Positions 1 to 46,398 of a DNA stretch of 46,398 nt are shown in pieces. The notes under the pieces are model-generated. The model made no database searches. It saw nothing but the letters and a program-made list of their open reading frames with translations, and was not told the origin of the DNA. Within the stretch, counting starts at the first letter, position 1, and each line of letters opens with the position of its first letter. This stretch comes from Paludibacteraceae bacterium. Its GTDB lineage: Bacteria > Bacteroidota > Bacteroidia > Bacteroidales > Paludibacteraceae. The DNA lies in assembly GCA_017417025.1 (NCBI GenBank), contig JAFPZY010000057.1, positions 1 through 46,398 of the forward strand, in the 5' to 3' direction. The position numbers were made by a program, and so were the translations under genes.

Positions 1-1
1 C

Positions 2-310
2 GGCGAGACTGTTCTTGACTCCCGCGAGTGGGAGTACGGCTCTACTCCGGCTTACATGGGTACTACTCCCGTGAAGGCGGAGGACGAGAACAATACGTAC
101 AGTTTCTCGGGCTGGGACAAGGAGATAACTGCTGTTACGGGCGAGACCTCCTACCGTGCCTCCTACACCGCCATCCCCAAGACTCCGACCGCGCTTGACG
201 GCGTTCAGGAGGCGGAGCAGGGAGCCGTGAAGGTGGTTGAGAACGGGGTGATGTACATCATCCGCGGCGGCATCAAGTACAACACAGCAGGCGGGAGAAT
301 TGGCAATTGA
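2..310 (+). CDS. C-terminal end of a cell-surface repeat protein (partial)
   Basis: The frame is open from the first complete codon at position 2, so the 5' part of the gene lies outside the window. The visible 102 residues contain one copy of a Listeria-Bacteroides-type surface repeat (YGSTPAYMGTTPVKAED, then YSFSGWDKEI and YRASYTA). A Pro/Thr linker follows, and then a tail, VVENGVMYIIRGGIKYN. The same kind of tail (VVVDGHMYIVRDGKMFD) ends the large adhesin at 14258. Such tails are common on exported Bacteroidales surface proteins and may be a sorting or anchoring signal, but that role is inferred. The last residues (AGGRIGN) are slightly off-pattern compared with the adhesin tail (ATGRLVK), so a small 3' change is possible. 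The protein is very likely exported; its ligand is unknown. Confidence 0.75.
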   Translation, partial: GETVLDSREWEYGSTPAYMGTTPVKAEDENNTYSFSGWDKEITAVTGETSYRASYTAIPKTPTALDGVQEAEQGAVKVVENGVMYIIRGGIKYNTAGGRIGN

Positions 311-430
311 TAATTCTTATCTCCTTCGGAGAACGATCTGAAGGTATGGACAATTGACATTTCGCAGCTGACCGGCAACCGCAGGCAAGATGCATGCTTG
401 CCCTGCAGCGAAACCGGCTAACGCGGAATA

Positions 431-485
431 TGACAAAATGGCAGGCGGCACAAGTGCCGTCTGCTGTTTTCAAGCAGTTTTTTGT
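431..485 (+). terminator. Hairpins and T-run after the surface-protein gene
   Basis: Two hairpins lie here. The first pairs GCAGGCGGCAC with GTGCCGTCTGC around a two-base loop, with one non-Watson-Crick position. The second pairs CTGCT with AGCAG and is followed directly by TTTTTT. The stem-plus-T-run form suits a Rho-independent terminator for the upstream partial gene. Confidence 0.55.
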
Positions 486-490
486 CACGG

Positions 491-534
491 AGTGTGAGGG
501 TAGTGTGAGGGTACTGTTACGGTAGTGTGACGGT
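491..534. repeat. 11-bp tandem repeat, 4 copies
   Basis: Four back-to-back 11-bp units (AGTGTGAGGGT, AGTGTGAGGGT, ACTGTTACGGT, AGTGTGACGGT) lie in the non-coding gap before htpG. They are one of several arrays in this window with a period that is a multiple of 11. Confidence 0.85.
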
Positions 535-657
535 AGAAGACAGCGCAGGCGGAGCAGGGACATGCGGGCAATGCCGTTACTGCCAAAATGGCAGAGGAGG
601 GGTGTTTGGCACGGTTTTGGTAGTAAGCAATGCGGACGGCGGCATTGTGCGCGGCAA

Positions 658-746
658 CAGCCTGCAGAGACATAGCGGGACCGCAGCCGGCAGCCTGCAG
701 AGACATAGCGGGACAGCAGCCAGCAGCCTGCAGAGACATAGCGGAC
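658..746. repeat. 33-bp tandem repeat, nearly 3 copies, upstream of htpG
   Basis: Copies start at 658, 691 and 724. Each begins CAGCCTGCAGAGACATAGCG, and the third loses similarity after about 23 bases. The frame is open through the array into htpG, but the translated part is low complexity and precedes the conserved HtpG start, so the array is treated as non-coding leader DNA. Confidence 0.85.
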
Positions 747-812
747 GCAGGCAGCAGAGACGCGGGGACGCACCGCCGGCAAAAGAGTAATAACAAAAAA
801 ACAATACATACT

Positions 813-2774
813 ATGGCAAAAGGCAATATCGGGGTAACGGCAAACAACATCTTCCCCGTCATTAAGAAATTCCTCTACAGCGACCACGAAATTTTCCTGC
901 GCGAGCTGATAAGCAACGCCGTGGACGCAACGCAGAAACTGAAAACCCTCGCCTCCGTCGGCGAAGTAAAGGGCGACTTGGGCGATACGCGCGTGCGCGT
1001 AATCCTTAATAAAAATAAGAACACGCTCACCGTGCAGGACCACGGTATAGGCATGACCGCCGAGGAGGTGGACAAGTACATCAACCAGATAGCCTTCTCC
1101 GGCGCGGAGGAGTTCCTCGGCAAGTACAAGGACAAGGCCGAAGCCATCATAGGCCATTTCGGACTGGGTTTCTACTCCGCTTTCATGGTGGCCGACAAGG
1201 TGGAGATATTCTCGCTCTCTTACAAGGACGACGCTAAAGCCGTCCACTGGTCGTGCTCGGGCGACCCCGAATACACCATGGAGGAGACCATAAAGGCAGA
1301 GCGCGGCACCGACATAGTGCTGCACATCAACTCCGAGTTCAGCCAGTATCTTGAAGACGCCACCATTCAGGGGCTGCTGACCAAGTACTGCAAGTTCCTG
1401 CCCGTGGAGATAGCTTTCGGCAAGAAGAAGGAGTGGAAAGACGGCAAGGAGGTTGAGCTTGACGAGGAGAACATCATCAACGACGTTCAGCCGGCGTGGA
1501 CCCGCAAGCCCGCCGACCTCACCGAGGACGACTACAAGCGCTTCTACCACCAGCTCTATCCCTCGCAGTTCGACGAGCCGCTGTTCCACATCCACCTCAA
1601 TGTGGACTATCCGTTCCACCTCACCGGCATACTCTATTTCCCGCGCATCAAGCGCAATCTGGACGTGCACCGCAACAAGATACAGCTCTACTGCAACCAG
1701 GTGTTCGTCACCGACGAAGTGGAGAACATAGTGCCGGAGTATCTGACTCTGCTTCACGGCGTTATCGACTCGCCCGACATACCGCTGAACGTCTCGCGCA
1801 GCTACCTGCAGAGCGACAACAACGTGAAGAAAATCTCTTCGCACATCACCAAGAAAGTGGCGGACAAACTTGCCGAGCTCTACAAGAACGACAAGGAGGA
1901 CTTCTGCAAGAAGTGGGACGACATCAAACTCTTCATCCAGTTCGGCATGCTCAGCGACGAGAAGTTCTACGAGCGCGCCATCGGCTTTGCGCTGCTGAAG
2001 AACCTTGAGGGGCAGTACTTTACGCTGGAGGAGTACAAGAACAAGGTCAAAGACGCACAGACAGACAAGGACGGCAATCTGGTGCTGCTCTATGCCCAGA
2101 ACGCCGATGCCTCTTACGCCTACATAGAGCGGGCAAAACAGAAAGGCTACGATGTGCTGCTCATGGACGGCGAACTGGACGTGCACGCGATGTCGCAGTT
2201 CGAGCAGAAGAACGAGAAACTGCGCTTCGTGCGCGTGGACAGCGACACCATCGAGAACCTCATCCGCAAGGAGGATGCCGCCAAAGACACTTACTCCGAC
2301 GAGCAGAAAGAGGGTCTGCGCAAGGCGCTTGAGGCATGCCTGCCGGAGAACGAGAGGCTGCGCTTCTACGTCAATTGCGAGGCTGCGGCGGAGGACGCAC
2401 TGCCTGTCTTCCTCACGCAGAACGAGTTCATGCGCCGCATGAAGGAGATGTCGGCGCACCAGCAGGGGATGTCCTTCTACGGCGACATGCCAGACCAGTA
2501 CAACATTGTTATCAACACCGCTCACCCGCTCGTAAAGGACCTGGCAGCCAAGATGACCAGCGAGGAGGTGGAGGAAGTGGTGGAAAACAAGGACGGCGAC
2601 AAGAAAGAGGGCGAAGAGGCTCCCAAGCAGACCGTGAAGAAGACCGTCTGGACGCTTTCCGGCGAAGACGAGCGCCTGCACCAGCTGCTCGACATAGCCC
2701 TGCTCGCTTCCGGCCAGCTCAAGGGCGAGGCGCTTGCCAAGTTCGTGAACCGCTCCGTCAGCATGCTGGGCTGA
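813..2774 (+). CDS. htpG: Chaperone HtpG (Hsp90 family)
   Basis: This is the cytosolic ATP-dependent Hsp90 chaperone, 653 residues. The GHKL ATPase motifs are in order: ELISNAVD at 31-38, DHGIGM at 76-81 and GHFGLGFYSAF at 114-124, followed by the middle and C-terminal dimerisation regions. The ATG at 813 is chosen because MAKGNIGVTANN starts the conserved N-terminal strand. The open frame reaches back to 630, but that part is only the 33-bp repeats. The residue after ELISNA is Val (NAVDA), where many Hsp90s have Ser (NASDA). The acidic linker (EEVEEVVENKDGDKKEGEE) near residues 585-605 is shorter than in eukaryotic Hsp90. The gene appears to stand alone, with a terminator hairpin just downstream. 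Confidence 0.97.
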   Translation: MAKGNIGVTANNIFPVIKKFLYSDHEIFLRELISNAVDATQKLKTLASVGEVKGDLGDTRVRVILNKNKNTLTVQDHGIGMTAEEVDKYINQIAFSGAEEFLGKYKDKAEAIIGHFGLGFYSAFMVADKVEIFSLSYKDDAKAVHWSCSGDPEYTMEETIKAERGTDIVLHINSEFSQYLEDATIQGLLTKYCKFLPVEIAFGKKKEWKDGKEVELDEENIINDVQPAWTRKPADLTEDDYKRFYHQLYPSQFDEPLFHIHLNVDYPFHLTGILYFPRIKRNLDVHRNKIQLYCNQVFVTDEVENIVPEYLTLLHGVIDSPDIPLNVSRSYLQSDNNVKKISSHITKKVADKLAELYKNDKEDFCKKWDDIKLFIQFGMLSDEKFYERAIGFALLKNLEGQYFTLEEYKNKVKDAQTDKDGNLVLLYAQNADASYAYIERAKQKGYDVLLMDGELDVHAMSQFEQKNEKLRFVRVDSDTIENLIRKEDAAKDTYSDEQKEGLRKALEACLPENERLRFYVNCEAAAEDALPVFLTQNEFMRRMKEMSAHQQGMSFYGDMPDQYNIVINTAHPLVKDLAAKMTSEEVEEVVENKDGDKKEGEEAPKQTVKKTVWTLSGEDERLHQLLDIALLASGQLKGEALAKFVNRSVSMLG

Positions 2775-2796
2775 GACAGCTCCTGTACACGCAACA

Positions 2797-2833
2797 AAAA
2801 AGCATGTCACGTTTTGCAGTGACATGCTTTTTG
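2797..2833. terminator. Bidirectional terminator between htpG and the methyltransferase
   Basis: AGCATGTCAC at 2801-2810 pairs perfectly with GTGACATGCT at 2819-2828. A-run on the left and T-run on the right let the hairpin act on both strands. It separates the converging htpG and O-methyltransferase genes. Confidence 0.9.
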
Positions 2834-2848
2834 CTCTGCTTCAGGCTG

Positions 2849-3478
2849 TTAGCGCAGTTTTTGTATCAGTGTCAGGCCGTCGCGCACAGGCAGTATCACT
2901 GTGGCCAGACTCTTGTCCGCCGCCACGCGGTCGTTGAAGGCGCGCAGCCCTAAAGTCTGTTTGTCGTGGTCGTAGGCAGGGTCGGCCACATGTCCGTCCC
3001 ACAGCGTGTTGTCGGCGGCAATCCATCCCCCTGCAGGCACTTTGGGCAGCACAACGTCCAGATAATCATTGTATTCGCGCTTGTCCGCGTCGATGAACAC
3101 CAGTTCAAACAGCCCCTCCAGCTGCGGCACAATGGCAAGCGCGTCGCCGGTAAGAGGCCTTACTTTGCCCCCGAAGGGGGAGAGGCTGAGGTTGTGTTTT
3201 ATCCGCTCTTCCAACTCGTCGTTGCGCTCTATGGTCACCACCTCTTCCGCCCCTTCTGCGAGGCAGAGGGCGGAGTAGCCGGTGTAGGTCCCCAGCTCCA
3301 GGACGCGGCGCGGACGCAGCATCCTGCCCAGCATGCTCAGCACGCGCCCTTGCAGGTGTCCGGACAGCATGTGGGGGTTAAGAACGTCAAGATTGGTGCT
3401 GCGCGTTATAAGGCGCAGGTATTCAGGCTCTTCCGATATGTGGCCAAGAATGTAGTCTTCAAGTCTCTCTTCTGACAT
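2849..3478 (-). CDS. Class I SAM-dependent O-methyltransferase
   Basis: 209 residues, the usual length for bacterial caffeoyl-CoA/catechol-type O-methyltransferases. SAM-binding motif I is VLELGTYTGYSA near residues 59-70. The acidic TIERN follows at about 81-85. The metal-binding region is FIDADKREYNDY near 128-139, and AADNTLWDG follows. These residues place it in the Mg2+-dependent class that methylates a hydroxyl on a small aromatic substrate; the actual substrate cannot be read from sequence. The gene is divergent from the Lrp-type regulator at 3629, with overlapping promoters, so that regulator might control it. This link is inference only. Confidence 0.88.
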   Translation of the reverse strand: MSEERLEDYILGHISEEPEYLRLITRSTNLDVLNPHMLSGHLQGRVLSMLGRMLRPRRVLELGTYTGYSALCLAEGAEEVVTIERNDELEERIKHNLSLSPFGGKVRPLTGDALAIVPQLEGLFELVFIDADKREYNDYLDVVLPKVPAGGWIAADNTLWDGHVADPAYDHDKQTLGLRAFNDRVAADKSLATVILPVRDGLTLIQKLR

Positions 3479-3529
3479 AGTGTTAGGCTTTAGCGGGGCT
3501 TACAGCCTCCGATGCATAAAAAAAGTGTG

Positions 3530-3560
3530 CAAAAGTACGAATTTTCTTGCATATATCAAA
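3530..3560 (-). promoter_or_regulatory. Promoter for the O-methyltransferase
   Basis: Read on the minus strand, TTTG (3557-3560) is followed after 19 nt by TACTTTTG (3530-3537). This matches the Bacteroidetes primary-sigma consensus. It overlaps the plus-strand promoter of the neighbouring regulator. Confidence 0.75.
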
Positions 3561-3577
3561 AAAATGTTATACTTTTG
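3547..3577 (+). promoter_or_regulatory. Promoter for the Lrp/AsnC-type regulator and trpS
   Basis: TTG at 3547-3549 is followed after exactly 20 nt by TACTTTTG at 3570-3577, about 50 nt before the GTG start. The two divergent promoters interlock, so one bound regulator could affect both directions. Confidence 0.8.
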
Positions 3578-3628
3578 TGCCCTGAAAAATATAGTAAAAT
3601 ATAGTTTAACACTCAAATAACTGAAACT

Positions 3629-4084
3629 GTGGAAAAAATTGATGAATTGGATCGCCGCATCCTGCAGATTATCACACAAAACGCACGCGTACCTTTCAAG
3701 GATGTCGCAGAAGAATGTAAAGTAAGCCGTGCTGCGGTGCATCAGCGTGTACAGAGGCTCTTCGACAACGGCATAGTCCTCGGCTCCTCTTATCAGGTTA
3801 ACCCCAAGATGCTCGGCTACAACCTCTGCGTCTATGTCGGCATCACGCTCGAGAGAGGCTCGCTCTACGACTCTGTGTGCGACGAACTCGAAAAAATACC
3901 GGAAATAGTTGAGAGCCAGTTCACGCTCGGAGGCTTCTCGATGCTTATCAAGCTCTATGCGCGTGACGACCAGCACCTCATGCAGCTCCTCAACAGGCAG
4001 ATACAGACCATCCCGGGCATAGTCAAGACAGAGACGCTCACCGCCCTCGACCAGCGTATCAGCCGCAATCTCCCCATCGCCTGA
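3629..4084 (+). CDS. Lrp/AsnC family transcriptional regulator
   Basis: 151 residues, a normal length for the family. The N-terminal winged helix-turn-helix (DELDRRILQIITQNARVPF, then CKVSRAAVHQRVQRL) binds DNA. The C-terminal RAM/AsnC ligand-binding domain starts near residue 65 (GYNLCVYVGITLERG) and includes the GGFSMLIKLYARD strand. The start is GTG at 3629; no in-frame ATG lies nearby that keeps the conserved LDRRIL segment. It sits 15 bp before trpS and is probably co-transcribed, suggesting a regulator responsive to an amino acid. The effector is not known. The divergent, interlocking promoter layout with the methyltransferase is typical of autoregulated Lrp-family genes. Confidence 0.93.
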   Translation: MEKIDELDRRILQIITQNARVPFKDVAEECKVSRAAVHQRVQRLFDNGIVLGSSYQVNPKMLGYNLCVYVGITLERGSLYDSVCDELEKIPEIVESQFTLGGFSMLIKLYARDDQHLMQLLNRQIQTIPGIVKTETLTALDQRISRNLPIA

Positions 4085-4099
4085 AACTGATTCTGTAAC

Positions 4100-5086
4100 A
4101 TGGAAAAGGTCATCAGTGGCATAAGGCCGACAGGAAACCTGCACCTCGGTAACTATTTCGGCGCGGTAAAGAGTTTCATCCGCATGCAGGACGAGTATCA
4201 GTGCATGTTCTTCATTGCCGACTGGCACTCGCTCACCACGCACCCCACGCCGGAGAACCTGAGGCGCTCTGTGAAAACCATCCTCTCCGAGTACCTCGCC
4301 TGCGGCATCGACCCTGCCAAGGCACCCATCTACGTCCAGAGCGATGTCAAGCCCGTGCTGGAGCTTTATCTCTACCTCAATATGAACGCGTATCTCGGTG
4401 AACTTGAGCGCGTTACGAGTTTTAAGGAGAAAGCGCGCACGCAGCCCGACAACGTCAATGCAGGGCTCCTCACTTACCCCACGCTCATGGCGGCGGACGT
4501 GCTTGCGCACAAGGCGGACAAAGTGCCTGTGGGCAAAGACCAGGAGCAGAACATGGAGATGATGCGCCTCTTTGCACGGCGCTTCAACCGCATCTACGGC
4601 GTGGACTTCTTCAAGGAGCCGGAGTCTTTCCACTTCAACAAAGAGGCGGTCAAAGTCCCCGGGCTCGACGGCAGCGGAAAAATGGGCAAGAGCGAAGGCA
4701 ACGCCATCTATCTGTGTGACGATGAGGCAACTATACGCAAGAAAGTGATGCGTGCCGTCACCGACAGCGGACCCTCGCAGCTCAACCAGGAGAAGCCGGA
4801 GCCTATACGCAACCTCTTCAGCCTGCTGCGCCTCGTCTCTGCCGAGGACACCTACGCCTACTTTGACGATGCGTACAACAACATGACCATCCGCTACGGC
4901 GACCTCAAAAAGCAGCTCGCCCAGGATATCAACGCTTTCTGCGCACCTATACGCGAGCGCATTGCCGACTTCAGCAGCAACGACGCTTACCTCGACAAGG
5001 TGGCAGCCGAAGGCGCGGAAATAGCTTCCGCAAGTGCCGAGAAGACGCTTGCCGAAGTACGTGCAATTATTGGTTTCGGCAAATGA
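4100..5086 (+). CDS. trpS: Tryptophanyl-tRNA synthetase
   Basis: 328 residues, the usual bacterial length. This class I synthetase charges tRNA-Trp in the cytosol. The HIGH-type motif is TGNLHLGN at 11-18 and the KMSKS-type loop is KMGKS at 194-198. DVLAHKADKVPVGKDQEQ is a typical TrpRS segment in between. The gene follows the Lrp-type regulator after 15 bp. Its stop codon overlaps the next start codon (ATGA at 5083-5086), which implies translational coupling with the small secreted protein downstream. Confidence 0.98.
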   Translation: MEKVISGIRPTGNLHLGNYFGAVKSFIRMQDEYQCMFFIADWHSLTTHPTPENLRRSVKTILSEYLACGIDPAKAPIYVQSDVKPVLELYLYLNMNAYLGELERVTSFKEKARTQPDNVNAGLLTYPTLMAADVLAHKADKVPVGKDQEQNMEMMRLFARRFNRIYGVDFFKEPESFHFNKEAVKVPGLDGSGKMGKSEGNAIYLCDDEATIRKKVMRAVTDSGPSQLNQEKPEPIRNLFSLLRLVSAEDTYAYFDDAYNNMTIRYGDLKKQLAQDINAFCAPIRERIADFSSNDAYLDKVAAEGAEIASASAEKTLAEVRAIIGFGK

Positions 5087-5376
5087 TGAAACGTCTGTTC
5101 GCCCTCATATCGCTTGTCTTTGCCGCGGCTGTGGCTTCTCTGCCTACCGCCACGGCGGACGACTATGTGGACGATGTCTATTTCTTCTCCGCCCAAAAGC
5201 AGTCCGCCAAGTCTGCCAAGAGGCAGAAAGCGGCCGGTGCAGCATCTTCGTCTGCCAAGCCGCAGACTGCATCCGCCCCGACAGCCGCTTCCTCCAAGCC
5301 GGCTGCCGCCAAACAGGAGAAGGTCCGCTTCGTCCAGGTATCCGACACCGTCGTCAAAGCCGTCATACGCCGCTGA
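5083..5376 (+). CDS. Small Ala/Ser/Lys-rich secreted protein, unknown function
   Basis: 97 residues. Residues 1-22 form a signal peptide (MKRLFALISLVFAAAVASLPTA after the first Met). The rest is low-complexity Ala/Ser/Lys/Pro, with a short conserved-looking start (DDYVDDVYFFSA) and end (VRFVQVSDTVVKAVIRR). It overlaps trpS by 4 bases and precedes the barrel protein by 6 bases, so the three genes are likely one transcript. I do not recognise the family. The charged, flexible body suggests a periplasmic linker-type or cell-wall-associated protein, but this is a guess. Confidence 0.7.
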   Translation: MMKRLFALISLVFAAAVASLPTATADDYVDDVYFFSAQKQSAKSAKRQKAAGAASSSAKPQTASAPTAASSKPAAAKQEKVRFVQVSDTVVKAVIRR

Positions 5377-5382
5377 TATGCC

Positions 5383-6858
5383 ATGAAACACGCTCTGCTT
5401 TCATATTGCCGCTCTCTCCTGCTTCCCGCACTGCTCTGCGCCGCCTCTGTTGCTGCGCAGGACGTGCAGATTCTCGGCGACCGGAGTATCACGGGCACTG
5501 CACGTTACACAGCTATGGCGGGAGCCATGGCCTCTGTCGGTGCCGACCCCTCGGCTGTTCTTGACAACCCCGCAGGGCTCGGACTCTACCGCCGCATGGA
5601 GGTCTCTCTCTCACTCTCCGAGCAGATTGAGAGAAACAAACAGCTCCGCGAAGACTTCGTCACCGGACATGTCTTCGCCCTCCCGCAGGCATCGCTCGTC
5701 TTCGCCCTCGAGAACCGCAATCCCGAAGGCGGACTGCGTTTCTGCAACTTCATGCTCTCCTACAACCGCCTGCGCTCTTTCTCCTCCCAGTCACTCGCGT
5801 GGGGGGTGAATCAGCCGTCGCTTGCAGGACTCATGATTGACCAGGTCGCCAATGTCGATGAGCGGACGCTCGCCGCCTCGCAGTACAACAACGACAACAC
5901 AGGCTGGCTCAGCGAACTCGGCTACTGGACCTACATGATCAACCCCGCCTACGACATCAACGCCGAAGGCGACACCCTCGGCTTCCTCGGCTGGGACGCG
6001 GCTTATGGCATAGCTCCGGCAACGGCCGTCAAGGTGGAAGAAGGGGGCTATCTCGACGAGTTTGCCTTCCACTGGGCGGCTAATATCAACAACGCCTGGC
6101 ACGTGGGGCTGGGGCTTAACGTCCGCTCGCTCTACTACACCAAGCACCTCACTTACGAGGAGGCGCTCTCGTCGGTCAATCAGGACTACCTGCGCCACCA
6201 TGCCTATGTCAGGCAGTCGGGCGCGGGCTTCAGCGCTTCGGCGGGAGTTATATGGCAGCCGCTGTCTTTCCTGCGTGCGGGACTTGCCATCCAGTCGCCC
6301 GTGCTCGCCTCTGTCTCCACGCGCACCAACTCGGCGATGACGCTTTTCGACTCGGGCAACGCCCCCGGGGCGGAAACGCTTGTCTATCAGCATCGTGACA
6401 AACTCACGCTCCCCCTCCGCACAACGGCGGGACTGACATTCCTCTTCGGCCGCAAAGGGCTCCTCTCGCTCCAGTACGACTACCGCCACATAGCACATAT
6501 CAACGACATACACACTCTCAAACTCGGCGCGGAATTTGTCCCTATCAACAATCTCTTCCTCAATCTCGGCTACGCCTGCGAGTCTGATTTCCGCCGTGAC
6601 GACCAGCTCTTCTTCCTCAAAACCAACGACGTGCGCACCGACGGCGACTTCAGGCACCGGCTCACTGCACATTACGCCTCGGCGGGCATTGGCTTCCGCT
6701 CCAACGTCTTTGTCGCGCAACTCGCCTACCAGTTCGGCTTCCGCAACAGCCGCCTCTATCCCTTTGCCGTCTCCGACCCCGACTTCTCGCCAGCGCCTTT
6801 CGATATGAACACCATGACGCACCGCATTGTCCTCACTCTGGCGTGGCATACCCACTGA
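5383..6858 (+). CDS. Outer-membrane beta-barrel protein, OMPP1/FadL-like
   Basis: 491 residues with a signal peptide ending near LCAASVAAQ (residue 25). GTARYTAMAGAMASVGADPSAV and LDNPAGLGLYR match the N-terminal plug region of FadL/TodX-like outer-membrane transport proteins (the NPAG motif). The rest shows alternating aromatic/polar strands typical of a barrel, and it ends in a strand-like VLTLAWHTH. Annotated relatives in Bacteroidales are often called hemin receptor or aromatic hydrocarbon transporter, and neither label is reliable. The likely role is passage of a hydrophobic ligand across the outer membrane. It is the last gene of the trpS-linked cluster. Confidence 0.75.
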   Translation: MKHALLSYCRSLLLPALLCAASVAAQDVQILGDRSITGTARYTAMAGAMASVGADPSAVLDNPAGLGLYRRMEVSLSLSEQIERNKQLREDFVTGHVFALPQASLVFALENRNPEGGLRFCNFMLSYNRLRSFSSQSLAWGVNQPSLAGLMIDQVANVDERTLAASQYNNDNTGWLSELGYWTYMINPAYDINAEGDTLGFLGWDAAYGIAPATAVKVEEGGYLDEFAFHWAANINNAWHVGLGLNVRSLYYTKHLTYEEALSSVNQDYLRHHAYVRQSGAGFSASAGVIWQPLSFLRAGLAIQSPVLASVSTRTNSAMTLFDSGNAPGAETLVYQHRDKLTLPLRTTAGLTFLFGRKGLLSLQYDYRHIAHINDIHTLKLGAEFVPINNLFLNLGYACESDFRRDDQLFFLKTNDVRTDGDFRHRLTAHYASAGIGFRSNVFVAQLAYQFGFRNSRLYPFAVSDPDFSPAPFDMNTMTHRIVLTLAWHTH

Positions 6859-7233
6859 CCTTATTATAGCGCGCGTAAGAGACGGCTTCTTTGACATAAC
6901 TGCCATTCCATGCCCCGCTTGGTGAAGACGGATATAGGGCGGATATGGCTGCTCTCTGCGACAGGACCCAAGAGACCGGAAAACTCAACAGATTTTCTTA
7001 AACGGGGTCAATAGGCTGCCAATGGCGCGCCGATACGTTCTGCCGTGACCCGCATTCGCAGGCTCTGCGGAGCAAAATGCGGTAGCGGAACGGTGGTCGG
7101 ATTACAAAGGCTTCCCACACCTCAAATCCTTTCATTAGGAGTTTTCTCGAGTAGGCGGTTCTGTCGCTTTTTTTACGATTTGACATCTTTATATGGCAAT
7201 CTGAAGAACATGAAAATTATTTTTCATTTTTAC
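6859..7233. other. Non-coding stretch without recognised features
   Basis: About 375 bases separate the barrel gene from the promoter at 7234. I see no protein family, tRNA-like fold or clear terminator here. Short open frames on both strands lack conserved character. The DNA becomes AT-rich toward 7150-7230, as expected near a promoter. Confidence 0.5.
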
Positions 7234-7264
7234 TTGCACGCTCCGATTTTTTGTTGTAACTTTG
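7234..7264 (+). promoter_or_regulatory. Strong promoter ahead of a short transcript and the recombinase
   Basis: TTG at 7234-7236, 20 nt, then TAACTTTG at 7257-7264 matches the Bacteroidetes consensus perfectly. Transcription would start near 7270, about 255 bases before the recombinase start codon. A terminator-like hairpin at 7358 lies in between. Confidence 0.8.
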
Positions 7265-7325
7265 CACACGGATTTCAAAAAGAACTCCGCATAAGACAGT
7301 AAACGGTTAAGACACACTACAGCTT

Positions 7326-7376
7326 ATGTTTCGTAATCGCATGCTTTATAGGACTATAGCACAGCTCTGCTGTTAG
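7326..7376 (+). CDS. Possible 16-residue leader peptide
   Basis: ATG at 7326 opens a 16-codon frame (MFRNRMLYRTIAQLCC) ending at TAG inside the terminator-like hairpin. It lies about 55 bases into the predicted short transcript. Ribosome progress through it could affect hairpin formation, as in attenuators. There is no visible ribosome binding site, but few genes here have one. Translation is unproven; the RNA could equally be a non-coding small RNA. Confidence 0.3.
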   Translation: MFRNRMLYRTIAQLCC

Positions 7377-7399
7377 GCAGAATAACTGTGCTCTTTTTG
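7358..7399 (+). terminator. Terminator or attenuator hairpin upstream of the recombinase
   Basis: AGCACAG at 7358-7364 pairs with CTGTGCT at 7386-7392, with an inner TCTGC/GCAGA stem, and CTTTTTG follows. This would end a transcript of about 125 nt from the 7234 promoter or, if read through, feed the recombinase gene. Confidence 0.6.
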
Positions 7400-7526
7400 T
7401 TTCATATAGTAGCAGCCAACCCGTGAGGGCGGTATAAAGCGCAAAAGCGCAAAGTGAACATTGGCATTTTTATTCGGGAACTTCGGCAGGTCTGTTCTTT
7501 CGTATCTTTTTTTATATTTTACAAAT

Positions 7527-8201
7527 ATGAAGTATGGATACATCCGCGTCAGCAGCGACAAACAGACTGTAGAGAACCAGCGTTTCGAAATCATCAACTT
7601 CTGCGCCGGGCAGGGGTGGAGTATTGACGGCTGGATTGAGGAAACCGTTTCCGGCACATGTGCTTACTCCAAGCGCAGGCTCGGGAAACTGCTCAAGAAG
7701 GTAAAGGACGGAGACATCATCGTCTGCAGCGAGTTGAGCAGACTGGGCAGAAGCCTCTACATGATTATGGAAATCCTCAGCCTCTGCATGAGGCGCGGGT
7801 GCCGTGTCTGGACCATCAAGGACGGCTACCGCCTCGGCGATGACATACAGTCGAAAGTGCTGGCTTTCGCCTTCGGGCTCTCCGCCGAAATAGAGCGCAA
7901 CCTCATATCGCAACGCACGCGTGAGGCGCTTGCAAGGGTCAAGGCTGAAGGGCGGCATCTCGGCAGAGCCGTAGGCAGCCGCAATTCATGGCAGAGCAAT
8001 CCGCTTTACAGGCACGACCGTTATATAAGGCGGGCGCTGGCCCAGGGGCTCTCGCAGCGCGAAATATGCCGGCGGTTACATTGCTGCCGCACCACTTTCC
8101 GCCGCTACCTCCTCCGCTATATCAACCGGCCTGACTGCCCGCCGGTGTCCCTGCCCGCCGACTCGCTGCCATGCCAACCTGCGGTAACTACGGCGTTGTA
8201 A
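7527..8201 (+). CDS. Serine recombinase, DNA-invertase type (Mpi/Pin-like)
   Basis: 224 residues. The resolvase/invertase catalytic domain begins at MKYGYIRVSSDKQT, with the nucleophilic Ser at 9 or 10. ELSRLGRS and the E-helix segment (FGLSAEIERNLISQRTREAL) follow. A helix-turn-helix (LSQREICRRLHCCRTTFRRYL) sits near 174-195, and a short Pro-rich tail ends the protein. The ATG at 7527 is chosen because it starts the first beta strand; the frame is open from 7461 but upstream residues do not fit the family. The length fits small invertases that flip promoters in Bacteroides, not large integrases. An inverted-repeat pair at 9155-9317 between two divergent secreted-protein genes is an obvious candidate target. 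The stop codon lies in the first unit of a 20-bp tandem array. Confidence 0.93.
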   Translation: MKYGYIRVSSDKQTVENQRFEIINFCAGQGWSIDGWIEETVSGTCAYSKRRLGKLLKKVKDGDIIVCSELSRLGRSLYMIMEILSLCMRRGCRVWTIKDGYRLGDDIQSKVLAFAFGLSAEIERNLISQRTREALARVKAEGRHLGRAVGSRNSWQSNPLYRHDRYIRRALAQGLSQREICRRLHCCRTTFRRYLLRYINRPDCPPVSLPADSLPCQPAVTTAL

Positions 8202-8313
8202 GACCTGTAATAGCATCGTAAGGCCTGTAATAGCATCGTAAGACCTGTAATAGCGCCGTAAGGCCTGTAATAGCGCCGTAAGGCCTGTAATAGCGTCTAA
8301 TACCTGTAAATAG
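8198..8313. repeat. 20-bp tandem repeat, 5 copies plus a degenerate end
   Basis: Units of the type GTAAGACCTGTAATAGCATC start at 8198, 8218, 8238, 8258 and 8278. A decayed copy (TAATACCTGTAAATAG) follows. Base changes alternate between AGACC/AGGCC and CATC/CGCC. The first unit supplies the recombinase stop codon (TAA at 8199-8201). The array fills the gap to the truncated secreted-protein gene. Confidence 0.9.
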
Positions 8314-8381
8314 TATAATTCGATAGTGCAGCTCGCACTCAAAAAAGAGCAAATGAACATTGACATAATGAGACACTTAAG

Positions 8382-9032
8382 CTAAGCGTCTGTGTGTGCC
8401 ATAACCGGCTCACAACAAACGCCCGTTTGAGGTGTACCACCTGTAGTCCACACGATTTCAACACTTGACAAATAGATGGCACCGCTATTAGAACGAATGC
8501 CGACATATTCATAATCTGCGTCAAATGTTATTGTTGCAGTTGTAGAAGTAGAACCGATTTTAGTGCCTTGCGTATTAGCATTATACAAATCACTTGCTGC
8601 TGTATATGCAGTATTAGAGCCATATACATCAATTGTATTTGAGCCACTACCTACAGTGATTTTAACTGACTTAACCTTACCTCCTGACACTGTAGATACA
8701 ATGCCCGAATTACTGTTTTTGGAACGCATTTGAATATTTCCACTGCTATCTTTGCCGCTATTACCAGCATACTTTGCATTGGAATTTTTGCTTACATTTG
8801 AGAAATCAGTATAAGTTGTACTCGTGGCAGCAAAATCATTTGCAGTCAACTCATCTGTGATTTCTTCTCCCCACGCATTTCCGACACCGAAAACGGAGGT
8901 CAGGAGGACCAGCAGCATCGCCAAAACAGACTGGCGAGACACTAACGAGAGAGAATCGGGTCGGGATCCTGCCCTGCCCTTAGCGGAGGCACCGACTGCC
9001 CCTGCTCTGCTAAATAGCTTAAGTTTTCTCAT
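8382..9032 (-). CDS. Secreted surface protein, apparently 3'-truncated
   Basis: 216 residues. It has a long positively charged N-region and then a hydrophobic core (VLAMLLVLLTSVFGVGNAWG) ending near residue 55, which makes an extended signal peptide like that of the divergent adhesin. One Ser/Thr/Asn-rich beta domain follows (residues 60-200), with VKSVKITVGSGSNTIDVYG and YVGIRSNSGAIYLSSVEIVW. In larger Prevotella-type surface proteins this module is followed by Ig-like repeats. Here it stops after WTTGGTPQ with an unrelated-looking end (TGVCCEPVMAHTDA). The gene therefore looks like the front part of a longer adhesin cut off near 8400, just before the 20-bp array and recombinase. It could be a decayed gene or a silent/alternative cassette. 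It is more AT-rich than the core genes. Confidence 0.7.
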   Translation of the reverse strand: MRKLKLFSRAGAVGASAKGRAGSRPDSLSLVSRQSVLAMLLVLLTSVFGVGNAWGEEITDELTANDFAATSTTYTDFSNVSKNSNAKYAGNSGKDSSGNIQMRSKNSNSGIVSTVSGGKVKSVKITVGSGSNTIDVYGSNTAYTAASDLYNANTQGTKIGSTSTTATITFDADYEYVGIRSNSGAIYLSSVEIVWTTGGTPQTGVCCEPVMAHTDA

Positions 9033-9154
9033 AATGTTAAAAATTTAAGTTGGTTATATTGTTGTACATTTTTTGTGCAATACTATAAGGCTCCCTGCCT
9101 TGTCCGGCACCCGATGAAATATTCGTGCCCGCCGCCCAATAACGGGAACGCGTC

Positions 9155-9317
9155 CTTTGACATATTGATAAGACTGAAAAAAGACAGACACCGCATTTGC
9201 CGTGCCTGACTGAAGAACCAATCTCTCTGTACTGCAGCCAATATTCATTGCCACAAGCAGATATTTCCTTGCCACACTGGCACAGACTCTTTTTTCAGTC
9301 ATTTCAATATTTCAAAG
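9155..9317. repeat. 30-bp inverted-repeat pair enclosing 103 bp (candidate invertible segment)
   Basis: The left arm (9155-9184) and right arm (9288-9317) are inverted copies. They match over 13 bases (TCTTTTTTCAGTC), then 3 bases with two mismatches, 7 bases (TCAATAT), one mismatch, and 6 bases (TCAAAG). The spacer is 9185-9287. The pair lies between two divergent genes for secreted proteins (minus strand from 9032, plus strand from 9426) and about 1 kb from an invertase-type recombinase. Weak similarity continues outside both arms (CGCGTT, then GTTAT and GGG-rich stretches). No textbook TTG-20-TAnnTTTG promoter is evident in the spacer, so a promoter switch is inferred from layout, not from a visible promoter. 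Confidence 0.75.
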
Positions 9318-9425
9318 AGCACACGCGCCTTGCGCGTTGGTTATGTCTGGTCGCGGGGCATTGGGTTGCCCTCCGGTCACAAAATAGCAAAACAAACAAC
9401 ATGTTTAACTAAAATCATTGATTTT

Positions 9426-12400
9426 ATGAAACACTTAAAAAATCTTTTATCGCAGCCCTCTGCCGGCAAGGCATCTGCTGCGGTTGTCGGTCAGCCGTCG
9501 GCTCACCGTCGGTATTCAAGGCTTAAACACCTTGCTCTGATGCTCTGCTTCCTCCTCGGCAGTCTGAATGTGTGGGGTGCGGATGTTATCGTCACTCTTG
9601 ACAACATCGGTACGTCGCTTACTTCAACAGCGAATACCACGGCTTCAACTGCCGATATCATTGCCACCGGCACGGAGGACGAGTACACATTGAATTATTA
9701 TCAATGTAAAAAGCAAGGAAGTGCAATGTTTATGACTAAGTCTGTCAACCCTTACATTTCCAATAAAACGCCTATGCCGGGAAATATAAAATCTGTTGAG
9801 GTGTTTATCAACAGCGGAGCATCAGGCAAAACCACTTATAACTGTGCATTTAGTGCGACTGAATGCAATGCCGCTAATGCAGCCACAGGTGTTGGTGCAG
9901 TGAAAATTACAGGTGGTAATAGTAACACTTTTGAGGCAGATGTTGAGGGAAAGTATTTTCTCATAACATTAGGTAATGCCAACAATGGTCAGGTGCTGAA
10001 ATTAGTCATCACTTGTGATGGCGAAAGTGGTAGCGGTCAAACGGGCGATTCTGATGTTCCGGTTACAGGAGTTACATTGGATGGAAGTTCAATCACTTTG
10101 ACGGTAGATGAAACACAGACATTGGAGGCAACAGTTACCCCTGATGACGCAACCAACAAGAATGTCGCTTGGGAGTCGAGCGATGAGGCTGTGGCAACTG
10201 TTTCAAATGCAGGTCTGGTAACAGCAGTTGGTGCAGGTGATGCAACCATTACCTGTAAATCCGTTGCGGATGATACTAAGTTCGCCACTTGTGCAGTACA
10301 CGTAAATGCTTCTCCGTATACAAAATCTACTTTGATTTTCACTGCTGCTTGCGGTGGTTCCGGGACGGCAAGTGATGGTGCAGAATGGATAGTGACATCG
10401 GATGGATCCGAATCCAGTTTTGACAATGCAAAAGGAATTCACTATGGTACCGGCAGTGGCGCAGTTCAGTATATCCAACTTGCAACAAGTGATATAGAGG
10501 GAACAATTGCAAAAGTAGTAGTAAACGCAAGTACTGCATCTGGTGTTTCTGCAACTGCATCTGTTACGATAGGTGGTGACGCCTTTGGAGGTGATGCTCA
10601 ATCTCTTACAGGCACGGCGGCTGAATATACATTCACGGGTTCTGCTTCCGGTAAGATTATCGTATTGGTAACGAAACCAAGTAGTGCAACTAAAGCTATT
10701 TATGTTAAATCAATAGTTGTATATTATATTGCTGCACCTTCAAAGACTCCGGCAGGCTTGGCATATGCCGATGCGGATTTGAGTAAATTGGTGAAATTGG
10801 GTGCAAGTTTTACCGCTCCGACTTTGGATAATCCGAATAGTTTGAGTGTTGCATATACAAGTAGCAATACCGATGTAGCAGAAGTTGCAGCAAATGGAGC
10901 TGTTACTATCAAGGCTGTGGGCGTTGCAGAGATTACTGCATCGTCGGAAGAGACAGAGACATACAAAGCAGGCTCGGCTAAATATAAAATCTATGTAGTA
11001 GCTCATGAAGGTACAGAGGCTGATCCTTATACCGTTGCAGATGCACGCGTAGTTATTGACAAAGGCGAGACAGGAATTGCAGACCAATACGTAAAAGGAA
11101 TCGTTAGTAAGATTGTAACTGCTTACAATTCAGAATACGGAAATATAACTTATGAGATTTCTGATGACGGAACTACCGAGGCTGCACAATTGCGTGCTTT
11201 CAGAGGATTCGACAAGGATGGAGCGTGGTTTACTTCCGAGGATGATGTAATGGTAGGTGACGAGGTTGTTGTTAAGGGGCAGTTTGCGATATATGGGACT
11301 ATCTACGAGCTCGATGCCAACAACCAGCTCGTTTCTCTCAATCGCACCAAAACAGTAGCCGGTCTTGAATATGCAGAAACGGCAATTGAGAAGAATATCG
11401 GTGATGCTGCATTTACTAATACCTTAACCAACCCGAATAGTTTGGAGGTTTCCTACAGCAGTACAGCTACGGATGTTGCAACGGTTGATGAAAATGGAGA
11501 AGTAACAATCGTTGGTATGGGTACAACTACCATCAAAGCAACTTTTGCAGGAAACGCTTCCTATTTGGCAGATGAGGTTTCTTACACTTTGACTGTTAAT
11601 GATCCTTCGTTAGTTAAAGTGACGTTCGACGCGACGGTAGATATTGCTTCCGACAATGCAGAGGGAATCACCAAAAACGGAGTTAATATCAAAGCTTCTC
11701 ACGTAGATGGAGTTAATGGATCAAACAATCCTATTAACTATTATCAATGTTTCAAGAATGAGACATTTACTGCAACTTGCACTTTAGGAGACATCAAACG
11801 TATAGAGTTCTCATGCACATCTTCCAATCCCGCAAGTGGATTTGGTGCAAGTTATGCAGATGGTGTCTGGACAGGCAGTGCTGCAGTTATAGAGCTAAAG
11901 GCTACAGAGAAGCAGGTACAAATGAATACTGTAACCGTTTATTACAAGGTAGATGCACGCGCTGAGGCTGGTTTGGCTTATGAGACGACAGCCATTGATA
12001 AGCACGTAGGCGATGCAGCATTTGTAAACACACTGACCAACCCGAATAACTTGGCGGTTGCTTATGAAAGTAGCAATACCGATGTAGCAGAAGTTGCCAA
12101 TGATGGAACTGTAACCATCAAGGCAGAAGGCACAGCAACGATTACTGCTTCTTTTGAAGGCAATGAAGATTACAAACCCGCAAGCGTTTATTATACTCTG
12201 ACTATAAATGAGGCAGGTTTGGATAATGTGACTTTCGATGCTACGAGTGATTACACAGCAGATGCAAGCACATTGACTTTGTCTAAAGGTGGATTTACAC
12301 TAACATTCACTAGCGGAGTAATGAATAATCAATCTGAATATCGCTTGTATCAAGGTCAGACTATGACTTTGTCTTCGAGTGATTATATAATCAAGAAGAT

Positions 12401-14258
12401 TGAGTTTGTTTGCTCCTCCGGCAACCCGATAACCGGTTTTGATGACGAAACCGGTTTGGATAAAACAAATAACCGCTGGACAGGCAAAGCGAACAAGGTA
12501 GAACTGACTGCTTCAAACAAGCAAGTTCGTATAGAGCAAATGATTGTTTACTACGTTGAGGATACCCGTGCCGCTTCTGGTTTGGCTTGGAGCACTGATG
12601 AAGTAGAAATCACGCTTGGTGATGCATTTACTCCTGCAAATCTCGTTAACCCGAATAGCATTGACGCAAGTGCAATCACTATCGCAAGTGACAATACCGA
12701 TTTGGCAGTTGTTAATGATGGCGTTGTTTCGCTTGAGGCAGATGCAACAGGCACGGCTCATATTACCGCTACCTTTGCAGGGAATGACGACTATAAACCT
12801 GCAACTGCGTCTTACACAATCATCGTGAACGATCCTACTCCGACCATTTATGTTGACAAACTGAATGTTAACTTCACCTCTGTCAAAGTAGGTAATGAAG
12901 TACCTGCTGCTCAAACTATTAGCGTAACTCTCACCAACGTGGCTGCTGTAACCGCAACTCTTGGTGGTGACAATGCTGACGCATTCGGTATTTCTACTGA
13001 ATCATTGACAGAAAGTGGTGATATTACTATCTCGGTTCTTGCAAATACCGATGCCGCTGCTTCGTATTCAGCAACGCTGACCATCAGCGATGGCGAGGAA
13101 GGTGCAGCAGACAAGACGGTTAACCTGTCCTTCGAAGTTGTTGTTGAAGACGATGTAACCGGTACTTGGACACTTGTTACCGACGCAACAACTCTTGCAG
13201 CAGGTAAGAAAGTAATCATCGCTCAATACGTTGAAGCTGATGGTGCTATCAATACTATGGCCGCTCAAAAGAACAATAACCGAGGTGTCATTGCAAGTAC
13301 TGTTGCTGGTACAACCCTGACTCCGGCTGATGGTACTAAGGTAATGACACTGGCTGATGCTGGCGAAGGCAAGTTCTATCTGATGACTTCGGATGGCGAG
13401 TATCTCTACAATGCTTCTACAAGTGGTACTAGTTATTTGAGAACTAAAGAAGAGGCTGATGACGCTTCTTGGACGATTGCAGCAAATGCACAAGGTAAGG
13501 CTACTATTACTTCTGTAGAGAACACGAACCGTACCATCATGCGTTACAATGAGAATGGTTCTAACCCGGCTCTCTTCAACTGCTATGCATCTGGTCAAAG
13601 CGACATCGCTCTGTATATGCTTGAAGAAACAACTCCCGAACCTGTTTATGAGAATATTCGTGAAGGGGCCGTTGCCGGCAAGTACTATACTATCTGCTTG
13701 TCAAAGAAAGTGGTTGCTTTCCGTGGCGGTAGTTTCTGGACATTGAACAAACGTAGCGCAAGCGTTGCATATCTTGAGGAAGTTACCGGCGTACTGCCTG
13801 CAGGTACTCCGTATATCTTCAGTGTAAGTGATAATAAACTTGAAGTAGTTTACGAGGGTGAAGCAACTTCTACAGCTCAGGCAAATGGTGCACTCCGTGG
13901 TACATTTGCAGATTTGGTTCAAGAGGAGATTGATGGCATAGGTCAAACAGAACAATCTGACATCTATCTGTTGTCCAACAATACACTTTGGAACGTTACC
14001 GCTACTGGATCTTCCAACAACAAGATACTTGCAGGACGTGCATACATCGTCTTCAAAGATCTCCATGAAGTGACAGAAGCTCCGCAGTCTGTTCCCGGCC
14101 GCCGCGTGGTTGCAATGCCAATGCACAAGGATAACACTACCGGCATTGACGCTGTGAACATGAATGTAGAAGGCGTACAGAAAGTGGTGGTTGACGGACA
14201 CATGTACATCGTGCGCGACGGCAAGATGTTCGACGCAACCGGCAGACTGGTAAAATGA
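9426..14258 (+). CDS. Large modular surface adhesin with bacterial Ig-like repeats
   Basis: 1610 residues. The start is MKHLKNLLSQ at 9426; upstream in-frame codons are unlike a signal peptide. The extended signal peptide ends near SLNVWGA (about residue 53). Approximate modules are: a beta domain to 205; a Big_2 Ig-like domain at 211-294 (VTGVTLDGSSITLTVDE); a jelly-roll-like domain at 295-435; Ig-like repeats beginning near 441, 644, 846 and 1049, each with AGL(A/E)Y or SGLAW and later NPNSL/NPNNL; an OB-fold-like DUF6359 type domain at 528-640; VTFDA domains at 730 and 932; a beta domain with TISDGEEG near 1138-1243; a lectin-like region at 1244-1402; and a final domain with the tail VVVDGHMYIVRDGKMFD. 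It is predicted to be surface-exposed and to bind host or glycan ligands (inferred). Base composition is clearly more AT-rich than its neighbours. The inverted-repeat segment lies just upstream. Confidence 0.88.
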   Translation: MKHLKNLLSQPSAGKASAAVVGQPSAHRRYSRLKHLALMLCFLLGSLNVWGADVIVTLDNIGTSLTSTANTTASTADIIATGTEDEYTLNYYQCKKQGSAMFMTKSVNPYISNKTPMPGNIKSVEVFINSGASGKTTYNCAFSATECNAANAATGVGAVKITGGNSNTFEADVEGKYFLITLGNANNGQVLKLVITCDGESGSGQTGDSDVPVTGVTLDGSSITLTVDETQTLEATVTPDDATNKNVAWESSDEAVATVSNAGLVTAVGAGDATITCKSVADDTKFATCAVHVNASPYTKSTLIFTAACGGSGTASDGAEWIVTSDGSESSFDNAKGIHYGTGSGAVQYIQLATSDIEGTIAKVVVNASTASGVSATASVTIGGDAFGGDAQSLTGTAAEYTFTGSASGKIIVLVTKPSSATKAIYVKSIVVYYIAAPSKTPAGLAYADADLSKLVKLGASFTAPTLDNPNSLSVAYTSSNTDVAEVAANGAVTIKAVGVAEITASSEETETYKAGSAKYKIYVVAHEGTEADPYTVADARVVIDKGETGIADQYVKGIVSKIVTAYNSEYGNITYEISDDGTTEAAQLRAFRGFDKDGAWFTSEDDVMVGDEVVVKGQFAIYGTIYELDANNQLVSLNRTKTVAGLEYAETAIEKNIGDAAFTNTLTNPNSLEVSYSSTATDVATVDENGEVTIVGMGTTTIKATFAGNASYLADEVSYTLTVNDPSLVKVTFDATVDIASDNAEGITKNGVNIKASHVDGVNGSNNPINYYQCFKNETFTATCTLGDIKRIEFSCTSSNPASGFGASYADGVWTGSAAVIELKATEKQVQMNTVTVYYKVDARAEAGLAYETTAIDKHVGDAAFVNTLTNPNNLAVAYESSNTDVAEVANDGTVTIKAEGTATITASFEGNEDYKPASVYYTLTINEAGLDNVTFDATSDYTADASTLTLSKGGFTLTFTSGVMNNQSEYRLYQGQTMTLSSSDYIIKKIEFVCSSGNPITGFDDETGLDKTNNRWTGKANKVELTASNKQVRIEQMIVYYVEDTRAASGLAWSTDEVEITLGDAFTPANLVNPNSIDASAITIASDNTDLAVVNDGVVSLEADATGTAHITATFAGNDDYKPATASYTIIVNDPTPTIYVDKLNVNFTSVKVGNEVPAAQTISVTLTNVAAVTATLGGDNADAFGISTESLTESGDITISVLANTDAAASYSATLTISDGEEGAADKTVNLSFEVVVEDDVTGTWTLVTDATTLAAGKKVIIAQYVEADGAINTMAAQKNNNRGVIASTVAGTTLTPADGTKVMTLADAGEGKFYLMTSDGEYLYNASTSGTSYLRTKEEADDASWTIAANAQGKATITSVENTNRTIMRYNENGSNPALFNCYASGQSDIALYMLEETTPEPVYENIREGAVAGKYYTICLSKKVVAFRGGSFWTLNKRSASVAYLEEVTGVLPAGTPYIFSVSDNKLEVVYEGEATSTAQANGALRGTFADLVQEEIDGIGQTEQSDIYLLSNNTLWNVTATGSSNNKILAGRAYIVFKDLHEVTEAPQSVPGRRVVAMPMHKDNTTGIDAVNMNVEGVQKVVVDGHMYIVRDGKMFDATGRLVK

Positions 14259-14303
14259 TTGTAGAGTAAAGTGATTTATCAACCTTCTAATTATTGAAAG
14301 ATT

Positions 14304-14444
14304 ATGAAAACGATGAAATCAGAATATCAGTCCCCGCGCGTGGACGTAATGAATATGATTCCTGAATCAGGTTTGTTGCAAGCCGCAAGTGGTCCTGCTT
14401 TGCAAATATCATTCGATCCTACTCAAAATAAGACCAGTGATTAA
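14304..14444 (+). CDS. 46-residue peptide of the Bacteroidales YxxPxxxV type
   Basis: ATG at 14304 opens a 46-codon frame, 45 bases after the adhesin stop. MKSEYQSPRVDVMNMIPES and GLLQAASG resemble short Bacteroidales peptides of the pattern MKKxYxxPxxxVxxxxxxxLLAxSG. These are frequently found near surface-protein genes and have no established role. There is no signal peptide or membrane segment. A strong terminator follows 45 bases downstream, so adhesin and peptide probably share a transcript. The small-residue AASG motif may be a processing point, by analogy with leader peptides only. Confidence 0.65.
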   Translation: MKTMKSEYQSPRVDVMNMIPESGLLQAASGPALQISFDPTQNKTSD

Positions 14445-14488
14445 GCAGTAAAAGAACTCGTCCGCAAGGACATAAGATAACTTTATAG

Positions 14489-14525
14489 AGGAGGAGGTGT
14501 GCATTTGGGCACACCTCTTCCTTTT
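14489..14525 (+). terminator. Terminator after the adhesin-peptide unit
   Basis: GGAGGAGGTGTGC pairs with GCACACCTCTTCC around the loop ATTTGG, and CTTTTCCTT follows. The long stem and T-rich tail make a confident Rho-independent terminator. Confidence 0.85.
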
Positions 14526-14560
14526 CCTTGCGGTGATTTGTCGCAGGGGAGAAGGCAACA

Positions 14561-14663
14561 GGGGAATTGATAATTGATATTTACCGCAGGCTGGAGGCCT
14601 GCGTACCCGGCGGGGGAATTTGATAGTTGATATTTATCGCAGGCTGGAAGCCTGCGTACCCAG
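14561..14663. repeat. 52-bp direct repeat, 2 copies with internal hairpin
   Basis: Two near-identical units start at 14561 and 14613 (GGGGAATTGATAATTGATAT-like, then CGCAGGCTGGAGGCCTGCG). The second half of each can form a short GCAGGC/GCCTGC hairpin. No coding role is seen. Confidence 0.75.
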
Positions 14664-14700
14664 TGTACCCTGCGTACCCGGTGTGGCCAGTGTGTCCGGC
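14656..14700. repeat. 9-bp degenerate tandem repeat, 5 copies
   Basis: Units GTACCCAGT, GTACCCTGC, GTACCCGGT, GTGGCCAGT and GTGTCCGGC follow each other at 9-bp spacing. The array lies shortly before the CTAGACGAA-type 9-bp array and has the same period but a different sequence. Confidence 0.65.
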
Positions 14701-14763
14701 GGGGCAGGAGAAAATGGCAAAGGCTTCCGGTGGGGGGGAGTTTGCAGAATAATATCAAAAAAC

Positions 14764-14794
14764 TTGCATAAATGGAAAATAAGCATTATCTTTG
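14764..14794 (+). promoter_or_regulatory. Promoter ahead of the 9-bp array and four-helix-bundle gene
   Basis: TTG at 14764-14766, 20 nt, then TATCTTTG at 14787-14794 gives a perfect Bacteroidetes promoter. Transcription would start near 14800, so the whole 200-base repeat array becomes the 5' leader of the downstream gene's mRNA. Confidence 0.85.
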
Positions 14795-14810
14795 CAGCCG
14801 GAAAACAAAA

Positions 14811-15010
14811 TAGACGGACTAGACGAACTAGACGGGCTAGACGAACTAGACGAACTAGACAAACTAGACGGACTAGACAAACTAGACGGACTAGACAAAC
14901 TAGACGGACTAGACAAACTAGACAAACTAGACAAACTAGACGGACTAGGCGAACTAGACGGACTAGAAGAGCTAGACGAACTAGACGAACTAGACGAACT
15001 AGACCAACTA
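14811..15010. repeat. 9-bp CTAGACGAA-type tandem array, about 22 copies
   Basis: Units of the form CTAGACGAA, CTAGACGGA and CTAGACAAA run without interruption for 200 bases. Because 9 is a multiple of 3, all frames stay open and read as LDE/LDG/LDK or RRT/RQT repeats; no start codon or domain supports a real protein. The array sits in the leader between the promoter at 14764 and the gene at 15035. A second shorter array of the same unit follows that gene. Confidence 0.95.
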
Positions 15011-15034
15011 CTACACTGCTAAACTGACCTGCTT

Positions 15035-15598
15035 ATGTCTAAGTATCTTAACAACGGTGGTTTCTTGAGGTATCCGTGCAATTACCGCAACCTTGTATCA
15101 TACAAGAAGACCGTGATATTGTATGACATGACAGTTTACTACATAACCGCCTACCTCAAGCCCTCTGACCGTACATACGACCAGATGAAACAGGCGGCAC
15201 GCTCCGGCAAACAGAACATAGTAGAAGGTCTGGAGGACAGAATAACTTCAACGGACACAGGACTGCATCTTGTGAATGTTGCACGTGGCAGCCTGCAAGA
15301 GTTGCGGGAGGATTATGAAGATGAATTGAGGTCGAACCGTATGGAGCAGTGGCAACAGGGACATAGCCGCTATGCCGGTATGTTGCAGTTCTGCACTGCG
15401 CACAATGAGATTGATGATTATATGGCTTGGTATGGCAAGTGGGACAGAGAGACGTTTTGCAATGTTGCACTGACGCTCATTCATCAGGCGGACAGAGGGC
15501 TGATGAAACTCTTGCAGCAGATGGAGGCGGATTTCCTTGCAGAGGGCGGAGTGAAGGAACGCATGTTTGCCGCCCGCAAACAACAACGCGGCTATTAG
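15035..15598 (+). CDS. Four-helix-bundle protein (23S rRNA IVS/S23-type, with suffix domain)
   Basis: 187 residues. The segment DQMKQAARSGKQNIVEGLEDRI with the following helices matches the four-helix-bundle proteins related to those encoded in 23S rRNA intervening sequences. The C-terminal part (CNVALTLIHQADRGLMKLLQQMEADF, residues about 146-171) matches the four-helix-bundle suffix type found in Bacteroidetes. The molecular function of the family is unsettled; a positively charged bundle suggests nucleic-acid binding, as in Avd-like accessory proteins. The ATG at 15035 is used, but a start at 15128 (MTVYYITAY) is possible. The gene is bracketed by 9-bp arrays of one shared unit, which suggests it may have moved or evolved together with the repeats. 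Confidence 0.82.
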   Translation: MSKYLNNGGFLRYPCNYRNLVSYKKTVILYDMTVYYITAYLKPSDRTYDQMKQAARSGKQNIVEGLEDRITSTDTGLHLVNVARGSLQELREDYEDELRSNRMEQWQQGHSRYAGMLQFCTAHNEIDDYMAWYGKWDRETFCNVALTLIHQADRGLMKLLQQMEADFLAEGGVKERMFAARKQQRGY

Positions 15599-15610
15599 AA
15601 TAAGGAAGAA

Positions 15611-15699
15611 TGACCAGAATGACTAGAAGAACTAGAAGAACTAGATGAACTAGTGGAACTAGAAGAACTAGACGGACTAGACGAACTAGAACAACTACG
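15611..15699. repeat. Second 9-bp CTAGAAGAA-type array, about 10 copies
   Basis: Starting 13 bases after the four-helix-bundle stop codon, units such as CTAGAAGAA, CTAGATGAA, CTAGTGGAA and CTAGACGGA repeat about ten times. The unit is the same as in the array at 14811-15010, so the gene is flanked on both sides in the same orientation. Confidence 0.92.
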
Positions 15700-15728
15700 A
15701 TAACAAACCAATAACTTTACACACTATT

Positions 15729-15887
15729 ATGAAGTACAAATGCGATGTATGCGGCTGGGAGTATGACCCCGCCGTAGGCGTGCCTGAAGCAGGCATAGCG
15801 CCCGGGACAGCATGGGAAGACCTGCCCGCCGATTTCGAGTGCCCGCTGTGCGGCGTAGGCAAAGACGACTTTTCACCGGCAGAGTGA
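15729..15887 (+). CDS. Rubredoxin
   Basis: 52 residues, the standard rubredoxin length. The four Fe-binding cysteines are in two CxxCG motifs: CDVCG (C5, C8) and CPLCG (C38, C41). The conserved [22 protein letters not shown] segment lies between them. It is a small cytosolic one-electron carrier. The probable partner is the flavodiiron protein encoded 1.9 kb away at 17764, since these reduce O2 or NO with electrons from rubredoxin. The start follows a weak TAACTTTA box at 15712-15719. The last codons lie in the first unit of a 44-bp tandem duplication. Confidence 0.96.
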
Positions 15888-15960
15888 GGAGTATCCGTTT
15901 GCAGGAAGAGGAGTCTTCACCGGCAGAGTGAGGAGTATTTGCTTGCAGGAAGAGGACTTG
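15873..15960. repeat. 44-bp tandem duplication at the rubredoxin 3' end
   Basis: The unit beginning TCACCGGCAGAGTGAGGAGT starts at 15873 and again at 15917. The first copy includes the last rubredoxin codons and stop. The second is non-coding. The two copies differ at only a few bases, so the duplication is recent. Confidence 0.88.
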
Positions 15961-16011
15961 AGGGCCGGCAACGGCTGACTTGTTTTCTTGTTTTGCATGA
16001 ATGCAAAAATA

Positions 16012-16042
16012 AAGAAAAGTGCACTTTTGATGCACTTTTCTT
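16012..16042. terminator. Bidirectional terminator between rubredoxin and degP
   Basis: AAGAAAAGTGCA pairs perfectly with TGCACTTTTCTT around a 7-base loop. The A/T-rich stem base gives a T-rich tail in both directions, which suits two converging genes. Confidence 0.8.
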
Positions 16043-16113
16043 GTTCTTTGCTTTGCGGCTCTGCTTGCGGGGGCTTTTTGCAGCGTTGCTCTGCTTGGGG
16101 AAGTGGGCGGTTG

Positions 16114-17592
16114 TCAGTCGGCGAGGCTGACAGCGTAGTATTGTACCCGTCCCTGGGGTGTGCAGCCGGTGATGAAGAGTGCGCGGTTGCGATCGTCGGC
16201 AGCCAGGGCGTTCTGCACAACCTCCTGCAGGTCCTCCTCAGTGCGTATGGTGCGGTTGTTGGCTTTCAGGATGATGAAGCCGGAGGGGAGTCCTGCGCTT
16301 TTCAGCCGTCCGTTCCGGAGGCTCTTGATACGCACGCCGTAGTTGATGCCGAGTTTCTGCTGCAGGTTGTCGGGCACAGGTTCGAAGACCGCCCCGAGCA
16401 CGTCTGTCTGGTCCTGTTTCTCAATGAGGCCTGTTCCGCCTTCGCGGTTGGTGAGGCAGGCAGTTTTGGTGAGCAGGTTGCCACGGCGCAGAACAGTGAC
16501 AGTGACGGTGTCGCCCGGGCGGTGTCTGCCAATCTGCTCCTGCAGGTCGGTGCCTGTTTTTATGGGTGTGGAGTCAATCTGTGTTATGACATCGCCCGCC
16601 TCTATTCCGGCTTTGTCGGCCGCTCCGTCGGGGACCACCTTGACTACATACACGCCCTGGAGGGTGGTGAGGTTCTTCTCTTTCTTCAGCTCGGACGTTA
16701 TTTCCTGCATCTGCACTCCGAGTACGGCGCGCTGAACGATGCCGAAGCTGCGTATGTCGCTCACCACTTTCTGCACAATGCTCGTGGGCACGGCAAAGCT
16801 GTAGCCGGTGTAGGAGCCTGTCTGTGAGGCAATAGCGGTGTTGATGCCGACGAGTTCGCCGCGTGTATTGACCAGTGCGCCTCCCGAGTTGCCGGGGTTG
16901 ACAGCGGCATCGGTCTGTATGAAGGACTCAATCTTCATGTCGGCGTTGAGGATGTTGATGTTGCGCGCTTTGGCCGAGACAATGCCTGCGGTGACAGTTG
17001 AAGTGAGGTTGAAGGGGTTGCCAACCGCCAGCACCCACTCGCCGACACGCAGTTCGTCGGAGTTGCCCATGATGATGACGGGGAGCCCTGTGGCATCAAT
17101 CTTGAGCAGGGCTATATCGGTGTTGGGGTCGGTGCCGACCAGGGTGGCGTTGAACTCGCGTTTGTCGTTGAGCACCACCTGTATCTGCTGCGCTTTGTCA
17201 ATGACGTGGTTGTTGGTGACTATGTATCCGTCCTCGGAGATGATGACTCCCGAGCCGCTTGCCTGTTGTGCGGGCATTTCGCGGCCCTGCTGCGGTCTGC
17301 CGAAGAAGAACTCGAAGAAGGGGTCGGACATGTACTGCTGCCGGCTCTGGTAGGTCGTTTTGACGTGTACGACGGCGTTCACCGACATCTCCGCCGCCTG
17401 CGTAAAGTCGGTTTCTCCGGCTTTAGGCAGTGCGGCAAAGCGTGCGTAGGCTGCCGACTGACCGGTGGTATCTCCGTTTGCTTCACTCGTCATCACCGTT
17501 CCGGTCTGCCGTTTGCCCAAGTACCAGGTTGTTCCTGCGCTCACTGCAGCGGCTGCTGCAAGGAGGAACAGATATTGGATTGTCTTTTTCAT
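16114..17592 (-). CDS. degP: Periplasmic serine protease/chaperone, HtrA/DegP family
   Basis: 492 residues with an N-terminal signal or anchor (LFLLAAAAAVSAGTTWYLG). The trypsin-like domain carries the triad H129 (TNNHVID), D159 (NTDIALLKI) and S236 (PGNSGGALV). Two PDZ domains follow: the first near 285-375 (GVYVVKVVPDGAADKAGI) and a second near 395-485 (YGVRIKSLRNGRLKSAGLPSG). The layout is that of DegP/DegQ, which degrades or refolds misfolded envelope proteins. The LA loop includes a Phe-rich FFEFFFGRP segment. It is transcribed alone, convergent with rubredoxin and divergent from the flavodiiron gene. Confidence 0.95.
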   Translation of the reverse strand: MKKTIQYLFLLAAAAAVSAGTTWYLGKRQTGTVMTSEANGDTTGQSAAYARFAALPKAGETDFTQAAEMSVNAVVHVKTTYQSRQQYMSDPFFEFFFGRPQQGREMPAQQASGSGVIISEDGYIVTNNHVIDKAQQIQVVLNDKREFNATLVGTDPNTDIALLKIDATGLPVIIMGNSDELRVGEWVLAVGNPFNLTSTVTAGIVSAKARNINILNADMKIESFIQTDAAVNPGNSGGALVNTRGELVGINTAIASQTGSYTGYSFAVPTSIVQKVVSDIRSFGIVQRAVLGVQMQEITSELKKEKNLTTLQGVYVVKVVPDGAADKAGIEAGDVITQIDSTPIKTGTDLQEQIGRHRPGDTVTVTVLRRGNLLTKTACLTNREGGTGLIEKQDQTDVLGAVFEPVPDNLQQKLGINYGVRIKSLRNGRLKSAGLPSGFIILKANNRTIRTEEDLQEVVQNALAADDRNRALFITGCTPQGRVQYYAVSLAD

Positions 17593-17705
17593 TGTGTTTA
17601 TAGTTTATGTTTTATGTTTCGGGTTTGTCTGCAGGTCTCTATAGTGTTTTGTCTTTAGAGTTTTGCCTTCCGAGTATAAAATAACAAACTTCGTGCCAAA
17701 CTTTT

Positions 17706-17737
17706 TTTGTGTATGTCGGAAAAAAGCAGTAACTTTG
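17706..17737 (+). promoter_or_regulatory. Promoter for the flavodiiron protein-MFS operon
   Basis: TTTG at 17706-17709, 20 nt, then TAACTTTG at 17730-17737 matches the Bacteroidetes consensus. It lies about 25 bases before the start codon, so the leader is very short. Confidence 0.85.
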
Positions 17738-17763
17738 CAGCGTAATTAAAACTTATTGTGTTT

Positions 17764-18912
17764 ATGAACCCAGCAATAACCTACATAGGCTGCGACGACC
17801 GCGACCTGCAACTCTTTGAGAGCCAGTATGCTCTGCCCGAGGGCATGTGTTACAACAGTTATCTTGTCAGCGGCGGTCGCATAGCCGTGATGGACACGAT
17901 GGACCCCCGCAAGAGGGATGAGTGGCTCGACAACCTGCGCAAGGCTCTTGGCAGCCGGAAGCCCGATTATCTGATAGTCCATCACATGGAGCCGGACCAC
18001 AGCGGCTCTCTTTCGGCCTTTCTTGAGGCTTATCCGGAGACCACGGTTGTGTGCTCCGCCAAGGCGCAGGGCCTGATGGCGCAGTTCGGCGCTGCTCCCG
18101 CTTCGGTGCAGACAGTGAAGGAGGGTGACACTCTTGACTTGGGAGGACTGACGCTGCGCTTCATCATGGCACCAATGGTTCACTGGCCGGAGGTGATGAT
18201 GACGTATGTGCCTGAACTGCAGACGCTTTTCTCCGCCGACGCTTTCGGCAAGTTCGGTGTTTATCATGCAGACGAAGACGACTGGGCGTGCGAGGCACGA
18301 CGCTACTACTTCAATATCTGCGGCAAGTACGGTGCTCCGGTCAGCATGGTTCTGAAGAAAGTTGCGTCACTGCAAATCAGCACCATCTGTCCGCTTCACG
18401 GGCCTGTTCTTGAGGGAGAGCGCCTGGCAGAGGCTCTCCGGCTGTATAATATATGGTCGTCTTACGGCGTTGAGACAGCGGGTGTGCTGGTGGCTCATGC
18501 CTCCATTCACGGCAACACGGCACGGGCAGCTGAGCAGCTGGCCGAGATGCTGCGTGCGCGCGGCATAGAGCGCGTGGCAGTGACGGACCTCTGCCGCGAC
18601 GACATGGCCGAGGCTATTGAAGACGCTTTCCGCATGGACCGCATGGTGGTATGCGCGTCAAGTTACGACAACAACGTCTTTCCGCCTATGCACCAGTTCC
18701 TCTGGAAGTTGCAGCAGAAAGCCTACCAGAACAGGACCGTGGGCATAGTGGAGAACGGGAGCTGGGCACCGTCGGCGGGGCGCGAGATGAAAGCCCTGCT
18801 TGAGGGCATGAAGGACGTGCGTATAATTGAGCCGCTCGTCACAATACGCAGCACCGTCAGTCAGGAGTCGCTTGCGCAGATGGAGGCACTGGCAGACGCA
18901 CTCGCCGGATAA
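17764..18912 (+). CDS. Flavodiiron protein (FprA family A-type flavoprotein)
   Basis: 382 residues from ATG 17764; an in-frame GTG lies two codons upstream. The N-terminal metallo-beta-lactamase fold carries diiron ligands HHMEPDH (H74, E76, D78, H79), then HWPEVM and SADAFG. The C-terminal flavodoxin domain starts near residue 240 with VLVAHASIHGNTARAAEQL, an FMN phosphate-binding loop. Flavodiiron proteins reduce O2 to water or NO to N2O in anaerobes. The rubredoxin at 15729 is a plausible electron donor. Six bases separate it from the MFS gene, so the two are co-transcribed. Confidence 0.95.
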   Translation: MNPAITYIGCDDRDLQLFESQYALPEGMCYNSYLVSGGRIAVMDTMDPRKRDEWLDNLRKALGSRKPDYLIVHHMEPDHSGSLSAFLEAYPETTVVCSAKAQGLMAQFGAAPASVQTVKEGDTLDLGGLTLRFIMAPMVHWPEVMMTYVPELQTLFSADAFGKFGVYHADEDDWACEARRYYFNICGKYGAPVSMVLKKVASLQISTICPLHGPVLEGERLAEALRLYNIWSSYGVETAGVLVAHASIHGNTARAAEQLAEMLRARGIERVAVTDLCRDDMAEAIEDAFRMDRMVVCASSYDNNVFPPMHQFLWKLQQKAYQNRTVGIVENGSWAPSAGREMKALLEGMKDVRIIEPLVTIRSTVSQESLAQMEALADALAG

Positions 18913-18918
18913 CCACGC

Positions 18919-20100
18919 ATGGCACCCGCAGACACAGAGAGACTATGGAATGGCAACTATTGCAAGGTGATGGTTGCCAATTTCATGCTCCATTTCGCCT
19001 TCTATGTGCTGACTCCGCTGCTTCCGCTCTATCTGAGCGGACATTTCGGTGCGACGAAGGACGTGATAGGGCTTGTTTTGTCCGGATATACAGTGACGGC
19101 ACTGCTTTTGCGGCCTTTCAGCGGGTATATTGTTGATACTTTTCCGCGCCGGCAGGTGCTTTTGCTGTGTTTTCTGCTGTATTTTCTCTGTTTCGGTGGA
19201 TACCTGGTGGCGGGTTCGCTGCTGCTTTTTGCAGTGGTGCGGACGCTTCACGGCGGTCCTTTCGGGGCAGCCACCGTGGCCAACAGCACCGTCGCCATCG
19301 ACGTACTGCCTTCCTCGCGGCGGCAGGAGGGGATAGGGTATTACGGGCTGAGCAACAATATAGCGACGGCAATCGCGCCCTCTGTGGGAATCCTGACATG
19401 GCAATATACGGGCAGTTTTGATGTATTGTTCTGGCTCGCTTTTGCGGCAGCTGGCATAGGTCTGGCAGTGAATGCGACAGTCAAACTGCCTTATCGCGAG
19501 CCTGTTACGGGCAAGGAGCCGCTTTCGCTTGACCGCTTTTTCCTGCTCAGGGGGTGGTTTGTGGGGCTTAACGTGCTCTTTTTCGGGACCTGCTACGGTG
19601 TGCTGAGCAATTATCTCGCCATCTACGGGAAGGAGGTTCTCGGCATGACAGGCGGGACAGGTCTGTTTTTTCTGCTGCTGTCGTCGGGGCTGATAATGTC
19701 GCGTCTGTGGGGTGCCCGCTCGCTTCGTGAAGGACGGCTGACGCGCAATGCGGCACTCGGTGTGACTGTGTCATCGGCGGGATATCTGCTGTTTGTGGCA
19801 TGCCCGCATGTGGCAGGCTATTATCTCTCGGCACTGCTTATAGGGCTTGGCAACGGGCACTTCTGGCCGGCATTCCAGAACATGATGATAAACATGGCCC
19901 ACAAGAACGAGCGTGGCACCGCCAACTCCACACTGCTTGTGTCCTGGGACCTGGGTGTGGGCATAGGTGTGCTGGCAGGCGGCTTCCTGACCGAGCATGC
20001 CGGCTATAGCGAGGCTTTCTGGACAGTGGCGGTTCTGCACGCCGCAGGCATGCTTTTCTACTGGCTTTATACACGCCTCCGCTACCGGCCTTTGGCCTGA
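18919..20100 (+). CDS. MFS transporter
   Basis: 393 residues with about 12 membrane segments. The loop after helix 2 (RPFSGYIVDTFPRRQVLL) fits MFS motif A (G-x-x-x-D-x-x-x-R-R form). GYYGLSNNIATAIAPSVG is typical of drug- or metabolite-efflux members of the DHA1-like group. The substrate cannot be assigned. It directly follows the flavodiiron gene after 6 bases, suggesting export of something made or needed under oxidative or nitrosative stress, but the pairing may be incidental. Confidence 0.88.
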   Translation: MAPADTERLWNGNYCKVMVANFMLHFAFYVLTPLLPLYLSGHFGATKDVIGLVLSGYTVTALLLRPFSGYIVDTFPRRQVLLLCFLLYFLCFGGYLVAGSLLLFAVVRTLHGGPFGAATVANSTVAIDVLPSSRRQEGIGYYGLSNNIATAIAPSVGILTWQYTGSFDVLFWLAFAAAGIGLAVNATVKLPYREPVTGKEPLSLDRFFLLRGWFVGLNVLFFGTCYGVLSNYLAIYGKEVLGMTGGTGLFFLLLSSGLIMSRLWGARSLREGRLTRNAALGVTVSSAGYLLFVACPHVAGYYLSALLIGLGNGHFWPAFQNMMINMAHKNERGTANSTLLVSWDLGVGIGVLAGGFLTEHAGYSEAFWTVAVLHAAGMLFYWLYTRLRYRPLA

Positions 20101-20210
20101 CAAGCAGGGGGAGGGGAGCGTTTCGGAAGACTATCGTGGGACATCGCGATGGTCAAGGCTTGGTCATACGGCTTGGTCTTGGTATGAGTCCGGTGCTATC
20201 CTTTCTATGC

Positions 20211-20250
20211 TGTGTTAATCCTGTGTTAATCCTGTGTTAATCCTGTGTTG
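20211..20250. repeat. 11-bp tandem repeat, 3.6 copies
   Basis: TGTGTTAATCC is repeated at 20211, 20222 and 20233, and then a partial copy follows at 20244. The gap from 20101 to 20580 has no gene; it holds this array, a 27-bp repeat, a terminator and an 8-bp repeat. Confidence 0.9.
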
Positions 20251-20307
20251 AAGAAAGCCTGCCGGAGAAGAGGTGATTGAGGCTTGCGGCATGTCGGCTG
20301 ATTGTTC

Positions 20308-20376
20308 ATTGCGGGGATGCATAAAGAGGACTGCATTGCAGGGCTGCACAAAGAGAACTGCATTGTGGCGCATAAT
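20308..20376. repeat. 27-bp tandem repeat, 2.5 copies
   Basis: Units starting ATTGCGGGGATGCATAAAGA at 20308 and ATTGCAGGGCTGCACAAAGA at 20335 are followed by a partial copy (ATTGTGGCGCATAAT). The array is non-coding. Confidence 0.75.
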
Positions 20377-20460
20377 CCCCAAACGCTGATGACCGATTGG
20401 GGATAATGCGGAATAATATTGAACTTTAGCCCCTGTGCTTTAAGGCATGGGCAAGAAAAG

Positions 20461-20487
20461 CAATAGCCGCAGCGTGCTGCGGCTATT
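20461..20487 (-). terminator. recA terminator
   Basis: CAATAGCCGCAGC pairs with GCTGCGGCTATTG with a minimal loop, a very stable stem. On the minus strand the following bases read CTTTTCTT, a T-rich tail. It lies about 90 bases beyond the recA stop and could also stop plus-strand readthrough. Confidence 0.75.
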
Positions 20488-20509
20488 GGCTTGTATGGGG
20501 GGGGCGGGG

Positions 20510-20573
20510 TTTCGATATTCCGAGATTTCGAGATTTCGATATTCCGAGGTTTCGATATTTCGAGGTTTCGGGC
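20510..20573. repeat. 8-bp tandem repeat at the recA 3' end
   Basis: Octamers TTTCGATA, TTCCGAGA, TTTCGAGA, TTTCGATA, TTCCGAGG, TTTCGATA and TTTCGAGG run head to tail. The array ends a few bases before the recA stop codon. Confidence 0.85.
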
Positions 20574-20580
20574 GGGAGGG

Positions 20581-21588
20581 TTATTTCTTCAGGGCCTCCA
20601 TGATTTTGGCTTCAATCTCGTCGGCGAGGTCGGGGTTGTCGTGCAGGAGGTTCTTGACAGCGTCGCGGCCCTGCGCGAGTTTGTTGCCGTCGTAGCTGTA
20701 GAAAGAGCCGGCTTTGGTGAGCACTCCGGTGGTTGTGCCGAGGTCCACCAGTTCGCCCACGCGCGAGATGCCCTCGTTGAACATGAGGTCGAATTCCGCT
20801 TTGCGGAAGGGCGGGGCGACTTTGTTCTTCACCACTTTGACGCGGACCTGGTTGCCAATGACCTCGTCGCCGTTCTTGATGGCAGTCACTTTGCGTATGT
20901 CGAGGCGGACACTGGCGTAGAACTTGAGTGCGTTTCCGCCGGTGGTTGTTTCTGGGTTGCCGAACATGACACCAATCTTCTCGCGCAGCTGGTTGATGAA
21001 GATGCAGGTTGTCTGTGTCTTGTTGATGGTGGCAGTCAGTTTGCGTAGCGCCTGGCTCATCAGTCGCGCCTGCAGTCCGACCTTGTTGTCGCCCATGTCC
21101 CCTTCGATTTCGGCGCGCGGTGTGAGGGCGGCGACAGAGTCGATAACCACCAGATCCACAGCGCTTGAGCGTATGAGTTCGTCGGCTATGTCCAGCGCCT
21201 GTTCGCCGCAGTCGGGCTGCGCGATGAGCAGGTTCTCCACGTCCACGCCCAGTTTTTCGGCATAGAAGCGGTCGAAGGCGTGCTCTGCATCGATGATGGC
21301 GGCAATGCCTCCCTGCCTCTGCACTTCCGCCATAGCGTGAATGGCGAGTGTGGTTTTACCGCTTGACTCGGGGCCGTAAATCTCGATGATTCGTCCGCGC
21401 GGATAGCCTCCCACGCCGAGTGCGAGGTTCAGCCCGACGCTGCCGGTGGGGATGACGGGTATGTCTTCTATTTTGTCTTCTCCGAGGCGCATGATGGCCC
21501 CTTTGCCGAAGTCTTTGTCGATTTTAGCCATAGCCAGTTGCAGGGCTTTGAGCTTCTCTGCAGACGGCATTTTCTTGTCTTCGCTCAT
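20581..21588 (-). CDS. recA: Recombinase RecA
   Basis: 335 residues, slightly shorter than typical RecA (about 345-355) because of a short C-terminal tail. The Walker A motif is GPESSGKTT near residues 70-78. Walker B ([19 protein letters not shown]) and the L2 region ([28 protein letters not shown]) are intact. RecA forms filaments on single-stranded DNA, catalyses strand exchange and supports the SOS response. It follows the LRR gene after 21 bases on the same strand, so it may partly depend on that promoter; no separate promoter is visible in the gap. Confidence 0.99.
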
Positions 21589-21609
21589 ATTGTGTGTCTT
21601 TAATAAATG

Positions 21610-23409
21610 TTATTCTGCGGGTTGTTTGCAGCCTTTGAATACGTTTCGTCCGTAGTCCACATATTCGTCGAGTTCCGGCACTTCGAGTCGCTCGCAGTTG
21701 AGGAACGCCTCGTCGTCGATATATTCCAGTTCCAGCTGCTCCGCCCAAATGACCTTGCTCAGGTACTTGCACTCGGCAAAGGCCTGTACGCCAATCTCTT
21801 TGAGCATTTTGGGCATTTTCACCTCCTGCAGGCTGCGGCATCCGATGAAGGCTGAGTTGCCTATTTTCTCCAGTTTGTCGCCGAAGACGACCGTCCGGAG
21901 GTTGATACACTTGTCGAAGGCGTTGTTGCCGAGCACCTCCAGTTGTGCAGGCAGGGCGATGTCGTGGAGCTGTATGCAGTTTTTGAAGGCCTCAGTCTCG
22001 ATGGCGTTCAGGCGCTCGCAGAAAGTGACGGCAGCCAGGTTCTGGCACTCGGCGAAGGCTCTCTGTCCGATGCGGAAAAGCTCTTTGGGCAGCGCCAGTT
22101 TCTCTATCTGCAGGCAGCCTGTAAAGGCCTCGTCGTCAATGGCATACAGTCCTTCTGGCAGCTGCAGATTGAGCAGGTGCGTGCAGTCGCGGAAAGCGCC
22201 TTTCTTAATAGTGGTCACTTTTTCGGGGATAACCACTTTGGTGAGTTTGGCGCAACCTGCGAAGGCCATTTCGCCCAGTTCTTCGAGGTTCTCGGGCAGG
22301 TCCAGTTTCTCCAGTTCGGAGCAGCCTGTGAAAGCGCCGTCCTCAATGGTTTTCAGCCCTGCGGGGAAGTTGATGTTGGTGAACTTGCGGCAGGTGAAGA
22401 AGCATGCTTTGGGTATCTCTTTCAGTCCTGCCGGCAGCTTGACATCGGGGAGGTTCACGCAGCCGTAGAACGCTCCTGCGCCCAGTTCCTCCAGCCCCTC
22501 GGGCAGGTTGATGGATTTCAGTTTGTCGCACCCGTAGAAGGCGTACATTCCGATTTTCTTCAGGCTCTGCGGGAGGACAACGTCCTGCAGGTTCTCGCAT
22601 TGGTAGAAAGCCGCAGTAGGAATGGCCTCAATGCCTTCGGGGATGGTGATGGTTTTCACCTTGATTTTCATCTTCTGCGTCCCTGCAAACGCCGCGCTTG
22701 CAATGAGTCGTGTGGGCTGTTTGGTTTTGAACACGTATTTGGCGGGTGCGGCATCGTTCACGCGGATGAGGCAGCCGTCGATGAACAGCGAGCCGCGTTT
22801 CCACTTTTTCTCGTTGTTGTAGATGCCGCAGTCGGTGAAAGCGTCCTGCCCAATCCACTTCACCGATGCGGGGATGTTCACTTTGGTCAGGTTCTTGCAG
22901 CCCTTGAAGGTGTCGTGGTCGATCATGGTGAGCTCGTTGTGGAGCACCACGTTGGTCACTGTTTTGTTGTTCTCGAAAGCACCGGCGGCAATCAGCCTCA
23001 CCGTTGCGGGCACGACGTACTTGGCTTTTATGCTTTTGTTGGTGGCAATGAGGCAGTTGTCTATAATCAGCGCGCCGTCGGCCCAGAGGCTCTTGTCGTT
23101 CATTACGCCCGTTCCGTCGAAGGCGTTGCGGTAGATGTGCTCCAGTGTCTGCGGGAGGACAACAGAGGTCAGTTTCTTGCAGCCCTTGAACGCTTTTTCG
23201 CCTATCTCTGTCACTTTGTAGGTCTTTTGTCCTACTGTAATCTCCTCAGGCAGAAGCAGTTCGCCGCTCACATTGGGTGTTGGTGCCACCGCAGCCGTGC
23301 CGTCGGAAGGGTTCAGCTGGTAGTTGATGTCGTTGTACTGCGCCGTCTCCTGCTGGGCGAACAGCAGCACGCTGCACATAAGTGCCGTCAGTGTCAATAG
23401 CTGTTTCAT
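21610..23409 (-). CDS. Secreted BspA-like leucine-rich repeat protein (LRR_5)
   Basis: 599 residues with a signal peptide (LLTLTALMCSVLLFAQQ). The mature protein is a series of about 20 LRR_5/Treponema-type repeats of 22-24 residues with the pattern I-G-x-x-A-F-x-G-C-x-x-L-x-x-v-x-L-P. Two insertions with the form LWADGALIIDNCLI / KRGSLFIDGCLIRV interrupt the repeats. BspA-type proteins bind host matrix proteins or other bacteria at the surface; this role is inferred by family. There is no obvious C-terminal sorting tail, so attachment is uncertain. The repeats create a long false frame on the opposite strand. Confidence 0.93.
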   Translation of the reverse strand: MKQLLTLTALMCSVLLFAQQETAQYNDINYQLNPSDGTAAVAPTPNVSGELLLPEEITVGQKTYKVTEIGEKAFKGCKKLTSVVLPQTLEHIYRNAFDGTGVMNDKSLWADGALIIDNCLIATNKSIKAKYVVPATVRLIAAGAFENNKTVTNVVLHNELTMIDHDTFKGCKNLTKVNIPASVKWIGQDAFTDCGIYNNEKKWKRGSLFIDGCLIRVNDAAPAKYVFKTKQPTRLIASAAFAGTQKMKIKVKTITIPEGIEAIPTAAFYQCENLQDVVLPQSLKKIGMYAFYGCDKLKSINLPEGLEELGAGAFYGCVNLPDVKLPAGLKEIPKACFFTCRKFTNINFPAGLKTIEDGAFTGCSELEKLDLPENLEELGEMAFAGCAKLTKVVIPEKVTTIKKGAFRDCTHLLNLQLPEGLYAIDDEAFTGCLQIEKLALPKELFRIGQRAFAECQNLAAVTFCERLNAIETEAFKNCIQLHDIALPAQLEVLGNNAFDKCINLRTVVFGDKLEKIGNSAFIGCRSLQEVKMPKMLKEIGVQAFAECKYLSKVIWAEQLELEYIDDEAFLNCERLEVPELDEYVDYGRNVFKGCKQPAE

Positions 23410-23436
23410 GGTTCTGTAGTTTTTTTATTCAGGTTG

Positions 23437-23467
23437 CAAAGGTACATATATTTTTTTGTTTTTGCAA
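23437..23467 (-). promoter_or_regulatory. Promoter for the LRR protein (and possibly recA)
   Basis: On the minus strand TTG (23465-23467), 20 nt, then TACCTTTG (23437-23444), about 28 bases before the LRR start codon. This is a perfect match to the Bacteroidetes consensus. Confidence 0.85.
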
Positions 23468-23506
23468 GCAACTGCTGTTTTTTTTGAATTTTTATGTCCG
23501 CAATAT

Positions 23507-23537
23507 TTTGTTTTCTGCTGATTTTGTTGTATCTTTG
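23507..23537 (+). promoter_or_regulatory. Promoter for the FAD oxidoreductase-tcdA pair
   Basis: TTTG at 23507-23510, 19 nt, then TATCTTTG at 23530-23537, 15 bases before the ATG at 23553. The leader is nearly absent. Confidence 0.85.
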
Positions 23538-23552
23538 CAACCTCGTTTGTTT

Positions 23553-25052
23553 ATGGAGACACGCCAGCTCATATTATCTCCCGCCGAAGCGCGCATTATG
23601 GAGCAGGGTTTCCGCGTTGTGCGGCGCTCTGTGGATGCACGCCAGCGCGACATACGCGTTCTGCTCACCGTGCTTGCCGATGAACACGGCAATCTGCTGC
23701 CGCGCGAGGCGGAGGTTCCGCTATACAGCAAGCCCGTTTATCCGGATGTCAGCGGCTCTGCGCAAGAGGCTCTTGTGGTAGGTGCGGGTCCAGCGGGGCT
23801 TTTTGCCGCCCTTACGCTCCTTGAGCACGGCATACGTCCGGTCATCATTGAGCGCGGCAGGGACGTATCCGCCCGCAAACGCGACATAGCGCGGCTCAAC
23901 CGCAATATGGGTCTTGACCCGTCGTCCAACTACTGCTTCGGCGAGGGCGGGGCAGGCACATTCTCCGACGGCAAACTCTTTTCGCGGAGCAAGAAGCGGG
24001 GCGACATGCAGCGTGTCATGGAGCTTTTCCACTTCTTCGGCGCGCCCGACACCGTCCTGTATGAGACGCACGCACATATCGGCAGCGACCTGCTGCCCAA
24101 TATAATAAGGAGCATGCGCGAGTGCCTGTGCGCGCACGGGGCGGAGTTCCGCTTCGGCACGCTTTTCGACCGCCTTGACCCGTCGCTGCCCACTGTCCTC
24201 GCCATCGGGCACAGTGCCCACGACACTTACCGTTTTCTTGCGCAGGAGGGTGTTGCGATGGAGGCCAAGGGGTGCGCCATGGGGGTTCGTGTAGAGCACC
24301 CGCAGGCTCTTGTAAACCGCCTTATGTACCACCTTGGCGGTCGCCCGTCGGACGAGGCCGCCGCGCTTGTTGAGAACCTCGGCAACGCCTCTTATTCGCT
24401 TGTTACACAGGTGAGTGGCACGGGGGTCTATTCGTTCTGCATGTGTCCCGGAGGGCACATTGTCCCCGCGGCCTCGGCTCCGGAGACAGTCATAGTCAAT
24501 GGCATGAGTGCGCGTCTGCGCAACTCTCCATACGCCAACTCCGGCATCGTTGTTTCGGTGCCTCCGGCGGGCCCTGCTATGCAGGCTCTCGCCTGGCAGG
24601 AGTCGCTTGAGCATGAGGCATGGCTTCAGGCGCGCGAGGTGCTCGGTTCGTCGCTGCAGGCGCAGGCTCCGGCACAGCGTCTGGCGGATTTTGTGGAAGG
24701 CCGTCCTTCCGCCTCGCTCCCTGCCTGCTCTTTCCTGCCCGGCATAGTCCCCTCGCGGCTCGACAGGTGGCTGCCGCCCGAGATAGGGGCTTTCCTCCGC
24801 CGCGGCTTCCGCGATTTCGACCGCAAGTACCCGGGCTTCCTCACCAACGACGCTGTCGTCCTCGGCGTGGAGAGCCGCACCAGCAGTCCTGTGCGCCTGC
24901 TGCGTGACCCGCTCACCATGCAGTCGCTCTCGCATCCTTTCCTTTATCCTTGCGGCGAAGGCGCAGGTTATGCCGGCGGCATCACCTCCTCCGCGCTTGA
25001 CGGCATAAAAGCAGCTTTGCAACTATGTTCACGCGTACAATCCAGTGTTTAG
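23553..25052 (+). CDS. NAD(P)/FAD-dependent oxidoreductase (COG2509 type)
   Basis: 499 residues. An N-terminal 70-residue domain precedes the FAD-binding Rossmann motif GAGPAG at 77-82, with IIERG ending the second strand. The segment SSNYCFGEGGAGTFSDGKL and the C-terminal YPCGEGAGYAGGI are typical of the uncharacterised FAD-dependent dehydrogenase group COG2509. The substrate is unknown. The ATG at 23553 is chosen because it follows the promoter and begins the conserved N-terminal domain; the frame is open further upstream into promoter DNA. It overlaps the next gene by 28 bases. Confidence 0.92.
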   Translation: METRQLILSPAEARIMEQGFRVVRRSVDARQRDIRVLLTVLADEHGNLLPREAEVPLYSKPVYPDVSGSAQEALVVGAGPAGLFAALTLLEHGIRPVIIERGRDVSARKRDIARLNRNMGLDPSSNYCFGEGGAGTFSDGKLFSRSKKRGDMQRVMELFHFFGAPDTVLYETHAHIGSDLLPNIIRSMRECLCAHGAEFRFGTLFDRLDPSLPTVLAIGHSAHDTYRFLAQEGVAMEAKGCAMGVRVEHPQALVNRLMYHLGGRPSDEAAALVENLGNASYSLVTQVSGTGVYSFCMCPGGHIVPAASAPETVIVNGMSARLRNSPYANSGIVVSVPPAGPAMQALAWQESLEHEAWLQAREVLGSSLQAQAPAQRLADFVEGRPSASLPACSFLPGIVPSRLDRWLPPEIGAFLRRGFRDFDRKYPGFLTNDAVVLGVESRTSSPVRLLRDPLTMQSLSHPFLYPCGEGAGYAGGITSSALDGIKAALQLCSRVQSSV

Positions 25053-25729
25053 GTCCGGAGGCTTTCATGCGTCTGCAGCAGGCGCGCGTACTCCTTTTCG
25101 GTGTCGGCGGAGTGGGGGGCTGGTGCGCAGAGGCACTGGTCCGCACGGGTGTCCGTCATCTCACGCTTGTCGATTTTGACACAGTCGCCCTCTCCAACAT
25201 CAACCGCCAGGTGGTGGCCACTGCAGCCAATGTGGGTCAGCCCAAAGCAGAGCAGATGCGGCTCCGTCTCCTCTCGCTCAATCCGGAGGCTGACATAACG
25301 GCGCGGTGCGAGCGTTTTGACGGGACCACCGCAGCCTCTTATTGCTTCTCTGATTTTGACGCTGTTGTCGATGCCATCGACTCCGTCCCCTCCAAAGTCC
25401 TTCTTGCGCATCTGGTTACGGCTGCGGGTGTGCCTCTGTTCGCCTCTATGGGGGCGGCCCGCAGGCTTGACCCGCAGCAGGTGCGTGTCGCTTCTTTCTC
25501 CAATGTGCAGGGCTGTGCTCTTGCCCGTGCCATGCGCCAGCAGATGAAGCGCGTTTCTCTTTATCCCGCTCACTCTTTCCGCTGTGTCTTCTCTGCCGAG
25601 CAGCCGGCCCTGTCCGCTTCTCCGGTCCTCGGTTCTTTGGCTCCGGTGGTCGGCACTTTCGGCATGACTCTTGCCTCGCTTGTTATCCGTCACCTTATTG
25701 GCGGCTCTGCAGAGGCGGGCAAGGCCTGA
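25025..25729 (+). CDS. tcdA: tRNA threonylcarbamoyladenosine dehydratase (TcdA/CsdL, E1-like)
   Basis: 234 residues. The ATP-binding motif GVGGVGGWCAEALVRTG is followed by LVDFDTVALSNINRQ, the E1/MoeB/ThiF fold with the TcdA-like sequence order. VDAIDSVPSKVLLAHL and the conserved SLAPVVGTFGMTLASLVI end follow. TcdA cyclises the t6A modification at position 37 of ANN-decoding tRNAs to ct6A, using ATP. The ATG at 25025 lies inside the upstream FAD gene, giving a 28-base overlap and probable translational coupling. A generic ThiF/MoeB relative is a weaker alternative. Confidence 0.9.
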   Translation: MFTRTIQCLGPEAFMRLQQARVLLFGVGGVGGWCAEALVRTGVRHLTLVDFDTVALSNINRQVVATAANVGQPKAEQMRLRLLSLNPEADITARCERFDGTTAASYCFSDFDAVVDAIDSVPSKVLLAHLVTAAGVPLFASMGAARRLDPQQVRVASFSNVQGCALARAMRQQMKRVSLYPAHSFRCVFSAEQPALSASPVLGSLAPVVGTFGMTLASLVIRHLIGGSAEAGKA

Positions 25730-25744
25730 TGGGTCAGCCTTGCC
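25718..25744. terminator. Inverted repeat between converging tcdA and SpoIID-like genes
   Basis: GGCAAGGC at 25718-25725 pairs with GCCTTGCC at 25737-25744, spanning both stop codons of the converging genes. There is no T-run, so it is only a possible terminator or RNA-stabilising hairpin. Confidence 0.4.
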
Positions 25745-26795
25745 GTGTGTGGCGGCTGACTTCCGCGCCTTTGTAGTAGAAGGCGAGTATCTCCTTGTAG
25801 TTGAAGCCTTTGTCGGCCATTACGGCCGCCCCTATCTGGCACAGGCCTGCTCCGTGCCCCCAGCCGTGTCCGCGAAGCACGAAGTCCGTGCCCTCTCTCT
25901 CTACGTCGAACCAGCTGGAATACAGGCAACTGCGCGACAGTGTGCGCCTTATTTTCAGTTCTTTGCCTATTGTCTCTGTGCGCTTGGTTCCGGCAATCTC
26001 GAGCCTGTCGATGCGGCCCGAAGCCCCTCTGTGCAGCGGGCGGAGGTCGGTTATGGTGCCGAAGTCGGTGCCTGACTTGCTGCGCACTATGTCCGACAGC
26101 TCTTCCTGCGTGTAGCGCACCTCCCAGTCGTGGAAGTCTTTCGTCTCGCGGTCGTAGTCGTTCAGCACGTTGCGCAGCACGCGCTCGTCTTTCGTGCCGC
26201 ACCACGGGCAGTCCACCGGCTCCAGATACGGCACATGCACGTCCTCCCAGCACGTCTCGAACAGCTCCGTCCGTCCGCCGCAGCATTTGTGGAAGCGCGC
26301 GTCGCACACCTCTCCGCCGTAGGTCAGCACCTCGCCCTGCGTCGCCCTCACCGCTTCCACGGCTCTGCTGTTCATGCGCCGTGTCCCTTCATAGCGCTGG
26401 CAGTGGTCGTCCGCGCACACGTCAAAGCCTTTGTGCCCGTTGCTCTCCCACGCCGCCTGCCTCATGCGCGAGGCGGACGTGCGGTTGGCTGCGATGGCGC
26501 GGATTGCCCACGAGCGGGACATTACGGCATGCGCCTTCAGCAGCTCCATAGGGCTGTCGGCGTTCATCTCCGACGAGATTACGGAGCAGAGGTAGTCCTC
26601 TATATCTATCACGTTTACAGCCGTCTGTGTGCCGTCTGCGTTGTCGGTTATCTCCAGTTTCCCCTCAAAGGTCTGGTCCTCCTCCCTGTCCCAGTGGAAG
26701 CCGATGCCGATGCGCACGTTGTGCAGCCTGAAGCCGTTGGCTGCGGGCTCATGCTCTATGTGCGGGGCGGTCAGTATGCCTACGCGTATGTTCAT
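25734..26795 (-). CDS. SpoIID/LytB domain protein (amidase-enhancer type)
   Basis: 353 residues; no signal peptide is evident. The SpoIID domain spans most of the protein: IDIEDYLCSVISSEMNADSPMELLKAHAV, then RSWA, then the cysteine- and histidine-containing HKCCGGRTE, and a C-terminal RGHGWGHGAGLCQIGA. These match the SpoIID/LytB family. SpoIID of Bacillus is a lytic transglycosylase acting on denuded glycan strands; the Bacteroidetes members are unstudied and may act in cell-wall turnover. The start at 26795 overlaps the end of the glycosyltransferase by 4 bases, so the two are coupled. The cytoplasmic look is odd for a wall enzyme, and export by another route is not evident. Confidence 0.86.
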   Translation of the reverse strand: MNIRVGILTAPHIEHEPAANGFRLHNVRIGIGFHWDREEDQTFEGKLEITDNADGTQTAVNVIDIEDYLCSVISSEMNADSPMELLKAHAVMSRSWAIRAIAANRTSASRMRQAAWESNGHKGFDVCADDHCQRYEGTRRMNSRAVEAVRATQGEVLTYGGEVCDARFHKCCGGRTELFETCWEDVHVPYLEPVDCPWCGTKDERVLRNVLNDYDRETKDFHDWEVRYTQEELSDIVRSKSGTDFGTITDLRPLHRGASGRIDRLEIAGTKRTETIGKELKIRRTLSRSCLYSSWFDVEREGTDFVLRGHGWGHGAGLCQIGAAVMADKGFNYKEILAFYYKGAEVSRHTRQG

Positions 26796-28135
26796 TTTTT
26801 CTTTTGCCGGTTGAGGGCTATGCGCGCTTTCAGCTCCCATGTGCGGAGGCGGTCCTTGTAGAGGTTGTTGGCGTTCATGGTCTGTATGTCGCAGTTGGCG
26901 TCTGAGTTGTCGTCCCAGCGGCGGCAGTTGTACAGCACGTCGTATATGCGGCCTATCTTGTGTTCGCGGCTTATGCGCAGCCCCACTGCATAGTCTTCGC
27001 CGTACTTGGTTGTGGGGAAGTTCAGTTGCCTGAGCAGCGGAGTGAAGAACGCCCTCGGCGCACCTAATCCGTTGATGCGCAGTGCGTTGTTGCGCCCGTT
27101 GTCGGGTGTCCACTCTTTGTGGTCTATCACTCCCGGGGGCAGTTGGTGTCCGTCGAAGTCGGTCAGCTGGTAGGTGCCTATCACCATTGCGCACCGCTCG
27201 CGGTGGAAGGTGTCGATGAATTTCTGCACTGTGTCCGGCCCGCTGTACGTGTCGTCCGAGTCGAGCTGTATGGCGAAGCGCCCGCATTTCTCGTGGTGCA
27301 GGGCCGCGTTCCAGTTGCCGCCTATGGCGTGCCATGTCTTGTCCTGCGCTATATAGACGAGGTTCTCGTGCCCCTCCGCCACGATGCGTTTTATCACTTC
27401 CGCCGTGCCGTCCGTCGAGTTGTCGTCCACCACTATGACGTTGAACTTGTACCTGCTCTCCGTCTTCTGCGCCAAGGCGCTTCGTATGGCGGTCTCAATG
27501 GTGCGCACGCGGTTTTTGCAGGGGATGACCACGCTCGCCTCATACTCGAACTCGCCCGCCTCTGTGTCCGTGTCCTTGAACTCAGGCTCCAGGTATGCGC
27601 CCACGGCTTTCAGGTGCTCTGTCACGGCCTCCTCCATCTCTGTCTGCACTTCGCGGTTCTTCGGGTCCACATAGTCGAACAGTTTCTCACCCGACTTGCG
27701 GGTGTCTTCTTCGTGCTCGTAGTACATGTACTCGCTCACGTGCAGCAGTTCCCCCATGCGGCTCAGGCGCAGCCGCAGGTCGTACAGCCCCGCGTATTTC
27801 CAGTCTCTGTCTGTCTGCTCTAATGCCTTGCGCATCAGCTCGGTGCGCACCAGCAGCACGCTCCCGAAGTCGAAGTCGTCGCGCAGTGCTCCTTCCTGGC
27901 AGTCGATGACCGGAGCCTGTGTCACCGTCCCCCCCTGCTGCTGGAAGCGGTCGGCATACACCATTGCCGCTCCTGTGTCATCCATCAGCGCCTCCATGCG
28001 CTCTTGCGAGTACGCAACCCATCTTATGTCGGGTTTCAGCTGAAGGTAAATCTTGTCGCTTTTGGCCTCTGCAGCTATGCTGCGCAGGCGCGGTGTGGAG
28101 CATATACGCCCCTCCAAAATGAATGTGTCTGTCAT
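26792..28135 (-). CDS. Family 2 glycosyltransferase with N-terminal extension
   Basis: 447 residues. The GT-A domain begins near residue 203 with ASVVIPCKNRVRTIETAIRS, continues with VDDNSTDGTAEVI and contains the DxD-like LDSDDTYSG. The acceptor-side GEDYAVGLRIS follows. The first 200 residues are an uncharacterised domain (MTDTFILEGRICSTPRLRS). The start at 28135 is used because upstream residues overlap the promoter. It adds a sugar to an unknown acceptor, possibly a surface polysaccharide or lipid. The 4-base overlap with the SpoIID-like gene indicates a common transcript. Confidence 0.88.
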   Translation of the reverse strand: MTDTFILEGRICSTPRLRSIAAEAKSDKIYLQLKPDIRWVAYSQERMEALMDDTGAAMVYADRFQQQGGTVTQAPVIDCQEGALRDDFDFGSVLLVRTELMRKALEQTDRDWKYAGLYDLRLRLSRMGELLHVSEYMYYEHEEDTRKSGEKLFDYVDPKNREVQTEMEEAVTEHLKAVGAYLEPEFKDTDTEAGEFEYEASVVIPCKNRVRTIETAIRSALAQKTESRYKFNVIVVDDNSTDGTAEVIKRIVAEGHENLVYIAQDKTWHAIGGNWNAALHHEKCGRFAIQLDSDDTYSGPDTVQKFIDTFHRERCAMVIGTYQLTDFDGHQLPPGVIDHKEWTPDNGRNNALRINGLGAPRAFFTPLLRQLNFPTTKYGEDYAVGLRISREHKIGRIYDVLYNCRRWDDNSDANCDIQTMNANNLYKDRLRTWELKARIALNRQKKK

Positions 28136-28157
28136 GGTTTTATGTTTTTTTACAGCG

Positions 28158-28189
28158 CAAAGGTAATAAAAGATTTGTATATATGCAAA
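28158..28189 (-). promoter_or_regulatory. Promoter for the glycosyltransferase-SpoIID operon
   Basis: On the minus strand TTTG (28186-28189), 20 nt, then TACCTTTG (28158-28165), about 22 bases before the start codon. It overlaps the opposite promoter at 28174-28205. Confidence 0.85.
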
Positions 28190-28205
28190 TAAAAGTGTAA
28201 CTTTG
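28174..28205 (+). promoter_or_regulatory. Promoter for the kinase-murB-murA operon
   Basis: TTTG at 28174-28177, 20 nt, then TAACTTTG at 28198-28205, 24 bases before the ATG. The two promoters interlock so their -33 elements lie within each other's spacers. Confidence 0.87.
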
Positions 28206-28229
28206 CAGCGAAAAATATATTTTGCGCTT

Positions 28230-29117
28230 ATGATACTCATTGCTGACTCCGGTTCAACCAAGACTCACTGGTGCCTTATGACCGCCAACGGCCATTGCTC
28301 GGAGTATTTCACCGACGGGCTTAACCCCTTTTTCCAGACCCCTGAAGCTGTCCGCAGCAGCATCTCGGGGCAGCTCCTCCCGCAGATGGCGCGCGATATG
28401 TGGGCGGGCACCCTGACGCGCATCTTCTTCTATGGTGCCGGCTGCACGCCCGAAAAGAGCCCTGTCATCTCCGGCGTGCTGAAGGAGGTCTTCCCCAAAG
28501 CCGGAGTGGAGGTCTGCTCCGACATGATCGGTGCCGCGCGCGGGCTCCTCGGCCGTGAAGCGGGCATTGCCTGCATCCTCGGCACGGGCAGCAACAGCTG
28601 CTTCTACGACGGCACCTCTGTCCGCCGCAACGTCCCCGCTCTCGGCTTCATCCTCGGCGACGAGGGCAGCGGGGCAGTCCTCGGCAAGCGCCTGGTGGCG
28701 GACCTGCTCAAAGGCGTGGCGGGCGAAGAGCTGAAGAACCTCTTCCTCGCCGAGTACAACACCACGCAGGCGGAGATTATCGACAATGTCTATCGCCGTC
28801 CCTTCCCCAACCGCTATCTGGCGGGCCTGAGCCGTTTCTGCGCCGCGCACATGGACGAGCCGCATATCGCCGCGCTCGTGTATGACCACTTCGACTCCTT
28901 CGTCACGCGCAATCTCTTGCAGTATTTCTCGGGCGCGGAGGCGCTGCCTGCTGCCGCTACGCCTGTCGGTTTTGTCGGCTCCATTGCCTTCTTCTACAGG
29001 GACACCCTCGAGCGCGTCCTCCGTGCACACGGCCTCACGGCGGCTGCGGTCATGCAGTCGCCGATGCAGGGACTCAAAACTTATCATCGCAACGACGCAC
29101 AACCAACACAATTCTGA
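28230..29117 (+). CDS. BadF/BadG-type sugar kinase, N-acetylglucosamine kinase-like
   Basis: 295 residues. The phosphate-1 motif is ADSGSTKTHWCLM at 5-17, and the second phosphate motif is LGTGSNSCFYDG near 121-132. GDEGSGAVLGKRL follows. These are the ASKHA-fold motifs of the BadF/BadG/BcrA/BcrD family, whose Bacteroidetes members are mostly N-acetylglucosamine kinases. It would supply GlcNAc-6-phosphate for cell-wall precursors. That suits its place at the head of an operon with murB and murA, spaced by 5 and 11 bases. The exact sugar is inferred from context. Confidence 0.85.
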   Translation: MILIADSGSTKTHWCLMTANGHCSEYFTDGLNPFFQTPEAVRSSISGQLLPQMARDMWAGTLTRIFFYGAGCTPEKSPVISGVLKEVFPKAGVEVCSDMIGAARGLLGREAGIACILGTGSNSCFYDGTSVRRNVPALGFILGDEGSGAVLGKRLVADLLKGVAGEELKNLFLAEYNTTQAEIIDNVYRRPFPNRYLAGLSRFCAAHMDEPHIAALVYDHFDSFVTRNLLQYFSGAEALPAAATPVGFVGSIAFFYRDTLERVLRAHGLTAAAVMQSPMQGLKTYHRNDAQPTQF

Positions 29118-29122
29118 CACTT

Positions 29123-30130
29123 ATGACTATCCGCGAACACATCTCTCTGCTCCCTTACAACACCTTCCGCATTGACGTGGAAGCCGCTGTTGTGGCTGAA
29201 TATGAGTCGGTTGGGGAGCTCAAGTCCATCCTCAGGACATATAGCGGCATGCCTGTCCTGCCTGTGGGCGAGGGCAGCAACCTCCTCTTCACGCGCAACT
29301 TCGGCGGGCTGGTCCTCCGCTCGCGTATGCAGCGCGCAAAAGCGGTCAGGGAGACGGCCGGCGAGGTCTGGATTGAGGCGGAGGCGGGGCTCCGTCTCGA
29401 TGACCTCATAGCCCAGCTTGCCGACATGGACATACGCGGCATGGAGAACCTCAGTCACATCCCCGGCACGGTCGGGGCTGCCGCTGTGCAGAACGTGGGG
29501 GCCTATGGAGTTGAGGCTAAGGACGTTATAGAAAAAGTCTCTGTCCTTGACACGCTCACCATGCAGACCCGCACTTACACCGGTGAGCAGTGCTGCTTTG
29601 CCTATCGCGACAGCGTCTTCAAGCACGGCAAACGCGGCACCTGCATCATCACCTCGGTCGTCTTCCGCCTCTCCAAAGGCGGGCCGTTCCGCCTCGACTA
29701 CGGAGGCCTCCGCCAGGCTCTCGGGCAGGACGACGTGAGCCGCCTCTCCGCGCTTGACGTGCGCCGCGCGGTCATAGCCGTGCGCCGCGCCAAGCTCCCC
29801 GAGGTCGGCGAAGTGGGCTCTGCGGGCAGTTTCTTCAAGAACCCCGTCGTCACGAAGGACACTTTCGCCGCTATCAAGGCGCAGTACAGCGAGATTCCCT
29901 TCTTCCCCCTCGAAGACGGGGTTAAGATTCCCGCCGCGTGGCTCATCGAGCAGTGCGGCATGAAGGGGCGGACCGTCGGCGGGGCGCAGGTCTGGGAGAA
30001 ACAGCCCCTCGTTATTGTCAATAGGGGGGGCGCGTCGCCTGGCGACATCGTCGCTCTCGCGCAGCTCGTCACAGACGCTGTCCGCGACCGCTTCTCCATC
30101 ACTCTGACACCCGAAGTCAATTACATCTAA
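29123..30130 (+). CDS. murB: UDP-N-acetylenolpyruvoylglucosamine reductase
   Basis: 335 residues. The FAD-binding motif GEGSNLLF at 49-56, the GTVGAAAVQNVGAYG segment near 117-131, the YRDSVFK strand and the catalytic-region GSAGSFFKNPVV are all present. MurB reduces UDP-GlcNAc-enolpyruvate to UDP-MurNAc with NADPH in the cytosol. The order kinase-murB-murA places the two first committed peptidoglycan steps together, although the substrate-making enzyme (murA) comes after murB. The spacing to murA is 11 bases. Confidence 0.97.
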   Translation: MTIREHISLLPYNTFRIDVEAAVVAEYESVGELKSILRTYSGMPVLPVGEGSNLLFTRNFGGLVLRSRMQRAKAVRETAGEVWIEAEAGLRLDDLIAQLADMDIRGMENLSHIPGTVGAAAVQNVGAYGVEAKDVIEKVSVLDTLTMQTRTYTGEQCCFAYRDSVFKHGKRGTCIITSVVFRLSKGGPFRLDYGGLRQALGQDDVSRLSALDVRRAVIAVRRAKLPEVGEVGSAGSFFKNPVVTKDTFAAIKAQYSEIPFFPLEDGVKIPAAWLIEQCGMKGRTVGGAQVWEKQPLVIVNRGGASPGDIVALAQLVTDAVRDRFSITLTPEVNYI

Positions 30131-30141
30131 CTGCATAACAC

Positions 30142-31449
30142 ATGGCAAGTTTCATTGTTGAAGGTGGACATCGGCTCCACGGCACCATAGCCCCACAGGG
30201 GGCGAAGAACGAGGCTCTGCAGGTTCTCTGTGCTGTCCTGCTCACGCGAGACACGGTCCTCATTGGCAACGTTCCTGATATTCTTGACGTTAATAACCTT
30301 ATCGACCTCCTCCGCTCGCTCGGAGTGAAGGTGGAGCAGCGCGGAAAAGGGCTCTTCGCCTTCACCGCGGCGGAGCTTGACACGGCGTTCATTCAGAGTC
30401 CCGCTTTCCTCGCCAAGTGCAACAGGCTGCGGGGCTCCGTCATGCTCATCGGCCCGCTTCTCGCAAGGCTCGGCGAGGTCGCTTATGCCAAGCCCGGGGG
30501 CGACAAGATCGGCCGCCGCCGTCTTGACACTCACTTCCAGGGGATGCTCTCGCTCGGGGCCTCTTTCCGATACGACACGGCCCTCGGCGCATACGTCTTC
30601 CGCGCACAGCACTTGCGGGGCACCTACATGCTCCTCGACGAAGCATCCGTCACCGGCACTGCCAACATCATCATGGCGGCTGTCCTCGCCGAAGGCACCA
30701 CCACCATCTACAACGCTGCCTGCGAGCCTTATATCCAGCAGCTCTGCCGGCTACTATGCAACATGGGCGCGGATATATCAGGCATCGGCTCCAATCTCCT
30801 CGTTATCAACGGAGTGCAGAAACTTCATGGAGCGGAGCACACGCTGCTGCCCGACATGATTGAGGTCGGCTCCTTCATCGGCATGGCGGCTATCACCGGC
30901 AGCGAACTCACCATTTCCTCCACCTCATATCGCGACCTCGGTATCATTCCCGACTCCTTCCGCAGGCTCGGCATCAGGCTCGAGCAGCGCGGAGACGACA
31001 TCTACATTCCCGCACAGGACCACTATCAGATTGAGTCTTTCCTCGATGGCAGTATCCTCACGGTCGCCGACGCACCCTGGCCCGGACTGACTCCCGACCT
31101 GCTCTCGGTCATTCTCGTCGTCGCTACGCAGGCGCGGGGCTCCGTGCTCATTCACCAGAAAATGTTCGAGTCAAGGCTCTTCTTCGTGGACAAACTCATT
31201 GACATGGGCGCGCAAATCATTCTCTGCGACCCGCACCGCGCCGTTGTCATTGGGCACGACCACAACATGCGCCTGCGGCCCAACAACATGACTTCCCCCG
31301 ACATACGTGCCGGCATCGCCATGCTCATCGCGGCCATGTCGGCCGACGGCATATCGCGCATCGACCATATCGACCAGATTGACCGCGGTTATGCCGACAT
31401 CGAGCAGCGCCTCAACTCCATCGGTGCCGCCATCCGCCGTGAAGACTGA
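30142..31449 (+). CDS. murA: UDP-N-acetylglucosamine 1-carboxyvinyltransferase, Asp-type
   Basis: 435 residues, full length. Conserved GAKNEALQVLCA at 20-31 and VPDILDVNNL are present, and LLDEASVTGTANIIMAA is typical of the family. The loop that holds the catalytic Cys in E. coli MurA (PGGCAIG) reads PGGDKIG here, with Asp at residue 121. An Asp at this position keeps activity but prevents alkylation by fosfomycin, as known for several Asp-type MurA enzymes; Bacteroidetes enzymes commonly have it. Intrinsic fosfomycin resistance of this enzyme is therefore expected. It is the last gene of the operon. Confidence 0.98.
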   Translation: MASFIVEGGHRLHGTIAPQGAKNEALQVLCAVLLTRDTVLIGNVPDILDVNNLIDLLRSLGVKVEQRGKGLFAFTAAELDTAFIQSPAFLAKCNRLRGSVMLIGPLLARLGEVAYAKPGGDKIGRRRLDTHFQGMLSLGASFRYDTALGAYVFRAQHLRGTYMLLDEASVTGTANIIMAAVLAEGTTTIYNAACEPYIQQLCRLLCNMGADISGIGSNLLVINGVQKLHGAEHTLLPDMIEVGSFIGMAAITGSELTISSTSYRDLGIIPDSFRRLGIRLEQRGDDIYIPAQDHYQIESFLDGSILTVADAPWPGLTPDLLSVILVVATQARGSVLIHQKMFESRLFFVDKLIDMGAQIILCDPHRAVVIGHDHNMRLRPNNMTSPDIRAGIAMLIAAMSADGISRIDHIDQIDRGYADIEQRLNSIGAAIRRED

Positions 31450-31457
31450 CCCCTCCC

Positions 31458-31699
31458 GCCATTACCCTTCCCCCTGCCCGCCGCTGTCATCACCCCCGCC
31501 TGCCGCTGTCATCCCCCTTGCCCGCCATTACCCTTCCCCCCGCCCGCCGCTGTCATCACCCCCGACACACAGTTGCCATCACCCCCGAACACAGTTGCCA
31601 TCACCCCCGAACACAGTTGCCATTACCCCCGAACACAGTTGCCATTACCCTCACCCATAGTTAGCACTCTCCTCGCCCGCCATGAGCATCATCCTCGCC
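31458..31699. repeat. 22-bp tandem array, 11 degenerate copies, after murA
   Basis: Starting 9 bases after the murA stop codon, 11 units keep exact 22-bp spacing (31458, 31480, 31502 and so on to 31678). Two sequence types occur: GCCGCTGTCATCACCCCCG-like on the left and CACAGTTGCCATCACCCCCG-like on the right, with decay at the far end. The strand is C-rich and G-poor. No gene lies between 31450 and 31954. Confidence 0.92.
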
Positions 31700-31843
31700 C
31701 GCCGCTTTTTGTAACTTGCTGTCCCACAGGCTCTAACCCGACCCGCCGCAGGAAAAAACATATCATTGCAGACACAAATGCACAACTTTGTAAAATATAA
31801 CCCCTTCATAACCAGAGCTTTTGCGCTATCTCTCCGCAGCCTT

Positions 31844-31887
31844 TAGTAGGTGATTAGTAGGTGATTAGTAGGTTATTAGTAGGTGAT
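31844..31887. repeat. 11-bp tandem repeat, 4 copies
   Basis: TAGTAGGTGAT is repeated at 31844, 31855, 31866 (TAGTAGGTTAT) and 31877. A second 11-bp array with a different unit starts 8 bases later. Confidence 0.9.
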
Positions 31888-31894
31888 TCAGCCT

Positions 31895-31938
31895 ACAAAA
31901 CTATAACAAAACTATGACAAAACAATATAAAAACCATA
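31895..31938. repeat. 11-bp A-rich tandem repeat, 4 copies, before the DUF975 gene
   Basis: ACAAAACTATA, ACAAAACTATG, ACAAAACAATA and TAAAAACCATA follow without gaps and end 16 bases before the start codon at 31955. The A-tracts recur at 11-bp spacing, close to helical phasing, so the region may be bent. Confidence 0.85.
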
Positions 31939-31954
31939 AAAACATCTCTTTATT

Positions 31955-32629
31955 ATGAAGACTTCTTTTGAATACCGTGCTCTCGCACGCGAGTCCCTCC
32001 TCGGACGCTGGAACGGGCTTGCCCTTCTCATGTTCGCCTATGCGCTTGTTGCTGCTGTGGCAGGTTATTCCTCTGTTGTCGGTTCCCGCATGGGGATTGG
32101 CTGGCTTACAGGCTTTGGCGGCGGGGTCAACATGTGTCTCACCATTCTGCTTGTCCTCCCGCTCGGATATGCTTTCAACAACATCTGCCTTCTTTTTGTG
32201 CGCTCCGAAGCTGCCGACGACGGACTTTTCGGGCAGCTTTTCGGCGAGATGCGTGCCAACTGGCGCACTCTTGTCTGTGTCGGAGTGCTTGAAATGATTA
32301 TTCTCTCCCTCGTCGGCGTGCTGACGCTCGGCATTGGGCTTGTTATCCTCGACCTTGCTTATGCCCTTGTCCCCTTTGTCGTTCACGACAATCCGGATAT
32401 TGACTGCCGTGAGGCGCTGCGACGCAGCCGCATTATGATGCGTGGACATAAGATGGACCTGTTTCTGCTTTACCTCACTTTCATACCCTGGATACTGCTC
32501 ATTTTCATCACTTTCGGCATTGCCGCATTCTGGGTTGCCCCCTATGTCTCCATGTCTCTCGCCCACTTCTACGAGGACGTAAAACGGGAATACGACACCC
32601 TCAACGCCGGCGAATACACCCCCGCCTGA
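31955..32629 (+). CDS. DUF975 family integral membrane protein
   Basis: 224 residues. Five to six membrane segments are visible, e.g. LALLMFAYALVAAVAGY, VNMCLTILLVLPLGYAF and MIILSLVGVLTLGIGLVIL. The segment EALRRSRIMMRGHKMDLFLLYLTFIPW is the signature of DUF975. The function of the family is unknown; it may be a small inner-membrane scaffold or transporter-like protein. No promoter of the standard type is clear upstream. The gene stands alone between repeat-rich gaps. Confidence 0.9.
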   Translation: MKTSFEYRALARESLLGRWNGLALLMFAYALVAAVAGYSSVVGSRMGIGWLTGFGGGVNMCLTILLVLPLGYAFNNICLLFVRSEAADDGLFGQLFGEMRANWRTLVCVGVLEMIILSLVGVLTLGIGLVILDLAYALVPFVVHDNPDIDCREALRRSRIMMRGHKMDLFLLYLTFIPWILLIFITFGIAAFWVAPYVSMSLAHFYEDVKREYDTLNAGEYTPA

Positions 32630-32698
32630 CCCTTCGTCCCATACTCGCCGCCCTTTCGTTTGACCCGTTGCCGGCCCACTCGCCGCCATCATGTTTCG

Positions 32699-32830
32699 GG
32701 TCCGCCTGTCCCTCCCCTCCGGCTCGCTTGATACACACCTCCGGTCCGCCTGTTTCTCCCCTCCGGCTCGCTTGATGCACACCTTAGGTCCGCCTGCTTC
32801 TCCCCTCCTGCCGGCTTGTCTGAAAGCGGG
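32699..32830. repeat. 44-bp tandem repeat, 3 copies
   Basis: Units beginning GGTCCGCCTG start at 32699, 32743 and 32787 and continue with CTCCCCTCCGGCTCGCTTGA. The third copy drifts at its end. It is in the non-coding gap 32630-33001, which also holds the promoter at 32876. Confidence 0.9.
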
Positions 32831-32875
32831 CGAGGGAGAAACAGAACGCAAAAGTGCGTATTTTGCACAATAAAC

Positions 32876-32906
32876 TTGTCAGTGTCAAAAAAAAGCCGTA
32901 TCTTTG
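32876..32906 (+). promoter_or_regulatory. Promoter for the barrel protein-TamB/Omp85 operon
   Basis: TTG at 32876-32878, 20 nt, then TATCTTTG at 32899-32906. About 95 bases of leader precede the start at 33002. Confidence 0.82.
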
Positions 32907-33001
32907 CAAGCCGAATGGATATTAGCCGGAATGCAGAAGCCGGAAGGCGGAAAATGATTAAATATACAAGGCACGAGTGAAATAAAAGGATATTCAGTAA
33001 A

Positions 33002-33892
33002 ATGATAATAAAAAAGATGAAAAGAACCGGTTTGGTTATTGTATTGGTGGCGCTTGGCGCAGTAATGGCAGTAGCGCAGGAAGAGCACAGGACGGACGGT
33101 GCCACTCCGCCGGCAGCGCAGGAAGACCACATAGTGGACGGCCTGACATCGGTTGCCGCCGTAGCGGGCGAAACCAAAGATGCCGGAGTGACGAATGACA
33201 CTGCCGCCGCATTGCAGCTGAAGGAGGTGCCGGTCTGGAAAAAGAAACTCTATTACGGCTATAACTTCGACATCTATTATCACAACGACTCCCGCCCGCA
33301 GCGCAAGGAGAACGGCTGGTCGATAAACGTGACACCCGAAATAGGATGGCGGCTGAAAGAGCGTGTGTATCTGGGCCTGCGCTTCGGCGGAGGCTATCAG
33401 GACACATATACCACCTACACATACGCGGGCATAAACGGAGAGGACTCTCAGGACAACCTGCGCATAAAGCAGGGCTCGTGGGAAGTGGCTCCCTATGTGC
33501 GCTACAGGATGAAGACTATATTCAACGGAAAAGTGGGCATCTGGCTTGAGACGCACCTTTACACGGGGATGGAGTTCCCGCGTGTGAGCGAAGGTATAGT
33601 GAAAGGGACTGACTATAACGGCCTGCGCCACAGCATAATATACGGTGCACAGGTCTCTCCCGTGATAACCTATCAGTTCAACCGCAAGAGCACGTTCCAG
33701 ATGTTCTTCTCTATACTGAGTCTTGGTTACAGCGGCACCACGTTCTGCTATACCGACCCGCTGACCGACAAGCGCTACAACGAGTACACCAACGATGTCA
33801 TCATCTTCTCTGGCAAGCTTCGTAACCTGATAGCAAACCAGTTCACTCCTGGCCTTTACGGTCTTAAATTCGGCATACAAAAGAGCTTTTAA
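33002..33892 (+). CDS. Small outer-membrane beta-barrel protein, unknown family
   Basis: 296 residues. A signal peptide (TGLVIVLVALGAVMAVAQ) is followed by a low-complexity, acidic linker (about residues 25-75). A barrel-like part follows, rich in aromatic alternation (YYGYNFDIYYHND, VYLGLRFGGGYQ) and ending in a terminal strand, LYGLKFGIQKSF, whose final Phe fits BAM-recognised barrels. A second possible start is at 33017 (MKRTG). The stop codon is directly followed by the GTG start of the TamB-Omp85 gene. This tight coupling suggests a shared role in envelope assembly, but the family is not recognised beyond the porin-like appearance. Confidence 0.75.
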   Translation: MIIKKMKRTGLVIVLVALGAVMAVAQEEHRTDGATPPAAQEDHIVDGLTSVAAVAGETKDAGVTNDTAAALQLKEVPVWKKKLYYGYNFDIYYHNDSRPQRKENGWSINVTPEIGWRLKERVYLGLRFGGGYQDTYTTYTYAGINGEDSQDNLRIKQGSWEVAPYVRYRMKTIFNGKVGIWLETHLYTGMEFPRVSEGIVKGTDYNGLRHSIIYGAQVSPVITYQFNRKSTFQMFFSILSLGYSGTTFCYTDPLTDKRYNEYTNDVIIFSGKLRNLIANQFTPGLYGLKFGIQKSF

Positions 33893-36800
33893 GTGAAGAA
33901 AAAGAGCCTGTGGTGGAAAGTCCCTGTCGCTGTGGCAGGCGTATTGGCGGGGTTGTTGCTGCTTGTTATGGCTGCGGCGGCATGCGTTGTCTGTGTGCCC
34001 GGCTTGCGCACTGCCGTGCTTGAGAAAGGCGTGGCTCTCGCCAATGAGAAAACTGACTGGGACATTGACTTGGGGCGGCTTTACTTGTCGCCTTTCCACA
34101 GGCCTCCTGCGGAGCTTTACCGCGCATGGAAAGGCAGGGCTGACCTGCCTTTGGAGGTGGAGATTGACAGCCTGTTCGTCGGGCACAGGGGGAAAGACAC
34201 TCTGGTTTGCGTTCAGGCATTGCGTCTTCGCGCCAAAGCGCATACATCGGCTGGGACGGACGACCTGCTTGCAGTGCCTGTAGAGGTTGAGCGCCTGTTC
34301 TTGGGCAGGACAGCCTTCCACTCTGACAGCCTGATAGCCGCAGTGGGGGTGGATGTGGACCTGGACAGCCTGCATGTAACCAGTCCCGGACTGCTGATAG
34401 GCAAAGGCTATTACCCTCTGCACGGCCTGCGCATCGACGGCCCGTCGGTGGGGATAGACCTGCGCGCGACTCCGCCTGACACCGCTGCTCACGAAGAGCC
34501 CTCTCCGCTCCTGCTTGCCTTCGATGTGCCTGACGGACTGCTGCGCGACGTGGACTTCAGACTTACGCCAATCGGCCTGGGGCTGCAGGTGCGCTCGCTT
34601 GCCACTGGCAGCTTGGTGGACGTGGGTAACAATTTATATGACACGCGCAGAATAGACATCGGGGGGCTGAGGCTGGCTATAGGCGGCCTGAATCTGCCTT
34701 TTGATACTGTTTACGGGAATGCCCGTGTAGATTTGGCACGCAGCCTTATCACCAGCAGCGGACTGCACGCCCGCTCTGACGGGATAGGGGCGGAAGCGGA
34801 TGTGTCTGCCACGGCTCTTAATCTGGAAACAATGCGCGTGGATGTGACGGCGGATGCCGGATTCCGCGGCAGCAAGGCGCAGTTGCGCGGCTACTACGAC
34901 ATCGACGACGAGGCATACAACATGTCCGTGGCGGTGGAGCGTGTGGACCTCAGTCCCTTCCTGCCGGACAGCCCCTATGTGGTGGTGGCCGGCACCGTCA
35001 ACACCGAAGGGCAGGGCATAGACCCCCGGTCGGCGGCTATGAAGAGCAGGGTGGGGATTCAGTTGGACGAGTGCATATACGACAATATCAATGCCTCCGG
35101 CCTCGCTCTCGATGCCGAACTGGCGGACAAGACTGTGAACGGCACACTGCACCTGCCCTTTGCCATGTGCAGCACCGGACTGCAGCTGAAAGCGCAGACA
35201 GAGCACCGCTTCCGCGTGAAAGAGTTCCTCACGCCGGAGCGGATAGAGGTGGATTACCACAGCAATATGCGCAATGTGCGCGCCCGCATAGGGGACAACG
35301 AACTGACTGCCGGCAGACTGGATATTGACTTCTCCACTGGCAGCGCCACCTCGCTCGGTATTGCAAGCAAGGGTCTGGCTGTGGATGTGGAAAGCCCGAT
35401 GCACGTGCTCCGTGTCGTGGAAAAAATGCAGCGGCTGTCGTCTTTCGGGGCGCGGCTGCCTGCTCCCGCCGATATGCTTTCGCACCTTGCACTGCTTGAC
35501 ACTCTCCGCCGTCTTGTTCCTGAGATGAAGGCGGAGGTCAGCGTTGCCAATGGCAGTCCGGTGCAGCCGCTGATAGAGGGTGCAGGCCTTGACATCGACA
35601 AACTGCACCTCCTGCTGGCCTCTGACTCGCGGAAGACTGCTTTGGCTGTGGACGCATCCATGCCTGACATCAGCCACCCCGAAGACAGCAGTGCCCTCAG
35701 GCTGCCTCCCGCCAAAGCCGCGCTGAAGGTCGATATGGAGGAGGGGACGACCAAAGCCTCGGTTATTGCAGGCACGCACCTTACAGACGGTGTGATGAGC
35801 TTCTACGGACTTTGCGCGGACGCTGCCCTCCGCATGGAACTGGAGCGCAAAAAGGACACTCTCCGCGGAAACGGCCGCTTGGCGTTGGACAGCATCTCCT
35901 ATGGCGGCATGGAGCTGGGCAACAGGGCGATAGACATCGACTTGTCACCATCGCAGGCCTACCCCAATGCCCTCCGTGCGGATGTGAGGGCGGACGAGAT
36001 TCCGCTGGACATTGTGGAAGGCATTGTGCAACTGACTGACATTGCCCTTCACGGAGCCGTCAGAGCGACTGCCTCGGTGGACGGACTGCCCCAAAAACCG
36101 GACATCTCCGCCGAAGTACTGCCTGTGGGCGTTTCGGCGGAATACAAGCCTTACGAGGTGGGGATAAGTCTGGGGGAGACACCTGTCGTGATGCAGCATA
36201 ACCATGTGGACCTCAACGGCTTGCCTGTCTATGGCGCGGACAGCACCTTCGTGTCTCTCAACGGAGGCCTTGACCTTGACAGCATGCGGCTTGACGTAGT
36301 GCTGGCGGCCGACAGCTTTGCTCCTGTGAAGCTGAAAAAAGGCGGTCCTCTTCCCGTGTACGGAGAACTTGCAACCGACATCCGGGGCACAGTGACCGGT
36401 CCGCTTGACAGCATAGTGGCTGACGTGGATGTTACCGTGCTGCCCACAACCGACATCACTTACCCCATCGACAAGAAGAACCTCGCGCAAGTCAAGCCCT
36501 ACGGCACTGTGAACGTGCGCTACGGCGTGGCGGACGGGGCGCTCGACCTCGGGGGGCAGATCAATGTGGATGAGGGTATGGTGCGCTATTCGCCAAAGCT
36601 CTATCCTGTGATGCCTTTCCGCGTTGATTCGGGGAGCCGCGTGGCTTTTCAGGGACCGATAGGGCGGACGCTGCTTGATGTGTCAGCCTCGCAGAAAGTG
36701 AAAGCCGATGTGGAGTCTGAAGGGGAAGAGACACGGCGTGTGGATTTCCGGACAGGGGTAAGAGTAAACGGCGAAATAGACTCTATAGGACTGAACACTA

Positions 36801-38686
36801 TAGGCTTCTTCCTCGAAGCGCCCGACGATGAAACCATAACTCGCGAACTGGCTTCTCTGGACGAGGACACGCGCGACGGACTGGCGGCAACCCTGCTGGC
36901 GACAGGCATGTATGCGGGCGAAAGCAACGTGGCGGCAAAGCGCGAAGGCTATGTGCTCTCCTCTATCATTAACAGCCGTATCAATGCAGCGATGGCCAAC
37001 TCCAAGATAGGCAAGTTCATGGACGTGGATATAAGCAGCGGGCAAAGTTCGCATGCCTCCGGAAAAACCAACGACATGAACATAGCCATAAGCAAGTCGT
37101 TCTTCCGCGACAGACTGCGCGTCACTGTGGGCTCCACCATATCCGACAACCCCGATGTGAACAAAGCCAACGGCCTGCTGTCGAGCCTCACTGCCGATTA
37201 CAAACTGACCAAAGAAGGGAACATCCTGCTGAGGCTCTTCTCGCAGCGCGACTACAACAACATCCTCGAGGGCGAACTCTTTAAGTCGGGCCTCGGGGTG
37301 CGCGCGCAGAAAGAATGGCGGCACAGGGAACTGTTCCGTGCTGACAGCATAACGCGCGTCTATGGACTGACGGCGGATGCAGGCGTGGCCTACCGCTCTA
37401 ACAACAGCATCGGACCTGACATTACGCTCAAATCGACCATAAAGAACCTGCTCGGCAACGGCGAACTGTTCACGCTGAAGGGCAACGGCGCTTACTACTG
37501 GGCGCTGCGCAACCGTCACCCTGGCGACCCGAAGAAGACCGACACCTACAAGCTGGGGCTCAACGCCTCGCTTGTCTTCCCCTACCTGCACTGGACAGGC
37601 AGCAACAACCCTGCCGGCGACACGCGCTACATGCTCGGATACCAATACGAGAATATAGCCGGTGGCTACGGGGTGCACAAGCTGTCTGGCTCTTTCACCT
37701 ATTTTATCCGCTCGCCCTTCAACTCGTATATAACTCATGCCTTTACACCATTCTCCCTCTCTGTCGTGCTTATGAAAGCCGAGTCGGACGACCTGCTTGA
37801 CAAGGCGGCGGAGTATCCGCAGCTGATAAAGATAATTGCCGGCAACGAGTTTGTCCCCTCCATAGGCTACAACTTCATCTACAACGACTACCGCTCCAGG
37901 CGTGCTGTGAATACCATGCTCGACCTCGGCTTCAAGGAGTCTGGCAACCTCATCAATGCTCTGTACTGCCTGTTCGGCTACAAGTGGGACGACCCCGACA
38001 AGCCTCTCGGGAAAATCACCTTCAACCAGTTTGTCAAGCTCTCCGTCGAGTTGCGCAACAAGTTCAATATCACAGACCGTGTCAGCATAGCTACGCGCCT
38101 CTTTGCCGGAACCAACATCCCGCTCGGCAATTCCTATTTTGCACCGCTCTCCGAGGCTTTCTATGCCGGAGGTCCCAACAGCCTGCGTGCATCTTCGCCA
38201 TACGCCTACGGACCTGGCAACTTCTACTCCGCCAAGTACAACCAGAACTTCTTCCATGCCGGCGATGTAAGGCTTGAGGGCAACTTCGAACTGCGTTTCC
38301 CCATAGTCTGGAAACTCTTCGGGGCGGCTTTCCTCGACGCGGGCAATGTATGGAACTGGTACTCTACCGTTGACCTGTACAAGGCGGGGGGCTACGAGGA
38401 TTACCTCACGCAGCTGGAGATTCCGGAAAACCTCAACGACGGCATCTTCAACAATCCCGACTTCGCGCGGCAGATTGCCCTCGGCACTGGTGCCGGACTG
38501 AGGCTGGATATCGACGGGCTTGTCATACGCCTCGACCTCGGCGTGGGCATACATGTGCCGTACCAGACCTTCAAGTACGACAAGAACGGCAAACCCGACA
38601 CTACACAACCAATCAACAACTACTTCAACATACCCTCTGCACTTGATGCCTTGCGTCTCAACTTCGGCATAGGATATCCTTTCTAA
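33893..38686 (+). CDS. TamB protein with a fused C-terminal Omp85/TamA-type barrel
   Basis: 1597 residues in one open frame. An N-terminal membrane anchor (VPVAVAGVLAGLLLLVMAAAA) is followed by a long AsmA/TamB-like beta region. The DUF490 part is near 811-1150, including LDLGGQINVDEGMVRYSPKLYP and RLRVTVGSTIS; TamB proteins normally end here. In this protein a barrel of about 440 residues continues (about 1156-1597). It contains FYAGGPNSLRA, GDVRLEGNFELRFPI and AAFLDAGNVWN, and ends in FGIGYPF. Those are the final-strand motifs of BamA/TamA/TamL barrels. POTRA domains are not seen. TamB and TamA normally are separate proteins bridging inner and outer membranes; here one polypeptide would span both. 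The start is GTG, directly after the upstream stop. Confidence 0.85.
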   Translation: MKKKSLWWKVPVAVAGVLAGLLLLVMAAAACVVCVPGLRTAVLEKGVALANEKTDWDIDLGRLYLSPFHRPPAELYRAWKGRADLPLEVEIDSLFVGHRGKDTLVCVQALRLRAKAHTSAGTDDLLAVPVEVERLFLGRTAFHSDSLIAAVGVDVDLDSLHVTSPGLLIGKGYYPLHGLRIDGPSVGIDLRATPPDTAAHEEPSPLLLAFDVPDGLLRDVDFRLTPIGLGLQVRSLATGSLVDVGNNLYDTRRIDIGGLRLAIGGLNLPFDTVYGNARVDLARSLITSSGLHARSDGIGAEADVSATALNLETMRVDVTADAGFRGSKAQLRGYYDIDDEAYNMSVAVERVDLSPFLPDSPYVVVAGTVNTEGQGIDPRSAAMKSRVGIQLDECIYDNINASGLALDAELADKTVNGTLHLPFAMCSTGLQLKAQTEHRFRVKEFLTPERIEVDYHSNMRNVRARIGDNELTAGRLDIDFSTGSATSLGIASKGLAVDVESPMHVLRVVEKMQRLSSFGARLPAPADMLSHLALLDTLRRLVPEMKAEVSVANGSPVQPLIEGAGLDIDKLHLLLASDSRKTALAVDASMPDISHPEDSSALRLPPAKAALKVDMEEGTTKASVIAGTHLTDGVMSFYGLCADAALRMELERKKDTLRGNGRLALDSISYGGMELGNRAIDIDLSPSQAYPNALRADVRADEIPLDIVEGIVQLTDIALHGAVRATASVDGLPQKPDISAEVLPVGVSAEYKPYEVGISLGETPVVMQHNHVDLNGLPVYGADSTFVSLNGGLDLDSMRLDVVLAADSFAPVKLKKGGPLPVYGELATDIRGTVTGPLDSIVADVDVTVLPTTDITYPIDKKNLAQVKPYGTVNVRYGVADGALDLGGQINVDEGMVRYSPKLYPVMPFRVDSGSRVAFQGPIGRTLLDVSASQKVKADVESEGEETRRVDFRTGVRVNGEIDSIGLNTIGFFLEAPDDETITRELASLDEDTRDGLAATLLATGMYAGESNVAAKREGYVLSSIINSRINAAMANSKIGKFMDVDISSGQSSHASGKTNDMNIAISKSFFRDRLRVTVGSTISDNPDVNKANGLLSSLTADYKLTKEGNILLRLFSQRDYNNILEGELFKSGLGVRAQKEWRHRELFRADSITRVYGLTADAGVAYRSNNSIGPDITLKSTIKNLLGNGELFTLKGNGAYYWALRNRHPGDPKKTDTYKLGLNASLVFPYLHWTGSNNPAGDTRYMLGYQYENIAGGYGVHKLSGSFTYFIRSPFNSYITHAFTPFSLSVVLMKAESDDLLDKAAEYPQLIKIIAGNEFVPSIGYNFIYNDYRSRRAVNTMLDLGFKESGNLINALYCLFGYKWDDPDKPLGKITFNQFVKLSVELRNKFNITDRVSIATRLFAGTNIPLGNSYFAPLSEAFYAGGPNSLRASSPYAYGPGNFYSAKYNQNFFHAGDVRLEGNFELRFPIVWKLFGAAFLDAGNVWNWYSTVDLYKAGGYEDYLTQLEIPENLNDGIFNNPDFARQIALGTGAGLRLDIDGLVIRLDLGVGIHVPYQTFKYDKNGKPDTTQPINNYFNIPSALDALRLNFGIGYPF

Positions 38687-38706
38687 TAACAATAAATATA
38701 AAGAAT

Positions 38707-40077
38707 ATGGTTCACGATTTGTACATTCTGATGATTACCGCAGGCGTAGTCAGCCTGTTGTTCAAACTTCTTAAGCAGCCTGTTGTGCTTGGCTACATTG
38801 TGGCGGGTATATTGGTCGGCCCTCACCTCTTCGGCGAGAAACTTGTCGATATGGAAAACGTTGAGACATGGGGGAATATCGGCGTGCTGTTTGTGCTGTT
38901 CTGCATTGGCCTTGAGTTCCGCCTCAAGAACCTCTTCGAGAGCGGCAAGGTGGCGCTTGTCGGGGCTGCAACCATCATTGTAGGTATGCTCCTGCTCGGC
39001 TACGGGGTGGGGCGTTTTGCGTTGCTTGACAATATGAACTCGCTTTTCCTTGCAGCCATGCTCTGCATGTCAAGCACTACCATAGTGATGAAGGCTGTCG
39101 ATGAAGCAGGTCTGGGCAAGGCGCGCTTTGTCAAAGGGGCCACCGGCATTCTTATTTTCGAGGACATAGTGGCTGTCGTGCTTCTGGTGTTGCTGTCCAG
39201 TATTGCCGTCAAGAACAGTTTCGAGGGCGGTGAACTGTTGGAAAAAGTAGGAGTGCTTGCCATTACGCTTGCCGTGTGGTTTGTTGTCGGTATTCTTATT
39301 ATCCCCACTTTCCTGCGTTGGGTGCGTCCGTATCTCAACGACGAGATTCTCATCATTCTTGCTCTCGGCCTGTGCCTGGGTATGGTGCTCACGGCTGAAG
39401 AAGCCGGATTCAGCAGTGCCCTCGGTGCATTCGTCATGGGTATGATTCTTGCCGAGACTAAAGAGTCGCACCGCATAGAGCATCTCATGGAGCCGCTCAA
39501 GAACGTGTTTGCCGCCATCTTCTTCGTCTCCGTCGGCATGATGATCAACCCTGCATCGCTGGCCGCTTATTGGCCCTCAATACTGTTTGTCTCCGTTGTG
39601 ATTATTGTGGGCATGATTGTCTTCGGCACTCTGGGCTGCTGGTGGGGCGGCGAGACGCTCCGCGACGCGATGCAGACGGGCTTTTCGTTTGTGCAGATTG
39701 GAGAGTTCTCGTTTATTATAGCCGCTTTGGGCAGCAAATTGGGGGTCACCGATCCTGCCATTTATCCTATTATCGTTGCCGCCTCCGTGCTGACCACTTT
39801 CCTTACACCATATATAATGAAGGCTACGGGGCCTTGTTATAATTTCCTTTACAACCACGCCTCTCCCCGTTTGCGCGCCATGATAGACAGCCGCGAGCAG
39901 CAGGTGCAGAAGGCTGAACAGGAGGCTTCGGTTGCCGCAGACAACAACAATATTTCTTCTGCGGACAAAGTGCGTCACGCAGTGCGTCGCACCGTAGTTA
40001 CCAGGCGGCTCGTTGACCTTTTCTTCCGTAACATGAGTGAGAACGACGCTTCTGCCGAAGAATCGTCCAAACAGTAA
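38707..40077 (+). CDS. Cation:proton antiporter, CPA2/KefB type, no RCK domain
   Basis: 456 residues. About 12 membrane segments include LKQPVVLGYIVAGILVGPHLFG (the first repeat), IGVLFVLFCIGLEF, and GFSSALGAFVMGMILAET, all typical of the CPA2 Na+/H+ or K+/H+ exchangers. KefB-type relatives in Bacteroidetes often carry C-terminal nucleotide-binding RCK/TrkA domains. Here the transport domain is followed only by a charged 75-residue tail (REQQVQKAEQEASVAADNNN). It probably exchanges Na+ or K+ for protons across the inner membrane. It follows the TamB-Omp85 gene after 20 bases. Confidence 0.9.
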   Translation: MVHDLYILMITAGVVSLLFKLLKQPVVLGYIVAGILVGPHLFGEKLVDMENVETWGNIGVLFVLFCIGLEFRLKNLFESGKVALVGAATIIVGMLLLGYGVGRFALLDNMNSLFLAAMLCMSSTTIVMKAVDEAGLGKARFVKGATGILIFEDIVAVVLLVLLSSIAVKNSFEGGELLEKVGVLAITLAVWFVVGILIIPTFLRWVRPYLNDEILIILALGLCLGMVLTAEEAGFSSALGAFVMGMILAETKESHRIEHLMEPLKNVFAAIFFVSVGMMINPASLAAYWPSILFVSVVIIVGMIVFGTLGCWWGGETLRDAMQTGFSFVQIGEFSFIIAALGSKLGVTDPAIYPIIVAASVLTTFLTPYIMKATGPCYNFLYNHASPRLRAMIDSREQQVQKAEQEASVAADNNNISSADKVRHAVRRTVVTRRLVDLFFRNMSENDASAEESSKQ

Positions 40078-40093
40078 AGCGGAATATCCCGCC

Positions 40094-40148
40094 GACGACC
40101 GAGAGACGACCGAGAGACGACCGAGAGATGAGCGAGAGATGAATGAGA
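40094..40148. repeat. 11-bp tandem repeat, 5 copies, running into a start codon
   Basis: GACGACCGAGA at 40094, 40105 and 40116, then GATGAGCGAGA at 40127 and GATGAATGAGA at 40138. The last unit supplies the ATG at 40139 of the following gene. Its frame is open through the array because the units have no stop. Confidence 0.9.
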
Positions 40149-41041
40149 GGAAAAATATACCAATTCCGACCGCTTGCAACGAGATTGACCTTGCTGCCTG
40201 GACAAAGGTTGGCGAGGGCGGGAACGGAGCCGTATATACCAACGGAAACGAACCTGGTGTAATACTCAAACTGAGTTTCCAGGAAAGCGGTACCCTGCCC
40301 GCCGTAGCCAAAGAATTTTACACTTCCAAAGCAGTCTATGACCTCGGTGTGCCTACCCCGCAAATGATTGATATTGTGCGTGTCGGCAGCAATTACGGCA
40401 TTAAGAGCAGGCTTGTCGGCAATAAGAAATCGCTGGCACGCATCTGCGGGGAGGACCCGCCCCGGATAAAGGAAATGGCGGCTGTAATGGCAGAGCTGGG
40501 CAAACGGCTGCACAGCACTGAAGTCATGACTCTGGACATGGCAGGCGGAGGCGAATGGCTCCCGTCAATGAAGGCACTGATGCTGCAGGCACTGGCTTCC
40601 ACCAATATGCTCGGCGGAAAAAAACTGCAGGAGGTCACGGCGTTTGTCGGGTCGCTTGAAGACGCGCCTACGCTGCTTCACGGCGATTTCAACCTCGGCA
40701 ATCTCATCTTCTCCATGCCCGGAGAAACACCATACTGGATAGACCTCGGCCGCGCAGCGCATGGGCTGCCGATGTTCGACTTGGGGCATCTTTACCTCTT
40801 CTGCAACATCTTCTCTAAGAAAAAACGTGTGCAGGAGATTACGCACATGACCGAGGGGCAGATGCTCCGTTTCTGGTCGGCTTTCGCCCTCGCTTACAAC
40901 GGTGCCGGCGGGCTTGACCGTTTCACCGCGGAGTGCAGGCGTTTTGCTGCGCTTGATGTCCTCCTGCTCGGATACATACAGCCCCTTAGCCTGCTTGAGC
41001 GCATGGCTCTCGGCCTGATTGCAAAATCTATGTTCAGATAA
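40139..41041 (+). CDS. APH-like kinase, TIGR02172-type
   Basis: 300 residues from ATG 40139. The N-lobe has VGEGGNGAVYTNG (nucleotide loop) and GVILKLSF (Lys). The catalytic loop is HGDFNLGN from H181, and the metal site is WIDLGRAAHGLPMFDLG. These are the motifs of aminoglycoside/choline kinase-like phosphotransferases and suit the TIGR02172 group. The substrate is unknown; the fold occurs in resistance enzymes and in small-molecule kinases, and no resistance function is implied. The start lies in the last unit of an 11-bp array, so repeat number changes could affect translation. It is 6 bases before the ABC transporter gene. Confidence 0.85.
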   Translation: MNERKNIPIPTACNEIDLAAWTKVGEGGNGAVYTNGNEPGVILKLSFQESGTLPAVAKEFYTSKAVYDLGVPTPQMIDIVRVGSNYGIKSRLVGNKKSLARICGEDPPRIKEMAAVMAELGKRLHSTEVMTLDMAGGGEWLPSMKALMLQALASTNMLGGKKLQEVTAFVGSLEDAPTLLHGDFNLGNLIFSMPGETPYWIDLGRAAHGLPMFDLGHLYLFCNIFSKKKRVQEITHMTEGQMLRFWSAFALAYNGAGGLDRFTAECRRFAALDVLLLGYIQPLSLLERMALGLIAKSMFR

Positions 41042-41047
41042 ACGACC

Positions 41048-42496
41048 ATGAAACAAACTGTTGTTATCTTCCTCACTCTTCTGCTCCTCTCCTCTTGCGG
41101 AGACGGAAGAAAGCAGTTCCATGAGCCTCGCAGCGAAGCTGACTTGAGCGGACTGACCATTGCTACGAGCAACGGAACCTACTACCACGGCAAGTTCGAG
41201 AAGCGTACAGATGTGGGGCTTTATATTGCCAACACGGAGACGGATGCCCTGCAGGCGGTGCGCCAGGGGCTGGCTGATGTTTATGTCACCGACGAAATCA
41301 TCCTCTCGCAGGAAGAAATGGAGCGCTTGAACATCAAACTGGCGTTCCGTGGCAAGGAGACATTCAAGGTCGCTTTCGCCTTGAAGCAGGGTAACCGCCG
41401 CCTGCAGACGGAGCTCAACCGCTTTCTGGCAGAGGCCCCGATAGGGGACATTACATCCCATTGGATTGCCGGCACACCCGAAGTGCCCGAAAAGGAATAC
41501 CAGATTGCTCCCGATGCTCCCCCCCTGCGATGTGTATGTGCCATCAATATGGCTCCTGTCAGTTACATCTCCGCAGGCGGCGAATGGAAGGGCATGGAGC
41601 CTGATATACTCCGGCGGTTTGCTCACACCACAGGCAGGCGCTTTCAGATGGAGAACATGTCGCTCGCTGCTGCCGTGGCGGCACTGCAGGCGGGTAACTG
41701 CGATATAGTCTCTGCCTGCATCACACCCACCGAAGAGAGACAACTGTCAGTTGATTTCTCCGACCCCTACTACGAGGTGCACCCTGGCTATTTCGTCCCG
41801 AACACCGGCGGCAGGGCACATGCCAAAATCAACGAGCGCTTGCGGCGCAGCCTGCTCATCGAAAGACGATGGGAGATGATTCTGCACGGCCTGCTGGAGA
41901 CGGTGAAAATAACGCTCTTTTCTATCCTCTTGGGGTCTGTCCTCGGCGGATTTGTCTGCGCTGCCAAACGCAGCAGGCGCAGATGGCTGCGCGAACTGGT
42001 TGCGCTGTACGGGCTTTTCATCAGCGGCATTCCGGCGCTGGTGTTCCTGCTCATATTGTTTTATGTAGTGTTTGCCGGTACGGGGATGCCGCCGTCGGCT
42101 GTGGCTATTGTCACTTTTGCGCTGTGCTTTGCCTCCTCCTCTGGCAATATCTTCCATTCCGCCATATCTTCCGTACCCAGGGGGCAGATTGAGGCGGGGC
42201 TCAGTCTCGGTTTCACTCCGATGCAGACTTTCAACTTTGTCATACTGCCGCAGGCGCTCAAAAAAGGACTGCCTTTCTTCGCAGGCGAGTGTGTAGGGCT
42301 GCTCAAAAGCACATCCATCGTGGGGTATATCGCCATTCACGACCTCACACATGTCGGCGACCTTATACGCAGCCGCACTTTTGACGCCTTCATGCCGCTG
42401 TTTGTGGTCACGCTCATCTATTTTCTCCTTGCCTGGCTGATTCGCAAAGGGCTTGGAATGCTGCTCCCCGAAGCGCGCCGGAGAAAAAAAACATAG
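41048..42496 (+). CDS. ABC transporter fusion: solute-binding lipoprotein domain plus permease
   Basis: 482 residues. A lipobox (LLLLSSCG, Cys17) starts the protein. A short binding-protein fragment (LSGLTIATSNGTYYHGKF; QAVRQGLADVYVTDE) and a second binding domain (LRCVCAINMAPVSYIS; FQMENMSLAAAVAALQAGNCD; QLSVDFSDPYY) occupy 20-265. The permease part (about 280-475, five membrane segments) carries the ABC-permease EAA-type loop IEAGLSLGFTPMQTFNFVILPQALK. This is the polar-amino-acid importer organisation in one chain. The ATP-binding partner follows after 24 bases. The lipid anchor on a permease-linked protein is unusual, since the chain is already in the inner membrane. Substrate: a polar amino acid or glutamine-like compound (inferred). 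Confidence 0.9.
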   Translation: MKQTVVIFLTLLLLSSCGDGRKQFHEPRSEADLSGLTIATSNGTYYHGKFEKRTDVGLYIANTETDALQAVRQGLADVYVTDEIILSQEEMERLNIKLAFRGKETFKVAFALKQGNRRLQTELNRFLAEAPIGDITSHWIAGTPEVPEKEYQIAPDAPPLRCVCAINMAPVSYISAGGEWKGMEPDILRRFAHTTGRRFQMENMSLAAAVAALQAGNCDIVSACITPTEERQLSVDFSDPYYEVHPGYFVPNTGGRAHAKINERLRRSLLIERRWEMILHGLLETVKITLFSILLGSVLGGFVCAAKRSRRRWLRELVALYGLFISGIPALVFLLILFYVVFAGTGMPPSAVAIVTFALCFASSSGNIFHSAISSVPRGQIEAGLSLGFTPMQTFNFVILPQALKKGLPFFAGECVGLLKSTSIVGYIAIHDLTHVGDLIRSRTFDAFMPLFVVTLIYFLLAWLIRKGLGMLLPEARRRKKT

Positions 42497-42520
42497 AAAG
42501 AACAACAGCCTGACGGCTGA

Positions 42521-43609
42521 ATGAAACCAATCTGCACAATGATAAGTATCAGACACTTGAGCAAAACATTCCGCAATCCGGACGGCTCTGCCAACACCGT
42601 CCTCAAGGATGTTAATTGCGAAATAAGCAAAGGCGAGGTAATCAGCATCATCGGGCCTTCCGGCTCCGGAAAAAGCACGCTCCTGCGCGCAATGAATATG
42701 CTGGAGCCGCCTGACTCCGGAGAAATATGGCTCAATGGAGAGAACATTACCGCGCCTTCTTATCCGCTGGAAACGATGCGCCGTAAGATGGGGATGGTCT
42801 TCCAGAACTTCAACCTCTTTGAGAATATGACGGTCATGGAGAATATAACCTGCGCACCTGTGAAACTTCTGCATCTCTCACGGGAGCAGGCTGAACTGCA
42901 GGCGCTTGCGCTGCTCAAAGAAGTAGGCATGGCGCATCAGGCGGACACTTATCCTTCCGAGTTGTCAGGAGGACAGAAACAGCGTGCTGCCATAGCACGT
43001 GCACTTGCTATGCAACCCGAAATCATACTCTTCGACGAGCCTACATCTTCACTCGACCCCACTATGGTCGGCGAAGTACTGTCCGTAATACGGCACCTCG
43101 CCAAACTCGGACTCACCATGCTCATCGTCACGCACGAGATGCGCTTCGCACGGGATGTCAGTACGCGCATACTCTTTATGAACGAGGGAGTCATTTATGA
43201 GGACGGGACACCGGACCAAATATTCAACCACCCTGTCCACAGTGCCACCAAAGCATTTGTCAATCGCATACAGAAACTTGTCTATGAAATCGACTCCGAC
43301 TACTATGACTACTACCAGATTCATACCTCACTCGGACGCTTCTGCATCAAATATAATATCGCGGACAAAAACGACCTGGTGTTCGCGCTGATAAAGGAAG
43401 TCCTTTTCGAGCACCTGCGCTCTGTACGTCCCATTACGGTCAGAATCACACATGCCGAACTGTCAGGCGTGACATCTTTGGATATCATGGTGGCGGACAT
43501 CAGCGTCTCGCCGCTTGACGACAAGGCAAGGAGCAGTCTCGGCGCACAGGTCAGGCAAATCATCGAGGAACCCACTACCCGCGGCTTCCGTGTCAAACTG
43601 ATTGTCTGA
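42521..43609 (+). CDS. Amino-acid ABC transporter ATP-binding protein with C-terminal extension
   Basis: 362 residues. Walker A is GPSGSGKST, the Q-loop is FQNFNLF, the signature is LSGGQKQR, Walker B is IILFDEPTS and the switch His is in VTHEM. The ATPase core ends near residue 250, as in GlnQ/HisP-like proteins. About 110 more residues follow (IHTSLGRFCIKYNI, then FALIKEVLFEHL and ITVRITHAEL) that are absent from ordinary GlnQ. This tail may be a regulatory or sensor domain; its pattern faintly resembles a degenerate GHKL/RsbW-type fold, which is speculative. A second start at 42539 (MISIRH) would remove six residues. It pairs with the permease-binding protein upstream. Confidence 0.92.
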   Translation: MKPICTMISIRHLSKTFRNPDGSANTVLKDVNCEISKGEVISIIGPSGSGKSTLLRAMNMLEPPDSGEIWLNGENITAPSYPLETMRRKMGMVFQNFNLFENMTVMENITCAPVKLLHLSREQAELQALALLKEVGMAHQADTYPSELSGGQKQRAAIARALAMQPEIILFDEPTSSLDPTMVGEVLSVIRHLAKLGLTMLIVTHEMRFARDVSTRILFMNEGVIYEDGTPDQIFNHPVHSATKAFVNRIQKLVYEIDSDYYDYYQIHTSLGRFCIKYNIADKNDLVFALIKEVLFEHLRSVRPITVRITHAELSGVTSLDIMVADISVSPLDDKARSSLGAQVRQIIEEPTTRGFRVKLIV

Positions 43610-43650
43610 AACAAGTAGCCCGCACCTTTACCTGCAAAACCGACAAAACA

Positions 43651-44505
43651 ATGGAAGTCTTGGCAATAGTATTACTCATTCCGCTGCTGGGCACGATGCT
43701 CGGCTCGGCGTTTGCCTTCGTAATGAAGTCACCTGTTGAGAGAGAGAAAAGTGATGTTCGCCTCAACTCTTCCGGGCGTGAGGAGACTCGGCCGGAGGTC
43801 AAGCAAAAAATGCCTGACCGCATGCAGAAAGCCCTGCTGGGATTCGCTTCAGGAGTGATGGTAGCGGCCTCTGTCTGGTCGCTGCTCATTCCTGCTATCG
43901 AAGCTGAATCGCACAAAGGACCGTGGGCGGTAATGCCTGCAGCGGCCGGCTTTCTGCTCGGTATTCTTTTCCTCTTGGCTATTGACGAACTCACGCCGCA
44001 CTTGCATGTAGGCGCAACCTCACCTGAAGGCCCGCGCAGCAAACTATCGCGCACAGCCATGTTAGCCCTCGCGGTCACAATCCACAACCTGCCCGAAGGA
44101 ATGGCGGTGGGCGTAGTCCTCGCAGGAGCGGAAGAAGGGATGGAGGGTATTTCTATGTCCGCAGCCATAGCCGTCTCGCTTGGTATAGCCATCCAGAACA
44201 TCCCCGAAGGAGCTATCATCTCCATGCCCATGCGCGCAGCCGGTAACAGCCGTGCAAAATCCTTCCTCATCGGTTCGCTCTCCGGCATAGTGGAACCCAT
44301 CGGAGGACTGCTCGTCATCCTCTTGGCAGCATGGCTCACACCCATACTCCCGTACCTCCTTGCCTTCGCCGCAGGAGCGATGCTCTACGTGGTAGTCGAA
44401 GAGCTCATCCCCGAAGCCTCGCAAGGCACCCATTCCAACCTCTCCACCATCGGTTTCGCCATCGGCTTCGTCCTCATGATGGTCCTCGATGTCGTATTGG
44501 GTTGA
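43651..44505 (+). CDS. ZIP family divalent-metal transporter
   Basis: 284 residues with about eight membrane segments. The conserved metal-binding motifs are HNLPEGMAVG from H145 and QNIPEGAIISMPM from Q182. The second has Gln where many ZIP proteins have His. The loop between the first segments is charged (REKSDVRLNSSGREE), not His-rich. ZIP/ZupT proteins bring Zn2+ and other divalent ions into the cytoplasm. It is 41 bases after the ABC ATPase gene on the same strand and may be read from the same transcript. Confidence 0.93.
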   Translation: MEVLAIVLLIPLLGTMLGSAFAFVMKSPVEREKSDVRLNSSGREETRPEVKQKMPDRMQKALLGFASGVMVAASVWSLLIPAIEAESHKGPWAVMPAAAGFLLGILFLLAIDELTPHLHVGATSPEGPRSKLSRTAMLALAVTIHNLPEGMAVGVVLAGAEEGMEGISMSAAIAVSLGIAIQNIPEGAIISMPMRAAGNSRAKSFLIGSLSGIVEPIGGLLVILLAAWLTPILPYLLAFAAGAMLYVVVEELIPEASQGTHSNLSTIGFAIGFVLMMVLDVVLG

Positions 44506-44508
44506 CAC

Positions 44509-44540
44509 GTTAAACCGTTAAATTGTTAAATTGTAAATAC
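44509..44540. repeat. 8-bp tandem repeat, about 3.5 copies, before the methyltransferase
   Basis: GTTAAACC, GTTAAATT, GTTAAATT and GTAAATAC follow one another directly upstream of the ATG at 44542. The AT-rich octamers lie in the translation initiation region. Confidence 0.8.
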
Positions 44541-44541
44541 C

Positions 44542-45219
44542 ATGACCCTCAAACTTTTCTTTCAGGCTCTGACGAAGTTCCTTGCCGGCTTGTTATTGGT
44601 CGGTTTGTTGCTGTTCCTGCCTGCCGGCACGTTCGATTATCCGCAGGCATGGCGGCTCATCGGACTGCTTTTTACGCCGATGATTATTGCCGGAATATGG
44701 CTCATGTGCAATCAGCCCGAACTGCTGCGCAGACGCCTGAACGCCAGAGAAGAACAGCACGAGCAGAAATGGGTGGTGGCGCTGAGCGGACTGCTCTTTG
44801 TGGCGATGTTCGTTGTGGCGGGACTGGGTAGTCGTTTCGGTTGGTACATGCTGCCTGATTACGACTGGATTACGTACCCTGTTATCGCGCTTTCCCTTAC
44901 CGGCTACGGGCTGTATTTCCAAGTGCTGCGTGAGAACATCTGGCTCTCGCGGACAATCAAGGTGCAGCAGGACCAAAAGGTCATCAGCACAGGACTCTAC
45001 GGCAAAGTCCGCCATCCGATGTATGCGGCTACGCTGTTGCTGTTTCTGAGTATGCCGCTTGTGCTGGGTTCACCGTGGGCGTTTGCTGTCATGCTGCTGT
45101 ACGTGCCGGTTATTGCACTCCGTATCCGCAACGAGGAGCAGGTGCTCGAACGCGACCTGAAAGGCTACAAAGAATACAAGCGGCAGGTTCGTTATAAGGT
45201 TATTCCGTATATTTGGTGA
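44542..45219 (+). CDS. Membrane methyltransferase, isoprenylcysteine methyltransferase (ICMT)-like
   Basis: 225 residues with about five membrane segments. The C-terminal signature GLYGKVRHPMYAATLLLFL, then NEEQVLERDLKGYKEYKRQV and the end KVIPYIW, matches the ICMT/PEMT/NnrU-type SAM-dependent membrane methyltransferases. The acceptor in bacteria is unknown for most members; prenylated cysteine is unlikely. The stop codon almost touches the start of the hydrolase gene (one base between them), so the two genes are translationally coupled. Confidence 0.9.
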   Translation: MTLKLFFQALTKFLAGLLLVGLLLFLPAGTFDYPQAWRLIGLLFTPMIIAGIWLMCNQPELLRRRLNAREEQHEQKWVVALSGLLFVAMFVVAGLGSRFGWYMLPDYDWITYPVIALSLTGYGLYFQVLRENIWLSRTIKVQQDQKVISTGLYGKVRHPMYAATLLLFLSMPLVLGSPWAFAVMLLYVPVIALRIRNEEQVLERDLKGYKEYKRQVRYKVIPYIW

Positions 45220-45220
45220 T

Positions 45221-45964
45221 ATGAACTTCCAACTCTTCGGCAACGATAAAGCCCCGACTTTGCTGCTCATTCCCGGCTTGGGAGTGTCGTACGAGATCTT
45301 CCTTCCGCTCATTCGTCTGACGGAAGACCGTTTCCGTATCATCGCCGCCGAAGTGGACGGTTTCACGCCCGGCAAGCACACCCGCTTCACGTCCGTGGAC
45401 GATCAGGCGGCACAAGTCATCGCCTATGTAAAAGCGCATTTCGACGGACATCTGGATTGTGCCTATGGGCTCTCGCTCGGCGGTAAGATCCTCTCGCGTG
45501 TCTTGGAGCGGAATGAAATAACGATTGACCATGCCATCCTCGATGCCGCGCCGTTACTGCCCTTACCGCGATGGCTCGTCAATCCGCTGCGCTACTACCA
45601 GGCGGCGAACGTTTGGACCTGCTACCATTGGACGGGCTTCTGGAAAGCACTCTTCCGTTCGCACTATTTCGATGTCCTGCTGGACGAGTGCAAGAAAGTC
45701 TGGCGCTTCGGCGGAACGCAGGCAGTCGTGGACGGCTATAAGTCTGTCTATATCAACCGCCTCAACGCCATTCACGGCGCAGACATCCATTTCTGGTACG
45801 GCACCAAAGAAGCCTTTGTCGCCAAACCGCAAGTGAAACACCTCCTCTCCCTCTGCCCGCAGGCGCACATCGAGGTCTTCCCGGGCATGAACCACGGACA
45901 ACTCCTCATTGACCACCCCGAAGAAATAGCTAAACGCATCAAATCATTCTCCTATGTAGAGTGA
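45221..45964 (+). CDS. Alpha/beta hydrolase
   Basis: 247 residues. The nucleophile elbow is YGLSLGG near residues 84-90, the oxyanion region LLLIPGLGVSY is near 15-25, and the catalytic His is in FPGMNHGQLL near 224-233. This is the alpha/beta-hydrolase fold without a signal peptide. Substrate unknown; a small ester or acyl compound is plausible. It is coupled to the ICMT-like methyltransferase, which could mean methylation and hydrolysis of one substrate, but that is only positional evidence. Confidence 0.88.
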   Translation: MNFQLFGNDKAPTLLLIPGLGVSYEIFLPLIRLTEDRFRIIAAEVDGFTPGKHTRFTSVDDQAAQVIAYVKAHFDGHLDCAYGLSLGGKILSRVLERNEITIDHAILDAAPLLPLPRWLVNPLRYYQAANVWTCYHWTGFWKALFRSHYFDVLLDECKKVWRFGGTQAVVDGYKSVYINRLNAIHGADIHFWYGTKEAFVAKPQVKHLLSLCPQAHIEVFPGMNHGQLLIDHPEEIAKRIKSFSYVE

Positions 45965-46053
45965 TTCTTCCGCAAAAATAGCAGATTTCTTACATTTTTG
46001 AACGATTTTATTTCTTATTTCACTACGTTCAAACGATTATTTTGAGAAAAATC

Positions 46054-46084
46054 TTGCATAATTCATAAAGAAGTAGTACTTTTG
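46054..46084 (+). promoter_or_regulatory. Promoter for the Fic gene
   Basis: TTG at 46054-46056, 20 nt, then TACTTTTG at 46077-46084, a full match to the Bacteroidetes consensus. The operator-like palindrome lies directly downstream. Confidence 0.85.
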
Positions 46085-46094
46085 TGGCGTTTTT

Positions 46095-46127
46095 GGTGGT
46101 AAACTTACCACTAATTAAGGTGGTAAA
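46095..46127 (+). promoter_or_regulatory. Operator-like palindrome and repeated half-site before the Fic gene
   Basis: GTGGTAA (46096-46102) and TTACCAC (46105-46111) form a perfect inverted repeat, and the half-site GGTGGTAAA recurs at 46119-46127. The elements lie at the transcription start and in the leader, where a bound repressor would block the promoter. Confidence 0.6.
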
Positions 46128-46138
46128 TCATAATATCT

Positions 46139-46398
46139 ATGGATAAGAAACTTCAGACAGCATTGGACAAATGGCAAGCAATTCAGCCCATTTCCCCGAG
46201 AGACCGCGAGCGTTTAAGCCGTCGGTTTACGGTCGAGTTCAACTACAACAGCAACCATATTGAGGGCAACACGCTGACGTATGGGCAAACGGAATTGTTA
46301 CTGCTCTTTGGTAAGGTTACCGGTGAAGCGGAGTTCCGCGACTGCGAAGAGATGAAAGCCAGCAATGTCGGGCTAAAGATGATGCTATCGGAAGCGAC
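46139..46398 (+). CDS. Fic family protein (partial, 5' end)
   Basis: The first 86 residues of a gene that continues past the window. FNYNSNHIEGNTLTYGQTE contains the inhibitory-helix motif (S/T)xxxE(G/N) as S38-N-H-I-E42-G43, typical of Fic proteins that block their own ATP site from the N-terminus. The Fic core HxFx(D/E)GNGRxxR lies outside the window, so catalytic status is unknown. Full-length proteins transfer AMP or other groups to target proteins; many Bacteroidetes members also have a C-terminal winged helix that could bind the palindrome upstream. Start ATG at 46139, 55 bases after the promoter. Confidence 0.88.
   Translation, partial: MDKKLQTALDKWQAIQPISPRDRERLSRRFTVEFNYNSNHIEGNTLTYGQTELLLLFGKVTGEAEFRDCEEMKASNVGLKMMLSEA

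Follow-up and report, generated by a model that had tools for sequence, protein, structure and literature searches.

A TamB2–TamL2 fusion in gut and rumen Bacteroidales that may bridge both membranes as one chain

The closest described systems keep TamB and its Omp85 partner barrel as separate proteins, and two questions about them are in dispute. One is the main task of TAM, insertion of outer-membrane proteins or phospholipid transport; the other is whether the hybrid barrel of TamB in TamA represents a working state or a resting plug. As described in the available text of PMC12800296, cryo-EM of E. coli TamAB captured a hybrid state, in which TamA strand 1 is hydrogen-bonded to the last strand of TamB, alongside a non-hybrid state in a ratio of about 1:1; the hybrid contact is non-covalent and reversible. 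The disulfide pairs given there, 267–1258 and 269–1256, have a constant sum, from which we deduce an antiparallel register in which TamA strand 1 begins next to the C-terminal end of TamB. In the same account TamB strands 3–5 lie folded within the barrel and TamA strand 16 stays clear of TamB, which weakens a simple 22-strand picture. F. johnsoniae TamL and TamB were modelled by others as a hybrid barrel of 22 strands, in which TamB pairs with the last TamL strand (PMC12045153), so that the two papers, as far as their available text goes, differ on where the seam lies. A 2024 in vitro study proposed that force on the POTRA domains frees TamB from strand 1 and thereby admits substrates (PMC11341756).

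We found no description of a TamB–Omp85 fusion in the open-licence literature searched. Neither ‘fused’ nor ‘fusion’ occurs in the main texts of PMC4494059, PMC12045153 and PMC13382580, and ‘fusion’ is absent from PMC12800296. Fusions of other outer-membrane pores are reported in PMC4827864, the available part of which includes no TamB–Omp85 example. Here we describe such a fusion in a 46,398-nucleotide stretch of DNA (the window; contig JAFPZY010000057.1 of assembly GCA_017417025.1, Paludibacteraceae). We conclude that the fusion is real, conserved and of single origin, and that it has turned a two-protein inter-membrane machine into one chain.

One frame from TamB2 into a TamL2 barrel

The original prediction, made from the letters of the window alone, was of an uninterrupted 1597-codon frame that begins as TamB and ends as an Omp85/TamA-type barrel. 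The frame (table 1) contains no internal stop. A phmmer search with the whole protein gave no match; family models do match its parts, and unfused gene pairs in related genomes correspond to its two halves, placing TamB and an Omp85/TamL barrel in one chain.

We assign the first ~1150 residues to an accessory TamB of the ‘TamB2’ type. The DUF490 domain read into this half proved correct by descent and not as a direct match: Pfam TamB (PF04357)/DUF490 has no match in the window protein at E ≤ 0.1, whereas it matches all four unfused TamB2 frames scanned, strongly, and 3/25 fusion relatives scanned (best 6.4e-17). The TamB body aligned weakly to residues 1050–1129 of E. coli TamB in hhalign (E 0.004, probability 8.5%), and a PDB search with the TamB part yielded no match. 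Of a set of 580 stretches, 538 encode relatives, and the best 80 of the 538 were taken. A hydrophobic 19-mer near the N-terminus is present in all 80 of these fusions (best 80 of 538). The last TamB strand is presumed to cover residues ~1127–1142, with strand borders read from the residue pattern and weak covariation bands.

Residues 1155–1597 are assigned to a barrel of the TamL (‘TamL2’) type lacking both lipobox and POTRA domains. They align with positions 334–747 of the 747-position NCBIfam TamL model NF052279 (E 2.6e-89); the score of the window protein, 300.6 bits, stays below the whole-protein cut-off of 400 bits, as expected if the POTRA half is missing. The same model matches 25/25 fusion members scanned (best 1.4e-95), and Pfam Omp85 matches residues 1378–1595 of the window protein (E 1.4e-12) and 22/25 members at E ≤ 1. 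PDB profile matches of the barrel are BamA/TamA-type. The predicted Omp85/TamA type can be refined: the partner half is TamL2-type and not TamA. Homology to TamL/TamA suggests 16 strands. The predicted absence of POTRA domains was borne out by a profile of the POTRA region, which was built from one half of the TamL2 proteins and found 42/42 held-out TamL2 proteins and 0/80 fusions (best 80 of 538). An N-terminal lipoprotein signal is likewise absent from the fusion barrel, where TamB2 sequence precedes in the same frame.

Table 1. Features of the fusion locus (positions in the window; residues of the fusion protein).
Feature	Residues	Position	Strand	Basis
TamB2–TamL2 fusion gene	1–1597	33893..38686	+	1597 codons, GTG start
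N-terminal hydrophobic segment, presumed uncleaved inner-membrane anchor	about 6–35	33908..33997	+	sequence
Periplasmic TamB2/AsmA-like body, presumed beta-taco groove	about 36–1040	33998..37012	+	homology to TamB2 frames
Six presumed strands, TamB C-terminal ‘pseudosubstrate’ domain	1042–1142	37016..37318	+	alignment with TamB2 C-termini
Joint linker, 13 residues	1143–1155	37319..37357	+	joint alignment
TamL2-type Omp85 barrel, from barrel strand 1 to ...GIGYPF	about 1156–1597	37358..38683	+	NF052279, PDB profiles, tree
Loop-6 position, presumed ‘lid-lock’: R1432 kept, aromatic at 1434 lost	1432–1434	38186..38194	+	row counts
296-aa presumed small outer-membrane barrel protein, associated partner		33002..33892	+	conservation, weak Pfam matches, co-occurrence

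At the joint, the alignment passes from the TamB2 end (ILEGExxxSGLGVxxxKxW) through a short linker to the TamL2 start of barrel, DAGVAYRSNNSIGPD. The linker is 10–25 residues long (median 13) in the 80 fusions (best 80 of 538). TamB and TamL had been expected to be separate proteins elsewhere, and in related genomes they are neighbours: at 86/96 unfused TamL2 loci a separate TamB2 frame immediately precedes TamL2 on the same strand, and at the other 10/96 TamB2 was undetected in the stretch taken. These pairs carry the TamB2/TamL2 label by gene arrangement and not by sequence comparison with F. johnsoniae. For 69 of these 86 pairs both a lipobox and a start codon could be assigned; among these 69, the frames overlap by 4 nt in 20, and the spacing falls between −23 and +112 nt in 65, leaving four outliers. 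Matches to TamB2 end at fusion residues 1135–1149, and those to TamL2 mostly start at 1152–1169 (extremes 1115, 1124 and 1184). Upstream of its matched part, TamL2 has about 350–500 residues of signal and POTRA sequence, with one case of 219.

A tree of 39 barrels (17 from fusions, 15 from TamL2 and seven from other TamL) places the fusions in one clade (100/100) on a long stem, nested within TamL2 (99/98), with the other TamL apart (100/100). The nesting rests on a rebuilt tree without E. coli TamA and one near-copy (L128), as in an earlier tree that included TamA the long fusion stem joined the TamA branch; the seven ‘canonical TamL’ are TamL-type genes assumed, with their surroundings unscanned, to be unpaired with TamB2. 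Descent from the other TamL was considered and rejected, given this clade and the K/RSNxxxGP start-of-barrel signature that the fusion shares with TamL2. The simplest history is a single deletion in a tamB2–tamL2 pair, after which the gene changed fast and was spread or lost in a patchy way. The deletion would have taken out the tamB2 stop codon and, with it, the part of tamL2 that encodes the lipoprotein signal and POTRA domains (about 350–500 codons), after which TamB2 would read directly into TamL2 barrel strand 1.

Working of the fused chain and its upstream neighbour

Several barrel residues differ between fused and unfused rows. At the loop-6 site that we take to be the ‘lid-lock’ motif, Arg1432 is kept in 100/101 distinct fused rows, while residue 1434 is F in 85/86 unfused rows and in one of the 101 fused rows; 95/101 fused rows have A, S, T or C there. 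E1202, conserved in TamL2 (84/86 unfused rows), is Y in 94/101 fused rows, and R1255 (85/86 unfused rows) is I in 100/101. Since the fusions share one origin, these changes count as one evolutionary event and not as many. We infer that they may reflect loss of a closed-lid state.

Covariation was computed on 187 distinct rows (effective number 96), comprising 101 fused (effective 32) and 86 unfused (effective 68). With all rows, the 12 strongest antiparallel bands link segments separated by at most 66 residues; many of these bands pair one presumed strand with the next, in the stretch from the first TamB strand to barrel strand 2. The top antiparallel band scores 5.41 against 5.24 for the top parallel control. 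In fused rows, the band between the last TamB strand and barrel strand 1 ranks first of 50,909 antiparallel TamB-by-barrel windows; in unfused pairs it ranks about 253rd of 45,848. Above a score of 4.0 the fused set has 32 antiparallel and 28 parallel windows, one of the parallel ones in the linker, and some non-neighbour strand pairs score like the band between the last TamB strand and strand 1. Because parallel controls score about as high, contact between these two strands in the fusion is hinted at by the covariation and no more.

We lean towards the view that the fusion is a one-chain TAM with the hybrid state held, most likely a standing channel for phospholipid or another hydrophobic cargo and not a cycling insertase. 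The hydrophobic N-terminal stretch and the C-terminal barrel suggest that the chain bridges both membranes: the N-terminal helix would sit in the inner membrane, the beta-taco body would cross the periplasm and the barrel would lie in the outer membrane. The fusion makes the last TamB strand and barrel strand 1 consecutive, with 10–25 linker residues between them; if the two strands remain paired, the hybrid state would be held and the chain could serve as a standing conduit. A standing bridge is favoured because the cycle of PMC11341756, as drawn in the available text of that study, is closed to a POTRA-less chain whose TamB part is tethered to strand 1. Several points count against it. Among the E. 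coli TamAB particles about half are non-hybrid, TamA strand 16 is free of TamB and further TamB strands are tucked into the barrel (PMC12800296), and the covariation signal does not stand clear of its parallel controls. When TamL, as distinct from TamL2, was depleted in F. johnsoniae, outer-membrane lipids were only slightly affected, and the authors reason against a lipid-transport role for TamL; deletion of tamB2 or tamL2 left growth unaffected (both in the available text of PMC12045153). The tethered strand might also come unpaired and let substrates in, or the chain might be cut after insertion.

A more specific version of the locked lipid bridge is one we put forward tentatively and think may well be wrong. 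Six TamB and sixteen TamL strands would make up a single continuous antiparallel sheet. The barrel, into which the TamB groove would feed, might then have 22 strands or be permanently open. The insertase cycle would have been given up, as suggested by the lack of POTRA domains, the loss of the lid-lock aromatic and the changes at conserved barrel residues.

Whichever reading holds, the fusion is a natural test of how TAM works, since strands that are paired in the E. coli complex are joined in these gut and rumen Bacteroidales: evolution has fixed the TamB strand beside barrel strand 1 and has removed the POTRA domains that were proposed to release it. If the fusion carries lipids, lipid transport needs neither POTRA domains nor hybrid release; if it still inserts proteins, models of strand-1 release need revising. 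A single chain with fixed stoichiometry is also an attractive structural target for the whole inner-to-outer-membrane bridge.

The presumed small barrel protein that had been described as preceding the fusion without a gap does so, its stop codon abutting the fusion start (TAAGTG). The 296-aa product has a presumed signal peptide, read from the sequence, and a conserved C-terminal domain of ~220 residues whose last residue is F. Pfam outer-membrane-barrel models match 8/22 members weakly (best 0.003), and a PDB search gave one chance-level match (E 1). Among the best 80 of 538 fusion loci, the gene lies directly upstream in 45, elsewhere in the locus in three, and is undetected in 32, of which three extend only a short way upstream. 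The suggestion of a dedicated partner gained support from 61 same-genus genomes, where the protein is found in 32/37 fusion carriers and 1/24 non-carriers (Fisher p 5e-11, a value too optimistic for related genomes taken with no phylogeny correction). It is confined to one genus of the 41 in the co-occurrence sample. Read-through from this gene into the fusion was rejected: the two share a frame in only 24/46 loci, so ordinary coupled translation suffices. The 296-aa protein could be a substrate or a subunit of the fusion.

If a substrate, it would fit an unlikely but serious alternative, in which the same fused architecture is still an insertase for outer-membrane proteins, perhaps one dedicated to this neighbour. 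The tethered TamB strand would swing off, the substrate would pair with barrel strand 1 and the tether would then reset. The adjacency and co-occurrence just described favour this, as do reports that E. coli TAM catalyses outer-membrane protein assembly in vitro (PMC11341756) and that TamA cross-links to its substrate Ag43 (PMC12800296), each as given in the available text. Against it stand the loss of the lid-lock aromatic and the missing POTRA domains, deletion of POTRA2 from E. coli TamA being lethal in the assay strain (PMC12800296, available text). Five of the 37 carriers also lack the 296-aa neighbour, in assemblies 68–97% complete, and 26 fusion loci (22 without the 296-aa protein and four further ones) have no common upstream gene.

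We give somewhat less weight still to the idea that the small protein is a subunit and not a substrate, such as one that closes or plugs the barrel or accepts lipid from it. That the genes abut and co-occur, within one genus of the 41, would suit a subunit; the protein is nonetheless not found beside part of the fusion loci. A subunit would be compatible with the standing bridge that we prefer.

Genomic setting, distribution and integrity

The window holds further genes of note. A CPA2-type cation/proton antiporter gene (38707–40077) adjoins the fusion, and a homologue occurs in 36 of the best 80 of 538 fusion loci, where it either precedes the small barrel gene or follows the fusion. Its frame is overlapped by that of an APH-fold kinase (40037–41041) near the TIGR02172 group (206 bits, below the cut-off of 228). 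At 41048–42496 one frame encodes an amino-acid-type solute-binding domain (residues 161–255) and an ABC permease domain (residues 298–462). A 1642-aa frame at 9330–14258, with four bacterial Ig-like (Big_2) stretches, probably encodes a large surface protein.

The genome of the window (2.18 Mb, 89% complete) encodes, besides the fusion, a separate TamB, a second TamL-type protein (757-aa frame) and a further Omp85 protein, presumed to be BamA. With another TamB and another TamL-type protein in the host, the fusion is an additional system. It is present in 37/61 same-genus genomes, including that of the window, and in 0/40 genomes from other families sampled in the same survey; it is missing from several near-complete genomes of the genus (G011, G014, G028, G041 and G051). 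Homologues with the same joint were sought across the family, and 119/358 genomes (hand count) in 4/33 genera match across it; the other 55 matching genomes are weak and, where places are listed, mostly reflect TamB2-type frames. An order-wide survey found the fusion in 5/393 genomes, including two other families (G573; G457 and G640), so that it occurs in three families. Among 395 genomes across the phylum only the window's own has the fusion, the other five matches being unfused TamB2-type frames. Carriers in the best 80 of 538 are Bacteroidales assemblies; Paludibacteraceae appears in many of their titles, and many come from rumen, reticulum, abomasum or faeces.

Breaks are absent from 78/80 loci (best 80 of 538). 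The two broken copies are interrupted near residue 240 (L111) and residue 1536 (L096), with the joint open in both, and a fusion fragment in genome G048 (C7) has two stops in its N-terminal part. Two genomes have two fusion joints each (G118, C18 and C22; G227, C15 and C1): the fusion has been duplicated or acquired twice in places.

It is very improbable that the fusion is a degenerate relic, a decaying POTRA-less copy of little function. The few broken copies, its absence from some near-complete same-genus genomes and the other TamB and TamL-type protein kept by the host would allow this, but barrel identity to the window protein has a median of 79% and a minimum of 65% over 79 loci (from the best 80 of 538), many columns are invariant, the frame is unbroken in nearly all of these loci and the fusion is present in three families.

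That an assembly or frame error joined two genes can be dismissed with near certainty: although carriers are draft assemblies, mostly from metagenomes, the joint, flagged at the outset as a possible frame error, is open in 80/80 loci from different records (best 80 of 538), full-length copies recur among same-genus genomes, and the POTRA-coding part is missing rather than out of frame.

Comparison with known systems

E. coli YdbH–YnbE and YhdP are AsmA-like lipid bridges that have no POTRA platform and no Omp85 barrel in the chain. Their job resembles the one proposed here for the fusion, whose chain differs by its Omp85 barrel.

Patatin-type Omp85 proteins of type Vd secretion likewise combine an Omp85 barrel and a large N-terminal domain in one chain; unlike the fusion, they carry patatin in place of TamB and keep a POTRA (PMC6604945, PMC8151025 and PMC11116518, in their available text). 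For Borrelia BamA–TamB, a model in which TamB strands complete the Omp85 barrel is similar to the fusion, although the two are separate proteins and five POTRA domains are present (PMC13382580, available text).

The fusion resembles E. coli TamAB in its presumed inner-membrane helix, presumed beta-taco body, six presumed C-terminal strands and Omp85 barrel; the last TamB strand, which pairs with strand 1 in the E. coli hybrid state, directly precedes barrel strand 1 in the sequence of the fusion. E. coli TamAB differs in having two chains, hybrid and non-hybrid states, and three POTRA domains that dock TamB (PMC12800296, available text). The nearest likeness is with F. johnsoniae TamB2–TamL2 (Fjoh_1899/Fjoh_1900), where the genes also stand in the order TamB then TamL, with overlapping frames, and are accessory to an essential TamB/TamL (PMC12045153, available text). 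That system consists of two proteins, with TamL2 a lipoprotein that has POTRA domains, in contrast to the single chain without lipobox or POTRA described here (PMC12045153, available text). Both halves of the fusion descend from pairs of this TamB2–TamL2 type.
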